Shown: one piece after another, positions 1 through 35,009 of the stretch
Position numbering within the stretch: position 1 is the stretch's first letter
Layout: each line of letters begins with the position of its first letter
The notes under the pieces: model-generated
Told to the model about the DNA's origin: nothing
Seen by the model: only the letters and a program-made list of their open reading frames with translations
The model's database searches: none
Assembly: GCA_027485575.1 (NCBI GenBank)
Contig: JAIXQU010000190.1
Span: forward strand, 1-35,009
Direction of reading: 5' to 3'
From: Cytophagaceae bacterium
Lineage (GTDB): Bacteria > Bacteroidota > Bacteroidia > Cytophagales > Flexibacteraceae
DNA: 35,009 nucleotides
Translations under genes and position numbers: made by a program

Positions 1-1854
1 TACCAGGACGGAGCCAATGGATTTAATTTTGCTGTAACTCCACTTGGTACTCAAAGAGAAGCCTTAATACAGAATGGTGACCAATCATTTATCATTTGGG
101 ACAATAAATGGAGTTCTAAAGTAAAAAAATATGCCGACAAATGGATAGTTGAAATGGCAATTCCATTTAAAACCTTAAGATTTAATTCTGGCCTGGATAC
201 CTGGAATTTTAACTTTTCAAGGACTGATGTTTCAGACAATGAAATCAGCACATTTGTTAGAATTCCAAGGAATTATCAATTAACCGTACTCAGCTTTACT
301 TCTGGTTTTACATGGGATAAACCCATTCAAAAAACGGGAACTAATATTTCTGTGATACCCTATTTTGCGGTAAATGCAAGCAAAACTCATCTCCCTGCAG
401 ACCTTCCTTCGAAAACGAAAATAGAAGCCGGCGGAGATGCTAAAATTGCTATCACGTCCTCTTTAAATCTGGATTTAACCCTCAACCCGGATTTTAGCAA
501 TGTAGAGGTAGACAGGCAGGTAGCCAATTTGAGCAGATTTGAAATTTTCTTCCCTGAACAACGCCAATTTTTCAATGAAAATACAGATTTATTCAGCCAG
601 TTTGGTTTCACGAAAATTCGTCCTTTTTTCTCAAGGAGAATTGGATTGGTCACCAATCCCGATACCACTATCGCTGGGTTTTTACCTACCCGAATTCTTT
701 ATGGAGCCAGGCTTAGTGGAAAATTAAATAAGAATCTTAGAATTGGTTTGTTAAACGTTCAGACGGGAGATGATAATGCCCTAAAATCAAATGGTACAAA
801 CTATACCGTTGCAACCTTTCAACAAAAAATTTTTAGTAGAAGTAATATTGCCGGAATCCTGATTAATAAGCAGATTTTTAAAAATGATAGTGGCGAAATT
901 TCCTTCAGGAAAAATGTATTTAACAGAGTTGTAGGATTAGATTACAATTTACTTTCCAAAGACAACAAGTGGAGTGGGAAATTCTTTTTGCATCAATCCT
1001 TTGAAAATCAGAAGAGAACAGATGAATTCTCCCATGCAGTTTACCTTCAGTATAACATTCCAACCTTTACAACTGCCTGGAATCATGAGTGGGTTGGCAG
1101 TGGTTACAATCCAGAATTAGGCTATTTGCAAAGACCCAAAGGCTACTTCAGAATAGAGCCAGAGGCAACCTATAGATATTATAAATCAGACTCCAAGGTT
1201 AATTATTTTGCATTGGGTGTTTACAATGATATATACTGGGACAATAGCCGAAAAGTAAGCGACCAATTTTATCAGATTTCTCCCCAGGTGGTATTCAAAA
1301 ATACCGCTACTATGAGCCTAAGCCTAAACAGAGCATATACCAGGTTGTACAACGGCAGTTTTGACCCAACCAATACAAGGTCAAAAGTTAGATTGGATTC
1401 AAATTCAGAATACTGGTACAACTCCGCCCAAATTTCAATTTTAACAGATACACGTAAAAAAGCAGCCATTTCTTTCAATCTCCGAACAGGTAATTATTTC
1501 AATGGGTGGCTCAATACGGCGGAAGGATATCTCAGTTTAAGAACTGGATCATGGGCAAATTGGTATTTGAATTATACCTACAACCAGTTTTTCTTTCCAA
1601 AACCATTTTTAAACAACCAATTCTGGCTTATAGGGCCAAAAGCAGAAATTTCCTTTAGCAAAAGCCACTTTTTTACTTTTTTCCTTCAATACAACCAACA
1701 GGCCAAAAATATAAATGTAAATGCAAGATACCAATGGCGGTTTGCACCCGTTTCAGATTTGTTCATTGTTTATTCAGAAAACTATCTTCCTGAACCTTGG
1801 GCAACCCGAAACCGGTCACTTGTCATCAAATTGGTATACTGGCTGAACGTCTAA
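1..1854 (+). CDS. DUF5916 / CBM9-like surface protein, 5'-truncated
   Basis: The reading frame is open from base 1 and ends at TAA 1852-1854, giving 617 visible residues; the true start lies left of the window. The ATG at 154 is internal, because the residues before it (for example YQDGANGFNFAVTPLG) continue the same fold. The first part resembles a CBM9-like carbohydrate-binding domain (WIVEMAIPFKTLRF). The rest matches the DUF5916 family of Bacteroidetes, with motifs such as NPDFSNVEVDRQVANLSRFEIFFPE written here in two parts: NPDFSNVEVDRQ followed by VANLSRFEIFFPE. Alternating aromatic/polar strands towards the C-terminus look like an outer-membrane beta-barrel. Family members are 700-800 residues and have no established enzymatic role; a surface location is inferred. 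The gene converges on the tatA-gatA operon with a 7-bp gap. Confidence 0.85.
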   Translation, partial: YQDGANGFNFAVTPLGTQREALIQNGDQSFIIWDNKWSSKVKKYADKWIVEMAIPFKTLRFNSGLDTWNFNFSRTDVSDNEISTFVRIPRNYQLTVLSFTSGFTWDKPIQKTGTNISVIPYFAVNASKTHLPADLPSKTKIEAGGDAKIAITSSLNLDLTLNPDFSNVEVDRQVANLSRFEIFFPEQRQFFNENTDLFSQFGFTKIRPFFSRRIGLVTNPDTTIAGFLPTRILYGARLSGKLNKNLRIGLLNVQTGDDNALKSNGTNYTVATFQQKIFSRSNIAGILINKQIFKNDSGEISFRKNVFNRVVGLDYNLLSKDNKWSGKFFLHQSFENQKRTDEFSHAVYLQYNIPTFTTAWNHEWVGSGYNPELGYLQRPKGYFRIEPEATYRYYKSDSKVNYFALGVYNDIYWDNSRKVSDQFYQISPQVVFKNTATMSLSLNRAYTRLYNGSFDPTNTRSKVRLDSNSEYWYNSAQISILTDTRKKAAISFNLRTGNYFNGWLNTAEGYLSLRTGSWANWYLNYTYNQFFFPKPFLNNQFWLIGPKAEISFSKSHFFTFFLQYNQQAKNINVNARYQWRFAPVSDLFIVYSENYLPEPWATRNRSLVIKLVYWLNV

Positions 1855-1861
1855 TTTCAGC

Positions 1862-2461
1862 TTAGATTTGAGCCGAATTTTCCAGACTTTCCAATAAATC
1901 CTGCAATTCCGAAAGATCCATCCATCCTGGTCTTTCTTCTTTGGTAGAATTAAATACAAAACCAATGTCTGGAATTTGATTCAATATCTCAGTTATTTTT
2001 GATGCACTTTTTACATCCCTCAAATAAATAACTTTTCCCAGCCTGATACAGTCTTTAAGTATTGAAAATGAATCCCTAAGAGAGATGTTTTCAGTTGAAA
2101 TTTCAAAACCATAAATTTCATTTTGCGTAAGCTCTGCGATTTCAGATAACTTATTTAGCCTCACATATAGCTTTACATCTTTTCTGGTTTGGTTATCTAA
2201 AGAATCAAAAAAAGATTTTGAAACCGACCATTCATTGATTCCATACACCTTTATCAGATTTTGAAATATGTCTACTTCTGTTCCTGGATAATAACCAGTC
2301 CAGACAACTCCTTCGATCCAGGCTTTAACCGCCTGATAACTAACTAAATCCAACGAGGGAGATTCCGGATCATGAAAATCGACACCTAGTTTCTCTACAC
2401 CCATCCCAGCGCAATACCTTGCATCGGTAAGACTGGAAATGCCTTCAACCTTTATTCTCAT
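1862..2461 (-). CDS. TrpF-like (phosphoribosylanthranilate isomerase-related) protein lacking the catalytic Cys
   Basis: A 199-residue protein whose N-terminus (MRIKVEGISSLTDARYCAGM, then GVEKLGVDF) follows the first beta/alpha unit of TrpF barrels (consensus KICGxTxLEDA...GADxxGFxF). The position of the TrpF catalytic cysteine in KICG is occupied by Glu (KVEG). The C-terminal phosphate-binding Gly-rich and SSGVE segments are absent, although an ERPGWMDLSELQDLLESL end resembles the last TrpF helix. It is therefore probably not a working tryptophan-pathway isomerase; its function is unknown. The ATG directly abuts the gatA stop codon (TAA then ATG), so it is probably translationally coupled and co-transcribed with gatA and tatA. 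No other trp gene is present. Confidence 0.65.
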   Translation of the reverse strand: MRIKVEGISSLTDARYCAGMGVEKLGVDFHDPESPSLDLVSYQAVKAWIEGVVWTGYYPGTEVDIFQNLIKVYGINEWSVSKSFFDSLDNQTRKDVKLYVRLNKLSEIAELTQNEIYGFEISTENISLRDSFSILKDCIRLGKVIYLRDVKSASKITEILNQIPDIGFVFNSTKEERPGWMDLSELQDLLESLENSAQI

Positions 2462-3910
2462 TTATAATTGGTTTTCCTTTGATGCGTTTATAAAATCCAT
2501 CCAGCTTTTTGAAAAGGAAAGAAGCTTTTTCTCCTCAAAAAAACCTGAATGTACCTGTATACCAATTGGGAGGCCTTCATTATCAAAACCTACCGGTAGA
2601 TTTATAGCTGGAACACCTGCAAGATTTGCCCACACAGTGAAAATATCTGCGAGATACATTGATAAAGGATCTTTTGACTTTTCCCCAACATTAAATGCTG
2701 TAGTTGGAGTTGTCGGCATAATAAAAAAATCAAAATTATTGAATAGTGCTTTGGCTGAATTTTGGATCAACCTTCGAACCTTCTGGGCTTTGGTAAAATA
2801 AGCCTCATGATAATCAGCACTTAAGGCAAATGTCCCTAACATTATTCTCTTTTGAACTTCAGGGCCAAAGCCTTCAGACCTTGATAATTTAAAAACCTCT
2901 TCCAAATCTTTGGCATCCACAGCCCTCGCTCCAAACCGAATTCCATCATACCGGGATAGATTACTGCTAGCCTCGGACGTAGTCAAAACGTAATAAGTCG
3001 GCAAAACATAATCCAGAAGAGGCAAATCCATAGCAACAACTTCATGTCCTTGGCTTTGAAAAAAAGAAAAAGCCTTTTGAAGTTCTGTTCTTATTTCCTG
3101 CTGAATCCCTTCCGAATCAAATGCAGTTCTCAAAAATCCGATTTTATATTTTCTGTCGTTTTCATTAAACAAAGAATAATTGTCAATTGGTTTTCTGGAA
3201 CAAGTACTATCAAAACCATCAGCACCAGACATTATTTCCAGCAATAAACCAGCATCTTCAACAGAATTGGTAAGTGGTCCAACACAATCGAAAGAAGAAC
3301 CATAAGCAATAAGTCCATGTCTGGAAACTCTGGAGTAGGTAGGTTTAAGCCCAACTAAACCACAAAAAGCGGCTGGCTGCCGGATAGAACCTCCTGTATC
3401 AGAAGCAATAGAAACATGACAAGCCCCCGATTGAACAGCTACGGCTGAACCTCCGGAAGATCCACCGGGTACCCTGTTTTTATCTATGAAATTTTTTACC
3501 GGTCCAAAGCCTGAATTTTCATTGCTTGAACCCATCGCAAATTCATCGCAATTTTGCCTGCCAATCACAATGGCATCCTCATCTATCAGTCTTGAAATAG
3601 CTGTAGCTGTAAATTGGGATTTAAAACCACTTAGAATCCTTGAGCCACCTGTTAAAAAATGATTTTCATAGCAAAAGACATCCTTAATTCCGACAACCAA
3701 TCCAGCCAATCTTCCAGATTTTTTTTGACCAATTTTTTCATCGATCTCCTTCGCTTTTTTAATGGATTCTTCCTCAAAAATCTCCAGAAAAGCATTTAGT
3801 CCAATATTTTCTTTTGCTCTAATTAAGCAATCTGCTACTAGATTCTCTACGGACGCTTTGCCGGAAGAAATAACATTCCTAAGTTCAGAAAAAGAACCGA
3901 AATTATTCAA
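2462..3910 (-). CDS. gatA: Aspartyl/glutamyl-tRNA(Asn/Gln) amidotransferase subunit A
   Basis: 482 residues, the usual GatA length. GatA is the glutaminase subunit of the GatCAB complex, which supplies ammonia to convert Glu-tRNA(Gln) or Asp-tRNA(Asn) to the amide form in the cytoplasm. The amidase-signature Ser-cisSer-Lys triad is visible: Lys76 in VGIKDVF, Ser151 in PGGSSGGSA and Ser175 in SDTGGSIRQPAAFCG. C-terminal motifs such as FIMPTTPTTAF and GVPAINLPVGFDNEGLPIGIQV are typical of the family. It lies 26 bp downstream of tatA and directly abuts the TrpF-like gene, forming a three-gene minus-strand unit. GatB and GatC are not in the window, which is common where these genes are dispersed. 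Confidence 0.95.
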   Translation of the reverse strand: MNNFGSFSELRNVISSGKASVENLVADCLIRAKENIGLNAFLEIFEEESIKKAKEIDEKIGQKKSGRLAGLVVGIKDVFCYENHFLTGGSRILSGFKSQFTATAISRLIDEDAIVIGRQNCDEFAMGSSNENSGFGPVKNFIDKNRVPGGSSGGSAVAVQSGACHVSIASDTGGSIRQPAAFCGLVGLKPTYSRVSRHGLIAYGSSFDCVGPLTNSVEDAGLLLEIMSGADGFDSTCSRKPIDNYSLFNENDRKYKIGFLRTAFDSEGIQQEIRTELQKAFSFFQSQGHEVVAMDLPLLDYVLPTYYVLTTSEASSNLSRYDGIRFGARAVDAKDLEEVFKLSRSEGFGPEVQKRIMLGTFALSADYHEAYFTKAQKVRRLIQNSAKALFNNFDFFIMPTTPTTAFNVGEKSKDPLSMYLADIFTVWANLAGVPAINLPVGFDNEGLPIGIQVHSGFFEEKKLLSFSKSWMDFINASKENQL

Positions 3911-3936
3911 AATACAGATAAAGGACTATAGAAAAC

Positions 3937-4134
3937 TTATGAACCCTTTTTGGACTCTTCCTCTATGGTATCTTTGATATCTTTGGTGGCGTCCTTGAAT
4001 TCACGAATTCCTTTTCCTACACCTCTGGCCAGTTCGGGAATTTTTTTAGCGCCGAAAAGTAACACTACAAGAGCTATGATAAGGAAAATCTCACCCGCTC
4101 CAAGATTTCCTAAAAACAAAAGTGTTGAAAACAT
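3937..4134 (-). CDS. tatA: Sec-independent protein translocase protein TatA
   Basis: 65 residues with the TatA/E layout: a short N-terminus, one hydrophobic membrane helix at about residues 13-27 ([17 protein letters not shown]), the conserved FG hinge, then an amphipathic helix with the family motif [18 protein letters not shown], and a charged tail. TatA forms the pore-like component of the twin-arginine pathway, which exports folded proteins. TatB and TatC are not in the window; many Bacteroidetes use only TatA and TatC. It is the first gene of the tatA-gatA-TrpF-like unit. A -7-type promoter box lies about 28 bp upstream of the ATG. Confidence 0.93.
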
Positions 4135-4161
4135 GTATTATAATGGCTTATTACCAATGTG

Positions 4162-4169
4162 CAAAGTTA
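4162..4169 (-). promoter_or_regulatory. Candidate Bacteroidetes -7 box for tatA-gatA operon
   Basis: On the minus strand this reads TAACTTTG, an exact match to the Bacteroidetes -7 consensus TAnnTTTG, and would give a short leader of about 20 nt before the tatA ATG. I see no TTTG -33 partner at normal spacing, so support is the -7 box and position only. Confidence 0.4.
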
Positions 4170-4261
4170 CTCATTATCTTTAAAAGGTAATTGAATATCT
4201 CTAACAAATCTTAATAAATTGATAGACAACAAGATCTCTGGTTTTAGCCTAATTCATCAAA

Positions 4262-4289
4262 TTTGATTCTAATTATCAGATTATATTTG
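4262..4289 (+). promoter_or_regulatory. Candidate promoter of gcvP
   Basis: TATATTTG at 4282-4289 matches the Bacteroidetes -7 consensus TAnnTTTG, and TTTG at 4262-4265 could be the -33 element. The 16-nt spacing is slightly shorter than usual. Transcription would begin near 4296, about 16 nt before the gcvP ATG. Confidence 0.45.
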
Positions 4290-4311
4290 CCACATATTAT
4301 TTTCTATTTCA

Positions 4312-7215
4312 ATGTACAAAAGTCCTGCCTTCTATAAAGAACAATTTGCCTCAAGACATATTGGACCTGATTTAAACCAAACAAATCAAATGCTTGAATC
4401 ACTTCAGGTTTCTAGTATTGAGGAACTTATAGAAAAGGTTGTTCCAAATTCAATTCGATTAAAAACACCTTTGAACATTCCTGAAGGATTATCAGAGGTT
4501 GAGTTTTTGACAAAATTCAGAACAATGGGGGCTAAGAATAAAATTTTCAGGTCTTATATCGGGACAGGTTATTATGGAACTACAACCCCTACACCAATTC
4601 TAAGAAATGTTTTGGAAAATCCAGGTTGGTATACAGCCTATACTCCATATCAGGCTGAGATAGCCCAAGGTAGAATGGAAGCGCTTTTAAACTTCCAAAC
4701 CATAATATTGGACTTGACTCAAATGGAAATTGCCAATGCTTCTCTTTTGGATGAGGCTACGGCAGTAGCCGAGGCCGTTCATCTTTTAAACGCAGTTAAA
4801 AAAGGGGAAAAACAAAAGGCGAATAAAATTTATGTTTCTGACAAATGCCACCCTCAAACACTTGAGTTGGTCCAGCTTCGTTCGGAACCAATAGGAATAG
4901 AAGTTGTAATCGGTGATATTTTCAAAGTAGATTTAACGGACCCAAATCTTTTCGCAATTGTTTTACAATATCCAGATACCGAGGGACATATCCACAATTT
5001 CAAATCATTTATTGAAACAGCAAAAGAAAATAATGTTTTAATTTGTGCTGCAACCGACCTGCTTGCCTTAACTCAGATAGAAGCCCCTGGAACCTGGGGA
5101 GCAGATGTTGTAGTGGGTTCCGCACAAAGATTCGGTATACCTTTTGGATTTGGAGGACCCCATGCAGCATTTTTTGCCACGAGGGAAGAGTTTAAAAGAA
5201 ATATGCCGGGCAGAATAATCGGAATATCCATTGATGCCCACGGTAACAAGGCCTACAGGATGGCTCTTCAAACAAGAGAGCAGCATATCAGAAGGGAAAA
5301 AGCAACCTCCAATATCTGTACAGCTCAGGTTTTACTTTCAGTAATTTCTTCTTTTTATGCGGTTTATCATGGACCGGTTGGGTTGAAAAAGATTTCAAAG
5401 AGAATACATGCATTGACTCAGGGATTGGTTAAAGGATTAAAATCACTAAATATCAATGTTGATAACAAGCTCTTTTTTGATACAATTACGATTACATCAG
5501 AGTTTACAGATGAAATTGTAACAATAGCAAGGCACCATGAAGTTAATTTCAGGGTTTATCCTGAAGATAAAAACAAGCTTTCAATTTCATTAGATGAAAC
5601 CTGTACGCCTGAATGTGTTAAAAATATCCTTTCAATTTTTGCGCAGGCAGCAGGTAAAAATACCGTGGAGTTTTCGGATAATGATTTTGGAGATGGTGAA
5701 ATTACAGAGTCAATAAAAAGAAGCACTCATTTTCTAACCAATCAGGTTTTTAATCAGCATCATTCTGAACATGAAATAACCAGATATATTAAATTCCTGG
5801 AAAACAAAGATTTATCCCTTGTTCATTCTATGATTTCATTGGGTTCATGCACAATGAAATTGAATGCTACTACAGAAATGATTCCGGTAACATGGCCGGA
5901 ATGGAATAATATTCATCCATTTGTGCCAGCGCAACAGGCACTTGGTTACTCTGAAATGATTGAAGAGCTGGGAAATTGGCTAAAAGAGGTTACTGGTTTT
6001 GATGCCATTTCAATGCAACCAAATTCAGGGGCCCAAGGTGAATATGCCGGACTGATGACGATTAGAGCTTACCATTTAGATAAGGGAAATGGGCATAGAA
6101 ATATTGCGTTGATTCCTACATCTGCTCACGGCACAAATCCTGCTTCTGCTGTAATGGCGGGTATGAAAGTTGTATTAGTCGCCTGTGATTCAAAAGGAAA
6201 CGTAGATGTTGAAGACTTAAGATCCAAAGCAATTGAAAATAAAGATGATCTTGCTGCTTTAATGGTAACCTATCCTTCTACTCATGGTGTTTTCGAAGAA
6301 TCTATTCAGGAAATTTGCCAAATCATCCATGATAACGGTGGACTTGTATACATGGATGGTGCGAATATGAATGCACAGGTTGGCCTTACCAGTCCTGGAA
6401 GAATTGGTGCAGATGTATGTCACTTAAACCTTCATAAAACTTTCTGTATTCCTCATGGTGGAGGTGGTCCCGGAATGGGACCAATAGGGGTAGTTTCCAG
6501 ACTTGCTGATTATTTGCCGGGGCATCCAATCGTTAAAACCGGCGGAAAAAAGTCAATTAAGGCTGTTTCAGCTGCTCCTTTTGGGTCTGCTTCAATACTT
6601 GCAATAAGCTACGCCTATATTTCAATGATGGGTGGAAAAGGACTTCAAAAAGCAACAGAATTTGCCATTCTTAATGCAAACTATATTAAATCAAAACTTG
6701 AAAAATATTATCCTGTATTATACACAGGTAATTCAGGTTTTTGCGCCCATGAAATGATTTTAGATATGAGATCATTTAAATTAAGTGCCGGAATTGAAGT
6801 TGAGGATATTGCAAAAAGATTGATGGACTATGGATTTCATGCACCCACTGTATCATTTCCTGTGGCTGGTACATTGATGATTGAACCAACGGAAAGTGAG
6901 CCTCTTGAAGAAATTGATAGGTTTATTGAGGCCATGATTTCTATCAGAAAGGAAATTGAAGAAATTGAGAATGGGTTGGCTGATAAAAAGGAAAATGTCT
7001 TAAAAATGGCACCTCATTCTGCGCAGGTTATTACTTCGGATGAATGGAATCTTCCGTATTCAAGGCAAAAAGCCGCTTATCCACTTCCTTATATTAAAAA
7101 CAACAAATTTTGGCCTTCAGTTAGTCGAATAGACTCAGCTTATGGAGATAGGAATCTAATCTGCGCTTGTCCGCCTATTTCTGAATACGTTGAATCTGCA
7201 CAAGTTGATTATTAA
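4312..7215 (+). CDS. gcvP: Glycine dehydrogenase (aminomethyl-transferring), P protein
   Basis: 967 residues, the normal length of the single-chain bacterial P protein. It is the PLP-dependent glycine decarboxylase of the cytoplasmic glycine cleavage system, passing the aminomethyl group to lipoyl-GcvH. The start is set by the conserved N-terminus FASRHIGPD. Two homologous halves are visible. The N-terminal half contains GTGYYGTTTPTPILRNVLEN and PYQAEIAQGRMEAL. The C-terminal half contains SLGSCTMKLNATTEM, QPNSGAQGEYAGL, SAHGTNPASAVMAG and the PLP-lysine motif LNLHKTFCIPHGGGGPG (Lys709). No active-site change is seen. GcvT and GcvH are not adjacent, which is common in Bacteroidetes. It converges on the glycosyltransferase gene with only 11 bp between the stops. 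Confidence 0.97.
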   Translation: MYKSPAFYKEQFASRHIGPDLNQTNQMLESLQVSSIEELIEKVVPNSIRLKTPLNIPEGLSEVEFLTKFRTMGAKNKIFRSYIGTGYYGTTTPTPILRNVLENPGWYTAYTPYQAEIAQGRMEALLNFQTIILDLTQMEIANASLLDEATAVAEAVHLLNAVKKGEKQKANKIYVSDKCHPQTLELVQLRSEPIGIEVVIGDIFKVDLTDPNLFAIVLQYPDTEGHIHNFKSFIETAKENNVLICAATDLLALTQIEAPGTWGADVVVGSAQRFGIPFGFGGPHAAFFATREEFKRNMPGRIIGISIDAHGNKAYRMALQTREQHIRREKATSNICTAQVLLSVISSFYAVYHGPVGLKKISKRIHALTQGLVKGLKSLNINVDNKLFFDTITITSEFTDEIVTIARHHEVNFRVYPEDKNKLSISLDETCTPECVKNILSIFAQAAGKNTVEFSDNDFGDGEITESIKRSTHFLTNQVFNQHHSEHEITRYIKFLENKDLSLVHSMISLGSCTMKLNATTEMIPVTWPEWNNIHPFVPAQQALGYSEMIEELGNWLKEVTGFDAISMQPNSGAQGEYAGLMTIRAYHLDKGNGHRNIALIPTSAHGTNPASAVMAGMKVVLVACDSKGNVDVEDLRSKAIENKDDLAALMVTYPSTHGVFEESIQEICQIIHDNGGLVYMDGANMNAQVGLTSPGRIGADVCHLNLHKTFCIPHGGGGPGMGPIGVVSRLADYLPGHPIVKTGGKKSIKAVSAAPFGSASILAISYAYISMMGGKGLQKATEFAILNANYIKSKLEKYYPVLYTGNSGFCAHEMILDMRSFKLSAGIEVEDIAKRLMDYGFHAPTVSFPVAGTLMIEPTESEPLEEIDRFIEAMISIRKEIEEIENGLADKKENVLKMAPHSAQVITSDEWNLPYSRQKAAYPLPYIKNNKFWPSVSRIDSAYGDRNLICACPPISEYVESAQVDY

Positions 7216-7226
7216 TAAATTAGTCG

Positions 7227-8489
7227 TCACGATAAAATAGATTTGAACAACTCCTCAAATTTTTTGGCCTGGAGTTTCTGATCAAATTTTTCGTGAGCAT
7301 CTGCACATATTCTTTCTTTATCCAACTTTAAATCAAGAAGTTGGACTATATTTTTTGCAAGTTTTTCGGGATTAATTTCATCGGAAAGCAGTCCGTTTTT
7401 TTCCTGTATAACCATTTCCGCCATTCCGCCAATATTGAAACCTGTAACAGGTACGCCACAGGAAAGAGCCTCAATTACCACATTTGGAAAGTTATCTTCT
7501 GTGGCAGGATGAACAAATATGTCTGCGGAATTATAAACCATAGCCATGAGGCGCTCATCAGCGATGGTTCCTAAATGAAAATGTGAAACACCGTGAGAAT
7601 CAATAGCCTCAGTAAGGTTTCCTACCGTACAAAGAAGAAATTTATCCGGATTTGGTAGAAAGGCCAGAGCATCCAAAAGAATTTTAAATCCTTTTCTCCT
7701 GTCTCTTAAGCTTTGGATTACACTTACCAATACAAATTTTGATTCTGGCAACTGAAGAATCTCTCTGCATTGCTGCGCAGACTTTTTATTAAACAGTTTA
7801 ACGTCCAATCCATTTGGTATTCCAATAGAATTAAAACCCTTTAAAAGCGCGCTGGATTTGGCCAAATTAGCCATCCAATTTGAAGGTGCAGTGATGGTAA
7901 GATTGGAAGCAAGCATACTTAAAGACCCCATCTTACTTTTCCAAAAATAGTTTGCCATTTGCGGCATGTTGGTGTTAACCAGCATTGGGCAATCTTTACA
8001 TTCACTTTGAAAGCCCAAACATCCATGAGAATAATGACATCCCCCTGTAAAAGAATGCATATCATGCATAGTCCAGACCATTGGCTTTGAAGACTTTACC
8101 ATTAAGCTTTCGAAACTGATCCATTCATTTACCCAATGTAAATTTACAATATCAGCCCATTCCCATAATGGAGATTCTGTTACGTCGTAAGAAGCTATTG
8201 GCATGCTATATTCACCCGAAAGACTTCCATCACCCATTAATTGAAGCGAGGATTTCTGAATATGCTCATTTCTTTGCCTCAACTTTAATTGAATTTTGCT
8301 TTTCCAACTACTAGAAGGCTTGAATTGGTAATGCTCTGGAATATGGCTAACCGACTTATTTAGAGTAAGTAGCTTTGAATTGGCGCCAATCTCTAACAAA
8401 CCCAAATGCAATCTGATGGCAGCTATAGAGGCCCCACCTATATCATAGGCACTTAAAATTAAAATATTAGGCTTGCCTCCGGAAACCAA
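7227..8489 (-). CDS. GT4-family glycosyltransferase
   Basis: 420 residues with a GT-B, GT4 (glycosyl transferase group 1) layout. The N-terminal Rossmann half begins NILILSAYDIGGASIAAIRL. A Cys/His-rich stretch (HDMHSFTGGCHYSHGCLGFQ, then CKDCP) resembles WcaC-like colanic-acid-type transferases. The nucleotide-sugar half carries the family E-x7-E motif in ATEDNFPNVVIEALSCGVPV (about residues 327-335). It is probably cytoplasmic and acts in exopolysaccharide or lipid-linked glycan assembly; the substrate cannot be read. The start is TTG: an in-frame stop at 8505-8507 and the absence of an early ATG leave it as the best choice, 10 bp after the TMEM220-like stop, suggesting co-transcription. 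Confidence 0.85.
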   Translation of the reverse strand: MVSGGKPNILILSAYDIGGASIAAIRLHLGLLEIGANSKLLTLNKSVSHIPEHYQFKPSSSWKSKIQLKLRQRNEHIQKSSLQLMGDGSLSGEYSMPIASYDVTESPLWEWADIVNLHWVNEWISFESLMVKSSKPMVWTMHDMHSFTGGCHYSHGCLGFQSECKDCPMLVNTNMPQMANYFWKSKMGSLSMLASNLTITAPSNWMANLAKSSALLKGFNSIGIPNGLDVKLFNKKSAQQCREILQLPESKFVLVSVIQSLRDRRKGFKILLDALAFLPNPDKFLLCTVGNLTEAIDSHGVSHFHLGTIADERLMAMVYNSADIFVHPATEDNFPNVVIEALSCGVPVTGFNIGGMAEMVIQEKNGLLSDEINPEKLAKNIVQLLDLKLDKERICADAHEKFDQKLQAKKFEELFKSILS

Positions 8490-8499
8490 AACTTTTAGA

Positions 8500-8910
8500 T
8501 TATTTTAAGTTTGGATCATTCATTTGAAACATTCCCAAATTATAATCAGGAAGTTTTGCCTTTTTTAATCCAATTAGTAAAAAGACCAGGTTCACCAAAA
8601 AGCAAATTATTAGTCCCATACTTTCTCTGGCTTCCTCAATAAAAGGCATGTTCATTTTAAGGCTTTTTGCTTTTTCTTCAACAAAAATCCAATTTGAGAC
8701 AGAAGGCGGAAATAAAGCAATTGCACCAATAAAATAACCTAGACACAACAAGGATAAAAGCATAGGGTTATAATAAGTCTTATAACTACAAAAAGATGTA
8801 TAGGAGGAAAATAGATAGATAGGCACCCAAATAAAGGGGTCAGGATCGTTGAATTGAACCAAGGCAAAAAAAACAAAAACTGCACATAAGACCAAGGCAA
8901 AATACTTCAT
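8500..8910 (-). CDS. TMEM220-like small integral membrane protein
   Basis: 136 residues with about four hydrophobic segments: residues 1-18, 26-42, 50-68 and 100-117. The early FALVQFNDPDPFIWVPIYL matches the (V/Y)QxNDPDPxxW signature of the TMEM220 family (PF15071), whose function is unknown. It is probably in the inner membrane. It precedes the glycosyltransferase by 10 bp on the same strand, so the two probably share a transcript. Whether they are functionally linked cannot be judged from sequence. Confidence 0.75.
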   Translation of the reverse strand: MKYFALVLCAVFVFFALVQFNDPDPFIWVPIYLFSSYTSFCSYKTYYNPMLLSLLCLGYFIGAIALFPPSVSNWIFVEEKAKSLKMNMPFIEEARESMGLIICFLVNLVFLLIGLKKAKLPDYNLGMFQMNDPNLK

Positions 8911-8985
8911 CCAAATATTTTTTTATATTTTCAATAATTAATCACGCAATATTAAAGACAATTAGGTAGAAATTCATTAAAAATA

Positions 8986-9012
8986 AAAAAGCCCTGAAAA
9001 TCAGGGCTTTAA
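8986..9012 (-). terminator. Intrinsic terminator of the ABC/lipoprotein operon
   Basis: A perfect hairpin with arms GCCCTGA (8991-8997) and TCAGGGC (9001-9007), AAA loop, A-tract on one side and T-tract on the other. On the minus strand it ends in a run of T/U about 20 bp after the stop of the FecR-like gene. It could also act on the plus strand but no plus-strand gene ends here. Confidence 0.85.
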
Positions 9013-9029
9013 AAATAAATAAATTACTA

Positions 9030-9938
9030 TTATTTGGTACCGGTAATTTTCTTCAAAAGATTCTCATAGGCGACCTTGTAACCATCTACTGTGGCTTCCA
9101 ATCGGCTTGCTTCTTTATAATAAGAAAGCGCATCCATATAGCGGTTATTCTCTTCACAAATCATTCCATTTACCATAAAGTTAGCTGGACTCGCTTCCTC
9201 ATTGAGGCCGAGCTCAGTTGTCAGGTTCTCGGATGCTTGCTTAAAACTATACTCTTTTGATTTTATCTCTGGTCTGCCGGAAACTTTAACACTCACAATG
9301 AGATTCTTTCCATGTTTCGCAAATAGAGGTCCAAAATCAACTGCTGCGGAATTCTCTTTGGTTCTGGCAGAAAAAATTGATTCGTTGAATAAATTTTGTA
9401 CATCTAAAATGTATTCCATATCCTTAATATTACTATTCCAGGAAATTGTATACTGCTTTGGCTGAATTTCGTTTGATGATAAAGCCACCATTTTTATTAT
9501 ATAGTTCGTTGATGTTCTTTCAACAGCCCCGGTTACTTCCATATACTTTCTGTGATTGGAATTAATATCCTCAGACTCTTCCTTGGTCAATTGTCCGATT
9601 ACATAATTCACATATCTGTCTGAGACTTTGGCCTGCTTTCCACCAGATGTAATTGTTTTGTTGAGATCTGAAACCAAATAAGTACCAGATTTTTTAACTT
9701 CAACCCCTTTGCCTGATGAATGAATCAAACCACAATACCCATTTTCAACGACAATTGATTCTTCGGGTTGCAATTTGGAACCTGTAGTAAGGTTAACCTC
9801 CCCTGTACTACTTAGCTTTTTCACACTTCCTGAAACACCTAAAACCTTAAAAGTATAACCACTCTGAGTGAAGCCTAATTGGGTAAATAGAAATGTTAAA
9901 AGAGGAAGAACGAAAAATAATTTGTGTTTTGCTTTCAT
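9030..9938 (-). CDS. Secreted FecR-like domain protein of unknown function
   Basis: 302 residues with an N-terminal signal peptide (hydrophobic core LFFVLPLLTFLFTQLGF, cleavage probably after FTQS). Residues about 29-95 have a FecR-like pattern: VLGVSGSVKKL, then GSKLQPEESIVVENGYCGLI, then GVEVKKSGTYLV. FecR-like domains in such proteins are beta-rich and usually periplasmic or surface-exposed. The C-terminal 50 residues (MDALSYYKEASRLEA) look like a single TPR-type helix pair. It is last in the four-gene minus-strand unit, 55 bp after the preceding gene and directly before the terminator. Assignment to FecR is by pattern only; function is unknown. Confidence 0.7.
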   Translation of the reverse strand: MKAKHKLFFVLPLLTFLFTQLGFTQSGYTFKVLGVSGSVKKLSSTGEVNLTTGSKLQPEESIVVENGYCGLIHSSGKGVEVKKSGTYLVSDLNKTITSGGKQAKVSDRYVNYVIGQLTKEESEDINSNHRKYMEVTGAVERTSTNYIIKMVALSSNEIQPKQYTISWNSNIKDMEYILDVQNLFNESIFSARTKENSAAVDFGPLFAKHGKNLIVSVKVSGRPEIKSKEYSFKQASENLTTELGLNEEASPANFMVNGMICEENNRYMDALSYYKEASRLEATVDGYKVAYENLLKKITGTK

Positions 9939-9993
9939 ATTCGTGTTAAATAAATCTTGAGACGTAATCTAACAATAATAAGTTTCACAAGTA

Positions 9994-10422
9994 TTAATAT
10001 CCTCTTGAAGAAAGCACTACTGCCACACATCCCCTGGAGTCTTCACTTGCACTTGTTGGGGTAGTAAACTCGACAAAATAATCCTCTGTCTTTTTAGGAA
10101 CAAAAGTGTACTTATTTAAACTTGGGTCATCTTTATTGGTAAAAAGCACAAAGCGATTTCTTGTCATAACCTTTACTGAAACTGGGCCATCAAATCCTTC
10201 AGAGTGAAAATATAACCTGTATTTTTGATTTCTAAAGACTGAAACAGAAATTGTGGTTGACTCACCTGCGAAAATGACACCTGCGGAAATACCTTCGAAT
10301 TCATATGGTTTGATTTTCTCCAGATATTCCGATTTCAAATCCTTCAATTTGCATTGAGAAAAAGCTTTTGGGTTTTGTATCCAAAATAAGAGAGCTGTTA
10401 AAGCGATTATTATTTTATTCAT
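9994..10422 (-). CDS. Small secreted beta-rich protein, unknown function
   Basis: 142 residues with a signal peptide (ALTALLFWIQNPKAFS, cleavage probably after FSQ). The mature part is predicted beta-rich, with YEFEGISAGVIFAGESTTIS, FRNQKYRLYFHSEGF and KTEDYFVEFTTPTS. The last resembles the end of pre-peptidase C-terminal-like or jelly-roll domains, but I do not recognise the family. Only Cys23 and Cys132 are seen in the mature chain, so one disulfide is possible. It is 10 bp downstream of the lipoprotein gene and 55 bp before the FecR-like gene, so its product probably acts in the periplasm alongside those proteins. Confidence 0.7.
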   Translation of the reverse strand: MNKIIIALTALLFWIQNPKAFSQCKLKDLKSEYLEKIKPYEFEGISAGVIFAGESTTISVSVFRNQKYRLYFHSEGFDGPVSVKVMTRNRFVLFTNKDDPSLNKYTFVPKKTEDYFVEFTTPTSASEDSRGCVAVVLSSRGY

Positions 10423-10432
10423 TTTTCTTATC

Positions 10433-11284
10433 TTAAGCGTTGTTAACCTTAGATCTAATTTCTTTTAGTTTCTGCAGTAATTCATTAATCTGAGCTTCGT
10501 TTAAATCAAAAACCATTGGTTCTGTCTCAGTCTCAGGGGTTATTATGCCTTTCTCCAGGATGGCTTTTGTTTCGTTAAGTTGTTTTATGAGCAAACTAAA
10601 ATCAAAATTACTTTGGTTTTCTCCCAGTAATTTTATGAGTGGATTTAACGAAACCAGTTGGTCACCAACCAGTTCAATAATTGCCTTATTTTTCGAAGAT
10701 TTGGCCAGAGAAGATGCCAGGTAAACAGACTCAGTCCACCCTCCGGCAAAGGTCAACAATGTAACATCCAGTTTATCATTGTCTTTCAGAAATGCATCTG
10801 TTTCAGCAAATAAATCAGCAATGATATCTGCAAGTGTGTCTACATCATTTAGATTAGATTCAAATTTTTCAACATAGTGATTTGACTCATAGACACTCTC
10901 TAAACCAATTTGTTGAGACAATTGCTTTGAGATTTTTAGTAGGTTTATGGATGCCTGTGTTTGATTATTGATGGCAGTGTAAGCCATATCTACTCCATAA
11001 AAACCTAGACCAAAAGCTCTATCATATGAGGTTACCAATTTTTCGCTATTCCTTAAAGGTAAAAGCAGGGTTGGATCATATTTCAATCCTGCATTTTTAA
11101 ACATCAGCGCCACCTTCAAATGAGATGGAAAAATATGAACAAACTCTTTTATCTGAGTTGTAACTGAATCCATTTGAATTGTATCCTCCTGGACCTTTTC
11201 ACTTTCTGGTTCACTACCAGACCCGCAGCCACTAAAAATAAATAGCAGACTGGCGAAAAGGAGACTGTAATTATAGTATTTCAT
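10433..11284 (-). CDS. Conserved lipoprotein of the ABC-transporter operon
   Basis: 283 residues. The N-terminus YSLLFASLLFIFSGCGSGSE is a lipoprotein signal with lipobox FSGC (Cys20), followed by an acidic linker. The remainder is predicted mostly helical, with motifs AFGLGFYGVDMAYTAINNQ and SINLLKISKQLSQQIGLES. I recall similar lipoproteins of unknown function in other Bacteroidetes, but cannot name the family. The serine/glycine after Cys20 suggests possible retention in the periplasm or outer membrane. It starts 13 bp after the ABC transporter stop and ends 10 bp before the next secreted gene, so it is tightly operonic. A role as an envelope partner of the transporter is inferred from gene order only. 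Confidence 0.75.
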   Translation of the reverse strand: MKYYNYSLLFASLLFIFSGCGSGSEPESEKVQEDTIQMDSVTTQIKEFVHIFPSHLKVALMFKNAGLKYDPTLLLPLRNSEKLVTSYDRAFGLGFYGVDMAYTAINNQTQASINLLKISKQLSQQIGLESVYESNHYVEKFESNLNDVDTLADIIADLFAETDAFLKDNDKLDVTLLTFAGGWTESVYLASSLAKSSKNKAIIELVGDQLVSLNPLIKLLGENQSNFDFSLLIKQLNETKAILEKGIITPETETEPMVFDLNEAQINELLQKLKEIRSKVNNA

Positions 11285-11297
11285 GAATTTTGTTTTC

Positions 11298-14200
11298 TTA
11301 TTTTCTTAATTTAAATTCTACGATTTTTTTTAATAGGTCAAAATAAAGCGACAAAAATAAGGCAATTACCATTACCCAAATAACAGAAATATTAAACCAA
11401 AAAGTTTGAAACTTATAACCTAAAAAATATTTGTTTGGTGAAAAGAAATGAGACCTGTAGTCCAACAGGTTTTTTGGAGTGAAATCCTCATTATAAATTG
11501 GGTCTATCTGTTGCACAAGATGACCCTCTGCATGAAGAATTCTATTCTCCTCCCCTGCCCTTCTAACTAGTTGATCCAGTGATTCATTATGAAAAGATTT
11601 ATACATTTTCAAATAACCTTCCTTTCCTATGTTATCTATAATTAAATTATCCTTTTTGTCTTTTTTGTGCTGAAAATAATCTAACCTTTTTCGGTAGTAA
11701 CGCTCCAAATTAACAAGGTATTTTTCAAGTTCTAATACGGTTCCCAAAGAAATTTTTTCAGGATTTAAACTTGAAATGTCAAATTTTATTTCGGGGTTAA
11801 ACTTATTTTCCTTTTCAATTTCAAATAAAAGAAGTGGGTAATGCTTCTGGGTCAATGCCACAGCTTGATTCATTTTTTGTGGCTTAACTTCCATTAGAGC
11901 TTCATTTAACTCATTGATAATATTATTCATTTCAGGAAGCCAGTAAACCAATTTGAAAGAAGCCTTTGAGACTTGCTTGTTTAATTCAAAAAACTTTTTG
12001 TCGAAAGAGTTTTCTTTAAATTGAGCAATGCAAGCAGCTTCAAAAGCCCATCTGCTTGCCATCATATCACCCAAAAAAGGGACTTTTCCATGTCTGGCTA
12101 ATGAGGGATTCATTTTGTCAAAATTCACAATAATGCCACCTAAAATAAGCTGTGGAATTAAAAGAACTGGAATCAGAATATAAATAGTTATTATTTTCGG
12201 GAAGGTTGAGGATATGTTTAAGGCCAGAACATTAGCAAAACAAGCGCATGAAAAGAGTATTGTAAAATAAGTCCAAAACATTTCAATATTGCCTATCACA
12301 TAACAAGATAGGGCTGTAAAAAGAATAGACTGGACAAAGGATATTAAAAATTGAATTGAAATCTTGGAAACCAGGTATCCAAATCTCGATAACAAAAGAA
12401 ATTCTTCCCGCTTGAGAATTTTCTGGTCTTTAAAAATTTCCTCTGCACTCAAAGTTAATCCCATAAAAAGAGAAACTATGATACTTATAAAAATGAAACT
12501 CGGAAGATTTACGTTTTCGGAAAAATAATACCGGCTGTCGAAGGCAGTAGAAACAGGAAAATATCTAACTATATAAGCCAATATAAACGCCAATAAAACA
12601 GGTTCTCCAAGGCTAATAATCAAGTATTGCTTATTGGCCAATTTGCTCAGTATGTCCCTTTTGAAAAAAACAAAAATTTGCAAAAAGATAGAAGGCCGTA
12701 TTCTTGGTGGTGGGGCTTGAGGACCAATTTCATTGACGCTTTTCTCTTCCTTATATTGAATCCTGAACCTGGAAAACCATTCTGTTGGATTTATCCTTCG
12801 TTCTGAAAGTGGATTTCCGAATTCATCTATATTCTTACTTTCAATGATGTTAAAAATAACCTCAGGATTGATGTTTCCGCAGGTTGGACACGTTGAAATA
12901 TGACTGGATATATGGTTAATGCTTTTCTTAAAATAGGCTACAGCGTCTATAGGATTACCATTATAAATTGAATAACCACCGACATCAAGCAATATCAGCT
13001 GGTCAAATAGTTTATAAATATCTGAACTGGGTTGGTGAATAACTGTAAAGATAATTGTCCCTTTGAAGCAAAGTTCACGCAAAAGGGACATAATATTATC
13101 CGAGTCTCTGGAAGACAAACCCGACGTAGGTTCATCCATAAATAAAACTGATGGTTGCCTGATGAGTTCCAAAGAAATATTTAGTCTCTTCCTTTGCCCG
13201 CCAGAAATGGTTTTACTTAAACTACTGCCAACTTTCAGATTCCTAACCTGGGCTAATCCAAGCTCAATTAATAGCTTATCTACTTTATGCTCAACTTCTT
13301 TTGAATTAAACTCTGGTAAACTTAATAATGCCGATAAATATAAATTCTGGAAAACGGTCAAATCTTCAATGAGCAAATCATCTTGAGGCACATAGCCAAA
13401 ATATTGCTTGACATTTGATTTCGGGTCGTAGATGTCCAGACCATTAAATTTTACTGTTCCATTGAATGGCTTATAATTGCCATTTATAATATTGAGGAGT
13501 GTTGATTTGCCTGAACCACTAGGGCCCATGATTGCTATTAGATCCCCCGATTGAGCAATGAAATTAAATTCATGAAGCCCAATTTTTCCATTTGGATGCT
13601 TATATTCAATATGGCTACAATTGAGGAAATTCTGATTGGTCTCGGCGGCATTGTGTAGAGAACTCCATAAACTTGAAAAATGAAGTTGTTGTCCAGCTCC
13701 TTCAGAAATTAATACCGAGCCTGGCCGTAAAAAATAATTGACACCGACCTTAACATTTTCATTGTTCAAAGACAATTGGTCCCTGGAGCTTAGCACTTTA
13801 ACAATGAAAAATCCTAAATCCTTTAAAAAACTAAAGGCAATTTCAGAATTTGATTTAAAATTAATCCCAAAGGTTTGGTTGTGATAGAATATTCTTCCGG
13901 AATCCAAAATCCCAATATCTTCAGTTTTAAGAAGTTCCCGCTTGAAACTAAAAACAAATTTTGAAGTAAGGGAAATAAACTGGTCACTTAAATGGAATAC
14001 TTTGGCCAATATTCCTAAAAATTCCACCTCAAGCTCACTCGCCAAACCATCGGCTCGCACCAATTCATTCAGCCGGATGTAAATTAGAAATCTTTGCTCA
14101 GTACTTAATTCGGTTGAAACCTGGGTAGCAACCTGAAACATTTCCTCGGCTGTACCTTCAATTGATTCTGAAAAAGAGGAAAAGTAATTTTTAAAAAATT

Positions 14201-14330
14201 TATATCTGGCATTATCAAAATTTGACCTTAGAAATCTCTCAAAAACAAGGATCTCTTCCTCTGCGATGCCATCAGCCTTAGCAATAATGGCAAATAATTT
14301 GATTATGGATTCAAAAACGTAATTAGTCAT
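11298..14330 (-). CDS. TerB-like/ABC ATPase/ABC2 membrane fusion transporter
   Basis: 1010 residues, unusually long for a half-transporter. Residues 1-130 look like a TerB/DjlA-type helical domain (AIIAKADGIAEEEI and LVRADGLASELEVEF repeat the ADG...E pattern). Residues 130-240 are a beta-rich region of unclear family. The ABC ATPase follows: Walker A GPSGSGKST at 267-275, signature SGGQRKR near 373, Walker B VLFMDEPTSGL near 397, then a CPTCG cysteine pair near 480. About 570-740 hold five TM helices of an ABC2 type, as in ABCG/White exporters. A long soluble, helical segment and a final TM at about 977-1000 complete it. It is first in the four-gene operon. An exporter or an envelope mechanotransmission role are both possible; the substrate is unknown. 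Confidence 0.85.
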   Translation of the reverse strand: MTNYVFESIIKLFAIIAKADGIAEEEILVFERFLRSNFDNARYKFFKNYFSSFSESIEGTAEEMFQVATQVSTELSTEQRFLIYIRLNELVRADGLASELEVEFLGILAKVFHLSDQFISLTSKFVFSFKRELLKTEDIGILDSGRIFYHNQTFGINFKSNSEIAFSFLKDLGFFIVKVLSSRDQLSLNNENVKVGVNYFLRPGSVLISEGAGQQLHFSSLWSSLHNAAETNQNFLNCSHIEYKHPNGKIGLHEFNFIAQSGDLIAIMGPSGSGKSTLLNIINGNYKPFNGTVKFNGLDIYDPKSNVKQYFGYVPQDDLLIEDLTVFQNLYLSALLSLPEFNSKEVEHKVDKLLIELGLAQVRNLKVGSSLSKTISGGQRKRLNISLELIRQPSVLFMDEPTSGLSSRDSDNIMSLLRELCFKGTIIFTVIHQPSSDIYKLFDQLILLDVGGYSIYNGNPIDAVAYFKKSINHISSHISTCPTCGNINPEVIFNIIESKNIDEFGNPLSERRINPTEWFSRFRIQYKEEKSVNEIGPQAPPPRIRPSIFLQIFVFFKRDILSKLANKQYLIISLGEPVLLAFILAYIVRYFPVSTAFDSRYYFSENVNLPSFIFISIIVSLFMGLTLSAEEIFKDQKILKREEFLLLSRFGYLVSKISIQFLISFVQSILFTALSCYVIGNIEMFWTYFTILFSCACFANVLALNISSTFPKIITIYILIPVLLIPQLILGGIIVNFDKMNPSLARHGKVPFLGDMMASRWAFEAACIAQFKENSFDKKFFELNKQVSKASFKLVYWLPEMNNIINELNEALMEVKPQKMNQAVALTQKHYPLLLFEIEKENKFNPEIKFDISSLNPEKISLGTVLELEKYLVNLERYYRKRLDYFQHKKDKKDNLIIDNIGKEGYLKMYKSFHNESLDQLVRRAGEENRILHAEGHLVQQIDPIYNEDFTPKNLLDYRSHFFSPNKYFLGYKFQTFWFNISVIWVMVIALFLSLYFDLLKKIVEFKLRK

Positions 14331-14396
14331 CTATCAATGCATCAGCACTTTAAACAGCAAATGAAATAAAATACAGGCTCAATTTAAAGTGATTCT

Positions 14397-14404
14397 TACC
14401 TTTG
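14397..14404 (+). promoter_or_regulatory. Candidate -7 box for gmk
   Basis: TACCTTTG is an exact match to the Bacteroidetes -7 consensus TAnnTTTG. It falls downstream of the GTG at 14389, so if real, transcription begins near 14411 and the guanylate kinase must start at an internal TTG. No clear -33 TTTG is seen. Confidence 0.3.
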
Positions 14405-14436
14405 AGTTTAAATTGCGAGGCAGCAAGAAAGCAAAA

Positions 14437-15015
14437 TTGGAAATTAAAAATCAAAAACTCATTGTCTTTTCGGCTCCTTCGGGATCAGGAAAGACTACAA
14501 TTGTCAAACATTTGGTCAAAAAGTTTCCAAATCTTGGCTTTTCTATTTCCGCTTGTACCAGAGACAAAAGAGGAAGGATTGAGGAAAATGGTAAGGATTA
14601 TTATTTTCTAACTCCCGATGATTTCAGACATCGGATTGAAAACCATGAATTTGTTGAATGGGAGGAGGTCTATGAGGGTGCTTTCTATGGAACATTGAAA
14701 TCGGAAGTGGAAAGAATCTGGAGTATTGGAAAAGTTGCGATTTTTGATGTGGACGTCAAAGGTGGTTTGAGTTTAAAGGAATATTACAAAGAGAAAGCTC
14801 TGACTATTTTTGTGAAAGTTCCATCAGTAGAGGAACTTAAAGACAGATTAAAAGGAAGAGGTACCGAATCGGATGACAGTATTTCAAGAAGAATGTTTAA
14901 GGTAAAGTTTGAAATGGGTTTTCAGGACCAATTTGATTACATTCTTTTGAATGATGACCTTGAAAAAACACTTTTAACAGCAGAAAAGATAGTTGATGAA
15001 TTCCTGAACAGTTAG
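14437..15015 (+). CDS. gmk: Guanylate kinase
   Basis: ATP:GMP phosphotransferase that makes GDP in the cytoplasm. The P-loop [15 protein letters not shown] is followed by the GMP-binding segment [20 protein letters not shown] and [15 protein letters not shown], and by [14 protein letters not shown]; all are standard Gmk motifs. The frame is open from GTG 14389, which would give 208 residues. I choose TTG 14437 (192 residues) because Gmk proteins usually begin a few residues before the [13 protein letters not shown] strand and because a -7 promoter box overlaps the longer N-terminus. TTG 14413 is another option. The gene is divergent from the ABC operon with a gap under 110 bp and is followed 57 bp later by asnB. 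Confidence 0.9.
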
Positions 15016-15072
15016 TTTTGAGGTAACTCCAAAATTTATTTCTGATATTAAAAATCGCCAGCATCCCAAAAT

Positions 15073-16881
15073 ATGTGTGGAATTCATCTCATTATTCAAA
15101 AAGAAGGTGAACCTGATGATGGAAATATAGCTATTGAAAAGATGGTTAGGGCCTTATCTCACAGGGGCCCGGATGGATTTTCCTGGAAAAAGTTAGAATG
15201 GAAAGGTGAAAACATTTGGGTGGGGCACAATTTACTTGCGATTTCTGAAACTAAAGAAAATGCCAAACAACCCATGTTTGGGGATGATGGCTCCTTTGGA
15301 ATTGTATTTAATGGACAGATATATAATCACTTACAACTAAGAAGTGTATTAGAAAAAAGAGGCGTCCAATTCAAAAACAACTCTGATACTGAAACCTTGC
15401 TCTATTGGGTAAAAATCTTTGGAAGAAGAGGACTTCAGGAATTGAAAGGAATGTTTGCTTTTGTTTTCTGGGATACCAAACGTAAGCTGCTTATTTCACA
15501 TAAAGATGGGTATGGAATTAAACCCTTATACATTGCCAGAAACAGAAAATACCTGGTAATCTCTTCGGAAACAAAGGCCATAATTGAGTCTGGGCTATTT
15601 CCTTTTTCAATAAACAAGGATAAAATAGGCCAATACCTTCAATATAAATTTATTCCAGGAGATGAGACTATGTGGTATGGCATAAAGTCCTTTAAACCAG
15701 GAGAAATTATGGAATATTGGGAAGAAAAACCGCTTCACTTTATCCTTCAAAAACAAAAATCGATTAAAAATCCTGCAACCCTCAGGCAAGCCATAAGTGA
15801 AGGATTTTCTCAGGTAATTCCAGAAAGGATGCCTTGTGGATTAATGCTTAGCGGAGGAATTGATTCTACCATTATTTTAAATTTTTGCCTTGAAAATGGC
15901 ATTGAGGTGGTACCATTTTCTATCCGTTATTCATTTGGAAAACCGGAAGATTTTGCAGACCAGCAAGCGGTTGAATATTTGGCTGAGCGCTTTAAACTGG
16001 AAATAAACTGGATTGATATTGGGCTAACGGAAATGGACAGCTTTTTAGATTTTCCAAATGGTAAAAATCCACTTGTGGCTGATGGCGCCTGGTATTTGAC
16101 GGAAAAAATAGCATTGGAGGCAAATAAACTCAGTCTGAAAGTATTGCTTTCCGGGGCAGGTGCTGATGAGTGGTTTGCTGGTTACCGACGGCATTTTTTC
16201 TTTAACCAATGGCTTAAATTTGAAAAGTTTATTCCTGAAAAAATTAAGTACAATCTGGTTAAACAGTTTATGGGCCAAAGATTTAGTCTAAACAATGCCC
16301 AAAGCCTGAATTCGAGTGAAATCTGGAAAACAGCCACTTCCTCAAAGCTAACTCCATTGGTCAAGGAATCAAACCAGATTGCAAAGCCGATCAATATTAA
16401 ATCTTTGGAAGACGCACTCCTGTGGGACAGGCAAAATTATCTTCCAAATGACATACTGAACATTACCGACCTTGCCACAATGGCAAATGGTATTGAAGGT
16501 AGATTTCCGTTTCTCCATCCTGAAATAACTGATTTTGCTTCCCGGTTTTCTAGTCATGAACTTTTAAAAAATGGAAGAAAATGGATTTTAAAGGAATATC
16601 TAAAACCACTGACAAGTGAAAAATTTGTCAACCGAAAAAAAAGAGGATTTGGCCTGCCGTTAGAATATTATTTCTCTACTGAGAACGGAAGGAATCGAAT
16701 ATCTAAGTGTTTGTCAGACCCCGCCTTAATACCTTTTTTTAATGCCGAACAATGGCAGGAAAAATCTGCCAGAATGAAGGCAAAACCCGAAAACTGGACT
16801 ATGGAGTTGCTTTCCCTATTCTGGCTTTCAAAATGGCTGCTGGATCAATCACCTTCAGGAGCAAACGTCCCTTTGGGTTGA
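15073..16881 (+). CDS. asnB: Asparagine synthase (glutamine-hydrolysing)
   Basis: 602 residues. The N-terminal glutaminase domain starts MCGI, with Cys2 as the N-terminal nucleophile, and contains RALSHRGPDG and FNGQIYNHLQLR. The C-terminal synthetase domain has the PP-loop SGGIDS (260-265) and the AGADEWFAGYRRH motif, both typical of AsnB. It forms Asn from Asp, ATP and Gln in the cytoplasm. The length slightly exceeds the E. coli enzyme (about 550), closer to the 600-residue AsnB type sometimes found with polysaccharide or exosortase loci; here no such locus is adjacent. The last 37 bp overlap the convergent pentapeptide-repeat gene. Confidence 0.93.
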   Translation: MCGIHLIIQKEGEPDDGNIAIEKMVRALSHRGPDGFSWKKLEWKGENIWVGHNLLAISETKENAKQPMFGDDGSFGIVFNGQIYNHLQLRSVLEKRGVQFKNNSDTETLLYWVKIFGRRGLQELKGMFAFVFWDTKRKLLISHKDGYGIKPLYIARNRKYLVISSETKAIIESGLFPFSINKDKIGQYLQYKFIPGDETMWYGIKSFKPGEIMEYWEEKPLHFILQKQKSIKNPATLRQAISEGFSQVIPERMPCGLMLSGGIDSTIILNFCLENGIEVVPFSIRYSFGKPEDFADQQAVEYLAERFKLEINWIDIGLTEMDSFLDFPNGKNPLVADGAWYLTEKIALEANKLSLKVLLSGAGADEWFAGYRRHFFFNQWLKFEKFIPEKIKYNLVKQFMGQRFSLNNAQSLNSSEIWKTATSSKLTPLVKESNQIAKPINIKSLEDALLWDRQNYLPNDILNITDLATMANGIEGRFPFLHPEITDFASRFSSHELLKNGRKWILKEYLKPLTSEKFVNRKKRGFGLPLEYYFSTENGRNRISKCLSDPALIPFFNAEQWQEKSARMKAKPENWTMELLSLFWLSKWLLDQSPSGANVPLG

Positions 16882-17687
16882 ACTATTTCCAGCTTTTCTG
16901 AAAAGAATTTGGCACCTGTGGTTTTAAGGCTGTCCAGGAAAGTAGTCTCTGAAAATCTTATTGTTGAAAAAGCCCTGATGTTACTGAGATTAACCCCTTT
17001 AACTAGTTCTGCTTTCTTAAAGCTGGAAATCCCCTCAAACCTGGAATCAGTGAAATCTAAATTTCCTTCAGCCCGAACAAAATCCATATTAACTCCCTCT
17101 GAAAATCTGACGATGGTAAAATCTGTGTTGCTATGAAACACGACGTTAATAAATGAGGCTTTTTCAAAAAACCGGGCAGATTGAAAAAATGGAATTCCAT
17201 AAAAATGACTTCCCATAAACGTTGATTCTCTAAAAAAAATGGCATTCTGAAAAAGGCCGTCACCATCGAAAGTACAATCTTTTATGGCCAATGGCCCCAA
17301 AAATGCAGAATTTTGAAAGATTACATTTTTCTTAAATCTACATTTATTAAAATTCAAACTGCCGAGAAATTGAGTGGTTTTTCCGGTTAAATCACCTTCG
17401 AAACTGCAGTTTTTGAAACTGCATGAAACCTGAAATGCATTGTAACCAATTTCTAAACCAGTAAATGAGAATGAACCAGAGAATGTACAATTCTCAAACT
17501 CTATTTTCTGCGCTTTTTCCCCGGAACCCATTATAGATATTACACTCGAGTTATCGAACTTCTTGTCTTTAAAAACCAAAACGCTTTTGTTATCATCCAT
17601 TTTTTGAGAAGGAGAAGTAGTTCCAATACAGGAATTTACACAAAAGAATATAAATAAAAAATGCCCGAAAAGGGAAATTTGTTTCAT
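16845..17687 (-). CDS. Pentapeptide-repeat-like lipoprotein
   Basis: 280 residues. The N-terminus has a lipoprotein signal ending in VNSC (Cys20). From about residue 55 onwards a repeating pattern with an aromatic residue every fifth position is visible: FENCTFSGSFSFTG, FKNCSFEGDLTG, FNKCRFKKNVIFQNSAFLG and more, typical of right-handed quadrilateral pentapeptide beta-helices. Such folds are binding or scaffolding proteins; no enzymatic residue is expected. The start codon overlaps the stop of the C1 protease by one base (TAATG), so translation is probably coupled and the two lipoproteins may act together outside the cytoplasm. The 3' end overlaps asnB by 37 bp. Confidence 0.8.
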   Translation of the reverse strand: MKQISLFGHFLFIFFCVNSCIGTTSPSQKMDDNKSVLVFKDKKFDNSSVISIMGSGEKAQKIEFENCTFSGSFSFTGLEIGYNAFQVSCSFKNCSFEGDLTGKTTQFLGSLNFNKCRFKKNVIFQNSAFLGPLAIKDCTFDGDGLFQNAIFFRESTFMGSHFYGIPFFQSARFFEKASFINVVFHSNTDFTIVRFSEGVNMDFVRAEGNLDFTDSRFEGISSFKKAELVKGVNLSNIRAFSTIRFSETTFLDSLKTTGAKFFSEKLEIVQPKGTFAPEGD

Positions 17688-19357
17688 TACTTCGCTGATA
17701 TGAGTTTTGCTCCGGAAATAGAATTTGCTGATTTCGCTTCAGCAATTTTTCTTGAAAGCCTACCTGATTTTGCTTCATTTTTTAAAAATCCGATAATCTC
17801 CTGCGGGGTATAGGCATTTCTGTTTTTTGGTTTTACTGCTGTCCTGAATTGTTCAACTTCTTTGCTGCGAATACTTGTTTTCGTCAAAAAATTCTTAAAA
17901 TTATCTGCTTCGGTATTCTGCCTGCTCCCAACGCCATTTTGAAAAAATTTAGGTTCCTGATCGGTTGTGTAGAAAAGATTGTCGTTTTCGTCCTGTTCCT
18001 GAAACTTATCGGTTGCATCAACTGCAAGGACAAGATAAAAATACCCGTTCAAATTTGGCTTCATTGGATAGGTACGGCGAATTCCTGTTCCAGTAAAAAG
18101 TTGGTCAGATAGTTTTTTTCCAGCAGGAATATTTGAATTAATTGTGAATCCATAAGAGTTTGTGGCATCATCGGTTTTTTCAAAAACTGGAGTATTTAGC
18201 GGGCCTGAATTTTTGAACCTATCATAAAATAGAATTCCATAATTGTTTGCATCAAATGCGTCATAATACAAATATGCATATCCCCATTCAGAAGAAGATT
18301 GTGCAGTTTGATTTCCAACATTATAAATATCAAAATCCATGGCTCTCCATGTGTTATCCTTGGTAGGATCATTCAAAAGGCTTTCCGAATCAACCCAGGC
18401 GGCCAAATCAACTCCCGATGTAACAACAGGATCCGGATCGGCAGGATTTGGTTTTTGCTCATCATTTACTGCAATAAAAAAGTTTTGGTTAAATGAAAAC
18501 CCATTTATCATGAAATTATAATCAACCCAAACAAAACCATTGGCGCCCCATTGGCTACCCCAAGAATTTACAACTTTAAATGCGCCCCGGGGACCTTTAT
18601 TGTTGTCATACCCAACAATGCACATTGCATGGTAAGAATGAATTCCCACCTGGTCAGTTCCTGTGGCAAATTGATATACAGATTCAGAATTCCATTGCAT
18701 GAAAGAGTCGTCCAATTTGGCACCCAGAATGACGGGCATTTTATCTGCCAGGGCTTGTTTTATAGAGTTTATGGAATTATCTATTCTCCTGTAATACTTT
18801 ATCTTATGCCTGGCTGCATCAGTATTCCAACTTGGGTCTAAATTGGTTTCTGAACAGTTGCCAAGATTTAAATAAGGAACAGTCGCTTTTGTAGCAACTC
18901 CTTTGGACAAAAGTATATCCAAAGCAGGTGTAAAATCGGTTCCATTGCAATCTGCACCTTTTTTATCTGATGGAAGGGCAGTAAACAAATACTTTGCACT
19001 CATCTGATATCCAGGCTTTTGAAGATCGCTGGGTGTAAGTCCAAACTTAATGGCCTCTATGGCAGATTTTGCATTGTAAGCAGTTGCCCATGCCACACAA
19101 GTTCCATATTGTCCCTGGTCTCCAATTGGGGGAAAATACTGCGATAAATCTACCGAAGTTGGCAATGTGGATGGGTCTCCCTGAAATGGATTGGATACAT
19201 TTTCCGGAATAGTACTTGTGTTATCTGAACCAAACCAACCCGTTGAATTCAAGTCTATTTTAACGATATCCTCCGACTTTTCGCAACTAAAAAACAGTAC
19301 CGGGAGAATCAAAAATAAAGTTAGGTTCAACAAGGTTTTACGATGGAAATTTTTCAT
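17687..19357 (-). CDS. Papain-like (C1 family) cysteine protease lipoprotein
   Basis: 556 residues. The signal sequence ends in LFFSC (Cys25), giving a lipoprotein after a hydrophobic LFLILPVLFFS core. The C1 peptidase domain (about 68-310) shows SVDLSQYFPPIGDQGQYGTC with the oxyanion-hole Gln81 and nucleophile Cys87, the catalytic His in HSYHAMCIVGYDN, and the Asn in VVNSWGSQWG. A following domain (about 320-475) containing DLAAWVDSESLLNDPTKDN and FDIYNVGNQTAQ resembles a CARDB or Ig-like adhesion fold. A lysine-rich tail follows. A protease anchored in the envelope is likely, acting on peptides or surface proteins; no propeptide is obvious. It is the first gene of a two-gene unit with the pentapeptide lipoprotein. 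Confidence 0.88.
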   Translation of the reverse strand: MKNFHRKTLLNLTLFLILPVLFFSCEKSEDIVKIDLNSTGWFGSDNTSTIPENVSNPFQGDPSTLPTSVDLSQYFPPIGDQGQYGTCVAWATAYNAKSAIEAIKFGLTPSDLQKPGYQMSAKYLFTALPSDKKGADCNGTDFTPALDILLSKGVATKATVPYLNLGNCSETNLDPSWNTDAARHKIKYYRRIDNSINSIKQALADKMPVILGAKLDDSFMQWNSESVYQFATGTDQVGIHSYHAMCIVGYDNNKGPRGAFKVVNSWGSQWGANGFVWVDYNFMINGFSFNQNFFIAVNDEQKPNPADPDPVVTSGVDLAAWVDSESLLNDPTKDNTWRAMDFDIYNVGNQTAQSSSEWGYAYLYYDAFDANNYGILFYDRFKNSGPLNTPVFEKTDDATNSYGFTINSNIPAGKKLSDQLFTGTGIRRTYPMKPNLNGYFYLVLAVDATDKFQEQDENDNLFYTTDQEPKFFQNGVGSRQNTEADNFKNFLTKTSIRSKEVEQFRTAVKPKNRNAYTPQEIIGFLKNEAKSGRLSRKIAEAKSANSISGAKLISAK

Positions 19358-19671
19358 AGTTTTAATAAAAAGGATTTAAAAAAATATAGACTTTACAAAA
19401 GTTCGACAAGGGGATTAAAAGAAAGTTTTCTTGATTTATGAATTTTGTAAATTCATTCGAAAGGAAAGAATAAAATGTAAAAAACAAAAATGAAGTTGTC
19501 ATATTTTTAAAGCCAAAGAAAATTCGTGTTGGTTTATCCGCATTTAGAATCCTGTAATCCAAAAAATGATCTATTGGTAAATGATTTTGTTAAGATTGAC
19601 AGCAAACAATTTGTATATACGATAGTTATTGACCTGAAAATTTAATCCGATACCCTGTATTTTAATTCCCA
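19358..19671. other. 314-bp divergent intergenic region with a palindrome
   Basis: AT-rich spacer between the C1 protease (minus) and the sensor phosphatase (plus), which must hold both promoters. No exact TAnnTTTG box was found on either strand. A perfect 8-bp inverted repeat, ATGAATTT/AAATTCAT with TGT between, lies at 19438-19456. It may be an operator or a cruciform, or chance in AT-rich DNA. No tRNA and no convincing short ORF is seen. Confidence 0.4.
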
Positions 19672-22600
19672 TTGAATAAGCCTGACCATTTTCCCAAAAT
19701 ATTGATACACCGAACAAAAACTCAAATCCTTCTTATTCAAGGGATTCTAAGTTTAATTTTCGTCATTAATTTTAATGTTCTCGGGCAACTTGCATCTTTA
19801 AAGCAATATTCATTAAAACAAGGTCTTCCTCAATCAGAAGTTTCCTGTTTATTTCAAGACTCGCGTGGGCTGATTTGGATTGGAACAAGAGGAGGAGGGG
19901 TGGTAGAATTTGATGGGCTCCATTACCGGGGAATTGATGGAAAAAACGGCCTTCAAAATGATTTTATTTCTGACATTCAGGAAGGTAGCGATCATGAGAT
20001 ACTTGTTGGCCAAACCTATTCTGGAATTCAAAGAATAAACAAACTCCCCATAAATACTTTCCCAAATAACTGGAAAGGATATTCGGAATTTAAAAAAATA
20101 GTTCCATTTCAAGATTTCGATTTGGGCATAACCGATAAAGGAATTATTAAAATTGATTTCGCTAAAAGAAAAAGGTCCATAATTTATACGTTCTCACATT
20201 CATTGAATGAAGTATTTTGCCATCTCGGATTACAAAACCGCTGGGTAATTGCCTCAGAAGATTCAGGCCTTTGGATAATAGATACCAAGTCACTGCATAG
20301 ATCAATCCTACTGAAAAAAAATGGAAACCTGCGAAATAAGAAGGTTATTGGATTAAATCAGATTTCAAAAGAATCTGTGGCGATTACATCGTCTGATGGT
20401 TTTACCACAACTATTGAATTTTCCAGCGGCTGGCCAATTTTGTCTAAATGGAGAAAAATAGGGACTATAAACCTGAGACAAAATGAAGAAATAACCTGTC
20501 TGGTTTATGGAATCGGCCAACACATAAAATGGATATCAACTTCCCAAAACAGGCTGCTGTCATCCGGCAACGAGGAAATAGATTTAACAAAGTCCTCGAC
20601 AAGCCATTTTCAAAAAGTTTCGTGCTTGCTGTTAGACAAGAATTCAACACTTTGGATTGGAACTTTGGGTTCAGGAATTTTAACCAAAGCACCTAATTCC
20701 AGCTTTTCGTTTGTGAATAAGCCGAAACTGATGAATCCAAATCTGAGGGCAGTTTATGTTTCGAATGATGGAAGTCTTTTGGCAGGGGGAAAAGAAACGG
20801 GTCTTTTAATCCAAAATAAGATTGCAGAAAAAGATTTGCTACAAATTTTGGCTGGAAAGAGCATTTACTCAATTTCAGAATCAAATTCTGACTTAATAAT
20901 TGGAACGGAGAAAGGCATTCTGATTCTGGATAATAAAACATTCCTTACCAAAAAAGAATTCTCTCTTCCCGGAAAAGTAATTCAGTTAAAGCCGATAGAA
21001 GGAAATAGAATCTTGGTCGGAACCTATGGCTTTGGTGCATGGATTCTTGAAAATGGAAAACTTAGAAAAATTGGATTAGAAGCACCCAAACTAGAATATC
21101 CGTATGGCTTTGAGGAATTGGATATTGACAGATTCATTATTCCAAGTAATACGGGATTGTGGAGTTTAGATAAACAATCCTTGAAAATAACACCCTATCA
21201 AACGCCGGATTCAGTTGGAAATTTATTTTTCCTTTCTACCAAAGACAGTCATGGAACAATTTGGTTTTCAACCCCATATGGACTTGCCGGTCTGCACAGA
21301 AAAGGATGGAGGCGAATCAGCGAGAAAGACGGCTTGAATTCCACGTTGATCTACACCTTAAATGGCGATGATTTCGGAAACATTTGGCTGGGGACCAACC
21401 GCGGTTTGGACCGTATTTCACTTCTTTTTAATGGTAGGGCAAGAGAAATTCGAAATCTAGGTGAGGAAGAAGGATACGAGTGGTTTGAATCCAATATGAG
21501 AGGTTCCACATTAAAAAACAATATCCTATACATAGCAACAGTTGATGGACTCTATGGAATTCCTGTAAAAAGCAAAGTACTTGATCCTTACCCAATTAAA
21601 CCGGTCATAACAAGTTTTAAAATTGGAGATAAATCTGGTGATTGGTCTGAATTCCTGAAAAAGGAATCTAAAAACTGGTTTTTAAGTGATGCAAAAAATA
21701 TTCTGATAGAAAAAAATGACAGGGCCCTGTTTTTTAAATACAGCACCATAAATCCGCAAAATCCAAGTAAGGTTTTGTACTCCTATCGCTTACAGGGATT
21801 TGATTCGAAATGGTCTGAAAACAAAAAAGAAAATGAGACCTTCTTTTTAAATCTAGACGACAATGACTATGTTTTTCAGGTTCGGACAACCTACGATGGG
21901 CAAACCTATAGTCCAATAGAGAATTTCTCTTTTACCATCAAATCGCCATTTCTACTGAATAAATGGACCATAATTGGGATTAGCTTTGTCTTTTTTGTTC
22001 TCCTTGTATTCGTATCGAGGAACTTGATATTTGAAACTTCGGCTAGAAATTCAATTCCGAACAAGTTAGATTTCTCAGAAAAATCAGGGAAGTTAATTTT
22101 ACTATTATTTCTTTTATCATATCCGGCTACTATCTTAATCTCTTCCGAGTTTGAAAAAAATGTACACGTTGATAAGCTGGCTTTAATAGTAATTTTTATA
22201 ATCAACTTAGGTCTGATTTATATAATTCAGTTTTATCCTCAGCAGAAAAACAGAATCCGGATTTTCCTGACAATATCATTTTTTTTAATGATTCTTGATA
22301 CTGGATTTTCTGTATATACTAGCCATATGGCACCATTTCATATAGTAGCATTGCTCTATATTTCTTCTTTTTCTTATCTTGTTTTAGATAAATATTGGCA
22401 GATTATAGCTTTTGCCCTATTTCTAAATATTTTCTCTTTGGCTTGTGGATATTTCATTTCCAACCCCCTTTACAGTCCGGTTCCCTTTCAAATGGGTGCA
22501 ACAGGTCTTTCTATTATCTTGGTTATCATGCATATTACCAAAAAATCGAGTGAGGACAAATTAATATTTGCAAATCAAGTGGTAAATACCGGACCGAATC

Positions 22601-24030
22601 TGGTTTTGGGTTTTAACAAAGATGGACACATTGTATTTTCAAGTTCGAACCTTACAAAAATTTTAGGCTATCAACAATATGAAATTGGTGGTAGAAATTG
22701 GTGGTCTTCAGTGGTTGGAAAAGATGAGGATGTACTACTAATGTTAAAGTCGATAGTTGACCAAAAAGAAACGGAGTTCAACACTTCAATTTACCACAAA
22801 AATGGAAAACTCCGCATATTCAAATTTTCATGTAGGGCTATTGACAATAATATTATGGTTATGGTTGGTCAGGATTTTACTGAAAACCAGGCAATGCAGG
22901 AAAAATTTGAATTTCTGATTGAGAAAGCACCAGATGCTATCTACCAAACTGACTTTTATGGAAAGATAGTTTATTCCAATCCTCAAACATCTTATATTTT
23001 AGGCATAGAAAATAAAAACATAGTCGGGAAGCACTTCTCAGAATTTGTCAGGATTGAAGATAGGGAATCAATTTTAAATTTTTATAAAGAACAGTATAGA
23101 AAAAGAATTCCTTTAACCTACAGTGAATTTCCTGTCATAACTAAAAATGGAGAGACCAGGTGGTTGGGTATTCAGGTTTCGATATTGATGACCTCAGATA
23201 AAAAAGTTGTTAGTGGGTATTTAACCGTGGCAAGAGACATTACTGAAAGGTTAGAAGCAGAACAATTGATTCAAATACAGCACAAAAATATCACCGATAG
23301 TTTAACCTATGCCGGAAGAATCAAGCAAGCACTTTTGCCAAAATTAGAGGACCTAAAAAAGATTTTTCCGCAAGCAGCCTTGTATAAAAAAGCCAAGGAT
23401 ATAATTGGCGGAGACTTTTTTTGGATGGCCAACTTTGGAAAGAAACATATTTTGGTGGCTGGAGATTGTACGGGGCACGGCGTTCCCGGAGCATTTATGA
23501 CGACGATATCGGCTGGGATTTTGCGGCAAATTATTAAAGAAGAAAGTTACAGGAATGTGGAGGAAATTCTGAGCTTTTTTAATCGTGCTCTTTATAAACT
23601 GTTGGTTGGCAAAGCAGATTTTGAAACTCCGGATTTTGTAGAAATGGCAGTTTTGAGTTTGGATTTCGAAAAAAACGAGATCCATTTTATAGGTTCGGGA
23701 ATAGAACTATACAGATACCGCGAAGGAAATATGCAAGCCTTTCAAAATGGAAGCAGAGGTTTTAACTTTAAGTTTGACTATAAAAACCAATCTGAAAAGA
23801 TTTTATTAGAACCCGGGGATATCTTTTACTTGTTTTCTGATGGAATGTTTGACCAAATTGGCGGACCACAAGGAAAAAGACTTGGGAAGAAAAAATTTTT
23901 AGAAATAATTGAAAAATCTGACAAGGTCTCTCTTCAAAATGGTGTTGACCAAATTTCCAGAGAAGTTGAAATCTGGGGAAGTAGTTTGCCACAAATAGAT
24001 GACCGTATGTTGTTGGCTTTTAGCGTATAA
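19672..24030 (+). CDS. Beta-propeller/Y_Y_Y/7TM/PAS-PAS/SpoIIE sensor phosphatase
   Basis: 1452 residues. After a signal-like segment (IQGILSLIFVINF, about 25-37), residues 40-640 form a two-component-regulator propeller, with repeats such as GLIWIGTRGGGVVEF, TLWIGTLGSGIL and NIWLGTNRGLDRI. A Y_Y_Y-type Ig domain follows (about 680-755, YSYRLQGFDSKWSENK). Hydrophobic helices lie at about 760-783, 806-825, 834-855, 862-883, 888-906, 910-929 and 940-955. Two PAS domains follow (about 967-1075 and 1078-1200). The C-terminus is a SpoIIE/PP2C phosphatase with VAGDCTGHGVPGAFM, YLFSDGMFDQIGG and QIDDRMLLAF, giving the metal-binding Asp residues. It probably senses an extracytoplasmic ligand and dephosphorylates an anti-sigma antagonist or similar. 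The start is TTG because a stop (19663-19665) blocks extension and no early ATG exists. Confidence 0.88.
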   Translation: MNKPDHFPKILIHRTKTQILLIQGILSLIFVINFNVLGQLASLKQYSLKQGLPQSEVSCLFQDSRGLIWIGTRGGGVVEFDGLHYRGIDGKNGLQNDFISDIQEGSDHEILVGQTYSGIQRINKLPINTFPNNWKGYSEFKKIVPFQDFDLGITDKGIIKIDFAKRKRSIIYTFSHSLNEVFCHLGLQNRWVIASEDSGLWIIDTKSLHRSILLKKNGNLRNKKVIGLNQISKESVAITSSDGFTTTIEFSSGWPILSKWRKIGTINLRQNEEITCLVYGIGQHIKWISTSQNRLLSSGNEEIDLTKSSTSHFQKVSCLLLDKNSTLWIGTLGSGILTKAPNSSFSFVNKPKLMNPNLRAVYVSNDGSLLAGGKETGLLIQNKIAEKDLLQILAGKSIYSISESNSDLIIGTEKGILILDNKTFLTKKEFSLPGKVIQLKPIEGNRILVGTYGFGAWILENGKLRKIGLEAPKLEYPYGFEELDIDRFIIPSNTGLWSLDKQSLKITPYQTPDSVGNLFFLSTKDSHGTIWFSTPYGLAGLHRKGWRRISEKDGLNSTLIYTLNGDDFGNIWLGTNRGLDRISLLFNGRAREIRNLGEEEGYEWFESNMRGSTLKNNILYIATVDGLYGIPVKSKVLDPYPIKPVITSFKIGDKSGDWSEFLKKESKNWFLSDAKNILIEKNDRALFFKYSTINPQNPSKVLYSYRLQGFDSKWSENKKENETFFLNLDDNDYVFQVRTTYDGQTYSPIENFSFTIKSPFLLNKWTIIGISFVFFVLLVFVSRNLIFETSARNSIPNKLDFSEKSGKLILLLFLLSYPATILISSEFEKNVHVDKLALIVIFIINLGLIYIIQFYPQQKNRIRIFLTISFFLMILDTGFSVYTSHMAPFHIVALLYISSFSYLVLDKYWQIIAFALFLNIFSLACGYFISNPLYSPVPFQMGATGLSIILVIMHITKKSSEDKLIFANQVVNTGPNLVLGFNKDGHIVFSSSNLTKILGYQQYEIGGRNWWSSVVGKDEDVLLMLKSIVDQKETEFNTSIYHKNGKLRIFKFSCRAIDNNIMVMVGQDFTENQAMQEKFEFLIEKAPDAIYQTDFYGKIVYSNPQTSYILGIENKNIVGKHFSEFVRIEDRESILNFYKEQYRKRIPLTYSEFPVITKNGETRWLGIQVSILMTSDKKVVSGYLTVARDITERLEAEQLIQIQHKNITDSLTYAGRIKQALLPKLEDLKKIFPQAALYKKAKDIIGGDFFWMANFGKKHILVAGDCTGHGVPGAFMTTISAGILRQIIKEESYRNVEEILSFFNRALYKLLVGKADFETPDFVEMAVLSLDFEKNEIHFIGSGIELYRYREGNMQAFQNGSRGFNFKFDYKNQSEKILLEPGDIFYLFSDGMFDQIGGPQGKRLGKKKFLEIIEKSDKVSLQNGVDQISREVEIWGSSLPQIDDRMLLAFSV

Positions 24031-24281
24031 TTCAAATTTATATTGGTCTAAAATTCAGTCATTATCTTCAACTCATTTCTCTACAAAATAACCTTGCCTT
24101 CATTTTCAGTTGTTTTAAAAGTCTGGAAACAACAACTCTGCTGGTGCTTAATTCATCCCAGATTATGCAATAGGATGTAAATGATTGATTTTCTATGCTT
24201 TATAACCTCACCTAAATCCTCTACAGGATAGAGTACTTAAGGTAAAAATCCATCATATATGAACCATTTGCCGGGTTTATT

Positions 24282-24316
24282 CAATTGGCGATTCTATTGA
24301 TTTAAGAAGCCAATTG
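24282..24316. repeat. Perfect 8-bp inverted repeat, outer palindrome of operon leader
   Basis: Arms CAATTGGC (24282-24289) and GCCAATTG (24309-24316) with a 19-nt spacer, about 70 bp upstream of the DUF2892 ATG. No T-tract follows, so it is not a typical terminator. It may be a regulator-binding site. Confidence 0.45.
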
Positions 24317-24327
24317 TAACCAAAGTA

Positions 24328-24360
24328 GCAAAGGTCTAACTTCTGGTTTCCGACCTTTGC
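24328..24360. repeat. Perfect 9-bp inverted repeat upstream of thiol/sulfur operon, candidate operator
   Basis: Arms GCAAAGGTC (24328-24336) and GACCTTTGC (24352-24360) with a 15-nt spacer. The right arm contains GACCTTTG, one base away from the Bacteroidetes -7 consensus TAnnTTTG, and ends 24 nt before the ATG of the first gene. A repressor bound here would cover the likely promoter. A leader hairpin is an alternative. Confidence 0.5.
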
Positions 24361-24383
24361 ATCATCATCCAAAAAACAAAATC

Positions 24384-24590
24384 ATGAAAGCAAACATGGG
24401 AAGTATAGATAAGGCCATCCGCATTTCATTAGCTGCAGTAATTGCTTTGCTGTATTTTGAAAGTAAAATAACTGGTATATTGGCAATTGTTCTTTTGGTA
24501 TTTGCAGGAATTTTTATTGCAACCAGTTTTTTAAGTTTTTGCCCTCTTTACCATCCATTTGGAATATCAACAAGAAAAAAAGAGAAATAA
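24384..24590 (+). CDS. DUF2892 (YgaP-type) membrane protein
   Basis: 68 residues from ATG 24384 (MKANMGSIDKAIRISLAAVIALL). A longer frame from TTG 24357 would run into the palindrome and add a HHHP stretch, so I reject it. Two hydrophobic segments (about 12-26 and 31-50) and the end SFCPLYHPFGIST match the DUF2892 consensus, GxxDrxIR...CPLYxxxGi, found as the membrane part of the rhodanese YgaP. Here it is a separate gene whose stop immediately abuts the rhodanese start, so together the two recreate the two parts of YgaP. Inner-membrane location is expected. Operon leader gene. Confidence 0.82.
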   Translation: MKANMGSIDKAIRISLAAVIALLYFESKITGILAIVLLVFAGIFIATSFLSFCPLYHPFGISTRKKEK

Positions 24591-24905
24591 ATGATGGAGT
24601 TTCTAAAAAAAATATTTGGAACCAGACCTTCAATTGACTTAAAGAGGTTGGTCGATAATGGTGCGGTTATTGTGGATGTCAGATCAAAGGCCGAATACCA
24701 ATCAGGGCATATTGCCGGTTCTATCAACATTCCGGTTGATGTTATCGCAGGGCAATTGTCACGAATACCAAAAGGAAAACCAATAATAACCTGTTGTGCT
24801 TCTGGAATGCGAAGTGCTTCGGCAAAAAGTATTTTAATGTCCAATGGGTTTGAAGAGGTTTACAATGGTGGTGGCTGGTTTGGTCTTCAAAATAAAATAA
24901 ATTGA
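24591..24905 (+). CDS. Single-domain rhodanese
   Basis: 104 residues with the rhodanese fold: VIVDVRSKAEYQSGHIAGSI followed by the active-site loop CCASGMRSAS, where Cys69 is the expected persulfide-carrying cysteine and Arg74 the loop arginine. It has no signal peptide, so it is cytoplasmic, possibly attached to the membrane via the DUF2892 protein. Single-domain rhodaneses transfer sulfane sulfur between thiols. The start follows the DUF2892 stop directly; ATG 24594 is an equally possible start. Cys68 next to the active cysteine is a minor oddity. The next gene begins 2 bp after the stop. Confidence 0.9.
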   Translation: MMEFLKKIFGTRPSIDLKRLVDNGAVIVDVRSKAEYQSGHIAGSINIPVDVIAGQLSRIPKGKPIITCCASGMRSASAKSILMSNGFEEVYNGGGWFGLQNKIN

Positions 24906-24907
24906 AA

Positions 24908-25165
24908 ATGAGCTCTATACAACAAACCCTCACTTCAGACTGGCACTTAATGCGATTTGTAAGGCTTGGAATTGGCCTGGTCATTGGGTTTAATGCAATT
25001 CAGGATGGAAATGGCTTATTAGGATTACTTTCGGGCCTTTTTATTATTCAGGCTTTGAGTAATACCGGATGTTGTGGGGCTGGAGCATGTTCAGTCACAA
25101 AACAAGAAAGCAAGACTCCCCAAACGGAGGAAATAAGTTTTACAGAAATCAACTCACCTAAATAA
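24908..25165 (+). CDS. Small membrane protein with GCCGxxxC motif
   Basis: 85 residues from ATG 24908; TTG 24902 would add two residues. A pair of short hydrophobic segments at about 15-30 and 34-48 (RFVRLGIGLVIGFNAIQDGN, then LLSGLFIIQALS) is followed by NTGCCGAGACSV and a hydrophilic tail. The arrangement recalls small membrane proteins in Bacteroidetes sulfur or thiol operons; I do not know an official family name. The cysteine triplet (CC and C four residues on) could bind metal or a persulfide. It sits between the rhodanese and the HMA gene with gaps of 2 and 8 bp, so it belongs to the operon. Confidence 0.72.
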   Translation: MSSIQQTLTSDWHLMRFVRLGIGLVIGFNAIQDGNGLLGLLSGLFIIQALSNTGCCGAGACSVTKQESKTPQTEEISFTEINSPK

Positions 25166-25173
25166 TTAAAGTT

Positions 25174-25458
25174 ATGACTACCAGCTTTGAAATAGACAAT
25201 TTAAAGTGCAGCGGTTGCTCCGGCACAATAACAAAAGCACTTAATTCATTCAAAGGACTAAGCCAGCCCCATGTCGATATTGAACATGAAACGGTTTCTT
25301 TTGAACATCCTGAAGGTTTCCAGGTAGAAAAAGTGAAATCAAAACTTGAAGGACTTGGTTATCCTGAAAAAGGCACACTCAGCGGATTGAAAAAATTGGG
25401 TGTAAATGCCATATCTTATGTAAGTTGTGCAATTGGAAAAATGACTACTGAATCATAA
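25174..25458 (+). CDS. Heavy-metal-associated (HMA-like) domain protein
   Basis: 94 residues with an HMA-type beta-alpha-beta pattern: FEIDNLKCSGCSGTITKALN carries the CxxC metal site (Cys12, Cys15), although the usual leading Met (MxCxxC) is replaced by Leu. VDIEHETVSFEHPEGF and VKSKLEGLGYPEKG complete the fold. An extra Cys near residue 86 (YVSCAIG) lies outside the domain. Such proteins bind Cu(I) or similar soft metals or may accept sulfane sulfur. Gaps of 8 and 1 bp to its neighbours place it within the operon. A role in copper or thiol handling is inferred. Confidence 0.82.
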   Translation: MTTSFEIDNLKCSGCSGTITKALNSFKGLSQPHVDIEHETVSFEHPEGFQVEKVKSKLEGLGYPEKGTLSGLKKLGVNAISYVSCAIGKMTTES

Positions 25459-25459
25459 A

Positions 25460-25762
25460 ATGGCAAATTTTAACGAGATTATTAACTCAGAAAAACCCGT
25501 TTTGGTGGATTTTTCAGCAGAATGGTGCGGACCGTGCAAAATGATGAAGCCCATTTTGGAAGATTTAAAATCCAGAATGGGAGATAGAGCAACCATTTTA
25601 AAGGTGGACATTGACCAAAATCCAAAAGCGGCAGCCGCATTTAAAATCCAAAGTGTGCCCACTCTAATCATTTTTAAGAAAGGTGCAGTTCGATGGAGAA
25701 AATCCGGGGTTGTTCAAGCCAAAGAACTTGAAAACCTGTTACAACAAAATATTAACGTTTAA
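25460..25762 (+). CDS. Thioredoxin
   Basis: 100 residues with no signal peptide, so cytoplasmic. The thioredoxin fold is complete: PVLVDFSAEWCGPCKMMKPI has the active site Trp22-Cys23-Gly-Pro-Cys26, and SVPTLIIFKKG supplies the cis-Pro loop. Compared with the usual 105-108 residues it is slightly short at the N-terminus. It starts one base after the HMA stop and ends eight bases before the rhodanese-thioredoxin lipoprotein, and is probably the electron donor for the operon's rhodanese reaction. A dedicated sulfur-operon thioredoxin is more likely than the housekeeping TrxA, given the neighbourhood. Confidence 0.92.
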   Translation: MANFNEIINSEKPVLVDFSAEWCGPCKMMKPILEDLKSRMGDRATILKVDIDQNPKAAAAFKIQSVPTLIIFKKGAVRWRKSGVVQAKELENLLQQNINV

Positions 25763-25770
25763 ATCAACAG

Positions 25771-26484
25771 ATGAAATCTACATTATTTGGAATATTTTCC
25801 AGTTTATTTATCATTGTAAGTGCCTGCTCTACAGGACAGAATAAAACCGGAGGATTTGTTTTAGCGCCAGCTGAATTCAATTTAAAAATGAAAGCCAATC
25901 CGGAGGCAACAATTTTGGATGTGCGTACACCTGAAGAATTTTCAGAAGGAGGGCTTCCCAAGGCAATCAATGTGGATTGGAATGGTTCTGATTTTGAGGC
26001 AGGAATAGCGAAACTGGATAAGAAAAAGCCAGTTTTTGTGTATTGCCTCGCAGGGTCAAGAAGCGCATCTGCCGCAAATAAAATGCGCAAGGATGGTTTT
26101 ACGCAGGTATTTGAACTTGAAGGTGGAATAATAAAATGGCGGGCAGCAGGAATTCCGGAAGATAATAGCACGAGTGAAAAAAAACCGAAGGGAATGTCGA
26201 AAGCTGATTTTGAGGCACTTTTGGATGGCAACAAAACAGTTTTGGTTGATTTCTATGCGGAATGGTGTGGACCATGCAAAAAAATGAAACCAGATTTGGA
26301 GAAAATTGCCCTGGAACAAAAGGATAAAGTTGATGTGCTCAGGATTGATGCGGATGTCCATCAAGACCTGGCAAAGGAGCTAGGGGTAGATGCATTGCCC
26401 ACTATTTTCATTTATAAAAACAAGCAGCAAACCCAGAAAAAAACAGGATATCAAACAAAAGAACAGATGATTGGGCTTTTATAA
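25771..26484 (+). CDS. Rhodanese-thioredoxin fusion lipoprotein
   Basis: 237 residues. The signal IFSSLFIIVSAC is a lipobox with Cys19. Residues about 30-125 form a rhodanese (TILDVRTPEEFSEGGLPKAI, active loop YCLAGSRSAS with Cys92), and about 140-237 a thioredoxin domain with FYAEWCGPCKKMKPDL (Trp165-Cys166-Gly-Pro-Cys169) and ALPTIFIYKN (cis-Pro). The fusion puts a sulfane-sulfur carrier and its likely reductant on one envelope-anchored chain, facing the periplasm. It is the last gene of the tight part of the operon; the thioesterase follows 54 bp later. I see no truncation. The combination of lipobox, rhodanese and Trx is uncommon in my experience. Confidence 0.9.
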   Translation: MKSTLFGIFSSLFIIVSACSTGQNKTGGFVLAPAEFNLKMKANPEATILDVRTPEEFSEGGLPKAINVDWNGSDFEAGIAKLDKKKPVFVYCLAGSRSASAANKMRKDGFTQVFELEGGIIKWRAAGIPEDNSTSEKKPKGMSKADFEALLDGNKTVLVDFYAEWCGPCKKMKPDLEKIALEQKDKVDVLRIDADVHQDLAKELGVDALPTIFIYKNKQQTQKKTGYQTKEQMIGLL

Positions 26485-26538
26485 GCCACCTGTTTGTCAT
26501 CCTGATTTTTGACTCTTAAATAAAAAAAGATAATAAAT

Positions 26539-27018
26539 ATGAAAGAACCCTTGACTTTCCGGTTTCTTGCCGAACCAACCGATGTGAATTTTGGTGGAAA
26601 AGTGCACGGAGGAGCTGTAATGAAATGGATAGATCAAGCCGGGTATGCTTCAGCGGTAAACTGGTGTGGCGGCTATGCAGTAACAGTTTATGTAGGGGGA
26701 ATTCGTTTTTACAATCCAATACATATTGGGTATTTGGTTGAAATCAGGACCCGCATCATATATACCGGAAAAACTTCAATGCACATAGCGGTTGATGTTT
26801 TCAGCAAACCTTTGGAAACTGAAGTTTTTATCCACAATACGCATTGTGTTATCATCTTTGTGTCTGTGAATGAGGAGGGAAAACCTAAGCCGATACCTGC
26901 CTATATTCCAAAAACTGAAGAGGAAATAAGATTAGAGAGCTACGCAAAAAAGCTGATGGAGCTACGACAAGGCATCGAAAAGGAAATGGAACCCTATTTG
27001 AATCCTGTTGGTCAATAA
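26539..27018 (+). CDS. Hotdog-fold acyl-CoA thioesterase (YciA/BFIT-like)
   Basis: 159 residues with a hotdog fold: DVNFGGKVHGGAVMKWIDQAGYASA has the NxGGxxHGG...D motif of acyl-CoA thioesterases, where the Asp is catalytic. VGGIRFYNPIHIGYLVEIRTRI and HNTHCVIIFVSVNEEGKPKPIP follow the family pattern. It hydrolyses acyl-CoA in the cytoplasm, substrate unknown. ATG 26539 is a good start. It lies 54 bp after the lipoprotein gene and could be read through from it, but it has no functional link to sulfur chemistry that I can see. C-terminal tail ELRQGIEKEMEPYLNPVGQ is helical. Confidence 0.88.
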   Translation: MKEPLTFRFLAEPTDVNFGGKVHGGAVMKWIDQAGYASAVNWCGGYAVTVYVGGIRFYNPIHIGYLVEIRTRIIYTGKTSMHIAVDVFSKPLETEVFIHNTHCVIIFVSVNEEGKPKPIPAYIPKTEEEIRLESYAKKLMELRQGIEKEMEPYLNPVGQ

Positions 27019-27436
27019 TTTTTACGTTTTGCCTTTAACATTTCCTGAAAGCATGAATCAACCATTGGCTTGAACCAAATAAAGGCAAGAATGCTAAAAA
27101 TAATTGTAAGGCGATTTTGGTAACAATCCTTGTTTTGATTGCCCAAAAACCCTTTTTCCAAAGAAAAACGACATAGGAAGGATTACCTGTGGAAAAATCA
27201 TTCATGTCGCTATCATCAATTGCTTTTCCATTTGGTAAATTCAGGAACGGACCAATATCTACCGTAATTGACCAGGCATGGTTTAGGGGTTTACAATGAT
27301 CAAGAATTTAAAATTATCGAGGATTTTGACCCGAATACCAGCGAACAAAATGGCACACGAGTAACTATTTCCTCGCCAGAAAACTATAGCTTTACTTAAT
27401 CCATCTAAGGCCAAAGGAAATTGACTCCTTTAGATT
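27019..27436. other. 418-bp intergenic region with decayed or unrecognised coding traces
   Basis: No complete gene is convincing. On the plus strand, 27268-27399 has an ATG-less open frame of 43 residues that reads like protein (VYNDQEFKIIEDFDP, then NTSEQNGTRVTISSPENYSF), and an adjacent frame left of it (IAFPFGKFRNGPISTVIDQ) could join it by a frameshift near 27285. The GTRVTI ending is faintly like the end of a histidine-kinase ATPase domain. On the minus strand, 27205-27035 encodes a 56-residue ORF (MNDFSTGNPSYVVFLWKKG...) with a hydrophobic stretch. I read the area as remnants of a pseudogene; the identity is not recognised. Confidence 0.3.
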
Positions 27437-28060
27437 TTATTTTTCCTTGAATGCGTCAGTATATTGGACAATGGCTTGAATCTCAGCATCTGACAAAGCA
27501 GAAAACCCAGGCATAGCTCCTTTGCCATTTTTTATAATCATAGATTTTCCGGTATTGTCTAAGGCAGAAATTTTTAAATTTTTTGCACCAGATTTTTGCC
27601 CGTCTCCATTGGCCCCGTGGCAAGCTTCGCAATAGGTTGTATACAGTATCTTGCCAGTCTCAAGTTCTCCAGTACTTGAGGACAATTGTGGCTTTTCAAC
27701 TTTGGTTGCCTGTTTTTTGTTGGCTTCTCCCAATCCATAAGAAACAAAAAGCAAAACCAATGATAAAACAGCAAGGATTTTATTTTTCTTCTTAAAGCCA
27801 ATGATTGCCAGAGGAATAGAAGCAAAAACAACACCTATTTTTAAGTGAACCATCCAGGTTATGTTTCCAGAATTGAGATACAGGAAAATCCCTGTTGCTA
27901 AAAATAAAACGGAAATTACCCTTTCTGCCCATTTGGTTTTAGTGGTAAAGACAGCAAGAGTATCCTCTTTTCCTGTCACCAAAAGAAATGTTTTTACCAA
28001 ATATAAAAGAAGGAAGAGACCCACAACAAGTGTATGGGTGTGAAGCATGCCAGTATACAT
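27437..28060 (-). CDS. SirB-like membrane domain fused to cytochrome c
   Basis: 207 residues. The first 110 have four hydrophobic helices (about 8-28, 47-62, 70-87 and 95-108), with HTHTLVVGLFLLLYLVKTF and KWAERVISVLFLATGIFLYL resembling SirB-type integral proteins. A linker follows, then a class I cytochrome c domain: TTYCEACHGANGDG (heme Cys144, Cys147, His148) and a likely distal ligand Met183 in GKGAMPGFSALS. The heme domain would sit in the periplasm. It may carry electrons between a membrane quinol oxidase or other redox partner; the substrate is unknown. Its start is 22 bp right of a TTG-rich segment preceding the divergent ABC gene. The fusion layout is notable. Confidence 0.85.
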   Translation of the reverse strand: MYTGMLHTHTLVVGLFLLLYLVKTFLLVTGKEDTLAVFTTKTKWAERVISVLFLATGIFLYLNSGNITWMVHLKIGVVFASIPLAIIGFKKKNKILAVLSLVLLFVSYGLGEANKKQATKVEKPQLSSSTGELETGKILYTTYCEACHGANGDGQKSGAKNLKISALDNTGKSMIIKNGKGAMPGFSALSDAEIQAIVQYTDAFKEK

Positions 28061-28124
28061 AATATGAAAACTTAAAAACCTTTTGTTGGTTTGCGGGACA
28101 AGATTACAAAACCATTTTCATCTG

Positions 28125-29111
28125 TTGAAAAAAAACATATCATTATTAGAAGCAAAGGATCTGGAATACTCGGTTGAAAACCGGAAATCAAAAATTATCA
28201 ATATCCGGAAATTCAATATCTCAGAAGGTTCGTGCATCTTTATTCCCGGAAAAAATGGCGCTGGAAAATCTAGCCTGCTGGGAATACTTGGAGGGTTTTT
28301 ACCGCCGACCAATGGAGACATTTTTTGGAAAGGACAAAAAATCAAACCACTAAAAGATAGATTGGTTTCTGGATTTGAAGGGATAGAAATGGTTAAACAA
28401 GAGCCAGACCTCAATCCGTTTTTAACGGTAGAAGACCAATTGACTAAAGCTGCAAGGGAATTCCCGGGCCCAAAATCAAAAAACTTAATCAGGAAAACTA
28501 TTTCTGATTGTCATTTGAGAGGCTTGTTAAATCAAAAAACCGGAAGCTTGAGTGGTGGTGAAAAACGAAGATTGGCTATTGGAATTGCATTAATGAAAAA
28601 TTGTAGTCTTTTGCTCCTGGATGAACCATTTTCTGATTTAGATATCGAAAACAAGTCCTTGTTTGTGAGGGTATTGCTTGGACTAAAAACCGAAAGAAAA
28701 ATAAGCCTTTGTATTGTAAGCCACGATGGAAGCGATGCATTCTGGCTTGCAGATGAGGTTTGGACAATGGAAAAAGGGAAAATATTGGAAAGAATAAAAA
28801 GAGAAAATGAAACCTTCTCTCCTACACTGCTTCAAACTGCCATCTTGCTGGGTCTTAAAAATTGTTTTGACAAAAAACTGTTTCCAATGGTGGGAAATCA
28901 AAACTCTAACTCCTGGATTCAGATCTTACCCCAAAATGTGAATGTCGAGAGAATCGGGCCATGCATTGGTGAAGGAACTTTATTGACACATTTCCAAAAA
29001 GATGGATTTTGGTTCACCATTTGGAATGTCAATGGCCAAACCATTGAGGCAAAAAATCTTAAAGATTTAAATTCGCTGAGTCAAAAACAAGAACTTTTCC
29101 TGAAAATTTAA
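28125..29111 (+). CDS. ABC-type ATP-binding protein without adjacent permease
   Basis: From TTG 28125, giving 328 residues. A longer frame from TTG 28083 is possible but adds only an unlikely LVCGTRLQNHFHL leader. The ABC domain shows Walker A PGKNGAGKSSLL (about 41-52), signature LSGGEKRR, Walker B LLLLDEPFSDLD and the H-loop IVSHDGSD. About 80-100 extra C-terminal residues follow the ABC core and are of unknown fold. No ABC permease or binding protein is within the window, so the partner is encoded elsewhere or the ATPase is soluble. It is divergent from the cytochrome gene. The tail ends at a repeat-rich intergenic region containing tRNA-Met. Confidence 0.8.
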   Translation: MKKNISLLEAKDLEYSVENRKSKIINIRKFNISEGSCIFIPGKNGAGKSSLLGILGGFLPPTNGDIFWKGQKIKPLKDRLVSGFEGIEMVKQEPDLNPFLTVEDQLTKAAREFPGPKSKNLIRKTISDCHLRGLLNQKTGSLSGGEKRRLAIGIALMKNCSLLLLDEPFSDLDIENKSLFVRVLLGLKTERKISLCIVSHDGSDAFWLADEVWTMEKGKILERIKRENETFSPTLLQTAILLGLKNCFDKKLFPMVGNQNSNSWIQILPQNVNVERIGPCIGEGTLLTHFQKDGFWFTIWNVNGQTIEAKNLKDLNSLSQKQELFLKI

Positions 29112-29323
29112 GGATATTTCTTCCTTTTAGATCCACTCTGCGCTTATTGATTACCAGAGGTTTTTTTTCAGCGCTCTCAAAAAAACTAATTTTTGTACTA
29201 CTAAAACCAAACTTAAACCCCGTTGATATTGGTTGGCACGCCAAAGGCATCTTTAATAAAATTTTCAATTTGACAAGGAATCAAAATTCAATCAACCGAA
29301 GATAAAAGCCGTTATCTTCTTTA
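29112..29323. other. Intergenic stretch after ABC gene
   Basis: AT-rich, with no gene I can support. A short hairpin AGATAA-aagccg-TTATCT lies at about 29300-29317, just left of the tRNA-derived array; it might be a remnant of an older unit or chance. The minus-strand frame here overlaps the ABC tail and is not convincing. Confidence 0.4.
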
Positions 29324-29335
29324 CGCCCTAACCAA

Positions 29336-29367
29336 AATAAAAAAGCCCCTGAATCTCAGAGGCTTTT
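29336..29367 (-). terminator. Terminator hairpin of tRNA-derived repeat unit 1
   Basis: Hairpin arms 29344-29352 (AGCCCCTGA) and 29356-29364 (TCAGAGGCT), 3-nt loop and one mismatch (G-U on the minus-strand RNA), followed on the minus strand by a T-tract. The same sequence recurs at units 2 and 3. Confidence 0.7.
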
Positions 29368-29372
29368 ATCCG

Positions 29373-29460
29373 TAGCGGAGAGGGGAATCCCAGCCCGACT
29401 GCGTCTCGCTGGCGGGGAACCCCTGTTCGCCAAGGCGAATATGAATCCTGCGCTCTAACC
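29373..29460 (-). pseudogene. tRNA-Met-derived remnant, repeat unit 1
   Basis: Minus strand: begins with GGTTAGAGCG (D-loop of tRNA-Met), then CAGGATTCATA with the anticodon CAT, then a 14-nt palindrome TTCGCCTTGGCGAA (29426-29439) in place of the anticodon-stem 3' strand, then CAGGGG, then a palindromic insert (GC-rich, includes the 26 nt absent from unit 2), then CTCCGCTA of the acceptor 3' side. The 5' acceptor and D-arm are missing, so it cannot fold as a tRNA. Confidence 0.75.
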
Positions 29461-29461
29461 A

Positions 29462-29495
29462 AAATAAAAAAGCCCCTGAATCTCAGAGGCTTTTG
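29462..29495 (-). terminator. Terminator hairpin of tRNA-derived repeat unit 2
   Basis: Arms 29471-29479 and 29483-29491, identical to units 1 and 3 in the stem, with a T-tract on the minus strand. A wobble pair closes the sixth position. Confidence 0.7.
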
Positions 29496-29499
29496 TTTG

Positions 29500-29561
29500 T
29501 AGCGGAGACGGGAATCCCAGCCCCTGTTCGCCAGGGCGAATATGAATCCTTCGCTCTAACC
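29500..29561 (-). pseudogene. tRNA-Met-derived remnant, repeat unit 2
   Basis: Same layout as unit 1 but exactly 26 nt shorter, lacking the GC-rich insert between the CAGGGG arm and GGGATTCCC. The 14-nt palindrome is TTCGCCCTGGCGAA on the minus strand (29527-29540). It keeps the anticodon triplet and the 3' acceptor sequence but lacks the 5' half of a tRNA. Confidence 0.75.
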
Positions 29562-29563
29562 AA

Positions 29564-29596
29564 AATAAAGAAGCCCCTGAATCTCAGAGGCTTTTT
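29564..29596 (-). terminator. Terminator of tRNA-Met
   Basis: Arms 29572-29580 and 29584-29592 (AGCCTCTGA / TCAGGGGCT on the minus strand), 3-nt loop, followed by a T-run. It lies 5-8 nt after the tRNA 3' end and is the original copy of the hairpin repeated in units 1 and 2. Confidence 0.85.
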
Positions 29597-29600
29597 TGTG

Positions 29601-29674
29601 TAGCGGAGAGGGGAATCGAACCCCTGACCTCAGGGTTATGAATCCTGCGCTCTAACCATCTGAGCTACCCCGCC
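29601..29674 (-). tRNA. tRNA-Met (CAU anticodon)
   Basis: 74 nt, minus strand: acceptor GGCGGGG pairs with CUCCGCU (two G-U pairs), D-stem GCUC/GAGC, anticodon loop UUCAUAA (anticodon at 29638-29640), variable AGGUC, T-arm AGGGG-UUCGAUU-CCCCU and discriminator A. No CCA is encoded. Elongator Met is favoured because fMet normally has a C1-A72 mismatch; the lysidine-type Ile2 tRNA is the alternative. The A31-C39 mismatch in the anticodon stem is a minor irregularity. It is followed by its terminator. Confidence 0.92.
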
Positions 29675-29712
29675 AAAAATGGGAGTGCAAAAAACTGTTT
29701 TTTGAACAAGAA

Positions 29713-29744
29713 TTGCAAATTTCAAAATTAAAATTTTACTTTTG
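29713..29744 (+). promoter_or_regulatory. Candidate promoter for the START-like/LptG pair
   Basis: TACTTTTG at 29737-29744 matches the Bacteroidetes -7 consensus, and TTG at 29713-29715 lies 21 nt upstream, within the usual range. The leader to the ATG 29776 would be about 25 nt. Confidence 0.55.
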
Positions 29745-29775
29745 CACCCCAATTAAAAAAAATCAATATAAAAGG

Positions 29776-30174
29776 ATGGCAAAATTCAAATTTACCAACG
29801 AATTCGAGTTTCAGGCCTCGCCAAAAATTTTATTTGAATTCATAAGCACCCCGGTAGGTCTTTCCCAATGGTTTTGCGAAGCTGCAACGACCACTCTAAA
29901 AAATGTTTGGAATTTGGTTTGGGACGAAACCGATCATTTTGCCACCATCACCCACAACAAACCCAATAAGCTTGTAAGATTCCAATTTCAACCTATTGAA
30001 AATGAAGACACCCACGACCCTTCCTATCTTCAGTTTGAAATTGAAAAAAGCGAATTGACCAGAGTAGCATTTTTGAAAATAACAGATTATTCTGCTATGA
30101 ATAATAAAAAGGAGCTTGAGGAACTTTGGGAAAACCTCATTCACAACCTCAAAACTGTTATCAGGGAAAAATAA
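29776..30174 (+). CDS. START-like domain protein
   Basis: 132 residues from ATG 29776 (MAKFKFTNEFEFQASPKILF), preceded by AAAGG. The frame is open from 29713, but the earlier part overlaps a predicted promoter, so I start here. The pattern FEFQASPKILFEFISTPVGLSQWFCEAATT and ELEELWENLIHNLKTV fits the START-like/AHSA1 (SRPBCC) lipid-binding fold. It is probably cytoplasmic and binds a hydrophobic ligand, identity unknown. It lies 18 bp before the permease gene. I believe such proteins often neighbour LptF/LptG genes in Bacteroidetes; a role in lipid trafficking is suggested by context only. Confidence 0.8.
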   Translation: MAKFKFTNEFEFQASPKILFEFISTPVGLSQWFCEAATTTLKNVWNLVWDETDHFATITHNKPNKLVRFQFQPIENEDTHDPSYLQFEIEKSELTRVAFLKITDYSAMNNKKELEELWENLIHNLKTVIREK

Positions 30175-30192
30175 TCTTAAACATACAATTCT

Positions 30193-31635
30193 GTGTTCAA
30201 AAAACTGGACAAACTTGTAGTTAAGGCATTTTTACCGCCCTTTATTCTTACTTTTTTCGTTGTAGTTTTTATACTTCTCATGCAGTTTATGCTGAAGTAT
30301 TTCGACGATTTTGTTGGTAAGAATCTTTCCATGGGAACCTATGCTGAGCTATTGTTTTTCTTTAGTATTAATTCTGTACCGATTGCACTTCCCATTTCCA
30401 TATTGCTATCCAGCATAATGACCTATGGAAATTTAAGTGAACACAATGAGCTCACAGCAATTAAAAGTTCAGGGATTTCACTTTTAAGAATAATACAGCC
30501 AATATTTTTTGTGGCATGCGGGCTCTCGCTGCTTGCCTTTTATTTCAACAACCAGGTTTTACCCTATGCCAATCTGAGGGCTTATAGCTTGCTATATGAC
30601 ATTACAACAAAGAAGGCAGCTTTTAATGTTAAGGAAGGTGCTTTTTATTATGGTCTTCCTGGATTTGCAGTTAAAATAAACCACAAAGACCCCAATGGAC
30701 CTGGAATAAAGGAAGTTATGATTTATAATCACCAGGAAGACAAGGGAAATGTAAATCTGACAATGGCTGATTCCGGAAAAATGTACACAATCTGGAATGA
30801 CCGATATTTAATTCTGGAATTGTACAGAGGAGATAACTACACTGAAATTATTCCAAAAATTCCTTCAAGGGAATCTGAAATAACCCATAACCACTTCGAT
30901 TACAGTAAATTGGTTTTTAACTTGAGTTCTTTTGAAATGAGTAGAACCAACATCCAACTGTTTGCAAGTAATAAAATCATGCGCAAATTGGATGAACTTC
31001 ACAATGACATAGATTCCATAAAAAGAGAAGGCACGCGGATGGACACAACGCTTCTCTCCAATTATATCAGCTATTTTAGTTTTTTCAAAAGGTCAAAAGT
31101 GACTTCCAGCCTTAGAAAAAACAGTTTCGATTCACTGCGTCAAAAAATAATTGCCTCTGCGGGAGTAAAGAAAAAAGAAAACGACCAGGCATTACTCAAC
31201 CAAATCAGAAGCATTAAATCATTTACAGAAAGTAATTGCGGACGGAAATTTAATAATCTGAGGGATGTTGATGTTTTTACAGTTGAAATTTACAGAAAAT
31301 ACACCCAGGCTGTCGCTTGCCTGATTATGTTCCTTATTGGTGCACCATTAGGGGCAATCATAAAAAAAGGAGGCTTTGGGGTGCCTGTCCTGATTTCTAT
31401 TTTATTTTTCATCCTTTATTATGTACTTTCTATTACGGGTGAAAAGTGGAGCAAAGAAAACATAGTGGACGTTCCGGTTGGAATGTGGGCAACCAATTTC
31501 CTTCTATTTTGGATTGGTTTGTTTTTCCTAAGTAAGGCCCGAAGCGATTCTACCTTGCTTGAATCAAATTACTTTACAATTTTCTTTGATTTTATTGGAA
31601 GGAAATTCAGGAGGCCTTCGGTGAAACAAAACTAA
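30193..31635 (+). CDS. LptF/LptG family LPS-export permease
   Basis: 480 residues from GTG 30193 (MFKKLDKLVVKAFLPPFILT). The YjgP/YjgQ layout is clear: three N-terminal membrane helices (about 13-33, 52-76 and 100-118), a large periplasmic beta region (about 120-365, longer than in E. coli), and three C-terminal helices (about 373-390, 398-418 and 432-452) with VACLIMFLIGAPLGAIIKKGGFG. It is an inner-membrane subunit of the LptB2FG extractor that moves lipopolysaccharide to the outer membrane. The periplasmic insert contains a charged helical segment, LDELHNDIDSIKREGTRMD. The last 72 bp overlap the convergent glycosyltransferase tail. Confidence 0.9.
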   Translation: MFKKLDKLVVKAFLPPFILTFFVVVFILLMQFMLKYFDDFVGKNLSMGTYAELLFFFSINSVPIALPISILLSSIMTYGNLSEHNELTAIKSSGISLLRIIQPIFFVACGLSLLAFYFNNQVLPYANLRAYSLLYDITTKKAAFNVKEGAFYYGLPGFAVKINHKDPNGPGIKEVMIYNHQEDKGNVNLTMADSGKMYTIWNDRYLILELYRGDNYTEIIPKIPSRESEITHNHFDYSKLVFNLSSFEMSRTNIQLFASNKIMRKLDELHNDIDSIKREGTRMDTTLLSNYISYFSFFKRSKVTSSLRKNSFDSLRQKIIASAGVKKKENDQALLNQIRSIKSFTESNCGRKFNNLRDVDVFTVEIYRKYTQAVACLIMFLIGAPLGAIIKKGGFGVPVLISILFFILYYVLSITGEKWSKENIVDVPVGMWATNFLLFWIGLFFLSKARSDSTLLESNYFTIFFDFIGRKFRRPSVKQN

Positions 31636-32739
31636 TATCTCATTTTTCAATCTTTCACTTTCAAAAACAAAGTCAGAACTCCCTTTTGTTTTTGACTGAA
31701 AAGATAAAATCTGTTCTTTTAAATTGGAGAAATTGTTGTTTTCAGGTGCTGAAAAATCAACTTCAATGCCGGCTTCATACTTTCTAATGATTGAATATCC
31801 AGGAGCTTCTTTTGAAAAAAGAACAGGTTTTCCTGTAAAAAAGGACTCGAAATATTTGGTTGGATGCTTTTCCAGATTTGCGGGACTTGAATGGTAACTG
31901 GAAATAACAGCATCTGCTTTTTCATACTCATTCTTTATCTCATTGGAAGAAATCCATTTTCCTCCGTTTATCAGGGTAATATTTCTTCCCTTATTAATTA
32001 AATCTTCAATTTCGATTCTTAACTTTTCTTCCGGGATATAGCCAGCAATCGTGCAATGAGATGAAGGAATGGAGAAATTAAAGGAATCAAAAAATCGAAT
32101 TGCCTTTAAAATACCGGATTCCCTTGTTATAAAACCACAGAACAATAGATTCAATTGACCAGGACTTCGATTTTCAATTGACATTGAATAAAAATTATCC
32201 TTCCAGGCTGCCGGCACCCTGTTTTCAAAAATTGCTACTTGATTTACAGGAAAATAAAATTGGTCCTTGTAAATGCATTCTGCTAGCCAAATCCGGTCAA
32301 AATGTTTAAAAAACAAATTCAGATAAACTTCAACCGATTCAGCAAAAAAATTTCTAAACCTGCCGGAGTAAGTTGCCTGATGCAAAATATTCAATGAGAA
32401 ATTTTCCTGAAGGTCGAAAACGATTTTCTTAAAATGGGTAAGCCTATATAAAACAGCGGGTATAATGAGGTCAGGACTACAAACAATTAAAATATCCGGT
32501 TCAAAGGTTTTGAGTTCAAACCACAGTTTAAAAATATTTTTAATCCTGGGTAAAAATCCACGCTTTCCGGAAAATGGACTTCTCAACTCAATACTTGAAT
32601 CTGCCGCCAATGCTTCAATCGATTGGCAGCCCAGAATTCTGATTTCCGAACCGGAAATATCAGCTATACTTCTTCCCAGCTTTTCAAAAATTCTTGTTTC
32701 TGAAGGCGGTTTTAGAGAATGAAACAAAAGAACTTTCAT
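31564..32739 (-). CDS. Glycosyltransferase (GT4-like)
   Basis: 391 residues. The N-terminus MKVLLFHSLKPPSETRIFEK, a mid-domain FEPDILIVCSPDLIIPAVLY and LLFCGFITRESGILKAIRFF, and the C-terminal nucleotide-binding segment HPTKYFESFFTGKPVLFS place it in the GT-B, group 1 class; the E-x7-E motif is not sharply conserved, so the family assignment is moderate. It probably acts in the cytoplasm on a cell-surface glycan. It is convergent with the LPS permease and its last 72 bp lie within that coding region on the other strand, while its start is divergent from dapD with 55 bp between. Confidence 0.8.
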   Translation of the reverse strand: MKVLLFHSLKPPSETRIFEKLGRSIADISGSEIRILGCQSIEALAADSSIELRSPFSGKRGFLPRIKNIFKLWFELKTFEPDILIVCSPDLIIPAVLYRLTHFKKIVFDLQENFSLNILHQATYSGRFRNFFAESVEVYLNLFFKHFDRIWLAECIYKDQFYFPVNQVAIFENRVPAAWKDNFYSMSIENRSPGQLNLLFCGFITRESGILKAIRFFDSFNFSIPSSHCTIAGYIPEEKLRIEIEDLINKGRNITLINGGKWISSNEIKNEYEKADAVISSYHSSPANLEKHPTKYFESFFTGKPVLFSKEAPGYSIIRKYEAGIEVDFSAPENNNFSNLKEQILSFQSKTKGSSDFVFESERLKNEILVLFHRRPPEFPSNKIKENCKVI

Positions 32740-32769
32740 GCTATAGTTTTCAAAACAAAGTCATACCTA

Positions 32770-32777
32770 TACTTTTG
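32770..32777 (+). promoter_or_regulatory. Candidate -7 box for dapD
   Basis: TACTTTTG matches TAnnTTTG exactly, with a 17-nt gap to the dapD ATG; transcription would start near 32784. No clear -33 TTTG is seen at normal spacing. Confidence 0.4.
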
Positions 32778-32794
32778 GCACAAACTTCAAATAA

Positions 32795-33601
32795 ATGAAA
32801 GAACAAATTGAAAAAATCTGGGAGAACCAGGAAATGCTCAATAATCCGGATATGCAAATCCACATAGAACAAGTCATTGATTTACTTGAAAAAGGAGAAA
32901 TGCGGGTAGCTGAAAAAAAAGATGGAAATTGGTTAACCAATGAATGGGTAAAAAAAGCAATTTTAATGTATTTCAAAATAAGGAAGATGGAAAAAATGGA
33001 ATCCGGCTTTCTGGAGTTTTATGACAAGATGAAGCTGAAAAAAGACTTTGAATCTAAAGGAGTAAGATCCGTTCCATTGGCCATAGCCCGATATGGCAGC
33101 TATTTGGCTCCCGGAGTCATATTGATGCCTTCGTATGTAAATATCGGAGCGTATGTAGATTCGGGAACAATGGTAGACACGTGGGCAACTGTTGGAAGTT
33201 GTGCCCAAATCGGAAAAAATGTTCACTTAAGCGGCGGTGTTGGAATTGGTGGTGTGTTGGAACCACTTCAGGCGAACCCTGTTATTGTTGAAGACGGGGT
33301 TTTTATTGGCTCAAGATGCATCGTGGTTGAAGGAGCCATTATAGAACAAGAAGCCGTACTTGGTGCCGGAGTTACCATCACAGGATCCAGCAAAATTATT
33401 GATGTGTCAGGCGATGAACCCAATTATTATATAGGCAGGGTGCCTGCAAGGTCAGTTGTAATCCCAGGAATGTATACAAAAAAGTTCCCGGCTGGCGACT
33501 ACCAGGTTCCATGTGCCCTGATAATAGGAAAACGAAAAGAAAGTACGGATTTAAAAGTATCCCTCAACCACGCATTGAGAGACCATAATGTAACTGTTTA
33601 A
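32795..33601 (+). CDS. dapD: 2,3,4,5-tetrahydropyridine-2,6-dicarboxylate N-succinyltransferase
   Basis: 268 residues, the standard DapD length. It transfers succinyl from succinyl-CoA to tetrahydrodipicolinate in the lysine/meso-DAP pathway (cytoplasm). An N-terminal helical domain, MKEQIEKIWENQEMLNNPDM, precedes the left-handed beta-helix with hexapeptide repeats: VILMPSYVNIGAYVDSGTMV, GGVGIGGVLEPLQANPVIV and FIGSRCIVVEGAIIEQEAVL. The C-terminal RVPARSVVIPGMYTKKFPAG segment matches the family. No active-site change is seen. It converges on the bTHX gene and shares the terminator between them. Confidence 0.96.
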   Translation: MKEQIEKIWENQEMLNNPDMQIHIEQVIDLLEKGEMRVAEKKDGNWLTNEWVKKAILMYFKIRKMEKMESGFLEFYDKMKLKKDFESKGVRSVPLAIARYGSYLAPGVILMPSYVNIGAYVDSGTMVDTWATVGSCAQIGKNVHLSGGVGIGGVLEPLQANPVIVEDGVFIGSRCIVVEGAIIEQEAVLGAGVTITGSSKIIDVSGDEPNYYIGRVPARSVVIPGMYTKKFPAGDYQVPCALIIGKRKESTDLKVSLNHALRDHNVTV

Positions 33602-33635
33602 AAAAAAGGCAGAGAATTATTTCTCTGCCTTTTTA
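33602..33635. terminator. Bidirectional terminator shared by dapD and bTHX
   Basis: Arms AGGCAGAGAA (33607-33616) and TTCTCTGCCT (33621-33630) with a TTAT loop, flanked by A- and T-runs on both sides. It begins at the last base of the dapD stop plus one and includes the bTHX stop codon in its loop and right arm, so the hairpin uses the final bTHX codons. Confidence 0.85.
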
Positions 33636-33799
33636 GCTTTTGCTGCCTTTGGTTTCGCTGCGACTTTTTCCACATCAGCCACTTCAGCTGACTTAACTGG
33701 AATTACTGCCTTAGGCATGGTTTCATTGCGTCTTCTTTTATTGCCAAATGAACCATTTGCCAATTTACCTTTTCCTGATTTGATATCTCCTTTTCCCAT
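33617..33799 (-). CDS. 30S ribosomal protein bTHX with extended Lys/Ala tail
   Basis: 60 residues beginning MGKGDIKSGKGKLANGSFGN, which matches the bTHX consensus MGKGDxKTxRGKIxxGSYGxxRPR. The family is usually 25-35 residues, so the acidic-then-basic tail (VKSAEVADVEKVAAKPKAAK, ending AKKAEK) is an extension, similar to other Bacteroidetes homologues as I recall. It contributes to the small subunit head. The last codons form one arm of the terminator. The start is an ATG. Confidence 0.8.
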   Translation of the reverse strand: MGKGDIKSGKGKLANGSFGNKRRRNETMPKAVIPVKSAEVADVEKVAAKPKAAKAKKAEK

Positions 33800-33890
33800 A
33801 TATTATTTATTTCGGTGCGAAATTAGAGAATTGATTTCAAAGCATAACATTTGAAATAGATTTTGATTGCTAATATTCAAACCGTGGGAT

Positions 33891-33980
33891 TTAGCTCCAA
33901 ATAAAACACCCTGCTACTGATGCAAGTAATAATCCAAAAAATGAATAAAACTGATTTTGCTGCTTAATGGTGGATTTCAT
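33891..33980 (-). CDS. Candidate 29-residue single-membrane-helix peptide
   Basis: ATG at 33978-33980 to TAA at 33891-33893. The product has a basic/polar start (MKSTIKQQNQ) followed by a hydrophobic helix, FYSFFGLLLASVAGCFIWS, a shape typical of small membrane peptides. A perfect -7 box on the minus strand (TAGTTTTG at 33998-34005) lies 17 nt upstream of the ATG. No homologue is recognised, and an ORF of this length could be chance, so I treat it as tentative. Confidence 0.35.
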   Translation of the reverse strand: MKSTIKQQNQFYSFFGLLLASVAGCFIWS

Positions 33981-33997
33981 GGTAATGCAGGTAAAAG

Positions 33998-34005
33998 CAA
34001 AACTA
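33998..34005 (-). promoter_or_regulatory. Candidate -7 box for the 29-residue ORF
   Basis: TAGTTTTG on the minus strand matches the Bacteroidetes -7 consensus TAnnTTTG exactly. A -33 TTTG at normal spacing is not obvious, so support is partial. Confidence 0.3.
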
Positions 34006-34183
34006 CTAAATTCTGCTTAAATGAATTTTTCTCCTGTCAAAATGCATAAAAAAAACGACAAATCAAAAAAAAAGTCCAAAAAAATTGATTTTATACAACG
34101 ATTATTTAAGCGTAGATTTATCAAGAATTTGCACTTTTAAATGAATTAAACAGAACTTATTTTGAAAATATTTATGTAAGTTT

Positions 34184-34215
34184 TTTGGATAATTTTAAAA
34201 AAATGTTAATCTTTG
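34184..34215 (+). promoter_or_regulatory. Candidate promoter for the secreted protein
   Basis: TTTG at 34184-34187 and AATCTTTG at 34208-34215 are separated by 20 nt. The second element differs from TAnnTTTG only at the first base. Transcription would begin near 34222, about 22 nt before the ATG 34244. Confidence 0.5.
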
Positions 34216-34243
34216 CAGCCCACAATTCTTTAAATCATTAAAA

Positions 34244-35009
34244 ATGAAAAAATTTTTAGCAATAGCCGCAATGAGTGCAGTCGCCTCATTGGGCTCAACT
34301 TCAATCAACGCCCAGTCATGGGACGTGAAATGTTTCAAGCAAGGACCTGCAAGGGGTTACGTTGCTGGCTTTTTGAAGCCAGGTAATTCAGCCAGGCCGT
34401 TAAGATCTTTGGATGTTAACAACAATATTGCATTACCTAGTACTTTTGGTTATCCAGCTGGAGCTCGTTCAATTTCAACGAAAGCTGAAGTTGCAGAGAA
34501 AAGTGATACTCCAAATGACATGAACTTCGTAAGTCTTGGATTTGGAGGAACAATGACTTTGGAATACCTTGGGGGTTCTGGTTATTTTTTAAATGGTGGA
34601 GGTTCGGCCGTTGCTGATATCGACCTTTATGAAACTTCCTGGGGCAATCCTTCTTGTAGACCAAATATATCAGAAACGGCCACTGTTGAATTCTCTGCGG
34701 ATGGATTTTTATGGAAAAAAGGTTCACCTGTTGATGCCTGCCATAATGGTTCTTTTGATATTTCTCCTTTGCAGTATGCAAAATATGTAAGGATCACTGA
34801 TAAGACCAATCCAGACTGGAAGGTTACTGGTGACGGTGTTGATGCATACGATGTGGATGGCTTAGAAGCAAAATTTGATGGCGATCCATTTGTAACTCCA
34901 GGAGTTTGTGATTACAAGCAAGGTGTTTCCAAGCAATTTATTGGTATGGGTGCACTTCCAGGAACTGGAATTTTCGCTTTGAGAAATAACATTGCAAATG
35001 CTCAGGTGA
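34244..35009 (+). CDS. Large secreted surface protein, 3'-truncated
   Basis: Open from ATG 34244 to the window end, 255 codons visible, with no stop. A signal peptide (KKFLAIAAMSAVASLGSTSI, cleavage probably after INAQ) indicates Sec export. The mature part has a discoidin- or jelly-roll-like surface-domain pattern: FVSLGFGGTMTLEYLGGSGY, AVADIDLYETSWGNPSC, ETATVEFSADGFLWKK and QYAKYVRITDKTNPDW, then DAYDVDGLEA. It resembles Bacteroidetes cell-surface proteins; a C-terminal type IX secretion signal could be beyond the window. Its function is unknown. The paired Cys residues may form disulfides. It stands alone with its own promoter. Confidence 0.8.
   Translation, partial: MKKFLAIAAMSAVASLGSTSINAQSWDVKCFKQGPARGYVAGFLKPGNSARPLRSLDVNNNIALPSTFGYPAGARSISTKAEVAEKSDTPNDMNFVSLGFGGTMTLEYLGGSGYFLNGGGSAVADIDLYETSWGNPSCRPNISETATVEFSADGFLWKKGSPVDACHNGSFDISPLQYAKYVRITDKTNPDWKVTGDGVDAYDVDGLEAKFDGDPFVTPGVCDYKQGVSKQFIGMGALPGTGIFALRNNIANAQV

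Follow-up and report, generated by a model that had tools for sequence, protein, structure and literature searches.

Transfer RNA genes are favoured homes of mobile DNA, which usually reaches them through integrases. Small GIY-YIG proteins and GIY-YIG homing enzymes linked to tRNA genes are kinds of protein that are known already. Among the latter is SegB, a free-standing GIY-YIG homing endonuclease of T-even phages: it has cleavage peaks within tRNA genes of phage T6, and a tandem amplification by recombination that involves tRNA-Tyr and a shortened segB depends on it (PMC13096335). According to the accessible part of the same report, the motif RAWTSGAAC is present at 23 of 83 SegB cleavage sites and the enzyme has no preference for particular tRNA isotypes (PMC13096335). 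By our own reading, this motif on the opposite strand appears to be the sequence of the tRNA T-loop. SegB is the closest precedent for the arrays described below, with which it shares, as far as that part of the report goes, a GIY-YIG gene among tRNA genes and tandem tRNA repeats. It differs from them in being encoded by phages, whereas the genes described here are chromosomal, in its lack of isotype preference, whereas lineages here mostly keep to one isotype, and in that palindromic marks, which are found in the Bacteroidota elements, are not described for SegB in the portion of the report at hand.

Other described systems resemble the locus in part. The UPF0213-type small GIY-YIG proteins (PF01541) belong to the same single-domain family as the nucleases considered here, the entries PDB 1zg2 and 1ywl, both hypothetical proteins, matching with E values of 2e-15 and 2.5e-11, respectively. 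Tandem repeats that lie behind a tRNA gene and contain the tRNA 3' end are also found in the 178-bp repeats of E. coli tyrT, the source of rtT RNA; their tRNA part is no longer than about 19 nt, unlike in the present case, and we know of no palindromic replacement in these repeats or in rtT RNA. Finally, short palindromes in or near genes are a feature of the Rickettsia palindromic elements and of REP/REPIN sequences, which are dispersed and present in many copies. In a search of the open-licence PubMed Central literature, no account of Bacteroidota GIY-YIG genes accompanied by tRNA fragments was found. As far as this search reached, what is new here is the existence of chromosomal nuclease lineages that are mostly faithful to one isotype, together with a palindromic overwrite at a fixed place of the tRNA.

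A tandem array of truncated copies behind tRNA-Met(CAU)

The DNA under study, hereafter the window, is a 35,009-nt stretch from the draft genome of a Cytophagaceae bacterium. The host gene of the array is an intact tRNA-Met(CAU) on the minus strand (29600-29674, ARAGORN; Rfam RF00005 at 29601-29674, 66.3 bits), which we take to be elongator-like, initiator features being absent. It is the sole match of the window in Rfam at gathering level, where no other RNA family was found, and an identity of the array with rtT RNA was rejected since this search gives tRNA only. On the minus strand, the gene is followed by its terminator (29562-29597, a stem at 29571-29593 plus a T-tract, read from the sequence), then by a proximal truncated tRNA-Met copy that runs from the D-loop GG to the acceptor end (29499-29561), a terminator copy (29462-29492, stem 29470-29492) and a distal truncated tRNA-Met copy (29372-29460), these three being delimited by repeat comparison, and lastly by another terminator copy (29335-29365, stem 29343-29365) and a trace of 10 nt, GGTTAGGGCG (29324-29333), left by a third copy, both recognized in the sequence. 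Both truncated copies start at the D-loop GG and have the same terminator hairpin behind them. The three repeat copies follow each other in steps of 127 and 101 nt and share 75% and 91% identity with the middle copy, far beyond chance.

Each truncated copy carries the 14-nt palindrome TTCGCCnnGGCGAA in place of exactly ten native bases, ACCCTGAGGT (linear nt 39-48 of the 75-nt tRNA). In the proximal copy it lies at 29527-29540 (minus strand, TTCGCCCTGGCGAA), replacing the ten bases that follow CATA; in the distal copy it lies at 29426-29439 (minus strand, TTCGCCTTGGCGAA) and is identical to the palindrome of the tRNA-Met array of a congener, described below. The distal copy additionally contains a 27-nt imperfect, GC-rich palindromic insert (29390-29416, minus strand), which splits the T-loop between GTTC and GATTC and thereby splits a SegB-type motif that is present in the intact tRNA of the window (GTTCGATTC). 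Re-reading of the coordinates confirmed the layout given in a first-pass annotation made from the sequence alone, namely two truncated copies plus a trace behind the intact gene, the clear copies running from the D-loop GG to the terminator, with a 14-nt palindrome in the 3' strand of the anticodon stem of both copies. Its further statement that a 26-nt insert is exactly absent from one unit holds in part: a 26-nt stretch between G-runs is indeed missing from the proximal copy, but the insert is 27 nt long and a CTGG scar of it is kept in the altered T-loop of that copy. Owing to this scar, the insert probably predates the duplication.

There is no ORF of at least 80 aa in the array, and a search with the GIY-YIG profile (PF01541) gave no match on the window's contig. 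For an integrase gene, which an attachment site in a tRNA gene would call for, the array offers no ORF of that length; the ORFs between 25.5 and 33.5 kb of the window were read by eye. RNA folding was compared with that of shuffled sequences: the two units reached z-scores of -0.70 (for a stretch with a shortened terminator) and -1.71, the intact tRNA with its terminator -3.35. A selected RNA fold of the units is thus unsupported, and the earlier proposal that they are structured RNAs gains no strong support from these energies. Behind the trace of the third copy, at 29298-29319, lies an inverted repeat, GAAGATAA-6-TTATCTTC, which may represent the palindrome of a third, decayed unit.

Palindromes, inserts and GIY-YIG genes elsewhere in the genome

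The palindrome TTCGCCnnGGCGAA occurs at three sites in the 3.9-Mb genome, two of them in the array and one on another contig (C27) without a tRNA. The 27-nt insert also has three sites, all in truncated tRNA copies: the tRNA-Met copy of the window and tRNA-Glu copies on contig C77 and at the end of contig C94. In these low numbers, and in the confinement of the insert to tRNA copies, the locus differs from REP/REPIN sequences, so that a REP-like dispersal of the 14-nt palindrome, one of the options raised at first, was ruled out. The C77 and C94 inserts have one base changed relative to that of the window and sit at the same T-loop point of the truncated tRNA-Glu copies. With up to three mismatches allowed, the insert was absent from 10 other genomes of the family and 394 other genomes of the phylum. 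Since tRNA-Met and tRNA-Glu share GGGTTCGATTCCC at the T-loop, its presence in copies of both looks like a short conversion between arrays at this common sequence.

On C77, a 97-aa GIY-YIG ORF is located between the terminator of an intact tRNA-Glu and the truncated copy, with its stop codon inside the 27-nt insert. It is one of six GIY-YIG matches in the genome. Two of these fall in long ORFs (490 and 615 aa), while each of the other four has a tRNA or a tRNA-like copy at most 0.2 kb away: the C77 ORF at tRNA-Glu, one on contig C44 beside a tRNA-Leu at the contig end, and two on contig C98 around a tRNA-like copy. C44 is the weaker case, its tRNA-Leu being on the opposite strand and its ORF broken and at the contig end; this broken ORF follows a terminator that resembles that of tRNA-Met. 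The tRNA-like copy of C98 (2776-2856 of the extracted locus L011) is called tRNA-Tyr(gta) by ARAGORN and scores 34 bits, above the Rfam tRNA cut-off, but its sequence looks like a Val-type copy in which the anticodon arm is a palindrome. A palindrome-bearing tRNA-Arg copy on contig C39 (887-962 of locus L229) likewise exceeds this cut-off, with 38.9 bits. Palindrome-marked copies thus mislead annotation, two of them in this genome passing the Rfam tRNA cut-off and one being called tRNA-Tyr.

Contigs C77, C94, C44 and C98 end in or near such repeats, so that copy numbers of arrays in this draft genome are unreliable. Palindromes like TCCCGAACTGGCTTCGGGA also recur in the genome, on contigs C97, C98 (102-120), C102, C123, C135, C141, C142, C143, C155 and C156.

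One tRNA-Met locus in three states

The tRNA-Met of the window and its upstream region match three genomes of the same genus, G002, G003 and G004. In G003 (record CANETC010000114.1, from the metagenome-assembled genome Cytophagaceae bacterium CE-Jul18-8), the order is tRNA-Met, terminator, GIY-YIG ORF, truncated tRNA-Met, terminator, GIY-YIG ORF, truncated tRNA-Met and a different last terminator. In both of its truncated copies, TTCGCCTTGGCGAA replaces the same ten bases as in the window. A 92-aa Met-type nuclease of G003 is encoded at reverse-strand positions 916-1194 of the extracted locus L073. In G002, the same kind of element begins at tRNA-Met and then reaches the contig end, while G004 is an empty site, with tRNA-Met and a window-type terminator only. 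A single tRNA-Met locus is therefore found in three states: occupied (G003, and G002 up to the contig end), empty (G004), and with fragments that have no ORF, as in the window. Loss of the ORF in the window is favoured over a gain of fragments only, because its palindrome is identical to that of G003.

The window array has no ORF, yet it shares its palindrome and the ten replaced bases with units of G003 that encode GIY-YIG proteins, as expected of a MITE-like derivative. A repeat search found no inverted repeat at the ends of the window units, taken from the D-loop to the terminator T-tract, so that the end structure of a MITE, inverted repeats with a target-site duplication, is missing from them. 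A second, palindrome-like insert, TGCGCCTTCGGCGGCA, was seen in the acceptor-stem part of both truncated tRNA-Met copies of G003. The SegB-type motif of the T-loop is intact in these copies, and the T-loop as a general cut site was rejected for the Met lineage on this ground.

GIY-YIG genes beside tRNA genes across the phylum

At the level of the order, a search with the tRNA-Glu nuclease as query matched 25 of 59 genomes, the window's genome included; the matches listed outside that genome were covered by 59 regions. A 20-row model was then used for the phylum and matched 127 of 198 genomes at 1e-8, again including the window's; from these, 60 regions were taken, one per array and best-ranked among the matches listed, a choice that favours the tRNA-linked kind. 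In the 20 aligned relatives, the GIY-YIG residues Y, Y, G, R, H and E are invariant and PF01541 is matched in all 20.

A tRNA or tRNA fragment on the same strand was found within 150 nt in 28 of 59 order-level entries and in 57 of 61 phylum-level entries among the matches listed, the latter being a biased rate because the model behind the phylum set was itself made from proteins encoded next to tRNAs and its top matches were taken. Within 350 nt, the figures are 31/59 and, among the matches listed, 59/61. The remaining 28 of 59 order-level entries, with no tRNA within 350 nt, count against reading the family as tRNA-bound elements. Of all 125 entries, 88 have tRNA sequence on the same strand at most 150 nt away. 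Intact tRNAs on the opposite strand were seen within 350 nt in 0/59 order-level entries, 0/61 phylum-level entries (among the matches listed) and 1/3 entries of the window's own genome. Judged from the 30 tRNA matches in the 3.9 Mb of that genome, chance adjacency is estimated at well under 1%.

Of the 122 loci of the order, the phylum and the window's genome, 56 have an intact tRNA immediately upstream of the nuclease gene and 21 have one immediately downstream. In the commoner unit, an intact tRNA and its terminator precede a GIY-YIG ORF of about 75-100 aa, behind which lies a displaced 3' tRNA fragment; in the mirror form, found for instance at Arg, Ser and Leu-CAG loci, a 5' tRNA fragment and the ORF precede the intact tRNA. 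At least two nuclease stretches are present in 29 of the 125 entries, where some of the stretches may belong to a single broken ORF, and the largest array seen (L195) has five nuclease units. Two of the nucleases were searched with PADLOC and NCBIfam and gave no match, and tblastn with the Met-type nuclease against 50,697 phage records found nothing at E 0.01, which lends no support to a phage origin.

Units with no ORF were also found at other tRNAs. In genome G057, four such units of about 93 nt, each bearing two palindromes (eight in all, one imperfect), lie upstream of a tRNA-Met(CAU) that has three GIY-YIG units on its other side, and similar units occur at tRNA-Asp near contig ends. Together with the tRNA-Arg copy of C39, these cases make the window array one instance of a recurring form.

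Palindromes replace fixed segments of the tRNA

With arms of at least 6 nt and a loop of at most 6 nt, perfect pairing being the selection criterion, a palindrome was found in 82 of 105 truncated tRNA copies versus 138 of 856 background windows; the 82/105 is an upper figure, 45 of 112 intact tRNAs passing the same loose test. The other 23 copies have no qualifying palindrome, and nine of these are tRNA-Ser(UGA) copies of three loci (L172, L219 and L221). Placement on the tRNA was restricted to palindromes for which both 9-nt flanks could be located in the intact tRNA, which gave 45 rows, or 41 after merging.

Loci of the same isotype mostly have the same segment replaced by these 45 placed palindromes, even when they belong to different genera and classes. 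The same ten bases are replaced in 9/9 loci of the Met clade defined below (nt 38-47, or 39-48 in two loci with longer tRNAs). The 17-nt anticodon arm is replaced in four of five Val loci (16 nt in the fifth), in four Pro loci, three Ala loci and one Lys locus, and eight T-arm bases are replaced in seven of eight Asp loci, the eighth disagreeing. In three Arg loci, the palindrome is a pure insertion in the D-loop, between nt 22 and 23. Asn counts against this regularity, with three different places in three loci. When pairs of different loci of the same isotype were compared, the palindrome had the same place in 79 of 111, versus a mean of 15.2 and a maximum of 30 in 1000 shuffles. The idea, put forward at first, that palindromes randomly colonised a slippage duplication is thus contradicted, since within most isotypes one fixed tRNA segment is overwritten across genera.

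Loops vary between these palindromes, and compensated changes were observed in the arms at two positions in Met, two in Val and one in Asp, with none in Pro, Ala or Arg. Palindromes with TCCCGA arms are also found outside the collected arrays, which counts against the main reading given below. In one genome (G001), there are 75 TCCCGA-TCGGGA sites versus one for a control pattern.

Nuclease lineages and tRNA isotypes

The nuclease tree kept 118 rows, 86 of them with a tRNA label within 250 nt; nuclease stretches with undetermined bases or below about 195 nt in length were excluded, among them L011 on account of its length. It was built from 79 columns with a quick search and has many open forks. 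Labels were used as called, even though the fragments suggest that L060 (Gly) is probably Leu and L084 (Tyr) probably Val. On the 86 tRNA-linked nucleases, the isotype changes 29 times versus a mean of 62.7 after shuffling, none of 200 shuffles being as low. Nine Met-linked rows, including that of G003, form a clade with SH-aLRT support of 99. Two Met-labelled rows, L090 and L099, nevertheless fall outside this clade, and the tree splits each of the isotypes Asp, Ala, Val and Pro. Both the nuclease and the palindrome place of L099 differ from those of the Met clade; its tRNA-Met(cat) may, we presume, be a tRNA-Ile2(CAU) labelled as Met. Relatives with no nearby tRNA fall mostly apart from the others (five changes versus a shuffled mean of 28.3). 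Nuclease lineages thus mostly keep to one tRNA type, a tendency that is strong and imperfect.

Interpretation

At odds of about two to one, we read the window array as an ORF-less remnant or a non-autonomous form of a tRNA-Met-specific GIY-YIG element, which belongs to a widespread Bacteroidota family living in tRNA genes. The first-pass suggestion of a tRNA-derived, MITE-like repeat family rather than random decay is borne out by the palindrome of G003 at the same place and by the ORF-less units at other tRNAs; its alternative, that the units occur only here, fails with the same palindrome in the G003 tRNA-Met array. What the annotation did not contain is the GIY-YIG nuclease gene, present in the relatives and absent from the window's contig.

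By analogy with SegB, the tRNA-linked GIY-YIG nucleases would act by cleavage and homing. The nuclease would cut unmarked copies of its tRNA gene, and recombinational repair from an element-bearing copy would insert the element and restore one intact tRNA. The palindrome would mark the displaced fragment by removing the cut segment, so that the fragment could be neither recut nor used as a tRNA. Further cutting and unequal recombination would yield a tandem array, and later loss of the ORF would leave palindrome-marked fragments such as those of the window. A difficulty is that, if the palindrome is a shield, the adjoining intact tRNA should still be cut, and recognition would then have to depend on the flanks or self-cutting be weak. 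In addition, since the SegB-type motif is intact in the Met copies of G003, the Met enzyme, if it cuts, should do so outside the T-loop. In its most far-reaching form, which we put forward tentatively and hold to be somewhat improbable, this mechanism would make the family a phylum-wide set of minimal selfish elements, one isotype each, in which the palindrome is written over exactly the cut segment as a code for used sites.

The palindrome could instead be the substrate: a GIY-YIG enzyme related to SLX1 would cut a cruciform or hairpin at the palindromic copy, and the released unit, its ends homologous to tRNA, would recombine into tRNA genes. Sequence relatives with solved structures do include the structure-specific SLX1 nucleases (E 3.4e-7 and weaker), though the UPF0213 match (2e-15) is better, and a substrate role would fit the fixed place of the palindrome within most isotypes, its variable loops and the compensated changes in Met, Val and Asp. 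Only compensation is informative in this respect, pairing having been selected for, and Pro, Ala and Arg offer none; moreover, arrays of up to five nuclease units (L195) exist, where self-cutting would be expected. On balance, we regard this explanation as unlikely.

A role of the palindrome confined to the tRNA is less probable still. The palindrome would merely block folding or processing of the displaced fragment as a tRNA, so that harmful pseudo-tRNAs are avoided, and the nuclease would play no part in its choice. The placed palindromes do lie in an arm or loop of the tRNA (the anticodon arm, the variable region, the T-arm or the D-loop), and prediction software can still take near-complete copies for tRNAs. 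However, any mutation would do for such a role, which leaves the palindromic form, the isotype-fixed place and the compensation in the arms unexplained.

It is highly improbable that the system works on RNA, with the fragments being transcribed decoys or antidotes for a nuclease acting on tRNA and the hairpin mimicking the anticodon arm: the placed palindromes of Val, Pro, Ala and Lys do replace this arm (17 nt, or 16 in one Val locus), and the anticodon triplet is still readable in the loop of several of these copies, but Asp is hit in the T-arm and Arg in the D-loop, the two nucleases searched had no PADLOC or NCBIfam match, and GIY-YIG enzymes are known as DNA nucleases. A purely local history, in which slippage duplicated the 3' part of the tRNA with its terminator, the copies decayed and the palindromes are chance or later insertions, has an equally slim chance, since the orthologous array of G003 has an identical palindrome at the identical place and palindromes are isotype-fixed elsewhere in the phylum, even if the window units have no ORF of at least 80 aa and no GIY-YIG match, fold little beyond shuffled sequences and appear, from their sequence, to join at a T-run/GG microhomology. 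The tandem step itself may well be due to slippage or unequal recombination.

Returning to the tRNA-specific GIY-YIG element, if the used-site code were true, the position of the palindrome would be a readout of the target of each enzyme. In Val, Pro, Ala and Lys, the enzyme would then be aimed at the anticodon arm, in Met at the ten bases that follow the anticodon loop, in Asp at eight bases of the T-arm, and in Arg at the D-loop between nt 22 and 23. Across the phylum, one small nuclease domain appears to have given rise to many specialised lineages, for the most part one for each type of tRNA. The conserved palindromic overwrite may reveal where each enzyme cuts, in which case the targets of many of these nucleases could be predicted from sequence alone.
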